NCBI RefSeq assembly: GCF_004364345.1
Contig: NZ_SOCA01000011.1
Span: 58,487 to 122,486 of the forward strand
DNA from: Prosthecobacter fusiformis
GTDB taxonomy: Bacteria; Verrucomicrobiota; Verrucomicrobiia; Verrucomicrobiales; Verrucomicrobiaceae
Reading direction: 5' to 3'
Length of the DNA stretch: 64,000 nt
The notes below the pieces were generated by a model. It had not been told where the DNA came from, made no database searches, and worked only from the letters and a program-made list of their open reading frames with translations. Shown one piece after another: positions 1 through 64,000 of the stretch. A program made the translations under genes and the position numbers. The first letter of the stretch is position 1, and the number at the start of each line of letters is the position of its first letter.

Positions 1-78
1 TGGTTTTCGAGGTCGGAGGAAAGTTAGGCGAGTAGGATACTCACGCTCCGGGGAAGCGAAGGCTGCTCGCCATTCGTT
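1..78. repeat. REP-like repeat, copy 1 (partial)
   Basis: The first ~50 bases match stretches at 772-820 and 943-995: ggttttcg-ggtcggaggaaagt-aggcgagtag-atactc-cgctccg. The core gcgagtaggatactc(a/g)c is a near-palindrome. This copy lies directly 5' of the transposase gene and is cut by the window edge. A shortened second half (gaagcgaaggctgctcgccattc, about 52-75) resembles the second half of copy 2. The position beside a RAYT gene is the arrangement expected of the REP elements these enzymes mobilise. Confidence 0.75.
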
Positions 79-123
79 GTGATTCAGCTTGACCGGGTAG
101 CACGATCTTTTACCTCCTGCTTT

Positions 124-711
124 ATGGCCATCTCCAAAGACCATTCGGGTTGGACTGATCGGGGTTTTCTGCCGCATTATGATCATGCCGAGCTCGTCCA
201 ATCCGTAACTTTCCGGTTGGCGGATTCACTTCCAAAGGAAAAGCTGTTGGAATGGGAACACCTGTTGAAAAGCCTCGATGACCGCGAGCGGATTCGGCAG
301 ATCGAGCTCTATCTGGATCGAGGGAGCGGTTCCTGTGTGCTTCGTCGTCAGGAGTGTGCGGAGATTGTTGAAAAGGCATTGCTCCATTTTGAGGGCCAGC
401 GTTACCAGCTGATTGCTTGGTGCATTATGCCCAATCATGTTCATGTTCTCATGAAGACCTTCATGGGACATCCCCTCGGTAGGGTCGTTCATTCATGGAA
501 GACCTTCACGGCTCGTGAAATCAATAGGCTTCTCGGCCAGTCCGGACCTTTTTGGCAGGAGGATTACTATGATACCTTCATGCGTGATGAAGAGCATCAG
601 TACAATGAAGTTTTATACATCGAGTCCAATCCGGTGAAGGCAGGGCTTGTTGGGAAGGCAGTCGATTGGCCTTGGTCAAGCGCAGCTAGGAAATGGAGGT
701 GGATGACATAG
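124..711 (+). CDS. REP-associated tyrosine transposase (RAYT, Y1_Tnp/IS200-like)
   Basis: A single-strand DNA nuclease of the Y1 (HUH) family. In known cases these enzymes recognise and move REP palindromes rather than a classical insertion sequence. The HUH motif is seen as PNHVHVLMK in the middle of the protein. The family pattern RGFLPHYDH lies near the N-terminus, and the C-terminal helix SNPVKAGLV...WPWSSA is typical of RAYTs. The reading frame is open from a GTG at 79, but the ATG at 124 (MAISKDHSGW) places the family motif at the usual distance, giving 195 residues. The gene is flanked on both sides by copies of one palindromic repeat, the hallmark of a REP/RAYT pair. It looks intact. 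The exact start is uncertain. Confidence 0.88.
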   Translation: MAISKDHSGWTDRGFLPHYDHAELVQSVTFRLADSLPKEKLLEWEHLLKSLDDRERIRQIELYLDRGSGSCVLRRQECAEIVEKALLHFEGQRYQLIAWCIMPNHVHVLMKTFMGHPLGRVVHSWKTFTAREINRLLGQSGPFWQEDYYDTFMRDEEHQYNEVLYIESNPVKAGLVGKAVDWPWSSAARKWRWMT

Positions 712-723
712 GCATGTGGGGGG

Positions 724-880
724 CACGGGCAATCACTGGAATGGGCATCTGTGACGTCCCTGCCTTTGAGGGTTTTCGGGGTCGGAGGAAAGTTAGGCGA
801 GTAGGATACTCGCGCTCCGGCTGCGATGCCGATGGGGGGAGCGCGAGTATGCTGAGCGAAGCGAATGCTACTCGCCATTC
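724..880. repeat. REP-like repeat, copy 2 (complete, cruciform)
   Basis: The most complete copy. It contains a perfect 13-bp inverted repeat (atactcgcgctcc at 806-818 and its complement at 838-850), nested in a second perfect 8-bp pair (ggcgagta at 796-803 and tactcgcc at 869-876). The preceding segment (724-795: gggcaatc-c-ggaatggg-atctgtgacgtccctg, then ggttttcg-ggtcggagg) is shared with copy 3. In single-stranded form the unit would fold into a double hairpin, as REP/BIME units do. Confidence 0.8.
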
Positions 881-897
881 TGAAAGAGGCGTGGAGG

Positions 898-995
898 TGC
901 GGGCAATCTCCGGAATGGGGATCTGTGACGTCCCTGTCGTGGATGGTTTTCGAGGTCGGAGGAAAGTGAGGCGAGTAGAATACTCGTGCTCCGAC
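898..995. repeat. REP-like repeat, copy 3
   Basis: Direct repeat of 724-820 with scattered substitutions. It ends in gcgagtagaatactcgtgctccg, which keeps the short palindrome but lacks the second half of copy 2. The three copies share one orientation and bracket the transposase gene. From about 996 to 1153 no gene or clear signal was found. Confidence 0.75.
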
Positions 996-1153
996 TGGTT
1001 TGTTCAAATTCCACAAATATTTGTTTTACTCATCCGGCGATGTTTGGGCAGCGTTGTGATTGGGTGATGAGCCTTTCAAAGGAGGGCTCGAAACCCCACC
1101 GGTTCCCCCTACCGGATAACCATGGATGTTGAACAAGCCAAAGTCTGTACCTG

Positions 1154-1630
1154 ATGAGTCCGGAGAGAAAAGCGAAGATTGATACCGCCAGCGATGGCGA
1201 GTTGTGGCGTCTTTTGTCAGCCCCGCGCACACCGCCGGGGGTGATGGCCTATGTGAGGGAAAAGCTGGCCCAAAAGGCTCATGCGGAGACGCTGCGGAAG
1301 CTGGAAGATGTGACCCGTCGGCTGAAGCAGGTGGAGGAGACGGGACGCCGCTCCAGCCTGAATGTGCCGACCTTTTGGCTGGCGGTGATGGCCGTCGCGT
1401 TCTCGTCTTTCTCGGTGCCCTGGGAGACGGTGGATGAGCGGGTGACCCTGTGGAGTGAGAAGGCGAAAAAGGCTCTGCAACAGCCGCCTCAGCGTCGGGC
1501 GAATATGAACGTCCGGGCGGAGAGGATGATCCCTCACGAACCGGAACTTCCTGCGGATTCTTCTTCACCTTTGGCTGACGCTTTGCTGCTGCTGCCGGGT
1601 GTGAATACCCGGCCAAGTGCCTTGCCATAA
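1154..1630 (+). CDS. Predicted single-pass membrane protein, unknown function
   Basis: 158 residues. Residues ~1-70 are charged and helical (KLEDVTRRLKQVEETGRR looks coiled-coil), and ~72-90 (PTFWLAVMAVAFSSFSVPW) could be one membrane segment. The C-terminal ~65 residues are proline-rich and low in complexity. No family is recognised. An antisense frame of 200 codons overlaps almost completely, but it is proline/arginine/serine-rich in the manner of shadow frames, so the plus frame is preferred. No clear ribosome binding site precedes the ATG. It could be an anti-sigma-factor-like protein by architecture only; no sequence motif supports that. Confidence 0.5.
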   Translation: MSPERKAKIDTASDGELWRLLSAPRTPPGVMAYVREKLAQKAHAETLRKLEDVTRRLKQVEETGRRSSLNVPTFWLAVMAVAFSSFSVPWETVDERVTLWSEKAKKALQQPPQRRANMNVRAERMIPHEPELPADSSSPLADALLLLPGVNTRPSALP

Positions 1631-1654
1631 AGTATATCGCGAAGCCCAGTCAGG

Positions 1655-4600
1655 TCATTGCAGTTCGCCCTGGGTCCAGAAGGTGCTGCGGTCACTGTTG
1701 GCTGCGCGCACCTGCTTCACCTGATCCGGGGTGATGGGGCTGGCATCATTGCCGAAATTGGAACGAACGTAGCTGAGCACGTCAGCCATCTGCTGGTCAT
1801 CCAGGCCCATGGGGGGCATGGGCAGCGGGGCCATTTGTTTGAACTCCTGACCATCCACCTGGATGGGGCCGCTGAGGCCATGGAGGACGATCTTGATGAG
1901 GCGGGCGGGGTCACCTTTGATCCAGTCGGTCCCGACAATGCTGGGGTAAATCCCTGGCAGGCCCTTGCCTTCAGGCTGGTGGCAATTGAGGCAGAGGGCA
2001 TCATAGACGGCTTTTCCTGGGTGGGTGATGACTGGAGCGGCGTTGGCGATCTTTTTGACATACTCCGCCTGGGCGGGTTGCTGAAAGGTGAGGGTGGCCA
2101 GGGCAGGCTGCCACTGGGGCTGGAGGGCACGCACGGCCTGCCGGAGGGCGTAGTCGAGAAACTTGTCCATGGGATGATCCAGCACCTGGGTGGCCACTGC
2201 CACAGATTCGGCTTTCGGGATGCGCGCGGTTGCGACGACAGCCTCCAGGCGCACTCGTGGATGCTCATCATGGGCGGCTTTGGCGAGCTGACCGAGTGCA
2301 TCGGGAAGCCGGTCTGCCCAGGCTCCGACGACGCGGGCAGCATAGGCGCGGATGCGGGCATCCTTGGCGTTCAGCAGGCGGTTGAGTAGGGATTCATTGA
2401 CGTGCTCGTGGGCCTCATAGACACCGCAAACTTCCATGAGATGATGCTCGTCCGGGGTTTTGGCGATGAATTCATCAGCAGCGGGGATAACATCTTTGGT
2501 TAGGCCGTCGAAGAGCAGGCGCTTGGCCTGGTAGCGGGTCCAGCGCTCACGCGAGGCGAGCTGGGCGAGGAGTTCGGCGGGCTTCATTTCGGCCAAGGCT
2601 GGCTGCTTTACAGGAGCGCGGCCCTTGGCGGTGATGCGCCAGATGCGGCCATGCTGGCGGTCGCGACGCGGGTCGGCATAACTGGCCTGATAGTGGCCGA
2701 TGACGGGATTGAACCAGTCGCATAGATACATGGCACCGTCGGGACCGACGCTGACATCCACGGGACGGAAGGAGGGATCGGACGAGGTGACGAGCTTGGG
2801 CAACTGGGTGGTTTTATACCCGGAGCCTGCATCTTCGAACCGGTGCAGTTCCACGACGCTGCCGAAGTATCCGCCAATGAGAGCGTTGCCCTGGATGTCA
2901 TCCGGGAGGGCTCGGGTGCCGATGATCTCGATGGAATTGGTCTTGGGATTGGTATCGAAGAGCATGCCTGTCGGATGGTATTCATCGGGGTCTTTCATGG
3001 CGATGAGGCCGGGGGTGCTAAAGTATCCGGCGGGGCGGTCACCGCTTTTGTGGAAGACCTGGTTATAGTCATCGAAGGCGACTCCCCAGCAGTTGTGCCC
3101 GGCTTTGCCGCCATTGAAAAAGGCGTCCATCTTCTGGGTGCGTTTGTTATACTTCCAGACACCGGCTTTCTCCAAAATGGCTAGGCCATGGGCGGTTTCT
3201 ACGCGGGAATACGCGTGCAGGCCCTGGGTGAACCAGAGGCTGCCATCTGGCCCGTGGCAGATGGAATTGACGAGCTGATGAGTATCCCCGATGCCGAAGC
3301 CTGAGTATAGAACGGTTTTCACATCGGCCTTGCCGTCGCCATTCGTATCCTTGAGGTGGAGGATCTGGTCAAAGTCGCAGACGTAAACGCCGCCATCGCC
3401 GGGCTCGACGCCCTGGACCATGGTGAGGCCTTCGGCAAAGCGGGTGGATTTGTCCGCCTGGCCATCGCCATTGGTGTCTTCGAGGATGAGGATGTAATCG
3501 TTGGGCTGGATGCCGGGAAGTGTGTGTGGGTAGGTGGGGGAGCAGGCGACGTAAAGGCGACCGCGCTCGTCCCAGGAGAACTGGGTGGGCTTGGCGACAT
3601 CGAGTTCTTCGGAAGCGAAGAGATTGATTTCGTAGCCGTCGGCGACGGTGAAGGCGGCGAGCTGCTGGGCGGGGGTGAGGGGCGGAGGGGAGGGCTTTGT
3701 AGTCCCGGCTTCAGCCGGAGGGGGGAGGGAGGCAGCTTTTTCTGAACCGGCTGAAGCCGGGACTACAGAGCGGGCTATCGCCAGGATGTGGGCATCGTGG
3801 GTGGCGATGAGGGGTTTGTAGCTTTCGAAACTTTCCCGCAGTGAGGGGGCGTTTTCGGAGGGTTTGCCGAACATTTGGGTGACGCGATCTCCGTAAACGA
3901 AGGACCAGTTGGCGGGACGCCAGCAGTCGAACCAGAGGCGGTTTTTTTCAACGATGGCGGCCTTGAGGGCGGTGAGGTCATCGGCCTCGCTGATGGAGAC
4001 GCCGAGCTGGCTGGTGATGAGGCGGGCGACGACGCGCAGACCTTCTTCATTGAGATGCAGGCCGTTGTCGGTGAGGCGCGGCTGGCTGGAGCTGCGCTCG
4101 GACAGGGGCGTGTAAAGGTCCACATACAGGGCACCGCGCTGCTTGGCGATGTCCCGCACAGCATTGGCATAAAGGCCGACGTCGTCGTTCCTGAGGGTGA
4201 GGTCGGGCGCGTGTGGGGCGTCGGTTTTCTCAAAGGGCATGGGGCCAATGAGGACAAGGCGCGGGGTGCTGCTGCTAAACTGGTCTAACAAACGATTGTA
4301 GGATGACTGGAATTCGGCGAGGCGGGTTTTGCCATCGAAGGATTCCACCTGGCCGAACTGGGCGATGACGATGCCTGCGCCGACGGCCTGGAGCTGGCCT
4401 TTCCAATCGCCAAAGTTGAGGTCACGCCACTGCTCATAAACGGTATCGCCCTCCCAGGCCATGCTTCGGAAGCGGGGAGCTTTTTCAGCGAGTGCATGGG
4501 TGAGGGCGGATTCCAGCTCGCCGGATTTTTGCTCGCGTACGAGGTTGGTCTGACCGGTGAAGACGATGATTTCCTGGTCGCTGACTTCAAATTTTCCATC

Positions 4601-5293
4601 CTTGAAGGGAGCCAGGACAGAGCGGGCTGCATCCGGCTCACCAAAACGGTTGAGGACTTCCTTTTCACCCGGGACAAGGGCATCGGGTAGTTCTTCAATA
4701 ACGATGTTGCGGTAGGCGATCTCGGCTTTGCACTTGCCGTGGATCTGGAGGGCGATGTGGCCCTTCATGGCGATGTCTGAGCCGCGCTCGGTGTAGTCCA
4801 CAGTGCGCACACCATTGACGATGAGGCGGATGCGCTCGGCCTCGGCGATGATCTCATAAGTGTTCCACTCGCCAGGTTTCTCGGCTTTTTCGATGATCTC
4901 TTTGACGGCGGTGGCCAGCATCTTTTTGCGCCGGGATTCATCATAAAGGCAGCCGCTGTAACCTGCGCCGATATCCGCCTGATAACCCATCATTTCATTG
5001 GGCGGCTCCTGGATGCGGACGGAGCGGAACTGGACGCCACCATTCACAAACCCCTCGGTGCCGACGAGCTTGTATTCGAGCTTGAGGTGAAAATTCCGAT
5101 ACTGCTTTTTGGTGGCCAGGAATTCGTTCTGCGGGTTTCCCTCCAAGGAGCCGCCAACGATGGTGCCATCCACGACGCGCCAGACTTGGGTTGTTTCACC
5201 TTCCCAACCATTGAGGTTTTTGCCGTTGAAGAGGGATACGGGGGCCGCAGTGGCTGAGGAGATAAGCAGGCAGGCGAGAAGAAAGCGTAACAT
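1655..5293 (-). CDS. Secreted modular DUF1080 / SGNH-like / PVC-type propeller dehydrogenase / HEAT / cytochrome c protein
   Basis: 1212 residues starting with a signal peptide (MLRFLLACLLISSATAA). Order of parts: DUF1080, a LamG-like domain known from 3-keto-glycoside hydrolases (~20-205); an SGNH-hydrolase-like domain (~235-430) in which the usual GDS nucleophile block reads GQT while the later DNGLHLNEEG block keeps its histidine; an Ala/Pro linker (~505-545); the beta-propeller of the 'putative membrane-bound dehydrogenase' family abundant in Planctomycetes and Verrucomicrobia (~545-850, two DTNGDG(Q/K)AD motifs); HEAT-like helical repeats (~865-1040); and a C-terminal cytochrome c with CLNCH at ~1101-1105 and a likely Met ligand in PMPPMG. 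Such proteins are thought to act in periplasmic carbohydrate oxidation with electron transfer through the haem; the substrate is unknown. Residues ~509-532 are encoded by an inserted inverted repeat. Confidence 0.85.
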   Translation of the reverse strand: MLRFLLACLLISSATAAPVSLFNGKNLNGWEGETTQVWRVVDGTIVGGSLEGNPQNEFLATKKQYRNFHLKLEYKLVGTEGFVNGGVQFRSVRIQEPPNEMMGYQADIGAGYSGCLYDESRRKKMLATAVKEIIEKAEKPGEWNTYEIIAEAERIRLIVNGVRTVDYTERGSDIAMKGHIALQIHGKCKAEIAYRNIVIEELPDALVPGEKEVLNRFGEPDAARSVLAPFKDGKFEVSDQEIIVFTGQTNLVREQKSGELESALTHALAEKAPRFRSMAWEGDTVYEQWRDLNFGDWKGQLQAVGAGIVIAQFGQVESFDGKTRLAEFQSSYNRLLDQFSSSTPRLVLIGPMPFEKTDAPHAPDLTLRNDDVGLYANAVRDIAKQRGALYVDLYTPLSERSSSQPRLTDNGLHLNEEGLRVVARLITSQLGVSISEADDLTALKAAIVEKNRLWFDCWRPANWSFVYGDRVTQMFGKPSENAPSLRESFESYKPLIATHDAHILAIARSVVPASAGSEKAASLPPPAEAGTTKPSPPPLTPAQQLAAFTVADGYEINLFASEELDVAKPTQFSWDERGRLYVACSPTYPHTLPGIQPNDYILILEDTNGDGQADKSTRFAEGLTMVQGVEPGDGGVYVCDFDQILHLKDTNGDGKADVKTVLYSGFGIGDTHQLVNSICHGPDGSLWFTQGLHAYSRVETAHGLAILEKAGVWKYNKRTQKMDAFFNGGKAGHNCWGVAFDDYNQVFHKSGDRPAGYFSTPGLIAMKDPDEYHPTGMLFDTNPKTNSIEIIGTRALPDDIQGNALIGGYFGSVVELHRFEDAGSGYKTTQLPKLVTSSDPSFRPVDVSVGPDGAMYLCDWFNPVIGHYQASYADPRRDRQHGRIWRITAKGRAPVKQPALAEMKPAELLAQLASRERWTRYQAKRLLFDGLTKDVIPAADEFIAKTPDEHHLMEVCGVYEAHEHVNESLLNRLLNAKDARIRAYAARVVGAWADRLPDALGQLAKAAHDEHPRVRLEAVVATARIPKAESVAVATQVLDHPMDKFLDYALRQAVRALQPQWQPALATLTFQQPAQAEYVKKIANAAPVITHPGKAVYDALCLNCHQPEGKGLPGIYPSIVGTDWIKGDPARLIKIVLHGLSGPIQVDGQEFKQMAPLPMPPMGLDDQQMADVLSYVRSNFGNDASPITPDQVKQVRAANSDRSTFWTQGELQ
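3698..3767. repeat. Perfect 21-bp inverted repeat inserted inside the coding region
   Basis: The arms tgtagtcccggcttcagccg(g) at 3698-3718 and their exact reverse complement at 3747-3767 enclose a 28-base spacer. On the coding (minus) strand the element is read in frame as an Ala/Pro/Ser-rich linker (VVPASAGSEKAAS then LPPPAEAGTTKP) between the SGNH-like and propeller domains. The arm sequence resembles dispersed REP-like palindromes and differs from the RAYT-associated repeat at 1-995. Confidence 0.85.
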
Positions 5294-5371
5294 GATGAAC
5301 CTGTGTGAAAGTGGCGGAAAGGGTAAGGTGGGAACCGGTGGGGGGCAAGGCTTGGGGAGTGTTTTAAATTT

Positions 5372-5476
5372 ATCCCCATGTGGGGATTTGAGGGCTTAAA
5401 ACATTGGGAATGAGATCTTTGCGATGGGGATTTTCATCCCCATGAAATCCCCGCCTGGGGACTGTGGGGATTTTTT
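5372..5476. promoter_or_regulatory. Cluster of three ATCCCC/GGGGAT palindromes upstream of the cytochrome c protein gene
   Basis: Within ~100 bases lie atccccatgtggggat (5372-5387), atggggat-tttc-atccccat (5424-5443) and aaatcccc...ggggattt (5445-5452 with 5466-5473, followed by further T). All use the same half-site. They sit 80-180 bp upstream of the start at 5293. They could be operator sites for a dimeric regulator, or hairpins; the third, with its T-run, could act as a plus-strand terminator, though no gene is seen to feed it. No regulator is assigned. Confidence 0.4.
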
Positions 5477-5549
5477 GGGGAAGGCGGGGAAAAGGACCGG
5501 GGGATGATGTTTTCGTGAACTGGTGTGGTTTTCTTTCAGCGAGAGGGGG

Positions 5550-5955
5550 AGACGGAGTGGTGTGGGGGCTTCGGTGGTGGGCTGGTGGTAGGAGGGCGGG
5601 AGGGGGCTTCGGGGTGGCTTCTGCTCAGGGGACTGAGCAGGCTACTTTTTGGGGAGTGGTGTGGGGTGCTTCGGTGGTGGGTTGGTGGTAGGAGGGCGGA
5701 GGGGGCTTCGGAGTGGCTTCTGCTCAGGGGACTGAGCAGGCTACTTTTTGGGGAGTGGTGTGGGGGGCTTCGAAGGTGGGCTGGTGGTAGGAGGGCGGGA
5801 GGGGGCTTCGGAGTGGCTTCTGCTCAGGGGACTGAGCAGGCTACTTTTGGGGAGTGGTGTGGGGTGCTTCGGTGGTGGGCTGGTGGTAGGAGGGCGGAGG
5901 GGGCTTCGGGGCGGCTTCTGCTCAGGGGACTGAGCAGGCTACTTTTGTGGTGTGG
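5550..5955. repeat. Four-copy ~99-bp tandem repeat, G-rich, with an internal hairpin
   Basis: A unit of 98-100 bp repeats four times. Anchor positions of ctactttt are about 5642, 5741, 5841 and 5939. Each unit holds ggtggtaggagggcgg, ggcttcgg and ctgctcaggggactgagcag; the last is a perfect 8-bp inverted repeat around ggga. The plus strand is strongly G-rich and C-poor with many GGG/GGGG runs, so quadruplex formation is possible. Open frames across it are low-complexity and considered non-coding. The rest of 5294-6040 holds no recognisable gene. Confidence 0.85.
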
Positions 5956-6040
5956 TGGAGGGTATTATTAAATAATGTAAGGTAATATGATGTTGGAGTC
6001 AATGCAGGGAGGGGAGGGTGGGGGCGTGGTGGCGGGCGCA

Positions 6041-7291
6041 TTACTTGGGAAGGATGGAGCGGTCTGCCTGGGCGATTTCTACGCCGTTATCGGCCAGCCG
6101 CTGCTGGACTTCGGCGATGTGCGCCCGGTCGCGGGTCTCGATGGTGCAGAGCACATGCACCCGGGAAAGGTCTGGGCCGGAGAAGGTGCGGTTGTGGACG
6201 ATCTCGGTCACATTGGCACCGGCGGCTGCAAGCACGGCTGAAAGGTGGGCTAGGCCGCCTGGGCGGTCGCTTAGCAGCACATCGAACCGGTAGATGCGGC
6301 CATCGGCAGCGAGGCCGCGCTCGATCACCCGGCTGTGGGCCAAGGGATCAATATTGCCACCCGTGAGTAAAACGACAACACGGCGGCCTGTGAGATCTGG
6401 AAGATGCCCGCCGAGGAAAGCTGCGAGTCCGGCGGCTCCGGCTCCTTCGATCACGCACTTATCCAGCTCAGCCAGCCGCAGCATGGCGAGGGCGAGTTCT
6501 TCCTCCCCGACCATGACCATGCGGTTCACTAAGGGACGGGCGATGGCCAGGGTGTTCCTGCCTGCCTCCGCCACGGCAAGGCCATCGGCCAAGGTGTATC
6601 TGGTGGAGATACGCACGGGACCGTCTGAGGCCAGCCCGGCGGCAAAACAGGCCGCATTGGCAGGCTCCACGCCGATGATTTGCAGGTCCGGTTTGAGCGC
6701 CTGAAGGACGGTGGCGACACCTGCGAGCAGACCGCCGCCGCCGACGGGGACGATGATGGCCTCCGCATCTGGCACCTGCTCGAGGATTTCAAAAGCCAGG
6801 GTGCCCTGTCCGGCGATGACTTGGGGATCATCAAAGGGGTGCACATAGGTCAGCTTCTTTTCTTCAGCCAAGCGGGTGGCCTCGCTGCGGGCTTCATCAA
6901 AAGTATCTCCATGCAGGACGACGGTGGCACCGAACTGGCGGCAGCGGGCCAGTTTTACCAGCGGGGCAAAGCGGGGCATCACGACGGTCACAGGAATGCC
7001 CAATGCGCGCCCATGCCAGGAAAGGCCCAGGGCGTGATTGCCGGCGGAGGCGGCGATGACACCGCGTGAGGACTGTTCCGGCGTCAACTGGGCGAGTGCA
7101 TTGCGTGCGCCGCGCTCCTTGAAACTGCCCGTGCGCTGCAGATGCTCCTGCTTGCAAAAGATGCGTGCTCCGGTCAGTTCACTCAGGGCGGCGGATTCCA
7201 CGCAAGGTGTGCGTGCGATGGCCCCGTTCAGACGCAGGCGCGCGGCCATGATTTCGGAGAGCGAGACGGTGCAGTCGGGGGCGGCTTTCAT
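6041..7291 (-). CDS. ilvA: Threonine ammonia-lyase (threonine dehydratase) with C-terminal ACT domain
   Basis: Converts threonine to 2-oxobutyrate and ammonia, the committed step towards isoleucine; cytoplasmic, PLP-dependent. The PLP lysine is K58 in GSFKERGA, the phosphate-binding loop is VGGGGLLAG (~residues 187-195), and AASAGNHALG is the conserved substrate loop. Residues ~335-410 form one ACT-like regulatory domain (DRPGGLAHLSAVLAAAGANV). At 416 residues it matches the shorter IlvA class, which sequence alone does not cleanly separate from catabolic TdcB. The upstream attenuator rich in Ile codons argues for an isoleucine-controlled biosynthetic role. The start at 7291 lies 34 bases after the T-run of that attenuator. 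Confidence 0.9.
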   Translation of the reverse strand: MKAAPDCTVSLSEIMAARLRLNGAIARTPCVESAALSELTGARIFCKQEHLQRTGSFKERGARNALAQLTPEQSSRGVIAASAGNHALGLSWHGRALGIPVTVVMPRFAPLVKLARCRQFGATVVLHGDTFDEARSEATRLAEEKKLTYVHPFDDPQVIAGQGTLAFEILEQVPDAEAIIVPVGGGGLLAGVATVLQALKPDLQIIGVEPANAACFAAGLASDGPVRISTRYTLADGLAVAEAGRNTLAIARPLVNRMVMVGEEELALAMLRLAELDKCVIEGAGAAGLAAFLGGHLPDLTGRRVVVLLTGGNIDPLAHSRVIERGLAADGRIYRFDVLLSDRPGGLAHLSAVLAAAGANVTEIVHNRTFSGPDLSRVHVLCTIETRDRAHIAEVQQRLADNGVEIAQADRSILPK

Positions 7292-7324
7292 TGTGAAGAA
7301 GGGCAGGGGCGAGCAGGGGGCAAC

Positions 7325-7354
7325 AAAAAAGCCCTGAGTCGTGAAACTCAGGGC
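7325..7354 (-). terminator. Attenuator terminator hairpin upstream of ilvA
   Basis: Minus-strand GCCCTGAGT-N6-ACTCAGGGC (stem bases 7346-7354 and 7331-7339, perfect 9 bp) followed at once by six T (7330-7325). It is an intrinsic terminator placed between the leader peptide and ilvA. Its first arm can alternatively pair with 7400-7407 (8 bp), so it can be switched off. Confidence 0.85.
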
Positions 7355-7391
7355 GGAGGATTAAAAGGCGATTTCTTTGAAAATGGCGCGT

Positions 7392-7439
7392 TTATCCCTG
7401 CCCTGAGAGGGCTCCAATAATGATCACGAGGATCGGCAT
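7392..7439 (-). CDS. Putative ilvA leader peptide (MPILVIIIGALSGQG)
   Basis: A 15-codon frame starting at ATG 7439-7437 and ending in TAA 7394-7392. It contains I-L-V-I-I-I and a further L, so seven of 14 residues after Met are branched-chain. Codons 10-14 overlap hairpin segments 1 and 2 (minus-strand gccct at 7412-7408 and ctcagggc at 7407-7400). A ribosome stalled at Ile codons 6-7 would cover segment 1 and free segment 2 to pair with segment 3 (7354-7347), preventing the terminator. A ribosome at the stop codon covers segment 2, so the terminator forms. This is the classical transcription-attenuation layout. No Shine-Dalgarno sequence is evident, as for many genes here. Confidence 0.75.
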   Translation of the reverse strand: MPILVIIIGALSGQG

Positions 7440-7461
7440 GGAAAGAGGGGAGAGGGAACGC

Positions 7462-7491
7462 ATTCTAAAGGCAGTGTAGTTTGCTAGTAAA
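7462..7491 (-). promoter_or_regulatory. Putative sigma-70-type promoter for the ilvA leader
   Basis: On the minus strand TTTACT (7491-7486), an 18-base spacer and TAGAAT (7467-7462). Transcription would start near 7455, about 15 bases before the leader peptide. A TTGACA at 7505-7500 is also present but too far from this -10. Assigned by eye from consensus only. Confidence 0.4.
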
Positions 7492-7557
7492 GGCTATGGT
7501 GTCAATGCTGGCATGAACGCCGAGAGAGGATTTCGGCCTAACGGATCCTCATTATCC

Positions 7558-8520
7558 TCAATACCTCAGCAGGTCACGCAGGGCGGCGGTGATGCTATTG
7601 GTGGTGGGGCGATGGCTTTTCCAGAGGTTAGGATGGTAGGGGATGGGTGTGTCCTTGGAGTTCAGGCGCATCGGTGGGGCATCGAGCATGTGGAAGGCCT
7701 CACTGCTGACGCGGGCGATGATTTCTGCGGTGACTCCACCCCAGGGGAAGGCCTCGCCGACGGCCAGGAGACGTCCGGTGCGAGAGACGGAGGCAAGGAT
7801 GGTATCCGTATCCATGGGCTTGACACTGCGGAGGTCCACAACCTCCACTTGGTAGCCGTCCATTTGCAGTTCCTCGGCGGATTTCAGCGCTTCATGAAGC
7901 ATGGCGCTGTAGGTGACGACGGTGGCATCTCGGCCAGGGCGGGCGATGCGGGCCTTGCCTATGGGAAGATTATCCCCGAAGCCTTCGGCCTTGAGGTGGT
8001 AATAGAGGAACTTGTGCTCGCAGAAGATGACGGGATCATTGAGCTTAACGCTTTGCAAAAGCATCCAGTAGGCGTCCTCGACGGTAGCGGGGGTGAGGAT
8101 GACGATGCCGGGATAGTGGGCATAGATGCTCTCCATGCTCTGACTATGAAATGGGCCGCTGCCTGCGGTGCCGCCAGAAGGCATGCGGATGGTGATGGGG
8201 CAGGGGGTATTCGTGCGCCAGTAAAGCGTGGCGGCCTGGTTGACGATCTGGTTAAAGCCGACGGATGAGAAATCCGCAAACTGCATCTCAATGATGGGGC
8301 GGGCGCCTTCGATAGCGGCCCCGACGGCCATGCCGATCATGGCATCCTCACTGATGGGGGAATCAAAGACGCGTCCGGGGAATTCGCGGCTGAGATTTTT
8401 AGTGGCTTTGAAAGCCCCGCCGAAGGTGCTGATGTCCTGTCCGTAAAGGAAGACGTTGGGGTCGGAGCGGAGCGCCTCATACTGCGCCTCGCGAATGGCT
8501 TCGAGATAGGTGATACTCAT
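7558..8520 (-). CDS. 2-oxoacid dehydrogenase E1 component, beta subunit
   Basis: 320 residues, the usual length of PdhB/BkdB/AcoB-type subunits. The protein forms the E1 heterotetramer with the alpha subunit and carries out TPP-dependent decarboxylation of a 2-oxoacid. Seen: N-terminal REAQYEALRSDPNVFLYGQD, then FDSPISEDAMIGMAVGAA and EMQFADF, typical of the transketolase pyrimidine-binding domain; GHSQSMES-like contacts (FHSQSMESIYAHYPG); and a C-terminal transketolase-C domain (VVDLRSVKPMDTDTI). Its start overlaps the end of the alpha gene by four bases, so the two are translationally coupled. No E2 or E3 gene is in the window, so pyruvate, branched-chain and acetoin substrates cannot be told apart. 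Confidence 0.85.
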   Translation of the reverse strand: MSITYLEAIREAQYEALRSDPNVFLYGQDISTFGGAFKATKNLSREFPGRVFDSPISEDAMIGMAVGAAIEGARPIIEMQFADFSSVGFNQIVNQAATLYWRTNTPCPITIRMPSGGTAGSGPFHSQSMESIYAHYPGIVILTPATVEDAYWMLLQSVKLNDPVIFCEHKFLYYHLKAEGFGDNLPIGKARIARPGRDATVVTYSAMLHEALKSAEELQMDGYQVEVVDLRSVKPMDTDTILASVSRTGRLLAVGEAFPWGGVTAEIIARVSSEAFHMLDAPPMRLNSKDTPIPYHPNLWKSHRPTTNSITAALRDLLRY

Positions 8521-9560
8521 CCGTGCTGTCCTTCTACTAGCCCGCTGGTGGACAGGGCATGCCAGGTTTCCCGGTAGGGATCGGGGGTGGGTTCTTTGCT
8601 GGCGATGGCCTGCGCGGCGTCAACTTCGCGGCGGGCCTCTTCCTCCCAGGTGCGGAAATCGGTTTCGGTGGCCCAGCCAAATTCCAGGGCCTGCTGTTTG
8701 GCGACCTCAATGCAATCGCGCGCTTCATGTTTGTGCTTGGCGGAATCAGGAATGTAGGAAGCGTCATCATGCTCCCCGTGACCGCCGAGGCGAAGGAGCT
8801 TTCCGACGACCATCTGGGGGCCGTGACCGGCGCGGGCGCGGGCGAAGGCGGTACGAAAGGTGGCGACGCAGGCGAGGAGGTCTGTACCGTCCACGCTGTG
8901 TCCATCCACACCGTAGCCACGGGCGCGATCCACGAGGTCCTCACAGGCATATTGGCGGGCTGTGGGGGTGGAATAGGCGAACTGATTGTTAGCGACGCTA
9001 ATGATGAGGGGGAGTTTTTCCACGGCGGCCATGTTCAGACCTTCGTGAAAAGCGCCGGTGGAGGTGCCGCCATCGCCAATACTGGTGGCTCCGACGGTAT
9101 CCCCCAGCGTGCCGCGCAGGCGGCGTGCAAAGAGGGCACCGGAGACGACGGAAAGGAGGCTGCCTAGATGGGAAATCATGGCCATGAGACCTTCACGGGG
9201 CCTTCCCCGGTGGATATTGCCATCGCGACCACGCATGGGGCCGGTCACGACGCCCAGGTAGGTGCGCATGGCGTCCAGAAGGGGCTCGCCATAGGCGATG
9301 CGGCCAGCCTGGTCACGAATGAGAGGGCCGTAAATGTCTTTGCCGTAGCGGAGATTATTTCCGGCGGCGGCACTGAATGCTTCCTGACCACGCCCCAGAT
9401 AAACGCCGCCGACAATGCGGCCACCAGCGCGGTAGAGGCTGCCGAGTTTCTCCTCCAAAATGCGGGAGACGATCATGCAACGCAATGTCTTCAGGAAGTC
9501 ATCACGCAGGTCCGCAGGGGCGGCGACATCAGGGCTGGATAGCGTTGAGGTAGCAGGCAC
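8517..9560 (-). CDS. 2-oxoacid dehydrogenase E1 component, alpha subunit
   Basis: 347 residues. The TPP/Mg motif is seen as SIGDGGTSTGAFHEGLNMA followed ~15 residues later by the NNQFAYSTP block. RDGNIHRG and the preceding glycine-rich stretch match the family. The C-terminal third carries the YIPDSAKHKHEARDCIEV helix region. The frame opens with GTG at 9560; no ATG in frame lies near, so GTG is taken as the start. It pairs with the overlapping beta gene downstream. Co-orientation with ilvA is notable because 2-oxobutyrate can be a substrate of such enzymes, but the strong attenuator between them suggests separate control. Confidence 0.85.
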   Translation of the reverse strand: MPATSTLSSPDVAAPADLRDDFLKTLRCMIVSRILEEKLGSLYRAGGRIVGGVYLGRGQEAFSAAAGNNLRYGKDIYGPLIRDQAGRIAYGEPLLDAMRTYLGVVTGPMRGRDGNIHRGRPREGLMAMISHLGSLLSVVSGALFARRLRGTLGDTVGATSIGDGGTSTGAFHEGLNMAAVEKLPLIISVANNQFAYSTPTARQYACEDLVDRARGYGVDGHSVDGTDLLACVATFRTAFARARAGHGPQMVVGKLLRLGGHGEHDDASYIPDSAKHKHEARDCIEVAKQQALEFGWATETDFRTWEEEARREVDAAQAIASKEPTPDPYRETWHALSTSGLVEGQHG

Positions 9561-9839
9561 GGTGGAGATGGATCATTCTTTGATGGCAGCGGGGGATACC
9601 AAATCGTGAGACGTTTTCACATTCCCACGGGATTGTCCAGAGGGGAAAATGGTGGAAGAAGGGTATGCGGCCTGGGAGTTCTCATTTATCAGAGAATAAG
9701 GAAGCGGCGGCGGGACTGTGATGTGAGGGAGCTGGTCTTTATGGCTAGCAATACCGGAGGAAATTTTCCCTTTATCAAAGCAGGGCGCTGGGTAGCTCTG
9801 GAAAAGAGGCCTGATAACAGCGCCCTGCATCGCCTGGGG
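9561..9839. other. Intergenic region with an 11-bp inverted repeat
   Basis: gcagggcgctg (9780-9790) and its exact complement (9818-9828) enclose 27 bases. On the minus strand the hairpin follows the end of the nucleotidyltransferase gene and is followed by ctttgat rather than a clean T-run, so it is at best a weak terminator. An antisense-looking frame of 85 codons (9573-9830, minus) shows no coding character. Nothing else was recognised. Confidence 0.4.
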
Positions 9840-10748
9840 CTAGGCCCAGAGATTTTCAGGATAGGCACCGGCTGCGACGAGGGCGCGAATGCTGGCGACG
9901 ACGTCGGCCTTGTCTTCAGGGTAGGTGACGCCGAACCAAGAATCATTGGATTCCAGGACCGTGACATCCGCTTTGCCATCGCGGATGAGGACATCCACTT
10001 CTTTGGGCACATAGCACTCGGACTTGAGGTCGGTGCCGCTGGTTTCCAAGAATTTGGTGAAGGCGGTGCGCAGGTGGCCGAAGATGTCCGGGGTGAAACC
10101 GAAGAAATTCATGGAGACGACTTCCTCTCCTGTGAGGGGAAGGGGGGGCTCGGTTTCGCGGTTTTCTGCACCGGTGGAGGTGCGGAAGATCTTGGTCATT
10201 TCCGTGACGGAACTGAGCATGCCGTCAGCACCGCGGGTGCATACGCCACGGGCGACGCTGCCGTGGTCTGAAAGGGTGTTTTTCAGATAAAAACCGACCA
10301 TGGAGTAGTGGCTCTTGCCGTCTTCTGGGCGAGGGGAGGAGAGATCTGCGCCGATTTTAGCAAAGGCATCGCGGCCATAAAAGTCATCCGCATTGATCAT
10401 GAGAAAGGGCTCATTGACGACGCCTTCCGCTGCCAGCACGGCATGGGCGGTGCCCCAGGGCTTGGTGCGACCTTCTGGCACGGAGAAGCCGACGGGGAGA
10501 TCATTGATGTCCTGGAAGGCATAATCGACGGCGATCCGGTCGCCGAACTTGCTGCCGATCTGATTGCGGAACTGCTCTTCAAAATCCCGCCGGATGACGA
10601 AGACGACTTTGCCGAAACCGGCGCGGATGGCGTCAAAGACGGAATAATCGAGCACGACCTCGCCGGAAGGGCCCATGGCATCGAGCTGTTTGAGACCGCC
10701 GTAACGACTGCCCATGCCGGCAGCGAGGATGAGGAGAGTGGGTTTCAT
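9840..10748 (-). CDS. Sugar-phosphate nucleotidyltransferase (NTP_transferase family)
   Basis: 302 residues from the ATG at 10748; the frame extends 37 codons upstream, but those residues precede the universal N-terminus and are not used. The nucleotide-binding signature is LILAAGMGSRYGGLKQL at residues ~5-21, and the NADDFYGRDA metal/sugar site comes later. Such enzymes couple NTP with a sugar 1-phosphate to give NDP-sugars for cell-envelope polysaccharides. The short GGLKQLDAMGPSGE motif is shared by a family of uncharacterised NDP-sugar pyrophosphorylases rather than by GalU or RmlA, so the substrate is not assigned. Confidence 0.8.
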   Translation of the reverse strand: MKPTLLILAAGMGSRYGGLKQLDAMGPSGEVVLDYSVFDAIRAGFGKVVFVIRRDFEEQFRNQIGSKFGDRIAVDYAFQDINDLPVGFSVPEGRTKPWGTAHAVLAAEGVVNEPFLMINADDFYGRDAFAKIGADLSSPRPEDGKSHYSMVGFYLKNTLSDHGSVARGVCTRGADGMLSSVTEMTKIFRTSTGAENRETEPPLPLTGEEVVSMNFFGFTPDIFGHLRTAFTKFLETSGTDLKSECYVPKEVDVLIRDGKADVTVLESNDSWFGVTYPEDKADVVASIRALVAAGAYPENLWA

Positions 10749-10887
10749 GAAATATAAAAGAGGGGAAATTAGAAGGGCTGCACTGATGGGCAGGGCATGC
10801 GAGGCGTCAACAAACGTTGAGGTGGCATTTTTTTGGAAGGAATAGAGAGGCGGCTGCACTATTGGTTAGCCGCGCGGTGCTGCCCTA

Positions 10888-11100
10888 CTAAAGAAGGGTG
10901 CTATCGTCTTCCCGCTCCAGCTTGCCGACTTTCTTTTTAATGGTTTCGAGCTGCACGGTCATTTCATGGAGGGCCTTCAAACAATCGCCCATGGTTTCGC
11001 CATGCTGGAGGTGCGGGAGGGCAGGGTGGATCTTCATGAATTGAAGGGCGATGGTTTTGCAGGCGTCACGGATTTGCTGAATGGCTTCGGGGCGGGTCAT
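10888..11100 (-). CDS. Small helical protein of unknown function
   Basis: 70 residues from MTRPEAIQQIRDACKTIAL. An upstream ATG at 11151 would add 17 hydrophobic residues (LLSLATFSFLAIYTLI) that could make a membrane anchor, so the start is open. The C-terminal part (LHEMTVQLETIKKKVGKLERED) is predicted coiled-coil by its heptad pattern. No family is recognised. It lies 139 bp upstream of the nucleotidyltransferase on the same strand. Confidence 0.5.
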   Translation of the reverse strand: MTRPEAIQQIRDACKTIALQFMKIHPALPHLQHGETMGDCLKALHEMTVQLETIKKKVGKLEREDDSTLL

Positions 11101-11200
11101 AATGAGGGTGTAAATGGCCAGGAAAGAGAAAGTTGCCAAGCTGAGGAGCACTTTTGGTGAAGATAAATGAAGAAATGCACAAAAAGAGACTAAAATGTCT

Positions 11201-11228
11201 TTGACAGAAGGCGCTTACCATCTACCCT
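11201..11228 (+). promoter_or_regulatory. Possible promoter of the tRNA-Thr/tuf operon
   Basis: TTGACA at 11201-11206, a 16-base spacer and TACCCT at 11223-11228. The -35 is perfect but the -10 is poor. The region 11101-11356 shows no gene, and this is the only consensus-like hexamer noticed upstream of the tRNA. Confidence 0.3.
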
Positions 11229-11356
11229 CAATCCACTTTTTCACCAAAAGAGCCGGGGTGTATTGTCGCCTGATCTTATTCAGGATAGACCATGTGTCCC
11301 GGTTTTGTTGTCGAAAGAGGAGGAGATTCTTCGTGAGTCGCCGCCGGATAAATTTT

Positions 11357-11431
11357 GCTGATGTAGCTCAGTGGTAGAGCACGTCCTTGGTAAGGACGAG
11401 GTCGAGGGTTCAATCCCCTTCATCAGCTCCA
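11357..11431 (+). tRNA. tRNA-Thr (anticodon GGT)
   Basis: Cloverleaf: acceptor GCTGATG (11357-11363) pairs with CATCAGC (11421-11427). The anticodon stem CGTCC/GGACG holds loop TTGGTAA with anticodon GGT. The T arm reads GAGGG-TTCAATC-CCCTT with canonical TTC. A discriminator T and an encoded CCA (11429-11431) follow. It sits 72 bp upstream of tuf, as thrT does in many bacteria. Confidence 0.95.
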
Positions 11432-11503
11432 GCGGAGTCATGCACAGGAATCGCCGTTACACGACAAACGAACATTCTAGCGCAATAACCTCACCATCAA
11501 CTC

Positions 11504-12688
11504 ATGGCTAAAGAAGCATTCCAACGCAACAAGCCGCACGTGAACATTGGCACCATCGGCCACGTTGACCACGGCAAAACCACGCTGACAGCGGCGATCA
11601 CGACGACACTCGCAACCAAAGGGTTTGCAGAAGCTCGCAAGTATGATGACATCGACGCTGCTCCTGAAGAAAAGGCACGCGGTATCACCATCAACACCGC
11701 TCACGTGGAATACCAGACCGAAAAGCGTCACTACGCTCACGTTGACTGTCCTGGACACGCTGACTATGTGAAGAACATGATCACCGGTGCTGCCCAGATG
11801 GACGGCGCTATCCTGGTCTGCTCTGCAGCCGACGGCCCAATGCCACAGACCCGTGAGCACATCCTGCTCGCTCGTCAGGTGGGTGTGCCAGCCATCGTGG
11901 TCTTCCTTAACAAGGTGGACATGGTGGACGACGCCGAACTCCTCGACCTCGTCGAAATGGAAGTTCGTGACCTCCTTTCCAAGTATGAATTCCCTGGCGA
12001 CGACATTCCGATCGTCAAGGGTTCCGCCCTCAAGGCTCTCGAAGGTGACGAAGCGCAGCGCGCTAACATCTTCAAACTCATGGACGCTGTGGATGAATAC
12101 ATCCCGCTTCCTGAGCGCCCGATCGACCAGGACTTCCTGATGCCAGTTGAAGACGTGTTCGCGATTGAAGGTCGTGGCACTGTTTGCACGGGCCGTGTGG
12201 AGCGTGGTATCGTCAAGAAGATGTCCGAAGTCGAAATCATCGGCATCCGTGACACCATCAAGACCACCGTCACCGACATCGAAATGTTCCGCAAGCTGCT
12301 CGACGAAGGTCGTGCTGGCGACAACGTGGGTCTCCTCCTTCGTGGCGTGAAGAAAACCGACATCGAGCGCGGTCAGGTCATCGCCAAGCCAGGTTCTGTG
12401 AAGCCTCACAAGAAGTTCCAGGCTGAGATCTACGTCCTTTCCAAGGACGAAGGTGGCCGTCACACTCCTTTCTTCAACAACTATCGCCCACAGTTCTACT
12501 TCCGCACCACGGACGTGACTGGCAGCGTGACCCTTCCTGAAGGTGTTGAAATGGTGATGCCTGGTGACAACGTCTCGATCACTGTCGAGCTGATCACCCC
12601 GATCGCTATGGAAAAGACCATCCGTTTCGCTATCCGTGAAGGTGGCAAGACAGTGGGTGCCGGTCGTGTGGCCGACATCCTCGACTAG
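11504..12688 (+). CDS. tuf: Elongation factor Tu
   Basis: 394 residues, full family length. GTP-binding motifs GHVDHGKT (residues ~19-26), DCPGHADY (~81-88) and NKVD (~136-139) are seen, as are [21 protein letters not shown] in domain 2 and the C-terminal [16 protein letters not shown]. It delivers aminoacyl-tRNA to the ribosome. It is encoded between tRNA-Thr and tRNA-Trp ahead of secE-nusG. A hairpin at 12716-12752 follows the stop codon. Confidence 0.98.
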
Positions 12689-12715
12689 TCTGCGTTTTAT
12701 TGTTCGCTTGTCAAA

Positions 12716-12752
12716 GCCGTCGTAGAATCTGGCGCACAGGTTCTGCGGCGGC
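12716..12752 (+). other. 14-bp RNA hairpin between tuf and tRNA-Trp
   Basis: Bases 12716-12729 (gccgtcgtagaatc) pair with 12739-12752 (ggttctgcggcggc) over 14 positions including three G-U pairs, with a 9-base loop. No T-run follows, so it is not a typical intrinsic terminator. A role in processing or partial attenuation of the transcript before tRNA-Trp is plausible. Confidence 0.5.
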
Positions 12753-12808
12753 CCCTTCATCGGGAGGCAGGCAGACATGATCGCAATCCGCAGGAAGAAT
12801 GCACATAC

Positions 12809-12884
<76 letters not shown>

Positions 12885-12930
12885 TCCTTCCTTCTTTTAC
12901 GTTAGTATTTTCCGTTGACGCCCGATTCAC

Positions 12931-13152
12931 ATGAGCAGCATCCGCACCTATCTTGGTGAAGTTTACATTGAACTCAAGAAAGCCAATTGGCCGTGGGACC
13001 CGAAAGAAAAGGGTTTTGCGAAATACAAGGAGCTGATCGATTCGACGATTGTCGTTTTTATCGCGATGCTTTTGCTTGGTGCTTTCGTGGCATTTTTCGA
13101 CACCGCTTTGCGCGGGGCTTTTGAGGCCTTGGCCAAGTGGATCGCCGGCTGA
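12931..13152 (+). CDS. secE: Preprotein translocase subunit SecE
   Basis: 73 residues, the short single-span form. An amphipathic N-terminal helix with the conserved basic/Trp segment (YIELKKANWPWDPKEK) precedes one membrane helix (~residues 40-62, IVVFIAMLLLGAFVAFF). It clamps the SecY channel. Its place between tRNA-Trp and nusG confirms the assignment. Confidence 0.93.
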   Translation: MSSIRTYLGEVYIELKKANWPWDPKEKGFAKYKELIDSTIVVFIAMLLLGAFVAFFDTALRGAFEALAKWIAG

Positions 13153-13195
13153 TTACAGCCAATTTTTTTTAATTTAATACTCACCGATTGACTAT

Positions 13196-13765
13196 ATGGG
13201 AGCTATCCCCGCCCCTCGCGATCAATGGTACGTGATTCACGTGCGCTCCGGCTTCGAACAGAAAGTCCGGGACAGCATGGTGCGCCGTATTCAGACAGAA
13301 GAGATGGGTGATTACATCTTTGAAGTGCTTGTGCCTACGGAGCGTGTCTCCGAAGTGAAGAAAGGCAAGCGCTCGGAGACCAATCGGAAGTTTTTCCCCG
13401 GTTACGTGATCGCCAACTGCTACCTGCTTAACGAGCACAATCAGCTCGTGGACCGCACGTGGTATTTCGTCAAGGAAACCGATGGTGTGCTCAACTTTGC
13501 AGGTACCAAGGATCATCCGATCCCCATGCGTCAGCGTGAGGTGGACGGGATGCTGGCCCAGGTGCGCGACAAGGATGACTCGGTCGTGCCGAAGATCGCT
13601 TTCACGGTGGGCGACAGCGTCCGCGTGGCAGACGGTCCATTCGAGAGCCAGACGGGTATCATCGAGGAAATCGATCCTGAGCGCGGCGTGTTGCGTGTCT
13701 CGGTGAACATCTTCGGCCGTTCTACTCCGGTGGACCTCGAATACTGGCAGGTGGAGAAAGCCTGA
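13196..13765 (+). CDS. nusG: Transcription termination/antitermination protein NusG
   Basis: 189 residues. The NGN domain starts QWYVIHVRSGFEQKVRDSM and contains RKFFPGYVIANC; the KOW domain is seen as VGDSVRVADGPFESQTGIIEEI. It binds RNA polymerase and links it to Rho or to the ribosome. It lies 43 bp after secE, in the same operon. Confidence 0.95.
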   Translation: MGAIPAPRDQWYVIHVRSGFEQKVRDSMVRRIQTEEMGDYIFEVLVPTERVSEVKKGKRSETNRKFFPGYVIANCYLLNEHNQLVDRTWYFVKETDGVLNFAGTKDHPIPMRQREVDGMLAQVRDKDDSVVPKIAFTVGDSVRVADGPFESQTGIIEEIDPERGVLRVSVNIFGRSTPVDLEYWQVEKA

Positions 13766-13836
13766 TCCAAGCCAACTGGCGGTCCTGATTATCGAGGGGC
13801 CGCTTCTATTAAATCTCAAGCAAGCGAACAAAAAAC

Positions 13837-14262
13837 ATGGCCAAAGAAATCGTCAAACTCATCAAGCTCCAGATCAAGGCTGGTGCTGCTAACCCCGCTC
13901 CGCCCATCGGTCCTGCGCTCGGTCAGGCTGGCGTGAACATCATGGCCTTCTGCAAGGAGTTCAATGCTGCCACGCAGAAGTCCAGCGGCGACGTCCTGCC
14001 GACCGTGATCACGGTTTACAAGGATAAGAGCTTCACCTTCATCACGAAGCAGCCCCCTGCTTCCAACATTCTGAAGAAGGTGGCGAACATCGCCTCCGGC
14101 TCTGGCGAATCCGCCAAAAAGAAAGTTGCCAAAATCAGCAAGGCCCAGCTTCTGGAAGCTACCAAGATGAAGCTGGTGGACTTGAATACTACTGACCTGG
14201 AGCGTGCCTCACGCATCATGGCCGGAACCGCCCGCCAGATGGGCATTGAAATCACCGACTAA
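13837..14262 (+). CDS. rplK: 50S ribosomal protein L11
   Basis: 141 residues, standard length. N-terminal [20 protein letters not shown] (with the PPIGPALGQ motif) and C-terminal [10 protein letters not shown] are diagnostic. It binds the 23S rRNA GTPase-associated region. The gap of 71 bp after nusG shows no terminator. Confidence 0.98.
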
Positions 14263-14310
14263 CCTAAGCGCAGGAGAACGGATCCCGTTCGACAGCACTG
14301 CATCGACCCC

Positions 14311-15009
14311 ATGATAACAAGAAGCAAAAGATATAAGAAAGCTGCCGAGATGGTTCCGGCAGGAAAGACCTTTTCCCTTGAAGAGGCAGCAGAACTCGTG
14401 CGCAAACTCCCTGGCACGAAGTTCAACCAGACCGTGACCCTGTCCTTCCATATGGGTGTCGACCCGAAGAAGGGCGACCAGATGGTTCGTGGCACTTGCC
14501 CGCTCCCTCACGGTTCCGGTAAAAGCGTCCGTGTGGCTGTTTTCGCCACCGGTGCTGCTGCGGATGCAGCCAAGGCCGCCGGCGCTGAGCTGGTCGGTTA
14601 TGAAGACCTCATCGCCCAGGTGAAGGACGGCAAGATGGATTTCGATGTCGCCATCGCTACCCCAGCTGCCATGAATGAAGTTCGTAAACTTGGTAAGCAG
14701 CTCGGACCTCGCGGTTTGATGCCTAACCCAAGAACAGGTACGGTGACGGACGACGTCGCTGGCGCTGTGAAGGCTGTGAAGGCTGGTCGTGTGGACTTCA
14801 AACTCGACAAAAACGGCAACATCGCTGCTACTATTGGCAAAGTCGCCTTTGATGTGAACGCCCTGGCCGAAAACGGCAGCGCGCTGATCGATTCCATCGT
14901 CCGTGCCAAGCCTGCCTCTGCCCGTGGCAAGTATGTGCACAGCATCACGCTGGCTGCGACGATGTCGCCTGCTCTGCGCATTGATGTCTCCAAATACGTG
15001 AAACTGTAA
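14311..15009 (+). CDS. rplA: 50S ribosomal protein L1
   Basis: 232 residues. Characteristic blocks: RKLPGTKFNQTVTLSFHMGV, RGTCPLPHGSGKSVRVAVFA, LGPRGLMPNPRTGTVT and the C-terminal SITLAATMSPALRID. It binds 23S rRNA at the stalk and, in known cases, represses its own rplKA message. 48 bp after rplK. Confidence 0.98.
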   Translation: MITRSKRYKKAAEMVPAGKTFSLEEAAELVRKLPGTKFNQTVTLSFHMGVDPKKGDQMVRGTCPLPHGSGKSVRVAVFATGAAADAAKAAGAELVGYEDLIAQVKDGKMDFDVAIATPAAMNEVRKLGKQLGPRGLMPNPRTGTVTDDVAGAVKAVKAGRVDFKLDKNGNIAATIGKVAFDVNALAENGSALIDSIVRAKPASARGKYVHSITLAATMSPALRIDVSKYVKL

Positions 15010-15027
15010 TTCTGAGGAAAGACACCC

Positions 15028-15558
15028 ATGAAAGCTGAAAAGACACTCCTCATTGAAGACCTGCTGAGCCGGGTCAATGCATCTCCGTTCCTCTTCGTCG
15101 TGGACTACACGGGCTTGAAAGTGGATAAATTTGCCGAGCTGCGTAAGCGCCTGAGCGCCTGCGGTGCCGAAATCCACGTGTTCAAGAACACTCTGGTGAA
15201 GAAGGCCGCTGAGCGCGCCGGATACCCAGGCGACCTCAGCACCCACCTCGTCGGCCAGAGCGCCTTCGTGACTGGTGCCCAGGACGTCTGCGCTGCCGCC
15301 AAGACCCTGAAGAATTTCACCGCTGAGTTCACCAAGCCGGTCGTGAAGGCTGGTGTGCTTGACGGCAACCTCCTGGACGCCAATGGCATCAAGGTGCTGG
15401 CTGACCTTCCTTCCAAGGAAGTGCTCCAGTCCCAGTTGCTCGGAGTCCTTCAGGCCCCTGCTTCCAAGCTGGTCCGCCTCCTCAACGAGCCTGCTGCCTC
15501 CCTGGCACGCGTGCTCAAGGCAAAAAGCGACGCCGCTGGCGAAGCTGCAGCAGCTTAA
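15028..15558 (+). CDS. rplJ: 50S ribosomal protein L10
   Basis: 176 residues. N-terminal region with FVVDYTGLKVDKFAELRKRL and HVFKNTLVKKAAE matches L10. The C-terminal helices (VRLLNEPAASLARVLKAKS) bind L7/L12 dimers. The start at 15028 follows a GAGGAAAG ribosome binding site, one of the few clear ones here. Confidence 0.97.
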   Translation: MKAEKTLLIEDLLSRVNASPFLFVVDYTGLKVDKFAELRKRLSACGAEIHVFKNTLVKKAAERAGYPGDLSTHLVGQSAFVTGAQDVCAAAKTLKNFTAEFTKPVVKAGVLDGNLLDANGIKVLADLPSKEVLQSQLLGVLQAPASKLVRLLNEPAASLARVLKAKSDAAGEAAAA

Positions 15559-15690
15559 CACCCACCCCTTTGATCAGATGGCCCTGTTATCGGGGCCTGA
15601 ACGCAACATCCAATGGTTCCTTGCCGGAGCGAAAGCTTTCTCTCTTAAATCACCCGATGCTTCGGGAAACGGCGACACCGACACACTATT

Positions 15691-16071
<381 letters not shown>

Positions 16072-16427
16072 CCTCCTGTCCTTTCCCGTGTGCCGTCTTT
16101 ACGGCGGCGCACGGTTGAAAGGAGTCTCACAAAGAACCTCCTTTCTGAAAAAATTTAAATCTCGCATGCCCCGCCCACTGGTTCGTACATTCTCCACTGA
16201 CCGAAGCGTTTGCTTTGGAAATGAGAGTGTCAGACCGGAAGCGGGTCGCGTAATATCTGCTTCACCGCCTGAACGGGGACTTCGGTCTGCGTTCTGGCTT
16301 CGTTATTTTCACGCTGAGTCCTTCAGTTTTCCGGCTGGCTGCCGGATTGACTGACCCTCAGTGCCCGCAGGTTCACCCCCCTGCACCCCGCCTCCGCCGT
16401 TGCCACCCTGTCTCCTTACCTTTGCTT
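16072..16427 (+). other. rplL-rpoB intergenic region with a bulged hairpin
   Basis: This 356-bp gap has no gene; the rpoB frame is open from 16347, but the family N-terminus begins at 16428. Bases cagaccggaag (16231-16241) can pair with cttcggtctg (16280-16289) with one bulged G, over a 38-base loop. In E. coli the matching gap holds an attenuator and an RNase III site; a similar role here is inferred from position only. Confidence 0.35.
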
Positions 16428-19400
16428 ATGTCCCAGCGCACCAATTTTGGCAAAATTCATGAAGTCGCCGAGCCGCCGAATCTGATCGAGATTCAGCTCC
16501 GGTCCTATGAGGAGTTCCTTCAAAAGAACATCCTCGCCTCCAAGCGCAAGGAAGTTGGTTTGCAGGCTGTTTTCAAGGAAGTTTTTCCTATCGAGAGTTA
16601 CGATGCCAAGATGACGCTCGATTTCGTCATGTATGAAATCGGCGAGCCCAAGCTCACGGCCCTGGAAGCCATCCGTGAAGCTGAATCCTACAGCGCCCCC
16701 CTTTATGTCACCTTTGAGCTTCGTGATGAAGCCGGTGCCAAGCAGGAGCGTGTATACATGGGTGAAATCCCACTCATGACGGACCGTGGCACCTTTGTCA
16801 TCAATGGTGCTGAGCGTGTTGTCGTCAGCCAGCTTCACCGTTCCCCTGGTATTTGCTTTGAGAGCAGCCAGCACTTGAACGGCCGTTGGCTCTACGGATT
16901 CCGCATCATTCCTGACCGCGGTACCTGGCTGGAAGTCCAGTTCGATACGAACGATCTTCTTTACGTTTACCTGGACCGCCGCCGCCGTCGTCGCAAGTTC
17001 CTGGCCACCACGCTTCTTCGCGTGATCGGCTATTCCCACGACGAGGACATCCTCAAGCTGTTCTACAACATCGAAGACCTGAAGCTGAAGGAAAACCTCA
17101 GCGAAGAAGAAGTCTCCACGAAACTGCTGTTCAAGGACATCCTGGATGGTGAACTCATCGTTGCCCGTGCCTATGAGCCACTGACTGCTGGCGTTATCCG
17201 TCAGCTTATCCAGCTTGGTCACAAGAGCGTCAAGGTCATCGCTGCCTCGCAGGACGACCTCATCGTCACCTCCCTGCGTAAAGATCCGGCGAAGGATGAA
17301 GATGAAGCTCTGAAGGAAATCTACCGCCGTCTGCGCCCTGGTGATCCTCCGACCATCCCAAATGCCCGTGCTCTGGTAAAGCGTCTGTTCTTCGATCCGA
17401 AGCGCTATGACCTTACCCGCGTCGGCCGTTACAAGATCAATCAGAAGCTGACTCTGAAGACAGATTCAGACATGCGCATTCTGGACCCGAATGACGTGAT
17501 CAGCGCCATGAGCTACCTCTTCAAGCTGCGCGCTGGTGAAGGTCTTCTGGACGATATTGACCACCTGGGCAGCCGCCGTGTGCGTGCCGTGGGTGAATTG
17601 CTGGCTAACCAGTGCCGTGTGGGCCTTGCCCGCACGGAGCGTCTGGTGAAAGAGCGTATGACCTTGTTTGACGTGAGCATGGACACCATGACTCCGGCTA
17701 AGCTGATCAATCCCAAAGCGCTCAGCGCTGTGGTGCGTGACTTCTTCGGCCGCAGCCAGTTGAGCCAGTTCATGGACCAGATCAATCCTCTGGCCGAGCT
17801 GACCCACAAGCGCCGTCTATCTGCCCTTGGGCCTGGCGGTCTGAACCGTGACCGCGCTGGTTTCGAAGTTCGCGACGTGCATCCTTCTCACTACGGCCGT
17901 ATCTGCCCGATTGAGACACCGGAAGGTCCGAACATCGGTCTGATCAACTCCCTGGGTTCCTATGCCCGCATCAATGAATTCGGTTTCATCGAGACTCCTT
18001 ACCGCCCCGTTAAAGACGGCGTGGTGGCAGACAAGATCGAATACCTCACGGCTGATCAGGAAGAGAACCACTTCATCGCCCAGGCTAACAACCGTCTGGA
18101 TGACAAGAGCCACTTCACGGCCGCCAAGGTGACCGTGCGTTATCGTGGTGACTTCCTGGAAGTCGAGCCGAACAAGCCGACGCTGATGGATGTGTCTCCA
18201 AAGCAGCTCGTCTCCATTGCTGCCAACTTGATTCCTTTCCTGGAACACGATGACGCCAACCGTGCGTTGATGGGCTCGAACATGCAGCGCCAGGGCGTGC
18301 CGCTTCTGGAAGCTGAGGCACCCCTCGTGGGCACCGGTATGGAGGGCAAGGCTGCCCGTGACTCTCGTGCGGTGATCGTTTCTGATTCCAACGGTGTCGT
18401 CGCATCCGCGACGGCTGACATCATCATCATTAGCAAAGACGGCAACCTGCCTGTCAGCGATAAACAGTTCTTGGCTGATCCGATGAAGTCCGTGCAGACG
18501 GATACGGAGAAGGGGATCTTTGTTTACCCGCTGCGTAAGTTCGGCCGCTCTAACGCTGGCACTTGTATCAACCAGCGCCCGCTGGTGAAGCGTGGACAGA
18601 AAATTAAAAAGGGTGACGTGCTCGCTGACGGTCCTTGTACCGACAATGGTGAACTGGCCCTGGGCAAGAACATGCTCGTCGCGTTCATGCCTTGGAACGG
18701 TTATAACTTCGAAGATGCCATCGTCATCAGCCGTCGTGTGGTGAAAGAGGACATCTATACCTCCATCCACATTGAAGACTTCGACGTCATCGCCCGTGAT
18801 ACAAAACTTGGGCCTGAAGAAATCACCCGTGACATTCCTAACGTCGGTGATGAAGCGCTGAAGAACCTGGACCAGGACGGCGTCGTCCGCGTGGGTGCTG
18901 AAGTGAAGCCTGGCGATATCCTCGTCGGCAAGATCACTCCGAAATCTGAAACGGAGCTGGCTCCTGAAGAGCGCCTCCTGCGCGCCATCTTCGGTGAAAA
19001 AGCGGCGGACGTGAAGGACACTTCCCTGCGCGTGCCTTCGGGTTGCACCGGCATCGTGATGGACGTCAAGCTGGCCCAGCGTGGTGGCGTCAACGGTGCG
19101 GACAAGGAGAAGCTTTCTCCTGCCGAAGCCAAGAAGCAGATCAAGCAGATCGAAGAAGACTATCGCGCCAAGAAGGAAGACCTGACCGAGCAGCTCACTG
19201 AGAAGCTCAGCGACATCCTTCTGAACGAGAAGATCCCTCTGGACGTGGTCAACGGCCAGACCGGTGAAATCATCCTCGGCGCTAACAAGAAGATCACCAA
19301 GACCCTGCTTCGCAAGCTCGCTGAGAGCTACGATTCCGTGGAAATCGATCCGAGCCCGATCCGTAACAAAATCTTCGACATCATTCAGACCTTCGAACAG

Positions 19401-20282
19401 AAGTTCGCCGATGCTGACATGGAACGTGAGCGTAACCTGGACCGCATCGAAACCAGCGAAGACGGAGCCGCTGACGGCGTCGTCAAGCAGGTCCGCGTGT
19501 TCGTCGCCAGCAAGCGTAAGCTTTCTGTGGGTGACAAGATGGCCGGTCGCCACGGTAACAAGGGGATCGTCGCCACGATCGTGCCGGAAGAGGACATGCC
19601 TTATCTGGAAAACGGAACTCCGGTGGACATCGTGCTGAACCCTCTTGGGGTGCCTTCACGAATGAACGTCGGACAGGTGCTTGAAACCCACCTTGGCCTC
19701 GCGGCTAAGGCTCTGGGCATGACTATTGCCACACCCGTTTTCGACGGTATTCCTGAGACCAAGATCATGGAATACATCCAGGACGCCAAGAAGGTGCCAG
19801 GGTATGAATGGATGGGCCTGAACGGTAAGTCGAAACTCTTCGACGGACGCACAGGTGACTCCTTCTACCTCGACGTCGTGGTGGGTTACATTTACATGCT
19901 GAAGCTGGGACACCTTGTTGCTGACAAGATCCACGCCCGTGCTGTCGGCCCATACTCTCTGGTGACCCAGCAGCCTCTGGGCGGCAAGGCCCAGTATGGT
20001 GGCCAGCGTTTCGGGGAAATGGAAGTTTGGGCTCTTGAGGCCTACGGTGCCGCTTACACGCTTCAGGAACTCCTGACAGTGAAGTCGGATGACGTGCAGG
20101 GCCGCACACGAATCTATGAACAGATCGTCAAAGGCGATAACGCGCTGGAGGCTGGTACACCTGAGTCCTTCAACGTGCTGATCAAGGAAATGCAGTCCTT
20201 GGGTCTGGATGTGCGGGTCCACAAGCGTGCCTCCATGGACGCTGATGTGGAAGCCATCGAGCGTTTCACCGCCGGTGCGTAA
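16428..20282 (+). CDS. rpoB: DNA-directed RNA polymerase beta subunit
   Basis: 1284 residues from MSQRTNFGKIHEVAEPPNLI, where family members start; 27 upstream in-frame codons are not conserved in character. Diagnostic blocks: DRGTFVINGAERVVVSQLHR, LSQFMDQINPLAELTHKRRL (rifampicin region), CPIETPEGPNIGLI, VSRRVVKEDIYTSIHIE-like motifs, GDKMAGRHGNKGIV and C-terminal GGKAQYGGQRFGEMEVWALE. It forms the catalytic centre of RNA polymerase with beta'. Confidence 0.98.
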   Translation: MSQRTNFGKIHEVAEPPNLIEIQLRSYEEFLQKNILASKRKEVGLQAVFKEVFPIESYDAKMTLDFVMYEIGEPKLTALEAIREAESYSAPLYVTFELRDEAGAKQERVYMGEIPLMTDRGTFVINGAERVVVSQLHRSPGICFESSQHLNGRWLYGFRIIPDRGTWLEVQFDTNDLLYVYLDRRRRRRKFLATTLLRVIGYSHDEDILKLFYNIEDLKLKENLSEEEVSTKLLFKDILDGELIVARAYEPLTAGVIRQLIQLGHKSVKVIAASQDDLIVTSLRKDPAKDEDEALKEIYRRLRPGDPPTIPNARALVKRLFFDPKRYDLTRVGRYKINQKLTLKTDSDMRILDPNDVISAMSYLFKLRAGEGLLDDIDHLGSRRVRAVGELLANQCRVGLARTERLVKERMTLFDVSMDTMTPAKLINPKALSAVVRDFFGRSQLSQFMDQINPLAELTHKRRLSALGPGGLNRDRAGFEVRDVHPSHYGRICPIETPEGPNIGLINSLGSYARINEFGFIETPYRPVKDGVVADKIEYLTADQEENHFIAQANNRLDDKSHFTAAKVTVRYRGDFLEVEPNKPTLMDVSPKQLVSIAANLIPFLEHDDANRALMGSNMQRQGVPLLEAEAPLVGTGMEGKAARDSRAVIVSDSNGVVASATADIIIISKDGNLPVSDKQFLADPMKSVQTDTEKGIFVYPLRKFGRSNAGTCINQRPLVKRGQKIKKGDVLADGPCTDNGELALGKNMLVAFMPWNGYNFEDAIVISRRVVKEDIYTSIHIEDFDVIARDTKLGPEEITRDIPNVGDEALKNLDQDGVVRVGAEVKPGDILVGKITPKSETELAPEERLLRAIFGEKAADVKDTSLRVPSGCTGIVMDVKLAQRGGVNGADKEKLSPAEAKKQIKQIEEDYRAKKEDLTEQLTEKLSDILLNEKIPLDVVNGQTGEIILGANKKITKTLLRKLAESYDSVEIDPSPIRNKIFDIIQTFEQKFADADMERERNLDRIETSEDGAADGVVKQVRVFVASKRKLSVGDKMAGRHGNKGIVATIVPEEDMPYLENGTPVDIVLNPLGVPSRMNVGQVLETHLGLAAKALGMTIATPVFDGIPETKIMEYIQDAKKVPGYEWMGLNGKSKLFDGRTGDSFYLDVVVGYIYMLKLGHLVADKIHARAVGPYSLVTQQPLGGKAQYGGQRFGEMEVWALEAYGAAYTLQELLTVKSDDVQGRTRIYEQIVKGDNALEAGTPESFNVLIKEMQSLGLDVRVHKRASMDADVEAIERFTAGA

Positions 20283-20330
20283 TCAACCCTGAACCAAGCC
20301 AAAAAACCTTTAACGCATCAAATAACGACT

Positions 20331-24479
<4,149 letters not shown>

Positions 24480-24492
24480 CAACCCCTCACTC

Positions 24493-24537
24493 AAAACCCC
24501 TGCCCGGACACTTGTCTCGGCAGGGGTTTTCTTTTTT
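24493..24537 (+). terminator. Intrinsic terminator of the rpoBC operon
   Basis: AAAACCCCTGCC (24493-24504) and GGCAGGGGTTTT (24519-24530) form a perfect 12-bp stem with a 14-base loop, followed by cttttttg. It lies 14 bp after the rpoC stop. Confidence 0.93.
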
Positions 24538-24604
24538 GGGGAAGAGGTTTGTGGCTTGGACTGTCGGCCTTCTTCTGGTCTTTTGAAACGTGGGGTGCTA
24601 GAGA

Positions 24605-24967
24605 TTACTGGGAGTCTGAGCGTAAGGTCTCGCGCAGCTTTTTAGGCAGACCAGAGACGACGAGCTGGTAGGAGTGCCCGATAAGCTCTTTGACCAGTTT
24701 AGTGGGCAGGCTGCTTTCGAGGATGAGGGTATTCCAATGGCGTTTGTTCATGTGATAGCCGGGTTGGATGTCCTCGTATCGGTCACGCAATTCGATGGCA
24801 CGCTCAGGATCGCACTTCAGATTGGCTGATGGCGGATACTCATCGGGGGTGGTGAGGGCAAACATCTTGCCGGCCACTTTATAGACGAGCACGTCTGGGC
24901 CGAAGGGGGTGGTTTCTTCCACCTGGGGGAGGGAAAGGCAGTGGGCGCAGAAATCAGCGAGGGTCAT
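24605..24967 (-). CDS. MmcQ/YjbR family protein
   Basis: 120 residues from the ATG at 24967; the frame is open 39 codons further, but MTLADFCAHCLSLPQVEETTPFG is the usual N-terminus. Family features: VYKVAGKMFALT, the LKCDPERAIELRDRY strand-helix, and PGYHMNKRHWNTLILE with the conserved H-M-N-K-x-H-W. These are small CyaY-like-fold proteins, annotated as DNA-binding, whose role is poorly known. It stands alone between rpoC and a divergent secreted propeller gene. Confidence 0.85.
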   Translation of the reverse strand: MTLADFCAHCLSLPQVEETTPFGPDVLVYKVAGKMFALTTPDEYPPSANLKCDPERAIELRDRYEDIQPGYHMNKRHWNTLILESSLPTKLVKELIGHSYQLVVSGLPKKLRETLRSDSQ

Positions 24968-25101
24968 GACGGCAGTGAGCCTAAAATGGAGGCACTGGGA
25001 GAATGTGCCAGCGGATTGAGGAGCCAGAGGCAGGGTGGGAGCCGATACATTCAAAACCGCTTTTGATTGAACCGCCTGTTTCAAACCGATACTGTCTGAC
25101 T

Positions 25102-26328
25102 ATGCGTTACGTTTTGTTCCTCCTCCTCGCCACGAGTCTTCAGGCTGAGAACTGGCCGCAGTGGCGGGGGCCGCAGATGGATGGCCGCAGCCGAGACCGT
25201 GGATTTCCCCTGGAGCTGACGGAGAAAACGCTGGCCTGGAAAACGGAACTGCCGGGGGAGGGTCATGCTTCTCCGATTGTCTGGGGGGAACGCATCTATA
25301 CGGTGGCGTCCCTGCCGGAGGAGCAGACGCGGGTGATCCTGTGCCTGGACCGGAGCAGCGGTAAGCTGCTGTGGCAGAAGCCAGTGCTGACGACGGTACT
25401 GGAGGGGAAACACCGGCTCAACAGCCATGCCTCCAGCACACCTGCTACGGATGGGGAGAGGATTTTCACGGCTTTTTTGGATCAAACGGAAGTGGTGGTC
25501 AGCGCCCATGATTTCTCTGGAAAGCAGGTATGGCAGGTGCGGCCTGGCCCCTTCGCCAGCAAGCACGGCTTCTGCTCCAGTCCGATCCTGTTTGAGGACA
25601 AGGTGATCGTGAATTGTGACCATGACGGCCCTGGTTACATGGTGGCGTTTTCCAGGACAGATGGCCGGGAGCTGTGGCGTATCCAGCGGCCTAACCAGAC
25701 GCGTAGTTACTGCGTGCCGCTGATCCGTGAGATGGCAGGCCGCACGCAGATGGTGCTGACGGGAAGCAAGTGTGTGACAAGCTATGATCCACGTGACGGA
25801 CGGCTGCTGTGGATGATGGACGGGCCGACTGAGCAATTCGTGGCATCGCCGGTTTATGATGAAAAGTCTGGTCTGCTACTGCTTAGCGGTGGCTTTCCTG
25901 AGCATCATATCTTGGCCATCAGGCCGGACGGTTTTGGGGATGTGACTTATACCCACATCGAGTGGCGCACGAACAAGGGGGTGGCTTATGTGCCGAGTCC
26001 TTTGTGTGAGGATGGCTGGTTCTTGGTGGTGAGTGATTCAGGTATCGGTCATTGCTTTGAGGCGAAGACGGGAGAGATCGCCTGGGAGGAGCGGATGAAG
26101 GAGCACCATGCGTCTCTGGTGAGCGCGGAGGGATGTGTGTACTTTGTGAATGATTTCGGCACGCTGCGCAGCATCAAGCCGGGGAAAAAGTATGATCTGC
26201 TGGCGGAGAGCGAGCTGGACGAAAAGGTCTTTTCTTCTCCGGCTTTGAGTGAAGGGCAGATCTTTATCCGAGGCAGCAAGCATCTGTTTTGCGTGGGCAA
26301 AAGGACGGCGCAGACGGTGGCGCGGTGA
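25102..26328 (+). CDS. Secreted PQQ-like beta-propeller protein (BamB-like repeat family)
   Basis: 408 residues from MRYVLFLLLATSLQAENWPQWRGP; the first ~16 residues are a signal peptide. NWPQWRGPQMDGRS is the standard opening of the large family of secreted PQQ-like propellers in Planctomycetes and Verrucomicrobia. Propeller-blade patterns such as LCLDRSSGKLLWQKP, DGRELWRI and DPRDGRLLWMM repeat through the protein. No catalytic domain is seen, so binding or scaffolding outside the cytoplasm is likely. The stop codon is followed after two bases by a long heptanucleotide tandem repeat. Confidence 0.8.
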   Translation: MRYVLFLLLATSLQAENWPQWRGPQMDGRSRDRGFPLELTEKTLAWKTELPGEGHASPIVWGERIYTVASLPEEQTRVILCLDRSSGKLLWQKPVLTTVLEGKHRLNSHASSTPATDGERIFTAFLDQTEVVVSAHDFSGKQVWQVRPGPFASKHGFCSSPILFEDKVIVNCDHDGPGYMVAFSRTDGRELWRIQRPNQTRSYCVPLIREMAGRTQMVLTGSKCVTSYDPRDGRLLWMMDGPTEQFVASPVYDEKSGLLLLSGGFPEHHILAIRPDGFGDVTYTHIEWRTNKGVAYVPSPLCEDGWFLVVSDSGIGHCFEAKTGEIAWEERMKEHHASLVSAEGCVYFVNDFGTLRSIKPGKKYDLLAESELDEKVFSSPALSEGQIFIRGSKHLFCVGKRTAQTVAR

Positions 26329-26329
26329 G

Positions 26330-26462
<133 letters not shown>

Positions 26463-26505
26463 TGGGCGCGGGAGGAGTGGGGGCTATAGAGCTCACGACT
26501 GGATA

Positions 26506-26540
26506 ACAAAAAGCCGCGCAGGGCGGACCCGGCGCGGCTT
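26506..26540 (-). terminator. Intrinsic terminator downstream of metK
   Basis: On the minus strand AAGCCGCGC (26540-26532) and GCGCGGCTT (26519-26511) pair over 9 bp and run directly into a T5 tract (26510-26506). It lies 36 bp beyond the metK stop. The A-rich 5' side could let it also act on the plus strand, but no T-run follows there. Confidence 0.85.
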
Positions 26541-26575
26541 GATGTGAGGGGTATTAGCCTAACTGGAAGTGTGTT

Positions 26576-27796
26576 TTACTTCGCGGCTTTCTTGAGGGCC
26601 TCTGCCTTGCTGGTGACTTCCCAGGTGAGGTCTGGGTCGTCGATCTTGCCAAAGTGACCGTAGTTGGTGGACTTGGAATAGATGGGGCGGAGGAGGTCGA
26701 GCTGCTTGACGATGTCAGCAGGCTTGAAGGAGAAGGTCTTCAGGACGGCGTCCAGGATGGCGTCATCGCTGATGGTGCCGGTGCCGAAGCTGTCGATGTG
26801 CACGCTGACTGGCAGCGGGTGACCGATGGCGTAGGCGAACTGGATTTCGCACTTGGAGGCGAGACCTGCGGCGACGACGTTTTTGGCGACCCAGCGGCCC
26901 ATGTAGGCGGCGCTGCGGTCCACTTTGGACGGGTCTTTGCCGGAGAAAGCACCACCGCCGTGACGGCCCATGCCGCCGTAGGTGTCTACGATGATCTTGC
27001 GTCCTGTGAGGCCGCTGTCCCCTTGTGGACCACCGACGACGAACTTGCCGGTCGGGTTGATGAGGTATTCGGTGTCCTTGGTCAGCATGCCCTTTGGAAG
27101 GACCTTCTTGATGACCTGCTCAATACAGAATTTTTCGATCTCGGCGTGCTCGACGCTGGCGGCGTGCTGGGTAGAGATGACGACGTTGACGATGCGGGTC
27201 GGGCGGCCGTCCACATATTCCACGGAGACCTGGCTCTTGGCGTCGGGGCGGAGCCACTTGGCGGCTTTACCTGCCTTGCGGATCTTGGTCAGCTCACGGC
27301 CCAGGCGGTGGGCATACATGATGGGAGCAGGCATGAGCTCCTCGGTTTCATCACACGCGTAACCGAACATGATGCCCTGGTCGCCAGCGCCCTGCTCGGA
27401 GTGCTTCTTGCCTTCGGCAGCCTTTTCATCCACACCCTGGGCGATGTCCGGGCTCTGGATGGTGAGGTAGTTGTTGATGAAGATCTGGTCGGCATGGAAG
27501 ATGTCGTCATCATTGGTATAACCAATGCCACGGACTGCATCACGGATGACTTTGCCAACGTTTATCACTTCATCGATGGGCTTGGTGGTGCCTTTCTTTT
27601 TGTCCTGGAGCTTGGGGATGGTGATCTCTCCACCGACGACGACGATGTTGCTCTTGGCGAAGGTTTCGCAGGCCACACGGCTCTTCGGGTCCACGGTGAG
27701 GCAGGCGTCGAGAATGGCATCGGAAATGGTATCGCAGACTTTGTCTGGATGGCCTTCGCCGACGGACTCAGAAGAGAAAATGTAAGAGCGTGACAT
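26576..27796 (-). CDS. metK: S-adenosylmethionine synthase
   Basis: 406 residues. Methionine and ATP are joined to give SAM. Signature blocks: [19 protein letters not shown] near the N-terminus, [40 protein letters not shown], and the P-loop-like [19 protein letters not shown]. Length is slightly above the ~385-residue norm. No known SAM riboswitch was recognised in the 109-bp gap upstream. Confidence 0.97.
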
Positions 27797-27905
27797 GGTG
27801 CTTTATTTGATTATATGGACGAATGATGATGCGTTGATGCGTCGGTATAGAGTATCGTCCCCGGCGTTGGCGTCAATGTGGAATTGAGGTCGGTGGCCAG
27901 CCCCT

Positions 27906-29330
27906 TTACTTGACCCGGATGGATCTGAAGGTCTGATCGATGGTGTCCCCGTGTATTTCCAAACCTTCCTGAGTACGCTGAGAGGTTAAGATGAGGAATT
28001 TATCACCATCCTTGCGGACATAGGTGACGAAGCTAATGCTGATTTCCAAGGCTCCCTTCATCGCGATGGCCTGGTGGTGGGTGGAGGTTACTCCCAGTGC
28101 CTCATTGGTTCTCTGAGAGGGGGCTGGGGCCCACTCAATGCTGTCATAATTTCTGCTCAACTTTGCTTTGTAGTCTTCTGTAGCGGTCGCGAAGTCGGCT
28201 TGGTCATTCAGCAGTGCATCGAAGGCAGCGATTCTGTCCGGTGATTCTGAAAAGGCTCCATGCTCTATGGTTTGCAAGCTCCAGCCAGCCGGGAAGTTGA
28301 TGGTAAAGACGGGGTCTTTATCATTGGGATAGCAGTAGGTCTGAGTCAGGCTGGGTGGCGAGAATTCTGTGAGGAGCGATAGAATCTTTTTTTGCTCATT
28401 ATCAATGGCTGCTTCAGCGGTGGCGTAGTCGCTGTAACGGCGAGAATATTGAAGACACAAGAGGCCATTGGCGTTTTTTTGAATGCGCATCAGAGCCCAC
28501 TCGACAAATGGCGGGGTGGTGCCTTCCGGGGAGGGAAGCAGGTGATCGGTGATGTAAATGCCCGTGTCTTCATCGGTTATCACCTTGGCCTTGGATTTGG
28601 GGTTGGTTGCTTGGGTGTTTTCGATGATTTTATTAGCCAATGCCAGCGGGTCATCGAATCCTTCCACTTTTTGGATGGAAAAGAGGGTCTTCCAGTCTTC
28701 CACGATTTCACCCGCAGGCAGATACTCGTGCATGCCTTGGTGGGTGAAGCGCAGAAAAAAGCTTACCTCATTGAAAGTGAAAGCCGCTTTCTCATTCTCG
28801 CTTGCAATGACATGCGCGGGCAGGGCCGGAGGTTCATCCCCGACAGAAGCGAAGATTCTATGGATGATTTTTTCGTGCAGCTCAATTTTCTCGGGGGATG
28901 AAATGAGGGAAAGTAAAAGGTGTGTTTCAGCCTTTGGATGACGAATCAGGATGAGGAATAGGAGGCTTTCACCTTCCTTGCTTTCCCCGATGCAGCGGCT
29001 AAGATTGACATCAAGGCCGTTGATGTTTCTCCAGTCACCTTCTTCGAAAGAGGTGAGTTTAAAGTCCTCCTGCGCCCAGGCTTTGGCCTCCGCCAATGCG
29101 GCTGCCGGATTATCCTTAGTGGCTTTCAAGTGGCTGAACTCTACCGCCGTCGGGTCATTCTCCACTGGAGGCACGACAAACAGGCTGCCCTTTTCCTCCG
29201 CGGACAACCAGTCATCAGGAACAGCTATATAAACGAGGGGCTTTTCTTTGGGAAAACCGATGGGTTGCTCTGCTGCAAGAAGGGAGGAAAAGATAAACGT
29301 CGTCAGACAGAGTAGCCGAGAGGTATTCAT
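27906..29330 (-). CDS. Secreted protein of unknown function with three similar domains
   Basis: 474 residues from MNTSRLLCLTTFIFSSLLAA (signal peptide); an ATG ten codons upstream is less likely. Three segments (~20-175, ~175-320 and ~320-474) each seem to follow one plan: hydrophobic strand with Phe/Pro/Trp (e.g. YIAVPDDWLSA, FTINFPAGWS), a central acidic helix, then a strand-rich region ending in a helix before S-(I/V). The pattern is reminiscent of DcrB/PsbP-like domains, but this is a by-eye impression. It is co-directional with metK, 109 bp upstream of it. Confidence 0.65.
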   Translation of the reverse strand: MNTSRLLCLTTFIFSSLLAAEQPIGFPKEKPLVYIAVPDDWLSAEEKGSLFVVPPVENDPTAVEFSHLKATKDNPAAALAEAKAWAQEDFKLTSFEEGDWRNINGLDVNLSRCIGESKEGESLLFLILIRHPKAETHLLLSLISSPEKIELHEKIIHRIFASVGDEPPALPAHVIASENEKAAFTFNEVSFFLRFTHQGMHEYLPAGEIVEDWKTLFSIQKVEGFDDPLALANKIIENTQATNPKSKAKVITDEDTGIYITDHLLPSPEGTTPPFVEWALMRIQKNANGLLCLQYSRRYSDYATAEAAIDNEQKKILSLLTEFSPPSLTQTYCYPNDKDPVFTINFPAGWSLQTIEHGAFSESPDRIAAFDALLNDQADFATATEDYKAKLSRNYDSIEWAPAPSQRTNEALGVTSTHHQAIAMKGALEISISFVTYVRKDGDKFLILTSQRTQEGLEIHGDTIDQTFRSIRVK

Positions 29331-29468
29331 TTTATAGAGGTCCACTAAAGACTTCATCACCTAAGCGAGGTAGGAATTTTTGTCTAATTTAATGGTGGTG
29401 TCTATAGGTTGTAATACGTATCGAGAGTGGTTAATCTATTATTCAATTCTTATTGATGACGTATCGTC

Positions 29469-30554
29469 TCAACCGTTTGGCTGCATTTTTTTGACAGGCT
29501 GTGGGGGACTGGATTCGAGCGCGTTGGCAGGCACGGCCTTGGGTGGGTGGAGGTCGGCCTCCATCCATTTTTCGATGATCGGCCAGAAAATCTCGCTGGG
29601 CAGTGCGAAGGTGGTGACTCGGTCCACGCGGGCGATGTTGAGGCCGATGGCGCGGCCCTGGAGGTCCAGCAGGGGGCCGCCCATGTCAGTCGGGTTCAGG
29701 GGCAGGTCATGCTGGAGGATCTCGGCAAAGTTGTCGGTGCGGATGGAGATGCCGCCATTGGCAAAGTCCTCACCATCCCAGTTTGAAAGTACTTTGGTGC
29801 GGCTGGCCAAGCGGACGTGCAGCAGGTCTTCTTTGCCCGCGCGGCGGTATTTGACGGCGATCTCCTCCCCTGGCTGGCGCTTGGAGATGATCTCATTGAC
29901 GCGGCGAAATTCACGTACGCTTTCCCCGGCCAGCTCGATCATGATGTCATCGGCTCGTAATCCGGCAGTGGCAGCGGGGCTGTCTTCAGCGACGCCGACG
30001 ATGCGGACCCCGGCTATCTCGGCAGCGGTGCGGTCATCCATACGAATGCCAATGGCTGCCCCGAATCCCTTGATGGGGCGGCGCTTGGCGCTGACGACAC
30101 CGATTTTCAAATCCGTACCCCTGGAGGGGGCGACGATCCATTGGCCAAAAGTGAGTTTTTTGGAGGAGTCAAAGCGGACGGGTGAAACCTTCTGCACGCC
30201 GATGGCCTGGGCCAGGACGACATCGTGCTTGGTATCACGGCGGATTTCGCGGATGCGGGCATTGGGACCGCTGCTATGTTCCACGGTGCAGTCTTCCAGG
30301 CGTGGCACCTCGCTGGCTTTGGTGATGAAGTAACCTTCCTCCCCCACCCAAGTGGCGGTCGCGGTGGGCTTACCCTGAGCGTTCATTAGCAGGGCCGTGC
30401 TGCGGATGACCTGGGTCTGGAGCTGGGCCAAAGGGGCCAGCGTCTGGCTGCCATTGGTCATCTCCTCTGTTTGCAGGGGTGCTTTTAGCTCTCCCCGCAC
30501 CGTATGGGTGAGGATCATCAAGGCCGCTATCCATGGGGAGGCTGGGAATTTCAT
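29469..30554 (-). CDS. Catalytically degenerate trypsin-like/PDZ protein
   Basis: 361 residues with a signal peptide. It follows the HtrA plan but lacks two of three catalytic residues. Where the His is expected (TAAHV in its neighbour), it reads YFITKASEV; the Asp survives as D111 (DTKHDVVLA); and the Ser block GDSGGPL reads TDMGGPLLD, so M291 replaces Ser. A PDZ-like domain (~165-250, GVRIVGVAEDSPAATAGLRADD) lies between the two halves of the protease fold instead of after it. It starts two bases after the stop of the active paralogue upstream. A chaperone, inhibitor or scaffold role is inferred. Confidence 0.82.
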   Translation of the reverse strand: MKFPASPWIAALMILTHTVRGELKAPLQTEEMTNGSQTLAPLAQLQTQVIRSTALLMNAQGKPTATATWVGEEGYFITKASEVPRLEDCTVEHSSGPNARIREIRRDTKHDVVLAQAIGVQKVSPVRFDSSKKLTFGQWIVAPSRGTDLKIGVVSAKRRPIKGFGAAIGIRMDDRTAAEIAGVRIVGVAEDSPAATAGLRADDIMIELAGESVREFRRVNEIISKRQPGEEIAVKYRRAGKEDLLHVRLASRTKVLSNWDGEDFANGGISIRTDNFAEILQHDLPLNPTDMGGPLLDLQGRAIGLNIARVDRVTTFALPSEIFWPIIEKWMEADLHPPKAVPANALESSPPQPVKKMQPNG

Positions 30555-30556
30555 GA

Positions 30557-31522
30557 TTATCCTTGGTTCTTGGGGCGGGAGCCCAGTGTGATTTTTACAT
30601 CGCGTTCGCTGTTGAGGTGGCGCAGCCGCAGTTGTACTTCCTCCCCGGCAGGGCGGGCGCGCACGGCATGGGTAAACTGGGGCAGACCGGTAATAGGCTC
30701 GCCATTGAGAGCCAGGATGAGATCACCATTTTTCAGGCCGGCTTGTTCAGATGGCGACCCGGCCAGGACCTCAATGACTTCCAGTGCTCCCTGGTCATTC
30801 ATTTCCGTGGAGACGCCCAGGTAGCCGCCGCTGCCAGTGCCCCAGGTGCGGATGACGAGGCTGCTTTTCATGTCATCCCAGGAGCGGAGAAAGGGGGCCA
30901 TGGAGACGTGCATGTTTTCATCGCGCCCCTCCCAAATGAGGCTGTGAATCCCGATGACGTCGCCATTGAGGTCGAAGAGCGGCCCTCCAGAGTCCCCACC
31001 CATGAGAACGCAGTCCGTTTGCAGGGAATTGGCGGTCTGTTTTACGATGCGTCCTACGCGCAGGACGACACCGCGTTTTTCATCAAAACCGCCTGGATGG
31101 CCGAGGGCGAAGCACCATTCCCCTGGCTGTGCCTTGATGACTTGGCGGGAAACTTTGACATGGGGCCATTCACGGTCGTTTTCATTGAGCTGCATGAGGG
31201 CGGCATCGGTGGTCTTGTCCAGCCCCAGCGTGGTGGCGGTGGCCTGGGTGCCGTCTTCAAAGATGACGCGCAGTTCCCGTCCAGGCCGCTCGGCCACGTG
31301 GGCGGCGGTTAGGATGAGGCCCTCTTGACTCATGATGACGCCACTGGCGGTACCATCTCCCGTGAGAATGGCGACTACGGCGGGGCGAACTTTCGGGAGC
31401 AGGGTCTGGACTTTTTCCTGGAGTTCCAGGAAGACGCGTGGGTCTGGTGCCTCTGCCCCAACGGCCAGGACAGGCAGATATAAGATCAGCCCTACAAGTC
31501 TCAGAAGGAGGTCATTTCTCAT
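30557..31522 (-). CDS. Secreted trypsin-like serine protease with C-terminal PDZ (HtrA/DegP-like)
   Basis: 321 residues with an N-terminal signal peptide (to ~A22). The triad is intact: H75 in LTAAHV, D106 in TDAALM, S178 in GGDSGGPLFD. One PDZ domain (~230-312: GYLGVSTEMNDQG, LAGSPSEQAGLKNGDLILALNG) follows. Such enzymes degrade or refold misfolded envelope proteins. It is the first gene of a two-gene unit with a degenerate paralogue. Confidence 0.9.
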   Translation of the reverse strand: MRNDLLLRLVGLILYLPVLAVGAEAPDPRVFLELQEKVQTLLPKVRPAVVAILTGDGTASGVIMSQEGLILTAAHVAERPGRELRVIFEDGTQATATTLGLDKTTDAALMQLNENDREWPHVKVSRQVIKAQPGEWCFALGHPGGFDEKRGVVLRVGRIVKQTANSLQTDCVLMGGDSGGPLFDLNGDVIGIHSLIWEGRDENMHVSMAPFLRSWDDMKSSLVIRTWGTGSGGYLGVSTEMNDQGALEVIEVLAGSPSEQAGLKNGDLILALNGEPITGLPQFTHAVRARPAGEEVQLRLRHLNSERDVKITLGSRPKNQG

Positions 31523-31683
31523 AACGACTCAAATCTAACGTGCAAGATGGCTGAAATTCTTCTTAATTCATCAGCGAGATTCAAGCCAAGATGTCTAAAG
31601 CTCTTCGAAACGGGAGCCAAAACGGATGCATTGCCAGATTTATAGAATATCAAAGTCTGCGGTTGCGTCCAAAAAACCCACTT

Positions 31684-33864
31684 ATGAAAAGTCAGCCCTC
31701 AGCCCCGCATCATGCGCCCGCCCCTTCATCCCGCTGGCGCAGGTGGTGGCGTTTCTTTTTGATCTTTGCTATGGGAGCCAGTCTGCTGGTGACGCTGGGT
31801 CTGGCCATTACGTTGGGCGTTTACTCTCATCTGGCCAGGCAATATGACCTGAGCAAACTGGGTGAAATGCCGGAGCGTACAGTGGTGTTGGATGCCCAGG
31901 GGGAGATGCTGGGGAGAATGCATGGGGAGAACCGCATCGTGGTGCCACTGAGCCAGGTCTCGCCTTTTTTTGTCAAGGCACTGCTAGCTCGTGAAGACAG
32001 CCGTTTTTATAAACACGGCGGCATCGACTATGTGGGGGTGGCGCGGGCGACCGTCAGAAACTTCAAAGAACGCCGTGTGGTGCAGGGGGCCAGCACCATT
32101 ACTATGCAGCTCGCACGCAACAGTTACCCGGACCTGAATGACCGTAGCTTTCATCGCAAAATGCTGGAGATGATGCTGGCGCGCCGCATTGAGCGATACT
32201 GGTCCAAGGAGCAGATCCTAGAGCATTACGTAAACCGCATCTTTTTTGGCACGAATCTCTATGGTATCCAGCGCGCCAGCCAGGTGTATTTCGGCAAGCA
32301 TGCCAGCCAGCTCAACCTGAGTGAGGCGGCGGTCATTGCGGGTATCATCCGTAGCCCGGTCCGCTTTTCTCCGTTCCGTAATTTCGACGGGGCGCTGAAG
32401 GAAAGGGATGATGTATTGAAGCGCATGGTGGCCACCAAGGTCATCACGGCGGAGGAGGAACTGGCGGCGAGGTATGAGGACATCGCACTGCATGCGCAGC
32501 CTGCCTTTCAAAGCCAGGGCGGTTATGCTCTGGATGCGGTGAGGCGAGATTTGGACCGGATTTTGGAAGACCACGAGATCGAGGACGGGGGCCTGATCGT
32601 GTACACGACATTGAGCCAGGAACTGCAAACGCTGGCTGAATCCTCTGTGGCCACCCGGTTGGAAAGTGTGGAAAAGCTGCCGGGTTACAAACATGTGACC
32701 AAGACTGCTTTCGACAGCACCTGGAACGGGACTCAGGAGGTGTCATCCACCCCATATCTGCAAGGGGCCCTGACCGTGCTGGACAATGAAACGGGAGGTA
32801 TCCTGGCTTTGGTCGGAGGTCGCGATTACAGGCAGAGCAAGTATAACCGCGCCATCCAGGGGCAGCGGCAGATCGGCTCCACCGTGAAGCCATTTGTCTA
32901 TGCCACGGCCATCGCCAGCGGCTTTCTGCCAGGCACTTACATTGATGACGCGCCTATCCAGCCGGGGGAGATTGAGCTGGCAGATCCAAATTGGTCCCCG
33001 CAAAATAGCGATGGTAAATTCACGGGTCAGCAGACGCTCATGACCGGGCTGGTGCAGAGCCGCAATACCATGACCATCCGCGTGGGCAATTACGCGGGGC
33101 TGGACCGGGTGATACACCTGCTGGGGGATGCAGGCATCGGCAATCATGCTGAGCGCACCCCGCAGATTTTTATCGGCAATCTGGGGGGGACACCCCGTGA
33201 CCTGACCAGCGCCTTCAGTGTTTTTCCCAATGATGGCATCCGCCGCAGGCCTTTCCTGATCGATAAGATCACGGACAAAGCAGGAAATATTTTTTATAGT
33301 ACCAGCATGCTGGAATCTGAGGTGGTCAGCCCAGGTGTGGCGCATCTGATGCGGCGCATTCTCGGGCAGGTCATGGATCGTGGCACAGCGGCCAGTGTGC
33401 GCAGTGAGCATAAGTTCAAGGACCCGGCCGGTGGGAAGACCGGCACGACCAATGATTATAAAGATGCCTGGTTCGCCGGTTATACCGACCGTGTGACCTG
33501 CGCGGTGTGGGTGGGCCTGGACAAGCCGCAGACGATTGTGGAGCAGGGATACGGTAGCCGCCTGGCCATCCCCATCTGGGCGGATGTGGTGAAAAAAGCC
33601 GTGGATCTAGGATACATCCCTGCAGGGCCACGCGTGGAGCCTGAGCTGGCAGCGGTGCAGCTCTGCCATTTGAGCAGCCAACTGGCCTCTCCCTCCTGCC
33701 ATGCCAGCGGTACCTCCTATGAGGAGAAGCTGCCTTATGATCTCATACCTCAAGGTTATTGCACAGCCCACCAGGGCGTCATTGCAGGCCCACCGCCCGG
33801 CTACGATCGGCCTCGTGTCAAGGCATCCGGGTTGTTTAACCGCATTCGTGGCTGGTTTCAGTGA
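31684..33864 (+). CDS. Class A penicillin-binding protein (PBP1A-like glycosyltransferase/transpeptidase)
   Basis: 726 residues from the ATG at 31684; in-frame ATGs up to 31591 exist but would add 31 residues to an already normal cytoplasmic tail. Order: basic cytoplasmic tail, membrane helix (~23-45), GT51 domain with catalytic E104 in LAREDSRFYKH and QGASTITMQLARN, and transpeptidase domain with S399-x-x-K402 (GSTVKP), S459-R-N and K585-T-G-T. It polymerises and cross-links peptidoglycan in the periplasm, which shows that this organism makes a wall. Both active sites look intact. Confidence 0.93.
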   Translation: MKSQPSAPHHAPAPSSRWRRWWRFFLIFAMGASLLVTLGLAITLGVYSHLARQYDLSKLGEMPERTVVLDAQGEMLGRMHGENRIVVPLSQVSPFFVKALLAREDSRFYKHGGIDYVGVARATVRNFKERRVVQGASTITMQLARNSYPDLNDRSFHRKMLEMMLARRIERYWSKEQILEHYVNRIFFGTNLYGIQRASQVYFGKHASQLNLSEAAVIAGIIRSPVRFSPFRNFDGALKERDDVLKRMVATKVITAEEELAARYEDIALHAQPAFQSQGGYALDAVRRDLDRILEDHEIEDGGLIVYTTLSQELQTLAESSVATRLESVEKLPGYKHVTKTAFDSTWNGTQEVSSTPYLQGALTVLDNETGGILALVGGRDYRQSKYNRAIQGQRQIGSTVKPFVYATAIASGFLPGTYIDDAPIQPGEIELADPNWSPQNSDGKFTGQQTLMTGLVQSRNTMTIRVGNYAGLDRVIHLLGDAGIGNHAERTPQIFIGNLGGTPRDLTSAFSVFPNDGIRRRPFLIDKITDKAGNIFYSTSMLESEVVSPGVAHLMRRILGQVMDRGTAASVRSEHKFKDPAGGKTGTTNDYKDAWFAGYTDRVTCAVWVGLDKPQTIVEQGYGSRLAIPIWADVVKKAVDLGYIPAGPRVEPELAAVQLCHLSSQLASPSCHASGTSYEEKLPYDLIPQGYCTAHQGVIAGPPPGYDRPRVKASGLFNRIRGWFQ

Positions 33865-33876
33865 CGGGCATGGGAG

Positions 33877-35178
33877 TTACCAGCACAGGCCTTGGTAATT
33901 CCATGGGAGTTTATCCAAGTCGCGCCAGCCGTTGATATCGATGACGCTCTGCTCTGGTTTTACCCAGGCAGCGAGGTCGTCCATGGATGCGCATTTTTGG
34001 GAAGCGACGATGAGTTCACTGCCCTCAATGACTTCGCGCACATTGCTTTTAAGCAAAGAGGCCAGATGCGGCATGCGGCGTTGGATTTCCAGTTCGTTAG
34101 CGCCAATGAGGCGGGTGAGGTTGAGGCTGGGATCGTAAATGCGCAGCTCATAACCGCGGCCTAACAAGGTTTCCGCCACAGCCACCATCGGGCTGCCGCG
34201 CAGGTCATCCGTATCGGATTTGAAGGCGAGGCCAAGCAGGCCGATCTTACGACTGCCGTTTCTGACGATGAGCTTGATGAGCATGTCCAGATGGGCCTGG
34301 TTGGTGTCCAGCGTGTTGTCCAGCAGGGGCAGGGAAATGCCTTCCTGACGGGCGAATGAAAGCAGGGCACTCACGTCTTTCGGCAGGCAGGAACCTCCGA
34401 ACGGATTGCCGGGTTTCATGTAGTATGAGGAGATGTTCAACCTCGTATCTTCGCAGACTACGTCCATCACCCGTGCACCGTCCTCGCCGAGGAATTTGCA
34501 AACGCGACCAATCTCGTTGGCGAAACCCACCTTTAGGGCGTGGAAATAGTTGCAGGAGTATTTGATCATCTCCGCCCCTTCCCAGCCAAGCACGGAGGGG
34601 CGGCCGCCGAGTAGTTCATGGGCTTCATTACCCTCCGGTTCTTGACCGTTATGGGTGCCGACGACGGAGAGGGAGGGCTCGCGAAAATCCTTCACGGCGG
34701 TGCCTTCACGGAGGAATTCAGGACAGTAGTAAATGCGCAACTGGTCAGTCAGGCGCAGGTCTTCAAAGAATTCACGCACCATATTCCGGGTGCTGCCGGG
34801 AAGCATGGTGCTGCGGAAAAGTACGACGTGTTTTTTCCCGCTCTCTTTTAGGGCCTGGGAGATCTGCTCGCTGACTTTGCGGACGAAGTCCAGGTTTAAC
34901 CGGCCCGACTCCAAGGAAGGTGTGCCGACACAAATGATACTGACATCTGACTGTGCCACGGCATCGGCTGCGCGGGTGGTGGCGGAGATTCTGCCACTGC
35001 GTTTGGCTGCCTGGAGAAGATCATCCAGCTCTGGTTCAATGATGGGTGAGAAACCACGGCCAAAGGCATCCACCTTTGCCTGCTGAACATCGACTCCGAT
35101 GATGGTGTGCCCCAGCTCTGCCAAGCACCCTGCGGTGACTCCGCCGACATACCCAAGACCAAAAATGCTGACGTTCAT
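33877..35178 (-). CDS. UDP-glucose/GDP-mannose dehydrogenase family protein
   Basis: 433 residues from MNVSIFGLGYVGGVTAGCLA, the NAD-binding Rossmann start; five upstream codons are ignored. The catalytic Cys lies in NPFGGSCLPKDVSAL; STMLPGST, YCPEFLREG and EMIKYSCNYFHALKVGFANE are further family blocks. The SCLPKD form and the AEMIKYSCN context are closer to GDP-mannose 6-dehydrogenase (AlgD) than to UDP-glucose dehydrogenases. It oxidises a sugar nucleotide to the uronate for envelope or exopolysaccharide synthesis. It ends 12 bp from the converging PBP gene. Confidence 0.88.
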   Translation of the reverse strand: MNVSIFGLGYVGGVTAGCLAELGHTIIGVDVQQAKVDAFGRGFSPIIEPELDDLLQAAKRSGRISATTRAADAVAQSDVSIICVGTPSLESGRLNLDFVRKVSEQISQALKESGKKHVVLFRSTMLPGSTRNMVREFFEDLRLTDQLRIYYCPEFLREGTAVKDFREPSLSVVGTHNGQEPEGNEAHELLGGRPSVLGWEGAEMIKYSCNYFHALKVGFANEIGRVCKFLGEDGARVMDVVCEDTRLNISSYYMKPGNPFGGSCLPKDVSALLSFARQEGISLPLLDNTLDTNQAHLDMLIKLIVRNGSRKIGLLGLAFKSDTDDLRGSPMVAVAETLLGRGYELRIYDPSLNLTRLIGANELEIQRRMPHLASLLKSNVREVIEGSELIVASQKCASMDDLAAWVKPEQSVIDINGWRDLDKLPWNYQGLCW

Positions 35179-35256
35179 GAGGCCACTTAGCATGGTGGGC
35201 TGGCATTCGACAAGCGCTGAGGTGGTGACGATGAATGAATCTCCAGGGTGCTTGGC

Positions 35257-37125
35257 TCACTCCTCCTTCTTTTTGCCAGGATCGAAAAAGATCTTCACAT
35301 CAGCCTCGGTGGTGCCGAGGATCTGCTGGGCGCGTTTGAGGGCGTTGCGAGTCGCCACATTGGGATTACTGGGGCTGGAAAGGAAGAGGTTGTCCTTGCC
35401 GATGACCTCGACCATTCCGGAATCGCGAAGCACGCGGTAAATATCCTTCATGACGCCGCTGATGAGGAGATCGCGCCCGTCCGCACGCAGAGCACGGACG
35501 AGGTCTTCCAGAGCCATGACCGAGGTGGCATCCATATGGCGGGCATTTTTCAGCCGGAGGATGATGATGCGCAGATTGGGGTCTGCACAGGCCTGCTGAA
35601 CCTGGCTGCGAAAGAGCTCTGCGGCGCCAAAGAACAGCTCCCCTTCCACATGGACGATGGAGATGGCGGGGTTTTGACGGATGCCGGGCTGGGTAGCCTC
35701 CGCCAAGTGGCCTTCCTGGTTGAATTCATATTCCACTAGCGAAGGGCGGCTGGCCTTCCGCAGGTAGAGCATCAACGAGATGCCGACACCGGTAAAGATG
35801 GCGACATGCAGGGGGACCATGAGCGTGGCGGCCAGGGTGACGAGAAAGGTGAAGGCATCCGACCCGGTGGCCTGGAGGCAAATGCGGATATGCCGGGGCT
35901 GAATGATGGACAGCGCGACGCAGATGATGAGGACTGCCAGGGAGGCCTTGGGCACATAACCGACGGCGCTGCCGAGCGTGAGTGCGCCGACCAAGCACAC
36001 GAGGCCGTTGATCATGGCCGAGATGGGGGTGCGGGCACCACTGGAGAAATTCAACGCGCTACGGGTCAGGGAACCGGAGCAGGGCATGCCGCTGAGGTAA
36101 GCACAGCTCAGATTGGCCATCCCCAGGCCGAACATGTCCTGGTTGGGGTCCACCCGTTGACCTTTGAGACCGGCCAGTGTTTTACCCATGGTGGAGCTTT
36201 CCAATGTGGACAGGAAAGCCAGGGCAATGGCCAGGCCAAAGAGGCGACTGAAGTCCGAAAGGAACATTGGCGAGGCAAAGTCCGGGAAAGGCGGCAGGAG
36301 GTCCAGCCAAGTGAACTGAGCATCCTGAAAGGTGGGCACATCCAGTTTTAGCATCTGCATGCCTGCACCCACCAGTGAGGCTGCGACGAGGGCGATGGCG
36401 AGGCTGGGCCAAGTGGCGCGCACACGGCGGATGCCCCAGTAAATGCCAGCGGTGACTGCGGCTACAATGAGGCTTTCCCAATGAGTCTGCCCCAGCTTTT
36501 CTACAAGGTGCCAAACGATGCCGGGAAAGGTGCGAGGCTGGAAAACCTGACCGTCCGCCGTCGTGATGCGGGTGCTGATGCCCAGTACATTGCCCGCTTG
36601 ATTGGCGATAATGAGGAGGGCGGCACCGGTGACGTAGGCGACCATGACCGCCCGGCTGATGTATTGTGCCAGTTCCGCGACCTTCACAAAGGAGCCGATA
36701 AGCAGCAGCGTGCCGACCATGAAGACCAACAGTGGCATGAGGGCAATCCTGTCCAGATGCGCATCCGCAGCAAAGTAGGAGAAGATCATGAAGGCCGTGG
36801 CATTGGTCGGCCCCAGAACTGTATATCGGGAACTCAAAAACAGGGCACCGACGATGCCCGCCACGGCGGAGCAAGTACTGCCGAATTGGAGAGGCAAGCC
36901 GGCGATGGCGGCATAGGCCATGCCCTGAGGGATATCCAGCAGGGCGACCGAGGTGCCGGCCTTCAAATCTGATTTAAAACGTCCCGGCCCGTAGCCTGAA
37001 AGCCAGCGCCTGATGGGGAAAGGATCCAGTCCTGTATCGGCCAGATTTTCGCTCATCCAGGTACGCCCCTGTCGCGTCAGATTGCGCGCAATCTGCCACC
37101 AGGAGGGCGTGGAGGGGCCGGACAT
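35257..37125 (-). CDS. SulP family anion transporter with STAS domain
   Basis: 622 residues. The SulP signature is seen as KAGTSVALLDIPQGMAYAAIAGLPLQFG, and a series of hydrophobic segments spans ~55-460. The cytoplasmic STAS domain occupies ~500-605 (AISIVHVEGELFFGAAELF, ILRLKNARHMDATSVMALEDL with the conserved D-A-T-S). The family moves sulfate, bicarbonate or related anions; the substrate cannot be read from sequence. The N-terminal ~45 residues are unusually long and hydrophilic. Confidence 0.9.
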   Translation of the reverse strand: MSGPSTPSWWQIARNLTRQGRTWMSENLADTGLDPFPIRRWLSGYGPGRFKSDLKAGTSVALLDIPQGMAYAAIAGLPLQFGSTCSAVAGIVGALFLSSRYTVLGPTNATAFMIFSYFAADAHLDRIALMPLLVFMVGTLLLIGSFVKVAELAQYISRAVMVAYVTGAALLIIANQAGNVLGISTRITTADGQVFQPRTFPGIVWHLVEKLGQTHWESLIVAAVTAGIYWGIRRVRATWPSLAIALVAASLVGAGMQMLKLDVPTFQDAQFTWLDLLPPFPDFASPMFLSDFSRLFGLAIALAFLSTLESSTMGKTLAGLKGQRVDPNQDMFGLGMANLSCAYLSGMPCSGSLTRSALNFSSGARTPISAMINGLVCLVGALTLGSAVGYVPKASLAVLIICVALSIIQPRHIRICLQATGSDAFTFLVTLAATLMVPLHVAIFTGVGISLMLYLRKASRPSLVEYEFNQEGHLAEATQPGIRQNPAISIVHVEGELFFGAAELFRSQVQQACADPNLRIIILRLKNARHMDATSVMALEDLVRALRADGRDLLISGVMKDIYRVLRDSGMVEVIGKDNLFLSSPSNPNVATRNALKRAQQILGTTEADVKIFFDPGKKKEE

Positions 37126-37254
37126 GGACTACGTTAGTGCGGGGTAGAGGAAGATGGAAGTGGTTGATTGAAGGTTATTCGTTATTGATGACCTGTTCAG
37201 CTTGGTTTCCAGTCTGTCAGTTCCATTTTTCTTAACGCCGCAGCGTCTCTCCCC

Positions 37255-38391
37255 ATGCCCCCACCGAAAAAGACCGCCTCCACCAGCAGCCAGGTCCACG
37301 CCATTTTAGGCACGGACGATGCGAAGGTGAAGGAGATGGCCATGAAGACCGTTCAGCGGCTGACCCCGCCAGGGGCGGATGAATTCGCCAATGAGATCAT
37401 CGAGGGCAATGCGGACAATGCCGAGCACGCTGGGCAGATCTGTTCCAATGTCATCCTGGCGCTGCAAACCATGCCTTTCTTTGGCGGGGCCAAGATCGTG
37501 TGGCTGAAGGGGGCCAATTTCTTGGGGGACAACCAGACCGGCAAATCCCAGGCGGCGGTGCAGGGCTTTGAAAACATTCTGGATGTGGTGGAGGCCGGCC
37601 TTGGCCCTGAAGTCCAATTTGTAGTGAGCGCTAACAGCATCGACAAACGGCGCACCTCATATAAGCGACTGGGCAAACTGACCACTATTGAGGTCTTTGA
37701 CAAACCGGATACCAGCAAGGCGGGCTGGGAGGGTGCCGTCATGGCCCAGGCGGGCCACAAGGCCCGTGAGCTGGGGCTTTCCTTTGAAAGTGGAGCGCTA
37801 GAACTCCTGGTCCAAATGGCCGGGGATGACACGCGGCAACTGGAGAACGAGATCGAAAAGATCGATCTTTACTTGGGGGAGCGCCGCCGCTGCGGCATCG
37901 CCACCGTGCGTGGCCTCGTGTCCCTGAGCCGGGCCGGGGTCATTTGGGAGATCGGCAATGCCATCGGCGCTCGGGATTTGCAGCGCTCGCTGGAGCTTTT
38001 GGGGGTGCTGCTTTATCAGGGGCAAAATGCTATCGGCATTCTCCTGGGGGCCATCGTTCCACGGGTGCGCAGCCTGCTCATCGTCAAAGAACTCGCCACG
38101 AAGTATAAGGTGAACCGGAACAATTACAGCGGCTTTACCGCCAGCCTGGATGCTCTGCCCAGCAGTGCCACCTCCCATCTGCCGCGTAAAAAAGACGGCA
38201 CGGGCTTCAATGCGTACCCGCTTTTCCTAGCCTTGAACGAGGCTGGTCGCTTCACCCTGGAAGAACTGCACGCCGCCCTCGTCGCCTGCCTGGATGCCAA
38301 CGTGAAACTCGTCACCACCCAGCTAGATAATAAAGTGGTGCTGGAACGCCTGCTCGTCGGCCTGCTCACCCCGCGCACTGCGAGGCGATAG
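37255..38391 (+). CDS. holA: DNA polymerase III subunit delta
   Basis: 378 residues. The subunit opens the sliding clamp in the clamp-loader complex. Recognised by the overall pattern: N-terminal VHAILGTDDAKVKEMA in place of a Walker A, the MPFFGGAKIVWLKGANF strand-turn, LVQMAGDDTRQLENEIEKIDLYLG with the conserved delta motif, and the C-terminal collar helices (ALNEAGRFTLEELHAALVACLDANVKLVT). Transcribed alone, 129 bp from the divergent SulP gene. Confidence 0.85.
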   Translation: MPPPKKTASTSSQVHAILGTDDAKVKEMAMKTVQRLTPPGADEFANEIIEGNADNAEHAGQICSNVILALQTMPFFGGAKIVWLKGANFLGDNQTGKSQAAVQGFENILDVVEAGLGPEVQFVVSANSIDKRRTSYKRLGKLTTIEVFDKPDTSKAGWEGAVMAQAGHKARELGLSFESGALELLVQMAGDDTRQLENEIEKIDLYLGERRRCGIATVRGLVSLSRAGVIWEIGNAIGARDLQRSLELLGVLLYQGQNAIGILLGAIVPRVRSLLIVKELATKYKVNRNNYSGFTASLDALPSSATSHLPRKKDGTGFNAYPLFLALNEAGRFTLEELHAALVACLDANVKLVTTQLDNKVVLERLLVGLLTPRTARR

Positions 38392-38500
38392 CTGAGGTGT
38401 ATTTCATGAGGTAAAGCAATTGCGGGCACAAAATGGGGGTTTTGCTTGTGGTCGCCTGCGGTTTCTGGTGCAATCATCGGCCTTCCCTCAAGCTGTGTCT

Positions 38501-41041
38501 ATGAAAGTCCTGCGTTGCCTCGCCCTGTTGATTGGTCTGCCTCTTTTGACGCAGGGGGCATTTCCGCCGATTTATTTAAAGAATGTCTGCGATGATCAGC
38601 TTCACGCGCCGACCAATATCACTCATGCCAAGGACGGCAGCGGTCGTTTGTTCATCTGCGATCAGCCGGGCCAGATCCGTGTGCTCCACCAGGGGATGCT
38701 GCTGCCGACTCCGTTTTTGGACTTGGGCAGCACGGGCCTAGACCGGGTGCTGTCTTACAATCCCACTCCGGAGAATGCACGACTGAATTATTCTGAACGT
38801 GGTTTGTTAGGCATGGCTTTCCATCCAGACTTTGCCAATTCTGAAGCCAGTGGGTATCGTCGGTTTTACGTCAATTACACAGCGGTAGCAGCCACTACGA
38901 CAGACAATCCCTCCACGCCGCAGAATTGCGTCACTGTCATTTCCGAGTTCCTTGTTTCGGTGGACAATCCAAATGTGGCCGATGCCAGCAGTGAGCGTAT
39001 TTTGCTGACTTATGGACAGCCGCAGTCGAATCACAACGGCGGGCAGATCGCGTTTGGTCCAGACGGTTTTCTCTACATTGGTAGTGGCGATGGCGGTGGT
39101 GCCAACGACAATGCCACGGGGCATACTGGCGGCTCAGGTTCCACATCGGCAGGGCCAGTCAGCGGCACTCTGGGCAATGCGCAGGACAAGACCAAACTGC
39201 TGGGCAAGATCCTGCGGATCGATCCTTTGGGGACCAATGGTGACAATGGGGAATACGGAATTCCTGAAACCAACCCGTATGCGGCCTCCTCAGGCGATGA
39301 GAAAAAGGAGATCTATGCCTTCGGCCTGAGGAATCCCTGGCGCTTCTCCTTTGACCAGCCGGAGGGTGGCCCTGTGCGCCTTTTTTGCGGGGATGTGGGG
39401 CAGGTGAATGTGGAAGAGGTGAACCTCATCACTTCGGGTGGCAACTACGGCTGGCGTGTCAAGGAAGGCAGTCTTGACTTTGACTCCACCGCCCCCAATG
39501 GAGGCGGTACACTGCTGCCACCCATTGCGGAATACGCGCACCCCGGCGTCTCCACACCAGGCACCGAGGCCATGCCGCAATATGGCACCTCCATCACGGG
39601 TGGTTATGTCTATCGAGGTCAGGCCATCGCGGGTATGCAGGGGAAGTATTTGTTTGGAGATTATGCGATGAATGGCAGCAGCGGCGGCGGTGGTGTGTTG
39701 CTGGGGCTGGAGGAAACAGCGCCCGGCGTTTTTGCCCTGAGCCAGGTGACTCCCTGGCAGAGTTTGCCGACTGCGGCGCGCATCTATGCCTTTGGGGTGG
39801 ATGAAAGTGGAGAGATGTATGTGGCGACGAAGACGACGGGTGGCGTCCTGGCCCTGGATGGAGGAAAACCGGCCGGCACCCTTTACAAAATCATGCCTGT
39901 CCTACCCATCACACGGAGCATCACGGCAATGAAGGACAACACCCTCTATGAGCCCGCTAAAGACCCGAACGAAGAACCGAGTAATGACCCGAACCCACCT
40001 GAACCTTTTTTCGCCAGCAATGGCAAAGGAGAGTATCTCTTTGCTGGAAAAACAGGCTCCTCGGCGTTCTTCGCAGTACGTCGGGCGGTGATGCGTTTTG
40101 ATGTCAGCGATTTTCCGTTGGATGCGGAATTTATCTCCGCCAGCCTGCGGCTTCGCCTGAATCAGCAGGTGGGACAGGGTTTTCCCATGACCCTGCACCG
40201 TCTGACTACGGACTGGGGTGAAGGTACCTCGAAGACCCTCGGGCCAGGCGGTTCCGGAGTGGCTGCCACACCTGGAGATGCTACTTGGAAGCATCGCTTT
40301 TACACAACCACGGACTGGACGACTCCGGGCGGGGATTACATTGCATCGGCCAGCAGCAGCCACAATATCGGGTCAGAGTTTAGCGACCCTTATCCAGTCT
40401 GGTCGGGCACCGGAGTTTTGAACGATGTGCTGGGCTGGATAGAGCAGCCGACCACCAACCATGGGTGGATTCTCGTCGGGGATGAATCCCAGGAATTTAC
40501 CGCCCAGCGTTTCGCCAGTCGTGAGGCTCCGGTGGCCAATGACCGGCCACGCCTAGACGTGGTTTATCTCGGCTTACCCCCTCCCACCCATCGGGAAAGC
40601 TGGCTTGCCACTCATTTTCCGCAGGAGCCGGTGGGTTTCTTTTTGGAGAATGAGGGGGATCTGGATGGGGATGGCATTTCCAATCTGCATGAGTATGCAT
40701 ATGGCTTGGACCCGCTGGTGGCGGATGCTGATCAGGAGAGTGTCATCACCAGCAGTCGGACGCCTGGCAGCGCAGGCACGGTGCAGCACGTGATCAGCTT
40801 TCCCCGTGATACGGCGGCCACGGATATGCTTTACCGTGTGCAGACCAGCGATGATCTGGTTACTTGGACCACGCTGGCTACCAGTACGGCAGGCGCTGCG
40901 CCAGTGAGTGCTAACGGTGCCGTCATCGTCTCCGATGTCAGCCTATCCGGCAGCTTGCGGCGGGTGACGGTAAGGGAGACTTTGAGCGCGACTCAGCAGG
41001 CTCGGCGTTTTATCCGCTTGCAGGTATCGCAGGTGTTTTAA
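38501..41041 (+). CDS. Secreted sorbosone/glucose dehydrogenase-like propeller protein with DNRLRE domain
   Basis: 846 residues from MKVLRCLALLIGLPLLTQGA (signal peptide); the frame opens 27 codons earlier. The first ~470 residues are a GSDH-type propeller (LFICDQPGQIRVL, ERGLLGMAFHPDFA, NHNGGQIAFGPDGFLYIGSGDGGG, YAFGLRNPWRFSFD, GGNYGWRVKEG), including the Asn-His-Asn-Gly-Gly of this family. A DNRLRE-like module follows (~480-690), then a segment with DLDGDGISNLHEYAYGLDP, a calcium-binding-like motif common in secreted Verrucomicrobia proteins. Oxidation of sugars outside the cytoplasm is likely; PQQ use is family knowledge and not shown here. Confidence 0.82.
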   Translation: MKVLRCLALLIGLPLLTQGAFPPIYLKNVCDDQLHAPTNITHAKDGSGRLFICDQPGQIRVLHQGMLLPTPFLDLGSTGLDRVLSYNPTPENARLNYSERGLLGMAFHPDFANSEASGYRRFYVNYTAVAATTTDNPSTPQNCVTVISEFLVSVDNPNVADASSERILLTYGQPQSNHNGGQIAFGPDGFLYIGSGDGGGANDNATGHTGGSGSTSAGPVSGTLGNAQDKTKLLGKILRIDPLGTNGDNGEYGIPETNPYAASSGDEKKEIYAFGLRNPWRFSFDQPEGGPVRLFCGDVGQVNVEEVNLITSGGNYGWRVKEGSLDFDSTAPNGGGTLLPPIAEYAHPGVSTPGTEAMPQYGTSITGGYVYRGQAIAGMQGKYLFGDYAMNGSSGGGGVLLGLEETAPGVFALSQVTPWQSLPTAARIYAFGVDESGEMYVATKTTGGVLALDGGKPAGTLYKIMPVLPITRSITAMKDNTLYEPAKDPNEEPSNDPNPPEPFFASNGKGEYLFAGKTGSSAFFAVRRAVMRFDVSDFPLDAEFISASLRLRLNQQVGQGFPMTLHRLTTDWGEGTSKTLGPGGSGVAATPGDATWKHRFYTTTDWTTPGGDYIASASSSHNIGSEFSDPYPVWSGTGVLNDVLGWIEQPTTNHGWILVGDESQEFTAQRFASREAPVANDRPRLDVVYLGLPPPTHRESWLATHFPQEPVGFFLENEGDLDGDGISNLHEYAYGLDPLVADADQESVITSSRTPGSAGTVQHVISFPRDTAATDMLYRVQTSDDLVTWTTLATSTAGAAPVSANGAVIVSDVSLSGSLRRVTVRETLSATQQARRFIRLQVSQVF

Positions 41042-41082
41042 TCGCCGATATTCTGCCCTAGAAAAAGCTGACCTGATACTCG

Positions 41083-42003
41083 TTGACTATGACCATGACA
41101 TCTACTCAGCTCCCCCGCCGACAGTTTCTCAATCGCACGCTGGGAGTTGCCGCAGTCGTGGCGCTGCTCAAGGACCAGGTCTGGGCTGCTGAGGCCGCTA
41201 CCACCGGTGCAGGGAAGGTGAAGCACTCCGTCTGCAAATGGTGCTACAAAGACATCCCTCTGGAGACCCTTTGCCTGGCCGCCAAGGAGATCGGCCTGGA
41301 GTCCATCGAGCTGCTGGACCCGCCGCAGTTTGAAACTGTGAAAAAGCATGGTCTGCATTGCGCCATGGTCAGCTTTCCCACTATCCAGGGACCGGCGGGT
41401 GAAAAGATCGGCAGCATCCCGCACGGCTTCAACCGCCTGGAGCATCATGACCTTCTTGTGCAGGCCTATGAACCGCTGATCAAGGCCAGCGCCGAGGCGG
41501 GGTTCAAGCAGGTTATCTGCTTCAGCGGCAATCGCGACGGTCTGGATGATGATCAGGGTCTAACTAACTGTGCAGCCGGACTGCAGCGTCTCATGCCCCT
41601 CTGTGAAAAGCAAGGTGTCACCCTGGTGATGGAGCTGCTCAATAGCAAGGTCAACCACCCTGACTACATGTGTGACAAGAGTGCCTGGGGCGTCGCTTTG
41701 TGTGAGAAGCTGGGTTCCAGTCCACACTTCAAGCTGCTGTATGACATTTACCACATGCAGATTATGGAGGGTGATGTCGTAGCCACCATTCGAAGAGACC
41801 ACGCTCACTTTGCCCATTACCACACGGGCGGCGTGCCGGGGCGTGCGGAGATCGACGATACCCAGGAACTAAATTATCCCGCTATCATCCGCGCTATTCA
41901 GGACACTGGATACACCGGGTACCTGGGGCAGGAATTCGTCCCGAAAAAGGCGGACAAACTGGCTTCCCTGAAACAGGCCGTGGGCATCTGCTCTGTCTCC
42001 TGA
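41083..42003 (+). CDS. Tat-exported TIM-barrel protein, hydroxypyruvate isomerase-like
   Basis: 306 residues. A twin-arginine signal (LPRRQFLNRTLGVAAVVALL) starts the protein. The rest is a sugar-phosphate isomerase/epimerase TIM barrel: SVCKWCYKDIPLETLCLAAKEIGLESIELLDP, MELLNSKVNHPDYMCD (metal-binding Glu and His), KLLYDIYHMQIMEGD and HYHTGGVPGRAEIDDTQELNY, typical of the hydroxypyruvate isomerase (Hyi) branch. Substrate unknown. Three close ATG/ACC repeats (41083, 41089, 41095) leave the exact start open. It follows the propeller gene by 41 bp and precedes the VOC gene by 19 bp, suggesting one operon. Confidence 0.83.
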   Translation: MTMTMTSTQLPRRQFLNRTLGVAAVVALLKDQVWAAEAATTGAGKVKHSVCKWCYKDIPLETLCLAAKEIGLESIELLDPPQFETVKKHGLHCAMVSFPTIQGPAGEKIGSIPHGFNRLEHHDLLVQAYEPLIKASAEAGFKQVICFSGNRDGLDDDQGLTNCAAGLQRLMPLCEKQGVTLVMELLNSKVNHPDYMCDKSAWGVALCEKLGSSPHFKLLYDIYHMQIMEGDVVATIRRDHAHFAHYHTGGVPGRAEIDDTQELNYPAIIRAIQDTGYTGYLGQEFVPKKADKLASLKQAVGICSVS

Positions 42004-42022
42004 ACCCTCATGCTGCCTAACT

Positions 42023-42415
42023 ATGAGTGCGATATCAAGATCACGTATCCGCCAGATCAGCCCCATGCTGGCGGTGGCCAATATGCAGGAAACGCTGGAT
42101 TTTTACACCCGCGTATTCGGTTTTGAGGTAGGATTGAGTACGGATGAATACTCCATCGTGGGCCGGGATGGAGCCACCATTCACTTCATGAAAGCAGCGG
42201 ATGAATCCGTGATGGCCGCCGTGCGTGGTCACACGGAGATTTACATTGAGGTGGATGACATCCTGCCCCTTTGGCAGCAAGTACAGCCTTTCCGCAGCCA
42301 GTATAAAATCACGGATCTCTCGGAGCGGCCTTATGGCATGACCGAATTCCACATCGATGACCCTAACGGCTGCTTGATCTTTGTCGGCCAGGAAACGTTA
42401 CGCGGCGAGGCGTGA
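42023..42415 (+). CDS. VOC (glyoxalase/bleomycin-resistance) superfamily protein
   Basis: 130 residues, two beta-alpha-beta-beta-beta units: ISPMLAVANMQETLDFYTRVFGFEV, then TEIYIEVDDILPLWQQV and a C-terminal YGMTEFHIDDPNGCLIFVGQ. The conserved His/Glu metal positions are partly seen (FHIDDPNG). The reaction cannot be inferred; members range from isomerases to resistance proteins. Confidence 0.85.
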   Translation: MSAISRSRIRQISPMLAVANMQETLDFYTRVFGFEVGLSTDEYSIVGRDGATIHFMKAADESVMAAVRGHTEIYIEVDDILPLWQQVQPFRSQYKITDLSERPYGMTEFHIDDPNGCLIFVGQETLRGEA

Positions 42416-42519
42416 GCAGGAAGGGCAGGTGTAATTTTTCAAACGACTCAGAAGTCCCAACGCCATCCTTCCTTGGTTGGGAAGAAGGGCTGTTGGAATC
42501 TCCATCGATACGCTGAAAA

Positions 42520-43689
42520 TTACCAAGCCGCCACGACTTCATAGGCATAGCCCACGAGGTATTCAGTCTCCGGGATGGTGGCCAGGATGGGGTGGTCGGG
42601 GCGCTGAGTATAGACAGCAATGCGTCGCAGCGTCTTGCGGGCATCCACAGCCGCGTCTTCGATACTGGCATGAAACTCACCTGTGCTGACGTGATGACTG
42701 CAACTGTAAGTGGCCATGATGCCGCCTGGCTGGAGCATCTTGAGAGACCGCAGATGGATCTCCTTGTAACCGCGCATGGCGTCCTTCACCTTCTCTTTCG
42801 TCTTGGTGAATGAAGGGGGATCCAGGATGATGAGGTCATACGTCGCCCCGGCAGCTTCCTGGGTTTTGAGGAAATCAAAGCAGTTAGCGGCGATGAAGTT
42901 CACCTTGGCACCGGAGATTTCGGCATTCTTTTTCGCAAGTTCGGTAGCGCTTTCGCTAATGTCCACGGCGGTCACTTCTGCGGCACCTGCCAGGGCGCAC
43001 GCCTGGGCGAAGCCACCCTGGTTGCTAAAGCAATCCAGCACCCGGCGTCCTTTGGCCAGTTTGGCTGCATGCTGGTAGTTGTCCAACTGGTCCAGATACA
43101 AGCCTGTCTTCTGGCCTTCTAGGAGGTCGGCATGGAACGCGCTGCCTTCATGCCTAACCACAAACGTTTCAGGGCTTTCACCATGGATCACGCCTTTCAC
43201 CTGCTCCAGCCCTTCAGCCTTGCGAACGCCACCTTCATTGCGCTGGACGATGCCCTTTGGGGAAAAAATCTGGACGAGCGCCTGAATGATCAGGTCCTGG
43301 CGCATAGCCATGGCCAGGGTCAGCGTCTGCAGAACCAGAAAATCACCATAGCGATCCACCACAACGCCAGGCAGCCCGTCGGACTCACTCCACACCACGC
43401 GGCAAAGGGAGGTATCCACACCAGCATCTGTGCGTACTTTTAGCGCGCGCTCGATGCGGCGGATGAAGAAATCCAGGTCCAGATCCTGACGGCGGTAAGA
43501 AAACAGCCGGACGCTGATTTGCGACTGAGGATTATAGATGGCGCTGCCCATCGGTTTACCTCGGGCATCCTGAAGCTGTACCACATCCCCGGGTTTCGGA
43601 TCTCCAAAGCGGCCCTTGATTTCGGTGGCATAAACCCAGACATGACCGTGAAAAATGCGTGCGCGAGGCTGGATGGAAAGAGTGGGCAT
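42520..43689 (-). CDS. Class I rRNA large-subunit methyltransferase, RlmI-like
   Basis: 389 residues. An N-terminal PUA-like domain (~1-75: ARIFHGHVWVYATEIKG, GDVVQLQDARGKPMGSAIYN) is followed by the EEHD-like linker and a Rossmann methyltransferase domain with VLDCFSNQGGFAQACALAGA (SAM site), VTAVDISESATELAKKN and DLIILDPPSFTK (catalytic DPPSF). C-terminal YSCSHHVS is typical. The closest known function is 23S rRNA m5C methylation (RlmI); the exact nucleotide is inferred. Confidence 0.88.
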   Translation of the reverse strand: MPTLSIQPRARIFHGHVWVYATEIKGRFGDPKPGDVVQLQDARGKPMGSAIYNPQSQISVRLFSYRRQDLDLDFFIRRIERALKVRTDAGVDTSLCRVVWSESDGLPGVVVDRYGDFLVLQTLTLAMAMRQDLIIQALVQIFSPKGIVQRNEGGVRKAEGLEQVKGVIHGESPETFVVRHEGSAFHADLLEGQKTGLYLDQLDNYQHAAKLAKGRRVLDCFSNQGGFAQACALAGAAEVTAVDISESATELAKKNAEISGAKVNFIAANCFDFLKTQEAAGATYDLIILDPPSFTKTKEKVKDAMRGYKEIHLRSLKMLQPGGIMATYSCSHHVSTGEFHASIEDAAVDARKTLRRIAVYTQRPDHPILATIPETEYLVGYAYEVVAAW

Positions 43690-43823
43690 GGGAATGAGGA
43701 AACCGAAGTGGTGAACCTTTACCCATGGCGGAGGATGTGTGCCGGTTCAACCCCAAGTCCTGCATTGATCACTGATCGAGCAGGTGCGGCGTTTGGCCAC
43801 GAACTGGAAACTGCTGGCGCAAT

Positions 43824-45251
43824 CTAAAGCTGTTTCAAGATTTCTTGCTGCGCGCGGTCTTCGGCAGTGAGTGCCTGGGCGGGGATCTCTGCGTAGGCGC
43901 GGAGGGCGAGGGCGGGCTGCTGCTCCTTGAGGTGGGCCTGGATAAGGCGGCGCTGGGCGGCGAGGTCTTCAGGGAAACGGCGCATGTAGTCCTGCCAGAG
44001 CACGGCGGTGGAGCCGTGAGTCTGTGCGGCTGCAGCAGCCAAGGTGGCGGAAAAATGCAAATCCCGCTGCCGGGGGGCGGCACGCAGCCGCTCAGCCAGG
44101 ACCTTGTGAGCGATGGACTCCGTCTGCGCCAGTTGCAGCACGGTGAGCTGCATTTCCGGGCGATCCAGGGCGACAGACAAGGCGGTTGCAGCCTCCGCTT
44201 TCAGGGCTGGGGTGGTGGCTAGGGCGCACAGGCGGGGCAGGGCCAGGGGACTGCGGGCGGCAGCCAGCCGGAGGTAGGCGGCAAAGGCGATCGTCGCAGG
44301 CTGCTCTTCATCACAAATGGCAGCCTGACAGGTCAACCAGCGTACGTAATCCGGATGGATGTCGGTTTCAAAAGCCAGCTTGGCGGATGGCAGGTCATGC
44401 TCTGGAAAGCTCTGCAAGTGACGCTCCAGTATGGGCAGAAGTCGCGAGCCCTGATGTGCCCGGCGGGCGACGAGGTAGGCGCGGTCGAGCAGTCGTTCTG
44501 AGTACGGGCTGCCGCCGGCGAGATCGCTGAGCTGCTGGGACAGGGCTTCGGGGGTGAGGCCATCAGCCAGCATCAGCGCCAGTTCCAGGTCGCGTGCTTC
44601 CTCCAGGTCCGGGTGGGTGCCGCTGTCCTGATGTCGCTGGATCCACACATGCAGGGCACGCATGGCGGGGGCGGTGTTGCGGGCGGCGCGACACGCGTTG
44701 GTAAGTTGCTGAAGAGTTTCCCAGGTGGCGCCGGGAAGTTCGGTGGCTCGGCCCAGGATGGTGACGGCACCGGGTGCATCTCCCTGGGCAAGGGCGCGGC
44801 GGGCTAGCAGCCCTAGGGCGGAATGACGAGCATCATCGCTGAGCCGGTCACCCGAGGCGGCGATCATCAAATGCACCTCAAGCAGGTCCACTGGCTGCGC
44901 ATGGGCTAACCAAGCGTGCAATAAAAAGTCCCCCCACTCTGGCCCTAGAGTGGAAATGGGTCCTCGATACACGGTCAGATGTCTCACCTGGCCGACCGGT
45001 GGCATGGACACCCAGTCTGCAAGTGCCTGGAGTTGATCCTGCGGCAGACCCACCAGTCCCATCAAGGCGGGCATTGCTGTGCCGTCGGGAGCTTTGGCCA
45101 AGTATGGGACGATGCGTTCCTGCATGGTCTGGCGCTGCTGGGCCTCCCTGTCATCCGTCTGCCGTGGGGCCAGCCGCCAGGTCCACACACCTGCGAGTAT
45201 AAAATAGAGAAGGAGCAGCAATCCTGCAGTGCGGCGTGTGGCGTGCGTCAT
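43824..45251 (-). CDS. Membrane-anchored helical-repeat (TPR-like) protein, possibly PelB/PelE-like
   Basis: 475 residues from MTHATRRTAGLLLLLYFILA (45251); eight upstream codons are unlikely. One N-terminal membrane helix (~9-28) is followed by ~440 residues of alanine/leucine-rich helical repeats such as LLARRALAQGDAPGAVTILGRA and AQRRLIQAHLKEQQPALALRAYAEIP, with a C-terminal LTAEDRAQQEILKQL. It starts 46 bases after the stop of the PelA-like gene and is probably co-transcribed. In pel systems PelB and PelE combine a membrane segment with TPRs, so a partner role is plausible. No beta-barrel, as in full PelB, is present. Confidence 0.65.
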   Translation of the reverse strand: MTHATRRTAGLLLLLYFILAGVWTWRLAPRQTDDREAQQRQTMQERIVPYLAKAPDGTAMPALMGLVGLPQDQLQALADWVSMPPVGQVRHLTVYRGPISTLGPEWGDFLLHAWLAHAQPVDLLEVHLMIAASGDRLSDDARHSALGLLARRALAQGDAPGAVTILGRATELPGATWETLQQLTNACRAARNTAPAMRALHVWIQRHQDSGTHPDLEEARDLELALMLADGLTPEALSQQLSDLAGGSPYSERLLDRAYLVARRAHQGSRLLPILERHLQSFPEHDLPSAKLAFETDIHPDYVRWLTCQAAICDEEQPATIAFAAYLRLAAARSPLALPRLCALATTPALKAEAATALSVALDRPEMQLTVLQLAQTESIAHKVLAERLRAAPRQRDLHFSATLAAAAAQTHGSTAVLWQDYMRRFPEDLAAQRRLIQAHLKEQQPALALRAYAEIPAQALTAEDRAQQEILKQL

Positions 45252-45296
45252 GGAGTGGGAGAGAGAGATCGGCAAATGGAGAAAGGACTGTCGTTT

Positions 45297-47957
45297 TTAC
45301 CGCATGGCGGCCTGCTGGCTGTTCAGCACCTCCAGCCGGATGGTGGTCTGCGCAGGAACGGTCACTTCCACTTGGCCCTGGGCATCCGCCAAGATGTACT
45401 GTGGCTGGTCCGAAGTGAAGATTTGGCACATGGCACCGGGCTGGATTCCTGCAAAGGCTAGCTCCACCGGCCGCAGGTCCGCCACCTGGAGAAGTGCGCG
45501 GTGATGCCCGGCCTCCAGGTAGCGCACGTGGCCGCTGCTGCCTGCCAGCCGCAGATGCGCGGGGCTACCTTCAGGTGTGAGCAGCAACTCCGTGCGGCGA
45601 CGGCCCAGCGTGTGGATATACAGATCCTCCCCACGCCGGGTATAACCAGCAATGCCGATGCTGCGATCCAGGTCCGGTATGCCGGCGCTGGCGGGCAGGC
45701 GCAGGGTGCGGGCATGGCCTGCATTGACGATGATCCAGTGGCCTTCCCCCTGGATGAAAAAGCGTGTCCGGGAGGCATCGCGAACGAGTTTGGCGTGGTC
45801 GGCAGAACTCATGGCATGGAGTGGCTGGGCGGCGCACCAGTCCAGCAGCCGCTCCATTTCCCAGAGTCCGGCCTCGCTACTGGCATCGTGAAAATTCAGT
45901 GCCACATGCACCGGAGCCATCCATCGCGAGTCCTGCGCCTCCGCCTGGGCGATGAACGCTGTGGCATCCAGTGCGCCGGGGCGGCGTAGGCTGGGGGCCA
46001 GGGACTGGTGGCTCTCCGCACGGCCCCAGGACATCGCTATCGGGACGGGCGTGCGGCCAAGCAGGTCGCGCTGCCAAACTGGCAGCACATTTTCCACCCC
46101 CATGCGGTGGCTAAAGGCGACGGCTGCTGGAGTGAGTACACTCCCCTCAGGCCACAGCATCAGCTCCACATGACGGCCCGCAGGCAGTAACTGGCGGTGG
46201 ATGTAGGCCATCGTCCCGGCCACCTCACGCTCCATTTTTGGAGAGGCAGCCCAGTCCTTGGGACGGGTCAGACTGGCGGAGGCGGCATGTACCTGCGGCA
46301 GGGCGAACAGGCTGCGGGCGGCTGTTTCATAACGCAATGCATCACGGGGATCCAGCCCAGGATTGAGGCCACGCAGGTCTCCCTCACACACAGCTACGGT
46401 GAAAGGCAGGGAGTAGCGGGAAAGGATGCGCTCCGTCATCACCTCCGCCGCAATGGGTAGGCCCTTCATGCTGGTGGTCTGGGTAAAGCCCTCGCTGCTA
46501 ATCTGCGGCACCAGCAGGCGGCGACCATTCTGACTGGCCACATCCATTACCGGTGTGACAGGTCGATTGCCTAACCAATGGTTTAGAAAAGGCAGCGGTT
46601 GCAGTTGCGGTCCGGCCACCCTCGCCAGAGTATCCATCCACAGGCCGCCCCAGGGAGCCAGGAAGACCTGATCAAAAACGCGGCTCGTTTTACCACCGTT
46701 GGCCTGTAAGGAACTGAGCACCCGTGCCCCGGCAGGAGCCTGGAGATCCCGAAAATCCTGGGTACGCGGGCGGACTGCTCCGGCTTCTTGAAGCCAAGCA
46801 TGCTCAATGAGGCGTAGGCGTGCCGCCTCCCCCACCGCCAAAGATTTACCACTGCCGCCCAGGCCCAGCTTTTGTGCCCAAGCCTGAAATTCCTCATCAT
46901 TGCCCCAAGGCGCACCGGTGAGCAGCAGCGGTACTTGCTGGCTAATAAGGCCATCTGCCAGGCCTAGCAGGGCAGCCTGCTGCCCAGGTTGCGGAGCCAG
47001 CGTAGCATCCAAGATGACACCATGGACCTGCGCCATCTCTTTTTCCCAAACCGGCTGTGCCGCGATGCCCGCATCCACATACCGCACCTGATAGCCCAGC
47101 CACTCCAGGCTGCCATGGAGCACCCGCGCAGTAAAAGTTTCCCCCGCAGCCCCGGAATGGATCACCAGGATGCGCCGGGTGATCTCCTGCAGCGGCCCCA
47201 GATGGGTACCATCCAGCGCGGGGGTGGTGAAAAAAGGCACCGCACCCATGCCTCGGAAATGTTGAGCACGCTCAGCGATGTCCGCCTTAGAAACACCCAC
47301 ATCGGCGTAATCCACCACCAGCGGACGCACTCCCAGCCGTTTCACCTCACGGATCCGCTGGTCCCGATAGCCCGCAGATTCAAGATCCCCAACAAACAGC
47401 ACCCCTTCCAACGCTCGCCGTGCCTCTGGCACCAGGTCCAGCCCGCCTTCGATGACGAGCTGTTTGTCTGGGTATGCCTGGTCTAGGCTGGCGATGGCCG
47501 CTAGGCACCCGGCACGCTCCGCATCCTGGCTGATTGTCTCCAGCCCGGTCAACACGAAACCGTCAAAACCACGCTCCGCCGCCGACTGCACGATCTCATG
47601 CACCACCAGGGCCACCCAATGGGGATGCGTAGCATCCAGTCGCACGCGGCCTTTTTCAGTCGCCTCTAATAGTGGGACACCCACGGATCGTGCTGCCTTC
47701 GCCGCGGAGGAGTCTGCGGCCACCTCAAAGATATTCACCCGCGCCAGCATTTTATTTCCCAGCGTCTGCTGGTCTTCCAGGTTCACCTTCGCCTGGGCAT
47801 CAACGATGCAGAGGTCAAAGGCGCTGAGCATCACCGCATCCGGCTGTGGGGAAAGGTCCATCATCAGACGGATGGGATTGACCGCGCTCAAAACGCCTGT
47901 TTGAAGCAGCATGACCATACAAACAAGGCTTCGAAGGGTTGATGGAAGAGAATACAT
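45297..47957 (-). CDS. PelA-like polysaccharide modification protein with degenerate deacetylase site
   Basis: 886 residues from MYSLPSTLRSLVCMVMLLQTG (signal peptide); the frame is open 17 codons earlier. Order resembles PelA of Pseudomonas: glycosidase-like TIM barrel (~28-255, HWVALVVHEIVQSAAERGFDG), a Rossmann/reductase-like segment (~262-450, RILVIHSGAAGETFTARVLH), a deacetylase-like domain (~455-690, NGRRLLVPQISSEGF, PIAAEVMTERILSRYSLPFT, RSLFALPQVHAAS, MAYIHRQLLPAGRHV) and a C-terminal beta domain (~700-886). The metal-binding D-x-D and H-x3-H of active PelA deacetylases are replaced here (ISSEG at 486-490; AASASL at 558-563). Other pel genes are absent from the window. The homology is from memory of the family, not a search. 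Confidence 0.7.
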   Translation of the reverse strand: MYSLPSTLRSLVCMVMLLQTGVLSAVNPIRLMMDLSPQPDAVMLSAFDLCIVDAQAKVNLEDQQTLGNKMLARVNIFEVAADSSAAKAARSVGVPLLEATEKGRVRLDATHPHWVALVVHEIVQSAAERGFDGFVLTGLETISQDAERAGCLAAIASLDQAYPDKQLVIEGGLDLVPEARRALEGVLFVGDLESAGYRDQRIREVKRLGVRPLVVDYADVGVSKADIAERAQHFRGMGAVPFFTTPALDGTHLGPLQEITRRILVIHSGAAGETFTARVLHGSLEWLGYQVRYVDAGIAAQPVWEKEMAQVHGVILDATLAPQPGQQAALLGLADGLISQQVPLLLTGAPWGNDEEFQAWAQKLGLGGSGKSLAVGEAARLRLIEHAWLQEAGAVRPRTQDFRDLQAPAGARVLSSLQANGGKTSRVFDQVFLAPWGGLWMDTLARVAGPQLQPLPFLNHWLGNRPVTPVMDVASQNGRRLLVPQISSEGFTQTTSMKGLPIAAEVMTERILSRYSLPFTVAVCEGDLRGLNPGLDPRDALRYETAARSLFALPQVHAASASLTRPKDWAASPKMEREVAGTMAYIHRQLLPAGRHVELMLWPEGSVLTPAAVAFSHRMGVENVLPVWQRDLLGRTPVPIAMSWGRAESHQSLAPSLRRPGALDATAFIAQAEAQDSRWMAPVHVALNFHDASSEAGLWEMERLLDWCAAQPLHAMSSADHAKLVRDASRTRFFIQGEGHWIIVNAGHARTLRLPASAGIPDLDRSIGIAGYTRRGEDLYIHTLGRRRTELLLTPEGSPAHLRLAGSSGHVRYLEAGHHRALLQVADLRPVELAFAGIQPGAMCQIFTSDQPQYILADAQGQVEVTVPAQTTIRLEVLNSQQAAMR

Positions 47958-48359
47958 GACGCGGCAGGTTCTATCAAATATGATAATATCACCATGGTAG
48001 CGTCTCAAATTATGGAATCAATAGTCGTCGCGGAGGTTTACAAACTACTTACCTTCTGGATCTCCCTCATTTCCTTCCTCTTCCTATTCGCGCTTCAGCA
48101 GATCATTGGCGGGATCAAATCTTGGGTATTCAAGCCTGGTTATTTATATGGGAGTGAAACTCAGACGCGGGGATGAAACTGACAGGTGCCGAGGCCAGGC
48201 CATGTACATCTGCGGCCAAATTTGATCAAAAACCCATGGAAAGCGTTTTCCAAAGCATGAATTTCCTCTTGCCAATGCCAAGTTCCGTGGTTTCTTCGCG
48301 GCCCTTTTAACATTCCAAACACAACCCGCCTGACAAGGTGTCGGGTTCCACAACTGACC
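47958..48359. other. Intergenic region between the PelA-like gene and rpsO
   Basis: About 400 bp that must hold divergent promoters. A 60-codon plus-strand frame (47994-48176) contains a hydrophobic stretch (LLTFWISLISFLFLFALQQ) and could encode a one-helix membrane peptide, but nothing else supports it. No terminator or clear promoter pair was identified. Confidence 0.4.
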
Positions 48360-48617
48360 ATGAGCGAAGCTACTACCAGCCCCAAAGAATTCAAACTGCA
48401 CGAAAAAGACACCGGCAGTGCCGACGTGCAGGTCGCCATCCTGACGGCGCGCATCAATGAATTGACGGGGCACCTGACGATCCACTCCAAGGATCATTCC
48501 ACACGCCGCGGCCTCCTGAAGATGGTTGCCCGCCGCCGGAAGCTTCTGGATTACCTGAAGCTGACCGCCAACGAGCGCTACGTGAAGCTCCTCAAGAGCT
48601 TGAGCCTGCGCCGCTAA
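48360..48617 (+). CDS. rpsO: 30S ribosomal protein S15
   Basis: 85 residues (89 is usual; the N-terminus is slightly short). Diagnostic blocks: [50 protein letters not shown] and the C-terminal LGLR-like LSLRR. It binds the central domain of 16S rRNA. Followed by a strong terminator and then pnp, a conserved pairing. Confidence 0.97.
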
Positions 48618-48633
48618 TCAAATTTTCCCAGCG

Positions 48634-48668
48634 ACAAGGGGTGATGCACAAACATCACCCCTTGTTTG
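48634..48668 (+). terminator. Terminator after rpsO
   Basis: ACAAGGGGTGATG (48634-48646) and CATCACCCCTTGT (48653-48665) form a perfect 13-bp stem with a 6-base loop, then ttgcattt. The T-run is interrupted, so read-through into pnp is possible, as in E. coli. Confidence 0.85.
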
Positions 48669-48876
48669 CATTTAATCTCAGTGACCGTGACTGGATGCGT
48701 TTCGCATCCCCGCCTAGCACCCCATTAGGGATCACGCAGGCATCGGCATTGAATACTTCGCGCAGTGCAGCGCCCCACTCCCCTGCGTGACCTGCTCACG
48801 CTGAGCTGCCTGCCAATCTATTCACCCTCAGCCCGCCTCCGCCAGGCCTATGCCTGCGCACTGGGCGCTGAAATCC

Positions 48877-48908
48877 GGGAATACACCTGCCTGACCGGCC
48901 GTATTCCC
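48877..48908 (+). promoter_or_regulatory. Hairpin in the pnp leader
   Basis: GGGAATAC (48877-48884) and GTATTCCC (48901-48908) form a perfect 8-bp stem with a 16-base loop, ending 37 bp before the pnp start. In E. coli PNPase represses itself through a double-stranded leader cut by RNase III; the position suggests a comparable function. The rest of 48669-48945 shows no gene. Confidence 0.4.
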
Positions 48909-48945
48909 ATTCCTTCCCCAAACAACAAACACATACATCGCCACC

Positions 48946-51108
48946 ATGGCTATCCATAAAGTAACAACTCCCTGCGGTTCAGGGATCATCGAAATCGAAA
49001 CAGGCAAGCTCGCCCACCTCGCTGATGGCGCGGTGACCGTCCGCCTGGGTGACACCATCGTCATCGTCACTGCCGTCTCCGCCACCAAGATCAAGGAAGG
49101 TCTCGACTTCTTCCCTCTGTCAGTGGAGTACAAAGAAAAAGCCTCTGCTGCTGGTAAGTTCCCCGGTGGATACTTCAAGCGCGAAGGTCGCCCAACAGAA
49201 AAGGAAATCCTGACCTGCCGCATGACGGACCGCCCATTGCGCCCGTTGTTCCCGAAAGGCTACCTTTACGAAACCCAGATCGTTGCCCTCCTGCTCAGCG
49301 CAGACGGACAGAATGATTCGGACATCCTCGCCATCAACGGTGCATCTGCCGCTCTTTGCGTGTCTGACATCCCCTTCGCAGGCCCTATCGGTGCCGTGCG
49401 CGTGGGTCGCGTGAATGGCCAGTTCGTCGCCAACCCGACGCACAGCCAGCGCGAAGTGAGCGACCTGGACCTCGTTTACGTCGGTAACAAGACTGACGTC
49501 ATCATGATCGAAGGCGCGGCCCTGGAAATGCCAGAGTCCGACTTCATCGCCGCCCTCCACTTCGCCCAGGACGCCATCCAGGGTCTGGTGAAAGCGCAGG
49601 AAGAGCTGGCCTCCCTGGCTGGCAAAGTGAAGCGCGTGGTGCCCCTCATGCTCGTCAAAGATGAGCTGCTGGAAGTCGCCTACGAAATCGCCGGAGACCG
49701 CATCGAAGGTGCCCTTTATCAGCCAAGCAAGATCGCTCGCAGCAAGGCTGTCGGCGCTCTCAAGGACGAAGTGGAAGCCGCCATCAAAGGCCGTTTCCCT
49801 GAAGCCTCCGGTTTTGATATCAGCCAGGCTTTCGATTACCTCCAGAAGAAGGCTTTCCGCATCTCCATCCTGGACAAAATGAGCCGCTGTGATGGCCGCG
49901 CCATCGACCAGATCCGCAATCTCTCCGGTGAAGTCTCCGTCCTCCCTCGCACACACGGCTCCGCCCTGTTTGCCCGTGGCGAAACCCAGGCCCTTTCCAT
50001 CGCGACACTGGCCCCGGCCGATGAAGCCCAGGAGATGGACACCTACGCCGGCGGCGTGGACAGCAAGCGTTTCATCCTTCATTACAACTTCCCTCCCTTC
50101 TCTGTGGGTGAGTGCGGCCGCTTCGGTGGTCAGAATCGTCGTGAAATCGGCCATGGTGCCCTCGCTGAGCGCTCCATTGACGCCGTGATCCCGCCAAAGG
50201 AAAAATTCCCCTACGCCATCCGCATCAGCAGTGAAGTGATGGCCTCCAACGGCTCCACTTCCATGGCCTCCGTTTGCTCTGGCGTCATGGCCCTCCTGGA
50301 TGCAGGTGTGCCTCTGATCCGCCCGGTGGCCGGTATCTCCGTCGGTCTCGTCACTGAGTTCGAAGGCGACAACATGAAGCGTTACCTGACGATGATGGAC
50401 ATCCTGGGCTCCGAAGACCACTTCGGCGACATGGACTTCAAACTTTGCGGCACGGACGTCGGTGTGACCGGTTACCAGCTTGACCTCAAGCTTCCTGGTA
50501 TCCCTCTGAGCATCCTGGAAGAAGCCATCGCCAAGGCCAAGAACGGCCGTGGTGAAGTGCTCCGCGCCATGGCCGATGCCATCAGCGAAGTGCAGCCTCT
50601 GAGCCCTCACGCCCCACGCATCGAAATCCTCAAGATCAACCCAGACAAGATCGGTGAACTCATCGGTCCTGGTGGCAAAAACATCAAGGGCATCCAGGCT
50701 GAGTCCGGCGCTGAAATCAGCATCGAAGACGACGGCACCATCTACGTTTACGCGACCCGCCGTGAAGGTCTGGAGCGCGCCATCGAGATGATCGGCGGCG
50801 TCTCCCAGGAGATCGAACCGGGCAAGATCTACACTGGCAAAATCGTCAGCACGACGAACTTCGGTGCGTTCATGAACCTCGGTGGTAAAAAGGACGGCCT
50901 GATCCACGTGAGTGAACTGGCTGACTTCCGCGTGAACCGCGTGGAAGACGTCGTCAAGGTGGGTGACATTGTCACCGCCAAGTGCCTCGGCATCGACGAA
51001 AAAGGCCGCGTGAAGATGAGCCGCAAGGCCGCCATGAAGGAGAAGGACGACGCCGCCAAGGCCGAATCCGGTGCACCTGTCACCGCCGAAGCAGAAGACC
51101 TCGGCTAA
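48946..51108 (+). CDS. pnp: Polyribonucleotide nucleotidyltransferase (PNPase)
   Basis: 720 residues. Two RNase PH domains: the first has FFPLSVEYKEKASAAGKFPGGYFKREGRP; the second has RTHGSALFARGETQALSIATL, GECGRFGGQNRREIGHGALAERS and MASVCSGVMALLDAGVP, with the active-site Asp region DILGSEDHFGDMDFK. KH (KIGELIGPGGKNIKGIQAESGAEI) and S1 (GKIVSTTNFGAFMNLGGKKDGLIHVSEL) domains follow. It degrades RNA 3'-5' with phosphate. Confidence 0.98.
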   Translation: MAIHKVTTPCGSGIIEIETGKLAHLADGAVTVRLGDTIVIVTAVSATKIKEGLDFFPLSVEYKEKASAAGKFPGGYFKREGRPTEKEILTCRMTDRPLRPLFPKGYLYETQIVALLLSADGQNDSDILAINGASAALCVSDIPFAGPIGAVRVGRVNGQFVANPTHSQREVSDLDLVYVGNKTDVIMIEGAALEMPESDFIAALHFAQDAIQGLVKAQEELASLAGKVKRVVPLMLVKDELLEVAYEIAGDRIEGALYQPSKIARSKAVGALKDEVEAAIKGRFPEASGFDISQAFDYLQKKAFRISILDKMSRCDGRAIDQIRNLSGEVSVLPRTHGSALFARGETQALSIATLAPADEAQEMDTYAGGVDSKRFILHYNFPPFSVGECGRFGGQNRREIGHGALAERSIDAVIPPKEKFPYAIRISSEVMASNGSTSMASVCSGVMALLDAGVPLIRPVAGISVGLVTEFEGDNMKRYLTMMDILGSEDHFGDMDFKLCGTDVGVTGYQLDLKLPGIPLSILEEAIAKAKNGRGEVLRAMADAISEVQPLSPHAPRIEILKINPDKIGELIGPGGKNIKGIQAESGAEISIEDDGTIYVYATRREGLERAIEMIGGVSQEIEPGKIYTGKIVSTTNFGAFMNLGGKKDGLIHVSELADFRVNRVEDVVKVGDIVTAKCLGIDEKGRVKMSRKAAMKEKDDAAKAESGAPVTAEAEDLG

Positions 51109-51143
51109 TTCAGCATCGTTGGTTAGCCAACGCCTACACATTC

Positions 51144-51178
51144 AGCGGCAGTCCGGGAAACCGGCTGCCGCTTTTTTA
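51144..51178 (+). terminator. Terminator after pnp
   Basis: AGCGGCAG (51144-51151) and CTGCCGCT (51165-51172) pair over 8 bp, extended inside the loop by CCGG/CCGG, followed by ttttta. Typical intrinsic terminator 36 bp beyond the stop. Confidence 0.9.
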
Positions 51179-51236
51179 TTGAGGATGACCGAGAGGCTTT
51201 GCCAATGGGGTGTTTGTCTTCGGTACTCCCCTATCC

Positions 51237-51593
51237 TCAATTGGCTGGGACGAAACCGCGGGCGACTTGGGCGGTGGTTTCGAAATCCGTGAAGGTCAGG
51301 GTCAGGTAGCGGATTTTGGACTTGAGAGGTTCCTTCAGGGTGGGGGCGACAATGAGGGTGTCGTTCATGAAGATGGAGATGGGTTTATTGAGGTTGTTCT
51401 CCACCACGGTCTGGGTTTCACTGAGCTTGGCGCTTGTAAAATAGACGCGCAGTTGGGGGTTGGAGTCGTATTCCAGTTCGATCTCCACATGATCTACGTC
51501 CTTGGGCTTTAAGTAGAGGGAGCCGCCAGGTTCTGCTCCCTGGCTGGAGGTGAGGATGAGGGAGACGAGGGTGAGGAGAAGGTACTTTTTCAT
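51237..51593 (-). CDS. Small secreted protein resembling the SecD periplasmic head domain
   Basis: 118 residues from MKKYLLLTLVSLILTSSQGA (signal peptide). The mature part carries VVENNLNKPISIFMNDTLIVAPTLKEPL, which recalls the SecD P1 segment (...LAIVLDGKVISAPVI...) where it packs against the translocon. No membrane helices are present, so this would be a free copy of the fold. Function unknown; the likeness is by eye. It lies between the pnp terminator and rimO. Confidence 0.6.
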   Translation of the reverse strand: MKKYLLLTLVSLILTSSQGAEPGGSLYLKPKDVDHVEIELEYDSNPQLRVYFTSAKLSETQTVVENNLNKPISIFMNDTLIVAPTLKEPLKSKIRYLTLTFTDFETTAQVARGFVPAN

Positions 51594-51720
51594 GGGTGGA
51601 GAGGGCCGCCCTGGGGAGGACGGGCCGATGCCTGGCCATGCCAGCAAGTTCGCTTCCAAGGACCGGAGTTATACCCGGTACCCTGCCTTCAATACCTCAA
51701 AATGGTATGTTTGGGGGATG

Positions 51721-53070
51721 TCACCCGGCTACGAGGTCGTAACCGCGCCAGTCTTTAATGGTGACGTCGGCAAAGCTGCCGATGGGCAGGCTCTTATCCA
51801 CAAAGACGGTGGTATCGATGTCCGGGGCGTCCATCTCACTGCGGGCGACACCGGGTTCCTCGATAAGAACACGCATGGTTTTGCCGACTTGCTGGCGGTT
51901 GACGTGCTCGACGCTACGCTGGATGGCGCGCATGGCCTCGCTCCAGCGGGCTTTGCGGGTCATGTGGTGGATCTGGCCTTCCATTTTGGCGGCGCGGGTG
52001 TCTTCTTCACGGGAATAGTTGAAGACGCCGGCGCGCTCGAATTTTTCGTCTTCGATGAACTGAACGAGCTCGTTGAAATCGGCCTCGGTCTCGCCAGGAA
52101 AGCCGACGATGAACGTGGTGCGGATGGCGATGCCGGGGATGCCGGCGCGGATGCGTTTGACGAGGTCGCGGATGTAGGCGCCGTCGGTTTCACGCTTCAT
52201 CAGGCTCAGCATGTTATCGCTGATGTGCTGGAGCGGCATGTCGATGTAGCGGGCGACCTTGGGACTTTCGGCGATGGCGGAGATGAGGTCATCGCTCCAG
52301 TGTGCCGGGTGGGTGTAGAGCAGGCGGATCCAGAAGTCGCCTGGGATGGCGTTGAGCTCGCGGATGAGGGTGGAGAGGGAGTCCCCCTTGGTGGAGTCCA
52401 CGCCGCTGCGAGGCTTGGGCCGGTCTTCGGTCCATTTGTCCATGCCGAAGTAGGTGGTGTCCTGGGAGATAAGGTTGATCTCCTTGACGCCGCTTTCGAT
52501 GAGCTGGCGGGCTTCTTTCACCACGCTTTCCTGCGTGCGGCTGCGGTGGCGGCCACGGATGCGAGGGATGATGCAGAAGGAGCAGGGGTGGTTGCAGCCT
52601 TCGGCAATCTTAATGTAGGCGGAATGCTTCGGCGTGAGGCGGAAGCGGGGCGTGTCAAAGTCCGGGATATACTGGGGCTGGCGGGTGACGTGGTTCTCCT
52701 GTACATCCGTGCCCATGAGCCGCTGGATGATGGGAGCCACCTGGGTGATCTGATCCAGGCCGATGAAGGCATCCACTTCCGGCATGAGGCCGGGCAGCTC
52801 TTGGGCGAAGCGCTGGGAAAGGCAGCCGGCCACGATGATCTTCTGGCGTTTGCGGTTAGCCTCCTCACGGGCATCCACGGCTTCATGCACGGCACCCACG
52901 CTTTCCTTCTTGGCCATATCAATGAAGGAGCAGGTGTTAATGATGAGCACATCGGCAAGATCTGCCTCCGGGGTCATGGTCATGCCTGCCTGCTGGAGGT
53001 GGCCGACCATGATTTCGGAGTCAATGAGGTTCTTGGCGCAGCCGAGGGAGACGAGACCGACTTTGATCAT
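51721..53070 (-). CDS. rimO: Ribosomal protein S12 methylthiotransferase RimO
   Basis: 449 residues from MIKVGLVSLGCAKNLIDSE; 30 upstream in-frame codons are not family-like. The UPF0004 domain has cysteines C11, C47 and C83 for one [4Fe-4S] cluster. The radical SAM motif is C159-x3-C163-x2-C166 (GCNHPCSFC). A C-terminal TRAM domain (SEMDAPDIDTTVFVD) completes it. The LGCAKNxxDSE start marks RimO rather than MiaB. It methylthiolates Asp of S12. Confidence 0.95.
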   Translation of the reverse strand: MIKVGLVSLGCAKNLIDSEIMVGHLQQAGMTMTPEADLADVLIINTCSFIDMAKKESVGAVHEAVDAREEANRKRQKIIVAGCLSQRFAQELPGLMPEVDAFIGLDQITQVAPIIQRLMGTDVQENHVTRQPQYIPDFDTPRFRLTPKHSAYIKIAEGCNHPCSFCIIPRIRGRHRSRTQESVVKEARQLIESGVKEINLISQDTTYFGMDKWTEDRPKPRSGVDSTKGDSLSTLIRELNAIPGDFWIRLLYTHPAHWSDDLISAIAESPKVARYIDMPLQHISDNMLSLMKRETDGAYIRDLVKRIRAGIPGIAIRTTFIVGFPGETEADFNELVQFIEDEKFERAGVFNYSREEDTRAAKMEGQIHHMTRKARWSEAMRAIQRSVEHVNRQQVGKTMRVLIEEPGVARSEMDAPDIDTTVFVDKSLPIGSFADVTIKDWRGYDLVAG

Positions 53071-53213
53071 AGGGGGGATGAGAATACGGGTAAAAAGCCA
53101 GGAGGAAAGGAGAAGATGGTGCGCCCAGATGAAAGTCGTGGTGCGAATGTTTGAAAACAAGCCCTAGCAATCGCTGGAAATATGCGAAGCACCCACGTAT
53201 ATCCTCATCAGCC

Positions 53214-54125
53214 ATGTCTCTCGCACGTTTATTTCCTGCCCGCGCCATCCTTTTGTGTGTGCTCGCCGCCCTTACCATTGGGGTTGGCTGGGCGCAGACG
53301 CCGCCGCCTGCGGCTCCGCCCGCCCCGCCTTCACCTCCGGTACCGCCTGTCCCTGGGCAGGAGGGCCAGCGCATGGCCATCCCGGATGATCTGCTGGGAG
53401 ATGAGCATGTGCGGGAAGAATTTGGTGTAAACCAGTTCACCACACCCAGCATTCGCAAGCTATTTGAGATGCTGGACGGTCTGGGCAAGCTGTCCTATGA
53501 TGCGTTAAAGCGTCCTATTACACGGCAGACTCCTTCGGACCGCGTCCTGGTCTCCCTGGGATTGGGCACCTTGATTGCGGATGGATTCCTCATCGTCCAG
53601 TGTGAAAAGGTGGAGGCCATGGAAGATGTGGGCCGCGCGCTGATCAAGTATGCCAAGGTGCTGGGCACGGGCAGTCGGATGAACCGCCATACCCAGAGCC
53701 TTTTTGAGCACAGCATTGAGGGCCAATGGGACAAGCTGCGCACAGAACTGGCGCTGACCCAGGCGGATGTGGAGGCTGAAATGGTGCAGCTTCGCGATGT
53801 GGACATTGCCCACCTCGTGAGCCTGGGCGGGTGGTTGCGGGCATTCGAGATCGCCACTCGCAGTGTGCAGGACAATTACACGCCGGAGAAATCCCTGCGC
53901 CTGCTGCGCAAGGACATTGCCGAATATTATTTGATGAGCCTAGAGCACCTGGGTCCGCGTTTGCAGAACAATGCCTCCCTGAAGGCTCTGCGTGAAGGTT
54001 TCCAAGCACTGATCCCGCTGATGGATGTGCCCCAGGACCAGCCACTGACGCAGGAGCAGGTGAAAGCGCTGAGCGACCAGGCTGCCAAGCTGGCTGGCGT
54101 GGTCACTGGTGCAATGAAGAGCTGA
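53214..54125 (+). CDS. Secreted or membrane-anchored protein of unknown function
   Basis: 303 residues from MSLARLFPARAILLCVLAAL; residues ~8-28 are a signal peptide or anchor, then a Pro/Ala-rich linker (PPPAAPPAPPSPPVPPVPG). The rest is mainly helical (FTTPSIRKLFEMLDGLGKLSYDALKR, YTPEKSLRLLRKDIAEYYLMSLEHLGPRL). No catalytic motif or known family. It precedes a 169-residue gene by 15 bp, so the two are probably co-transcribed. Confidence 0.65.
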   Translation: MSLARLFPARAILLCVLAALTIGVGWAQTPPPAAPPAPPSPPVPPVPGQEGQRMAIPDDLLGDEHVREEFGVNQFTTPSIRKLFEMLDGLGKLSYDALKRPITRQTPSDRVLVSLGLGTLIADGFLIVQCEKVEAMEDVGRALIKYAKVLGTGSRMNRHTQSLFEHSIEGQWDKLRTELALTQADVEAEMVQLRDVDIAHLVSLGGWLRAFEIATRSVQDNYTPEKSLRLLRKDIAEYYLMSLEHLGPRLQNNASLKALREGFQALIPLMDVPQDQPLTQEQVKALSDQAAKLAGVVTGAMKS

Positions 54126-54140
54126 TCCGTCCATTCAATC

Positions 54141-54650
54141 ATGTCCCAACTTTCCCCCGAACAACTCGCCCAAGTAGAAATCTGGGCTGCCGATGGTGCT
54201 AACCTTAACCTGGTGCAGGACCGTCTGCGGACGGAGTTTGGCATCACGATGACATATCTGGACGCCCGCCTGCTGATGCTGGATGTGGGAGTACGCATCA
54301 AGGACAAACCGCGTGAGGTGGCCAAACCTGCTGATCCAGCACCGGCTGCACCGTTGACGGGTGAGGCTTTCCCTGCTGAGGATGAGACGTGGAATGAGAA
54401 CTTCGACGATGTCTCCACCGAGCAAATGCCCTCTGCGGGCATTACCATGAGTGCGGACCAGATCACTATTCCCGGTGCCCTGATCAGCGGGAAGGTGACG
54501 TTTAGCGATGGGGTGAATGCCTCCTGGTTTCTGGACCAAATGGGCCGTCTCGGCCTCAGCGGCGCACCGCAAGGGTATCAGCCACCGCCGGTAGATGTGC
54601 CGCAGTTTCAGCAGCAGCTAGACCTCTTTCTACAGAAAGCCGGGCTGTAA
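54141..54650 (+). CDS. Conserved-looking protein of unknown function
   Basis: 169 residues. The N-terminal ~50 residues (EQLAQVEIWAADGANLNLVQDRLRTEFGITMTYLDARLLMLDVGV) look like a small helix-turn-helix-like bundle, followed by a Pro/Ala-rich acidic linker and a C-terminal part (GALISGKVTFSDGVNASWFLDQMGRLGL) with a beta-strand pattern. No signal peptide. Function unknown. A putative DNA-binding fold is suggested only by helix spacing. Confidence 0.65.
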   Translation: MSQLSPEQLAQVEIWAADGANLNLVQDRLRTEFGITMTYLDARLLMLDVGVRIKDKPREVAKPADPAPAAPLTGEAFPAEDETWNENFDDVSTEQMPSAGITMSADQITIPGALISGKVTFSDGVNASWFLDQMGRLGLSGAPQGYQPPPVDVPQFQQQLDLFLQKAGL

Positions 54651-54743
54651 CCGCCTTCTTTCGGTTTTTTTTACAGAGGATGGACGGCTTTGTGCGTTCT
54701 TGACGGAGGTAGCCGCGTGCTGCCTCCGTAGCCTATATTGAGA

Positions 54744-57260
54744 ATGAGTCACCCAGGACGTCCTTCAGTCACGGTTTCAGCCGATTCGCTGAGCCCGCCG
54801 ACGCATCATGCGCTGGCGATGCTGGACTTGGCTCTGGAGCCCGCCGTTGAAGGAGGGGATGTGGGGCTGCTGGAGCAGACAGGGGATATCATCGGCAGTT
54901 ACACGCTGGAAAAAAAGTTGGGGGAGGGCGGCTTCGGCATTGTCTGGCAGGCAGTGCAGACTGAGCCGATCCGTCGAACAGTGGCTTTGAAGGTGATCCG
55001 ACCGGGCATGGACTCCCTGGCTGTGCTGTCCCGCTTTCGCACAGAGAGGCGGGCGCTGGAGCGGATGTCCCACCCGAACATCGCGCTGGTGCTGGATGCC
55101 GGGACGACACCGTTGGGTCGGCCATTCTTTGTGCTGGAACTGGTGAAGGGCCGCGCCATCACCTCCTACTGTGAGGAAGCTGGGCTGGACAGGCGGCAGC
55201 GCATCAGCCTGTTCATGGATGTGTGCCGGGCTATTCAGCATGCGCACCAGCGGGCGGTTCTGCACCGGGATTTAAAACCTTCCAACATCTTGGTGGCGGA
55301 TGGAGATGACGGGCCGGTGGCCAAGGTCATCGACTTCGGCATCGCCAAGGCTCTGAGTGAGGATGCGGACTCTCCTGACAGCCTAGGCCATACCCTGCGT
55401 GGCATGGTGCTAGGCACGCCGGAATACATGGCCCCGGAGCAGGCGGCCATGGGAGTAGAGGCGGTGGATGTTCGGGTAGATGTGTATTCGCTAGGTGCCA
55501 TCCTTTATCAATTGCTCACCGGGGTGCCGCCGCTGGAGGCGGAAGCTGGGACGACTCAAAAGACCTCCCTCACCGCCATGCTGCAACGCATCTATGAGGT
55601 GGATCCTGTGCGACCTAGCGTGCGTGCCCGCCAGCGCCAGGCGCAGGGGAAGCATTCACCTTGCAAGCCGGAAGAGCTGGTTGGGGACCTGGACTGGATC
55701 ATCCTCAAGGCTTTGGAGAAGAATCCTGAGCGCCGCTATGACTCCGCCAATGCGCTGGCTGATGATCTGAAGCGGCATCTGGAGGATGAGCCTGTGAGCG
55801 CCGGGCCACCGGACCGATGGTATCGTTTTCAAAAGTTGGTTAGGCGTAACCGTACGGCCTTTGCAGTGGGGACTGTCATCGGTGTGAATGTCCTCATTCT
55901 GGCCTGCGTGAGCACCCTCGCTTTCATGCGGGAGTCTGAGGCACGGCGCAATTCGGAGAGGCTGCGCAGTGTGGCGGAATCGCAGTCCCGCAAGGCGCAT
56001 GCGCTGACTGGTTATCTCACGGAACTATTGACCAAGGCGGGGGAGTTCGTCAGCCAGGGGAAAAATCCTGAAGCACTGCGCTTGGCTCTGAATGAAAGCG
56101 TGAAGGAGGTAGAGCAACTCAATGCCGAGCCGGCGCTGCAAATAGAAGTGCTTGAGCGGCTGGCCAACATCATGATGGCCATGGGGGATGCGCGCAGCGC
56201 GCTGCCGCTGGTCAAACGTCTTCATGAACTTATGAAGACGCATCATGGGGAGGCTGTGCCTAGGACATTGGCTGCGCAGTTGCTTTTGGCCCGCGCTTAT
56301 TCTGAGATTGGGGACAAGCCGGAGGCACTGCGCCTGTATCAGCAGATGGATGCAGCTTGGCTAACCCTGGGACCGTCTTATAGCGCCCAGCGGCAGACAA
56401 CCGCTAAATATCATGCTCGTGAACTGGTGCGGCAGGGGCGGGGAAGGGAAGCCATGGCACTGGTACAAACGGACCTGCTGACCGCTTCCAACGATGCGCG
56501 AGAAAAATCGCTTGGCCTGCTGTTCATGGCGGACCTTCAATCCGGCATGAAAGACTATGAAGGGGCTGAGAAAACTTTGTTAGACGGCCTGCGCCTCGTG
56601 GACAGCTTGCCGATTGACCAAGGGGGTTCCCGACGTATTTTTCTGCGCTCTCTCTCCCGGGTGAAGGCCAGCCAAGGGGATTATGTACAGGCAGCAAAAC
56701 ATCTGGAAGATATTATTCAAATGGGTGCTTCAGCCCAAGGTGCTGATCACCACTCCCTGGTGGCGCGCTGGATCGAGGTGGCGCATCTGTACCTGAAGAC
56801 AGACCGGGTGCAGGACGCCTTCCGTGCTACGGATGAAGCGATGCAGATCAGTCGTCGCCAGGACAATAACGTCCTGCTACCCCGCGCACTGAGGGCTGCT
56901 GCGGAAGTGCGTGAAAAGGCGGGCCAATTTGAGGCCGCGCTGGCCTACCGGAGAGAATGCATGGAGATGGAGCGGCTTTATAATACTGACCGTGGAAAGT
57001 GGATCTATGAGCTGTCTCAGATCGTCTTACTGGAGTCGAAGTTGCATCTGTATGATGATGTGAAAAGGGATGCGGCTTTGCTGTGGCAACGGTCCCAGAC
57101 GGAGCCTGCGGTGACGACTGATCCCCCTTTCATGCGATCAATCTGCAAAATTCTTACTGAGGCCTGTGAAAAGTGGCAAAAAGCCACAGGCAGTCTGGCA
57201 TTCCAAGACGATATACTGGAGTGGAAGACCCTCACAGCTCAAGGCGTGGTGCAGCAATAA
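54744..57260 (+). CDS. Ser/Thr protein kinase with transmembrane helix and C-terminal helical repeats
   Basis: 838 residues from the ATG at 54744 (a TTG six bases upstream is less likely). PknB-type kinase domain (~52-345): G-loop [12 protein letters not shown] (59-70), Lys83 in [14 protein letters not shown] (174-181), DFGIAK (198-203), [10 protein letters not shown] (224-233); all catalytic residues are present. One membrane helix (~371-394) follows, then ~440 residues of TPR-like helices. This layout is frequent in Planctomycetes/Verrucomicrobia. It probably senses something outside the cytoplasm and phosphorylates unknown targets; no cognate phosphatase is nearby. Confidence 0.92.
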
Positions 57261-57324
57261 TCAGGCCCGCTTCATGCTAGGTTGAAGGTTGACCACGACC
57301 ACCTCCGTCCTATCCGTCCACTCC

Positions 57325-58860
57325 ATGTTTTCCATCCCGCGTTCCAGTGGCATCCTCCTGCATCCGACATCACTCCCAGGGAGGTTCGGCATCGGGGAAA
57401 TCGGGCCGGAGGCTCACCAGTGGCTGGATGCCCTCCATCGCATGGGGCAGAAGCTTTGGCAGATGCTTCCGCTTGGGCCCACGGGCTTTGGGGCCTCACC
57501 TTATCAGAGCTTATCCAGCTTCGCCGGGAATCCGCTGATGATCAGCTTTGATGCGCTGCGCAATGACGGGGTGCTGAAGCCCCAGGACCTGGCCATGATC
57601 CCAGCCTTCCCGGATCACAAAGTGGATTTCCTGGCGGCAGATGAGGTGCGTTCTGCGTTTTTGAAGCTGGCCTGCCAACGCTTCATGGCCCAGTGTGACA
57701 GCAGCCCGCTCCTGCAGCATGCCTTTGATGCTTTCTGTGAAAGGCAGGCGGACTGGCTGGATGATTACGCGCTCTTCATTGCCATTAAGGCTGAGCAGGG
57801 GGGGCGCACCTGGAACGACTGGCCACCGGAGTTGTCCATGCGCCACCCAGAGGCGATGGCGGATGCCATGGTCCGCCTCAGTGAAGCCATCGAGGAAGTG
57901 AAGGCACAGCAGTTCTTCTTCTTCCGCCAGTGGCAGAAGTTGCATGCCAGGGCGCAGGAACTGGGCATCAGCCTCATCGGTGACATCCCCATTTTCACTG
58001 CTCATGATAGCGCCGACGTGTGGGCGCGGCCGGACCTTTTTGAGCTGGATGAACGGGGCAATCCTATCGTTGTGGCCGGCGTGCCTCCAGATTACTTCAG
58101 CGCCACTGGCCAGCGCTGGGGAAACCCGCTTTACAAATGGAGCGCGCATGAAGCAGAGGGATTCGCCTGGTGGAAGGCGCGCCTGCGCAAAACCCTGGAG
58201 ATGGTGGACATCGTCCGCATCGACCACTTTCGTGGTTTCGCCGCCTACTGGGAGATCCCGGCAGCGGAGCCGACGGCCGTCAATGGTCGCTGGGTGGGCG
58301 CTCCTGGGGATGCCCTTTTTGAAGCTTTAAAAGGGGAGATGGGAGAGCATGTGCCCGTCATTGCCGAGGACCTCGGCATCATCACCCCGGACGTCACCGA
58401 GTTGCGCCTGCGCCATGGATTCCCCGGCATGAAGGTTATGCAGTTCGCCTTCGGTGCGGATACGATTTCAGAAGATTACATTCCAGAAAATTATCCGGAT
58501 GAGTCCGTCGCCTACACCGGCACGCATGACAATGACACTGTGCAGGGCCTGTTTAACAGCGGCGTGGGAGACGATACCACCCGCACTGCCGAGCAGGTGG
58601 AAGCAGAGCGCCGCACCATCCTTGGTTATACTCACACGGACGGATCCGACCTGCACTGGGACTTCATCAAATGCGTCTGGAATTCCCGCTCCCGTATGGC
58701 CGTGGCACCCGTGCAGGACCTTATGGGCCTGGGCAGTGAATCCCGCATGAACACACCGGGGAAAATGGGGGACTTCTGGAGCTGGCGCTTCACCTGGGAC
58801 CAGCTCACCCCGGACATCGAAGCCCAGATGCTGGCCATCACCCGCGAGGCGGGTCGCTGA
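57325..58860 (+). CDS. malQ: 4-alpha-glucanotransferase (amylomaltase)
   Basis: 511 residues from MFSIPRSSGILLHPTSLPG; a TTG 36 bases upstream is unlikely. GH77: nucleophile D300 in VRIDHFRG, acid/base E348 in VIAEDLGIIT, and D402 in TGTHDNDT are seen. It transfers glucan segments between maltodextrins, in glycogen or starch metabolism. No other glycogen gene is nearby. Confidence 0.95.
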   Translation: MFSIPRSSGILLHPTSLPGRFGIGEIGPEAHQWLDALHRMGQKLWQMLPLGPTGFGASPYQSLSSFAGNPLMISFDALRNDGVLKPQDLAMIPAFPDHKVDFLAADEVRSAFLKLACQRFMAQCDSSPLLQHAFDAFCERQADWLDDYALFIAIKAEQGGRTWNDWPPELSMRHPEAMADAMVRLSEAIEEVKAQQFFFFRQWQKLHARAQELGISLIGDIPIFTAHDSADVWARPDLFELDERGNPIVVAGVPPDYFSATGQRWGNPLYKWSAHEAEGFAWWKARLRKTLEMVDIVRIDHFRGFAAYWEIPAAEPTAVNGRWVGAPGDALFEALKGEMGEHVPVIAEDLGIITPDVTELRLRHGFPGMKVMQFAFGADTISEDYIPENYPDESVAYTGTHDNDTVQGLFNSGVGDDTTRTAEQVEAERRTILGYTHTDGSDLHWDFIKCVWNSRSRMAVAPVQDLMGLGSESRMNTPGKMGDFWSWRFTWDQLTPDIEAQMLAITREAGR

Positions 58861-58965
58861 GACTTGGTATTGCCTCCTTCTGCGTCATGCCATCCACCAG
58901 CAGGCATGAAGCGGCACATTTCTTTTGAAGACCCATGCCCCGGCAGCCGTTCATTCTGCCCCTTC

Positions 58966-60159
58966 ATGAAGTTCCTTGCTTGCCTTTTCATCGTATCTCT
59001 CGCCTGCACCGCCTCGGCTCAGCGTGCCCTGCATGTGGACCCGGCTAATGGAAATGACATCAATGATGCCATCAGCGCCCCAGTGAAAACCATCGCCCGA
59101 GGCATCCTGCTGGCGGAGCCTGGAGACACCGTGCATCTGGCCACGGGCACCTACTTTGAGAGTGTGAACCTGGCGGGAAAAAAGGGCCTGCCTGGACAGC
59201 CCATCACCCTGGACGGTCATGGTGCCATCATTGATGGCAGCGAGCCTGTCAACGCCACTGAATGGGAGTCCCTGGGCCAGGGCTTATATCGTAAGACCGA
59301 TCTCCTGCCTGGGCTGACCCCAGCCGCCCTGAGACGCTGGTATTTCCTCTGGGATGGCCGCATGGATACCATGGGCCGCACCGCCAAAGGCCCCAGTGCA
59401 GCCCTGAAAAAAGTGGCGGAGCTAAAGCCCGGTGAATGGACCTATGAAGAGGCTGAAAAAGCGTTCTATATCAAACTGACGGATGGACAGTCCCTGGATG
59501 TCGCCCGCCTCCGCTACCCCGCTCGCAGCAACGGCGTTAGCCTCTCGGGCCAGGGGCGCCATCTGACTGTCCGCAACCTTACTTGTACCCATGTTTGGAA
59601 CGATGGCTTCAACATCCATGGAGACCAGTTGGACACCGTCTTCGAAAACATTACCGCCATCGAATGTGGAGATGATGGATTCAGCGCCCATGAGACCGCT
59701 GAATGCCGTATTAATGGCTTCACCAGCCTGCGCAATTCCACGGGTCTTTGTGACATCGGCTCCAGCGTCACTCATTTTAAAAATATTTTCATTAGCGGCT
59801 GCTATGGACATGATGTTTTCTTCCATGGCAACACAGCCCACAGCTTGGAAAACGCCCTCATAGAAAGCCGGGCAGCCCACGTCATTACCGTTACCCACCG
59901 CGGCAGCGAAACGAGTCAGGCCCCCTGCCGTGCCACTTTTAAAAACGTCCTGCTGCGCCGTTTCGAAAGCCAGGCTGGTGAAGTCCGCATCACCGGTCCC
60001 TGTCAGATAGAAATGCACGGATGCACCCTTTTTGATCTGTCCAGCCAAGTCAGTGCCGAGGCCACTCTGTCGATGACTAATACCCAGTTAGGCCCGCCCG
60101 CGTCCGCTTCTACCTGGGGTGCGGATGCCGCTGCACTTGAGGCGTTGCGGCGTGAATAA
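58966..60159 (+). CDS. Secreted right-handed parallel beta-helix protein
   Basis: 397 residues from MKFLACLFIVSLACTASAQ (signal peptide, cleavage near residue 19). HVDPANGNDINDAISAPVKTIARGILLAEPGDTVHLATGTYFE is the DUF1565/pectate-lyase-like opening. The rest shows coil-like repeats (VRNLTCTHVWNDGFNIHG, ITAIECGDDGFSAHE). Likely a polysaccharide-binding or -cleaving protein; no clear catalytic residue set is recognised. Confidence 0.8.
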   Translation: MKFLACLFIVSLACTASAQRALHVDPANGNDINDAISAPVKTIARGILLAEPGDTVHLATGTYFESVNLAGKKGLPGQPITLDGHGAIIDGSEPVNATEWESLGQGLYRKTDLLPGLTPAALRRWYFLWDGRMDTMGRTAKGPSAALKKVAELKPGEWTYEEAEKAFYIKLTDGQSLDVARLRYPARSNGVSLSGQGRHLTVRNLTCTHVWNDGFNIHGDQLDTVFENITAIECGDDGFSAHETAECRINGFTSLRNSTGLCDIGSSVTHFKNIFISGCYGHDVFFHGNTAHSLENALIESRAAHVITVTHRGSETSQAPCRATFKNVLLRRFESQAGEVRITGPCQIEMHGCTLFDLSSQVSAEATLSMTNTQLGPPASASTWGADAAALEALRRE

Positions 60160-60235
60160 AAGGGATGAGTTTAGCCGCAGGGGGCATACACTATACCCCA
60201 TGCTTGCAGCAGTCGCGTAGCACGCTGCTCATCGC

Positions 60236-61327
60236 TCACGCGAGGGCAGCTTGTGCGGTACGGATGGCGGCATCGGGAACGCTGATGGCGAGCATGTTGG
60301 TACGCATCTGGCGGCCGATTTTGCCGTTGTTGTCCAGGATCTTAGCCACGCATTCACCAGTCTCTTTGGCCGTGAAAGCGCGGTAGGCGCAGTTTCTGGA
60401 GAGGAGCATCTCAGCATTGCCTTCTTCCTGGCCGGGTACGACGTAATCAATGACGGCGGGAATGCGCGCGGCCAGGACTTCATGAAGGATGGCACCGCCA
60501 GCTTTGCAGATCACCACATCATGCGTGCGCAGCAGCTCGGGGATTCGGGTGGTCCAGCCGATGATTTCCACTGGGGCATCGGGCATGGCATCGGTAAATT
60601 TACGCAGCACATGGTAAAGGCGGGAGCTGTGCTTGCCTACAGGGATGGTGAGCTGGACATCCTTCCTCAAAAGCGGTTTTAATGAGGCCAGAGTGGCTGC
60701 CACATGTCGTGCGGTCGTGGAGGGCAGGTATAGAATGCGCTGCACGCCCGGGCGGGTGGCTTCCGGCGGTAAGGTCTCAGTGAATTGCAGGCTGACAGGG
60801 AAGCCGGTGATGCGGATTTTTTCACGCGGCACTCCCAGCTTTTCCACCACTTCCTTCGTTTCGGCATCGGCCACGCAGTAGAGATCGCTCGGCTGCATGA
60901 GCCAGATGCGGTGAACGCTGATGGAATCGGTGATGATGGTGACTAGACGAGGCACGGGCTCCCCCTGCTTGCGCAGGGCATCCAAAAGAGCGGCATACAG
61001 CGGATAAGTGCTGATGATGAGGCGGGGCTGAAGGGCTTCGATCTTTTCCTTCAGTCCGCGCACGAGCGGGGCCAGCCAAGCGCTGTCCTGGGGGTCCACA
61101 TCGGATTTTTCCAGCATGTGATAAACCATGCGCCAGCCGCTGGGGAAATGGGTAATGGCCTGCTGGTAGAGATTTTTCAGCAGGGTGGCGATGCGGGGCT
61201 GGACCTCGCTGACGAGGTCGATGGCCTGGATATCCTCTCCTGGGTAAAGTTGCCTAAGCGCTTCAGCCGTGGAAAATGCGGCGGTGTTATGCCCATCGCC
61301 AAAGCCTGCTGTCAGCACTAAAATCAT
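60236..61327 (-). CDS. MGDG synthase-like (GT28) glycosyltransferase
   Basis: 363 residues. N-terminal LVLTAGFGDGHNTAAFSTAEAL is the acceptor-lipid loop typical of MGDG synthase/UgtP proteins; the C-terminal donor site includes VVICKAGGAILHEVLAARIPAVI and PGQEEGNAEMLL. It would transfer a sugar from UDP to diacylglycerol, making glycolipids at the inner membrane; donor sugar not assigned. Confidence 0.87.
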   Translation of the reverse strand: MILVLTAGFGDGHNTAAFSTAEALRQLYPGEDIQAIDLVSEVQPRIATLLKNLYQQAITHFPSGWRMVYHMLEKSDVDPQDSAWLAPLVRGLKEKIEALQPRLIISTYPLYAALLDALRKQGEPVPRLVTIITDSISVHRIWLMQPSDLYCVADAETKEVVEKLGVPREKIRITGFPVSLQFTETLPPEATRPGVQRILYLPSTTARHVAATLASLKPLLRKDVQLTIPVGKHSSRLYHVLRKFTDAMPDAPVEIIGWTTRIPELLRTHDVVICKAGGAILHEVLAARIPAVIDYVVPGQEEGNAEMLLSRNCAYRAFTAKETGECVAKILDNNGKIGRQMRTNMLAISVPDAAIRTAQAALA

Positions 61328-61424
61328 AGGCCTATGGCTGGCCGGAAATCGGCAGAACTCAAACTAAATGTCAGAGGGCTTACTCCTTGCTGGCAAACAG
61401 TCAGACCTCCAGCATACTGCGGGC

Positions 61425-62171
61425 ATGAATAAAGGCAGTGCTCTTCTGGCTCTTCCCCTCCTGCTTCTCGCCGCTGTTTTCTTCGCTGCTTGTGGGTCCT
61501 CCACTGGCCGCTCCAAGATCGCGATGTGGGAATCCCGTTATAATGACAAGGCCCTGGGCCGTGTCACGCCGGATCAGCTCCTCCGTGAGGTGGGGCTACA
61601 GACGGACTTGATCCCACCTGGTAAGGCGGGCCGCTACAAGTACCGGCCGATGACGCCGCGCTACATCACCATTCACAGTACTCAAAATTACACGGGCAAT
61701 GCCTATAACCATGCCCTGGCGCTGAAGCGCGGTGCGCTGCGTGCCACCAAGCGGGTGGGGGGGAACCGCATCGGCTTCCTGACCTGGCATTTTACCACCC
61801 AGTCCAATGTAGCCATCCAGCATCTGCCCTGCCGGGAGCAGGGGGAGCACGCGGACTTCGATGGTCCGGGGAACAACTACAGCATCGGCATTGAGATGTG
61901 TGAGCACCGTGGCAATGACATCGCGCTGACCATTGATAAAACCGCCCGGCTTTCCGCTTACCTCATGTATACATACGGGATCCCACTGAGCCATGTGGTG
62001 CCGCATTATCACTGGCCGCGTATCAGCCCCAGCATCAAGGACCCTCATAAAAACTGCCCACATTTCCTACTGGACCGCGGCCGCCCTGGTGCCACCTGGC
62101 AGTGGTATTTACGCCGGGTAAACCTGCACTACAGCCGTCTGATTCCGGGTCCGGCTCGTAACCTGGGCTGA
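61425..62171 (+). CDS. N-acetylmuramoyl-L-alanine amidase, putative lipoprotein
   Basis: 248 residues from MNKGSALLALPLLLLAAVFF; a lipobox-like FAAC places the modified Cys at 23. Amidase_2 domain: zinc His in YITIHSTQNYTGNAYNHA, GIEMCEHRGND, and the second His region YHWPRISPSIKDPHKNCPHFLL. It cleaves the sugar-peptide bond in peptidoglycan. The following gene starts 16 bp later. Confidence 0.87.
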   Translation: MNKGSALLALPLLLLAAVFFAACGSSTGRSKIAMWESRYNDKALGRVTPDQLLREVGLQTDLIPPGKAGRYKYRPMTPRYITIHSTQNYTGNAYNHALALKRGALRATKRVGGNRIGFLTWHFTTQSNVAIQHLPCREQGEHADFDGPGNNYSIGIEMCEHRGNDIALTIDKTARLSAYLMYTYGIPLSHVVPHYHWPRISPSIKDPHKNCPHFLLDRGRPGATWQWYLRRVNLHYSRLIPGPARNLG

Positions 62172-62187
62172 ATGAGGAGTGATTGCC

Positions 62188-63087
62188 ATGAAGATGTGGG
62201 CCGCCATCCTTTGTCTGGGCTTGTCTGCGGCTGCCTTGTCGGCGGAGGTGGAGGAGCCTCCAGCGGTGCGGGTGGCGGTGTTTCAGGATAAACGCATCCA
62301 TGAGAGCAGCGGCATCGCCCGCAGCCTGAGGCACGCGGGGGTCTTCTGGACCCATAACGATTCGGGCGGGGAGCCGTGCGTGTTTGCCATTAATCGAAAG
62401 GGTGAGACCTTGGCCAAGATCCGCCTGCCGAAAGCGGCCAATTTCGACTGGGAGGATATGGCCTCTGGATACGATGAGGATAACCGGCCCTGCCTTTATA
62501 TTGCGGACATCGGGGATAATCTGAAAGTGCGCGCCAGCCTGCAGATCTACCGGATTCCTGAGCCCGAGCTGCCTGACGATCCCGGCAAGGAGGAGGACAG
62601 TGCAAAACCGGAAATCTGGCACCTGGGCTATCCAGATAAAAGATACAATGCGGAGTGCCTGCTGCTGCATCCACAGACGCGTGAGATCCACATCCTAACC
62701 AAGGAGGAGGACGGCCATAGCACGCTTTTTAAGTTACCAGACGGCCCTCGCCATTCCGGCCAGGCATTCATGCTGGAAAAGGTAGGGCATGTGGACTTTC
62801 CAGCCCTGCCGCGCCTGGGCAAGAGGCCTGGTATCGCCTGCCAGACCAGCGGAGGTAGTATCTCCCCGGATGGTCGGCGGGTGGTCATCGCCACTTATAG
62901 TTATTTAAATGAGTGGCGTTTGAACCCTGGCCAGACGCTCGCGCAGGCGCTCCAGGGGCCGCGGCACCTCATCTTACCACCGCTGACGCCTCAGATGGAA
63001 GCCGTCTGCTATGATGAGGACAATGCTTCTCTGTGGTTCACCTCCGAGCTATTACCTTCACCTTTGTATCATTTGAAAAGAAACTAG
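62188..63087 (+). CDS. Secreted beta-propeller-like protein of unknown function
   Basis: 299 residues from the ATG at 62188, chosen because GAGGAG lies eight bases upstream; a GTG at 62179 is in frame. Signal peptide MKMWAAILCLGLSAAALSA. Blade-like motifs: ESSGIARSLRHAGVFWTHNDSGG, DWEDMASGYDEDNRPCLYIADIGDN, HPQTREIHILTKEEDG and a final EAVCYDEDNASLWFTSE. The repeated W-x-D/DxGDN pattern recalls SdiA-regulated/phytase-like propellers. Function unknown. Confidence 0.75.
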   Translation: MKMWAAILCLGLSAAALSAEVEEPPAVRVAVFQDKRIHESSGIARSLRHAGVFWTHNDSGGEPCVFAINRKGETLAKIRLPKAANFDWEDMASGYDEDNRPCLYIADIGDNLKVRASLQIYRIPEPELPDDPGKEEDSAKPEIWHLGYPDKRYNAECLLLHPQTREIHILTKEEDGHSTLFKLPDGPRHSGQAFMLEKVGHVDFPALPRLGKRPGIACQTSGGSISPDGRRVVIATYSYLNEWRLNPGQTLAQALQGPRHLILPPLTPQMEAVCYDEDNASLWFTSELLPSPLYHLKRN

Positions 63088-63127
63088 TCTTGGCTTTTTC
63101 TAGTCTATAGGCTTATCATTCTAAAAT

Positions 63128-63697
63128 ATGAAGGAGCCTGAAGATTTCATACCCGATTCCCTGGGTGACACCCCAGAGGCAGCAACCGTGAAAAACCTGG
63201 GCCGACGTGACTGGCTAAAGATGACCGGCCTAGGAGCCCTGGCCGCAGCCGGTGGTGGCGCGGGACTCTACTATTATAACCAGGTGCCGCTGCTGCATTT
63301 CGACGGGCGGCATGCGCGAGCTACGCCTTACCACCCGCCGGTGCTGCATCACCTGGTTTATTATGCCAATCAACTTGTGGATAAGCCCTACAAGTGGGGT
63401 GGTGGGCACCAGCAGCTTTTTGACAACGGTTTTGACTGCTCCGGCTCCATCTCACACATCCTTTACCGCAGCGGCCTGCTGGTGCGGCCTTTGAATTCCA
63501 AGGGATTCGCCGGTTATGGCCAGTCCGGTCCTGGGAAGTATGTGTCCATTTTTGTGAAACCGGGGAACCATGTCTTCATGTCCGTCTGCGGTCTGCGCTT
63601 TGATACCTCAGGCACGCAGACCGGGGAGGGACCGCGCTGGCGCTCCACGGCTCGGTCCACATCTGGATTCATCAACCGGCATCCGCAAGGGCTGTAA
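63128..63697 (+). CDS. NlpC/P60-like peptidase with twin-arginine N-terminus
   Basis: 189 residues. A twin-arginine-like segment RRDWLKMTGLGALAAAGGGAG (~26-46) may export or anchor it. Catalytic Cys104 lies in NGFDCSGSISHIL and His148 in KPGNHVFMSV, the NlpC/P60 pattern. YKWGGGHQQ precedes the Cys as in wall peptidases. It probably cuts peptidoglycan stem peptides or a related substrate. Located 41 bp downstream of the propeller gene. Confidence 0.82.
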   Translation: MKEPEDFIPDSLGDTPEAATVKNLGRRDWLKMTGLGALAAAGGGAGLYYYNQVPLLHFDGRHARATPYHPPVLHHLVYYANQLVDKPYKWGGGHQQLFDNGFDCSGSISHILYRSGLLVRPLNSKGFAGYGQSGPGKYVSIFVKPGNHVFMSVCGLRFDTSGTQTGEGPRWRSTARSTSGFINRHPQGL

Positions 63698-63710
63698 GTC
63701 TAGGAAGTGG

Positions 63711-64000
63711 TCAGGCGCACTTGACGCCGGACCGGTTTTCCATGGATTCCCACACAGCTTCCACCACACGCATGTAGCAGACACCTTCGGTGAAATCGGG
63801 CTTTGGACGCGGAGCCTGGGGATCGCGCACGGCCTGGATAAAATCACGCTCCACGGTCCAGTCCCGCTGCATCTCATACGGCACCGGCACGACTTCAAGC
63901 TTTCCACCCCGGCTGCCCAGGGAGACTTCTTCCGTGGTGAAATCATAGCTCAAGCTGCCTTCATTGCCGAAGAGCCACAGCTTGTCCGTCGGCGCATGGG
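63711..64000 (-). CDS. Gfo/Idh/MocA family oxidoreductase, 3' part (runs off the window)
   Basis: The last ~96 codons of a reverse-strand gene; the frame continues to the window edge (reading TDKLWLFGNEGSLSYDF just inside it). EGSLSYDF, RDFIQAVRDPQAPRPKPDFTEGVCYMRVVEAVWESMEN is the usual C-terminal end of NAD(P)-dependent Gfo/Idh/MocA enzymes. Substrate not determinable; the 5' end is missing. Confidence 0.8.
   Translation of the reverse strand, partial: HAPTDKLWLFGNEGSLSYDFTTEEVSLGSRGGKLEVVPVPYEMQRDWTVERDFIQAVRDPQAPRPKPDFTEGVCYMRVVEAVWESMENRSGVKCA

Follow-up and report, generated by a model that had tools for sequence, protein, structure and literature searches.

In the window analysed here, a stretch of 64,000 nucleotides of Prosthecobacter fusiformis DNA, the threonine ammonia-lyase gene ilvA is preceded by a short frame with isoleucine codons and by segments able to form alternative hairpins, which a sequence-only reading had taken for a ribosome-mediated attenuator with a branched-chain leader peptide. 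This raises the question of whether the leader controls ilvA and, if so, which amino acid it would sense. Judging from sequence comparison and predicted folds, we propose that the element is very probably an Ile-specific, ribosome-mediated transcription attenuator controlling ilvA.

Table 1. Features of the ilvA leader region (window coordinates; counts refer to the 19 leaders compared)
Feature	Coordinates	Strand	Remarks
Conserved -35 element TTGACA, probable leader promoter	7500..7505	minus	TTGAC(A/T/G) in 19/19 leaders
Putative leader peptide ORF MRSLSPLSMPILVIIIGALSGQG	7392..7463	minus	23 codons plus stop; in-frame ATG in 19/19
Putative regulatory codons ATC ATT ATT (Ile-Ile-Ile)	7416..7424	minus	at least two of the three Ile kept in 18/19
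Segment 1 (GCCCT)	7408..7412	minus	pairs with segment 2 as anti-antiterminator
Segment 2 (CTCAGGGC)	7400..7407	minus	pairs with segment 1 or segment 3
Middle hairpin	7357..7398	minus	predicted within both folds, 19/19; caps the 2:3 helix
Segment 3 (GCCCTGAG)	7347..7354	minus	partner of segment 2 in the antiterminator and of segment 4 in the terminator
Intrinsic terminator, segments 3 and 4 plus T6 tail	7325..7354	minus	pattern scan; 99% paired, compensatory changes
ilvA, threonine ammonia-lyase, 416 aa, predicted regulated gene	6041..7291	minus	TIGR01127

The element is conserved upstream of ilvA

IlvA is the only product of the P. fusiformis genome that exceeds the TIGR01127 cut-off (405 bits against 378.75), and its gene lies downstream of the leader where it had previously been placed. 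Just downstream of ilvA, at positions 5548-5946, a repeat of roughly 100 bp is present in four tandem copies, and every copy contains a short plus-strand hairpin that resembles a terminator.

Four further Prosthecobacter genomes possess an orthologous ilvA (85-92% identical), and the leader was found in all four. A scan of GTDB genomes added 15 ilvA loci (80-87% identical), which belong to Prosthecobacter, Verrucomicrobium, Chthoniobacter flavus and a number of MAGs of the Verrucomicrobiota, and the element was again present in each. One of these loci (L036) is the same as that of one of the four genus genomes, and the comparison comprises 19 distinct leaders, the window's own included. When the upstream regions were aligned, the leader frame, the Ile codons and both the 2:3 and the 3:4 stems proved to be kept, which supports, at the level of sequence, the proposal that ilvA is subject to Ile-sensing attenuation by the ribosome. 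The sequence-only reading had named relatives without the leader frame or the hairpins as the finding that would speak against it; all 19 leaders carry both. The comparison confirmed that the element is real and conserved across the class Verrucomicrobiia, and it is this conservation in relatives that provides independent support for it. On the other hand, an Ile/Leu/Val run followed by a U-run was not found at about 90 other ilvA-like loci, which are either the different ilvA of most genus genomes or genes of 36-48% identity in other phyla.

Start codon, regulatory codons and promoter

The 15-codon frame MPILVIIIGALSGQG described earlier (7439-7392, minus) is present at its place, but it is likely to start further upstream. 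Because an in-frame ATG eight codons (24 nt) before it, at 7463, is conserved, the leader is probably the 23-codon frame. Leader lengths were 19, 22 or 23 codons, and they differed by whole codons only. The Ile run reads Ile-Ile-Ile in 15 leaders, Ile-Met-Ile in two and Val-Ile-Ile in one, while a single leader (L037, Leu-Ile-Met) keeps fewer than two of the three isoleucines and nevertheless retains the RNA structure. We observed no excess of changes at third codon positions of the leader over the other positions; translation is therefore supported by the frame, the start codon and the Ile codons rather than by the substitution pattern. An in-frame ATG throughout, an Ile run in all leaders but one and an apparently Ile-specific target are what one would expect of the leader ORF of a ribosome-mediated attenuator.

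As for the promoter, the hexamers proposed earlier (TTTACT-18-TAGAAT) are present without being conserved; TTGACA at 7505-7500, by contrast, is conserved. Sequence comparison thus supports the TTGACA element as the leader promoter. In all 19 orthologous leaders TTGAC(A/T/G) lies 30-36 nt before the leader ATG, and in many of them a TA-rich hexamer follows about 17 nt downstream, the -10 element of P. fusiformis itself not being obvious. Given this spacing, the transcription start probably lies no more than a few bases from the ATG, and the mRNA would be almost leaderless.

Mutually exclusive folds are predicted in the leader RNA

The three pairings put forward in the sequence-only reading could all be located: the segment 1/2 hairpin GCCCT-CTC-AGGGC (7412-7400, minus), the pairing of segment 3 (7354-7347) with segment 2, and the 3:4 terminator before ilvA, with its stem at 7354-7331 and its T6 at 7330-7325, which a terminator scan also recovered. 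For the 132-nt leader the predicted folding energy is -39.7 kcal/mol, with z = -3.6 relative to dinucleotide shuffles. Measured from the start of the Ile run, segment 2 begins at +17 nt and the stop codon at +30, identically in 19/19 leaders, and a stem with a U-run stands between leader ORF and ilvA in every one, as is required of an attenuator terminator.

Folding the RNA 3' of the Ile codons yielded the 1:2 hairpin, the middle hairpin and the 3:4 terminator in 19/19 leaders, the 1:2 hairpin measuring 4-6 bp and shifting its register by 2 nt between lineages. When the whole leader was folded from the ATG, the terminator again formed in 19/19, while the 1:2 hairpin was absent or reduced in the minimum free energy structure of 5/19. 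RNA lacking segment 1 and truncated ahead of segment 4 was predicted to form the 2:3 helix, capped by the middle hairpin, in all 19. This middle hairpin is compatible with both states and comes in addition to the segments noted earlier. Both the pairing and the predicted folds are consistent with 2:3 and 1:2 being mutually exclusive, as in known attenuators.

The predicted helices are also borne out by covariation, albeit to different degrees. In the terminator stem 99% of cells are paired and two pairs are doubly changed (UA/CG and AU/GC); across 34 leaders, these two pairs carry 24 cells with both sides changed. The 2:3 helix, with 97.7% of cells paired, varies mostly by G-U, and one of its pairs is changed on both sides. 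The true 2:3 and 3:4 partners paired better than all 5000 between-species swaps, in a test in which segment 2 was chosen as the best complement of segment 3 and which thus favours the true 2:3 pairing.

Simulated ribosome positions

A ribosome covers about 12 nt from its A site, and we masked the leader on this assumption, the simulation comprising geometry and masked folding only. With a ribosome at the second Ile codon, both approaches predicted what stalling should bring about: segment 1 was covered, segment 2 was freed, and the 2:3 antiterminator formed in 19/19 leaders. A ribosome at the stop codon would instead cover segment 2, and the untranslated leader was predicted to adopt the terminator fold in 19/19. 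Even when segment 1 is masked, the equilibrium mostly favours the 3:4 pairing by a small margin, and antitermination would thus depend on the order of folding. The two outcomes lie no more than about 4 kcal/mol apart, which would make the decision a kinetic one, like that of classical attenuators.

Alternative explanations

Considering the above results, other origins of the hairpin and of the Ile-rich frame have to be weighed. An intrinsic terminator between two genes on the same strand might merely end transcription of the pyruvate-dehydrogenase-like gene upstream (7558-8520), the frame being a coincidence. We regard this as exceedingly improbable, since in the relatives similarity is lost upstream of TTGACA while promoter, leader, Ile codons and terminator are kept; moreover, the element sits between a conserved promoter and ilvA, and it occurs before ilvA or cimA. 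It is also conceivable that a T-box or a metabolite- or protein-binding leader drives the terminator and that the peptide is incidental, and the terminator and antiterminator folds predicted here are indeed also typical of T-boxes and riboswitches. However, an Rfam search of the window and ten orthologous loci matched no known leader, riboswitch or T-box. Nor did we see a conserved domain of aptamer size; conservation extends instead to an in-frame start, to Ile codons with constant spacing and to segments 1-4. Such a leader is therefore very improbable.

The run I-L-V-I-I-I of P. fusiformis would by itself suit a leader sensing all branched-chain amino acids, like that of enterobacterial ilvGMEDA, and this is how the frame had been read. 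Across the five genomes of the genus, however, codons 4-5 (in the 15-codon numbering) encode LV, MM, LP, IS and LP, and they hold other residues again in leaders beyond the genus, whereas the Ile codons are retained. The lack of conservation at Leu4 and Val5 supports an attenuator that is Ile-specific rather than branched-chain-specific, and a general branched-chain sensor appears improbable.

Distribution of the Ile leader

A covariance model built from the window leader and its relatives scored the window copy, which was itself in the model, at 8e-19; in the rest of the 5.8-Mb genome it found no further copy and nothing better than E 0.4, and the upstream regions of P. fusiformis leuA and ilvB showed no comparable leader. 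Of the 384 genomes searched in the class, 26 gave matches at E <= 0.01 and 20 held up on reading. A search of the phylum gave no convincing match outside the class Verrucomicrobiia. Because both searches filtered strictly and scored only a few candidates in each genome, the counts are lower bounds. Weak matches (E about 1e-4 to 1e-2) were read singly and were mostly unrelated terminators. A weak match at another locus (L148) precedes an elongation-factor-G-like gene and comprises a short frame, MTYMNDRTTIQITRLWPGRRRSV, with a terminator; it may represent another leader type.

In another family of the class (f17), seven genomes have the leader before ilvA-like genes and six have it before cimA. 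The cimA assignment is confirmed in two genomes (TIGR00977, scores of 626 and 644 bits, cut-off 450), and the remaining four genes have N-terminal sequence in common with the confirmed ones. The entry steps encoded by ilvA and cimA lead to isoleucine alone, in keeping with control codons restricted to Ile. In the f17 leaders 27-33 nt separate the Ile codons from the stop codon, and a ribosome there would thus cover segment 2 less well.

In P. fusiformis itself, the region upstream of cimA (C5, about 158805; locus L158) holds a candidate Ile leader frame, MASQPAIFGIRIIIGLLCA*, and almost every cimA in the genus is preceded by a similar frame of 19-20 codons with a conserved I-R-I-I/S. Aligning 20 members of the genus (L166-L185) showed a conserved CGAATTA core, a conserved stem after it, CGGrCTC/GAGTCCG, one pair of which changes on both sides in one sequence, and near-leaderless spacing; no conserved U-run terminator was found in these 20. 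No sequence resemblance to the ilvA leader is evident. At positions 658-720 (plus strand) of the same locus, Rfam reports a match to the Acido-Lenti-1 RNA (38 bits, gathering score 37).

Tentatively, and with somewhat more doubt than confidence, one may imagine a class-wide Ile attenuation regulon in Verrucomicrobiia, with almost leaderless mRNAs, acting on ilvA or cimA, whichever entry step is used, through two or more unrelated kinds of leader, namely the terminator type and a cimA type of Prosthecobacter and its relatives with I-R-I-I/S, the stem and no U-run terminator.

Discussion

From the sequence elements, their conservation, fixed spacing and covariation, and the predicted folds, we infer that the leader responds to Ile as follows. 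Transcription would be initiated from the TTGACA promoter, a few bases ahead of the 23-codon frame, and a ribosome would translate the leader while RNA polymerase transcribes the remainder. If Ile-tRNA is scarce, the ribosome would stall on ATC ATT ATT and cover segment 1; segments 2 and 3 could then pair around the constant middle hairpin, blocking the terminator and allowing ilvA to be transcribed. With plentiful Ile-tRNA, it would proceed another 21 nt to the stop codon and cover segment 2, leaving the 3:4 terminator to form. The terminator would likewise form when no translation takes place and segments 1 and 2 pair.

The comparison with the enterobacterial trp, his, thr, leu and ilvGMEDA attenuators, partly textbook knowledge, brings out a common plan: a short leader peptide rich in the regulated amino acid, 1:2, 2:3 and 3:4 segments, a U-tract terminator and a switch set by ribosome position. 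The ilvA leader differs from them in matching no Rfam family, in its Ile-only codons, in its place before ilvA or cimA, in having almost no 5' UTR, in a middle hairpin present in both states, and in its phylum.

The closest described case, in mechanism and in the missing 5' UTR, appears to be ilvBNC of Corynebacterium glutamicum. Its leader peptide MTIIRLVVVTARRLP is encoded on an effectively leaderless mRNA without ribosome-binding site, and anti-antiterminator, antiterminator and terminator hairpins have been described, with emphasis on Val/Leu control codons (PMC11857589). The two systems share a branched-chain pathway gene, an effectively leaderless mRNA and three hairpin types; they differ in their codons (Val/Leu against Ile) and genes (ilvBNC against ilvA), and the peptides are dissimilar. 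In actinobacteria, leader peptides were predicted before ilvB, leuA, trp and cys operons, several with alternative hairpins (PMC1262725), by a comparative approach akin to ours applied to other genes and another phylum. For Streptomyces ilvB, changes of the control codons were without effect on regulation (PMC1262725), which calls for caution with our prediction.

According to a 2010 survey that added Firmicutes, Proteobacteria and Actinobacteria had for a long time been the only groups in which leader-peptide attenuation was known (PMC2965389). In agreement with the sequence-only reading, which knew of no description in Verrucomicrobiota, our literature search (subscription papers lay outside its scope) found no report of such control in this phylum. 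Our analysis would therefore extend leader-peptide attenuation to Verrucomicrobiota, with conservation across one class. The ilvA leader may also serve as a testable model for codon-reading control on an almost leaderless mRNA, in a class where one Ile leader precedes two alternative isoleucine entry genes, ilvA and cimA.
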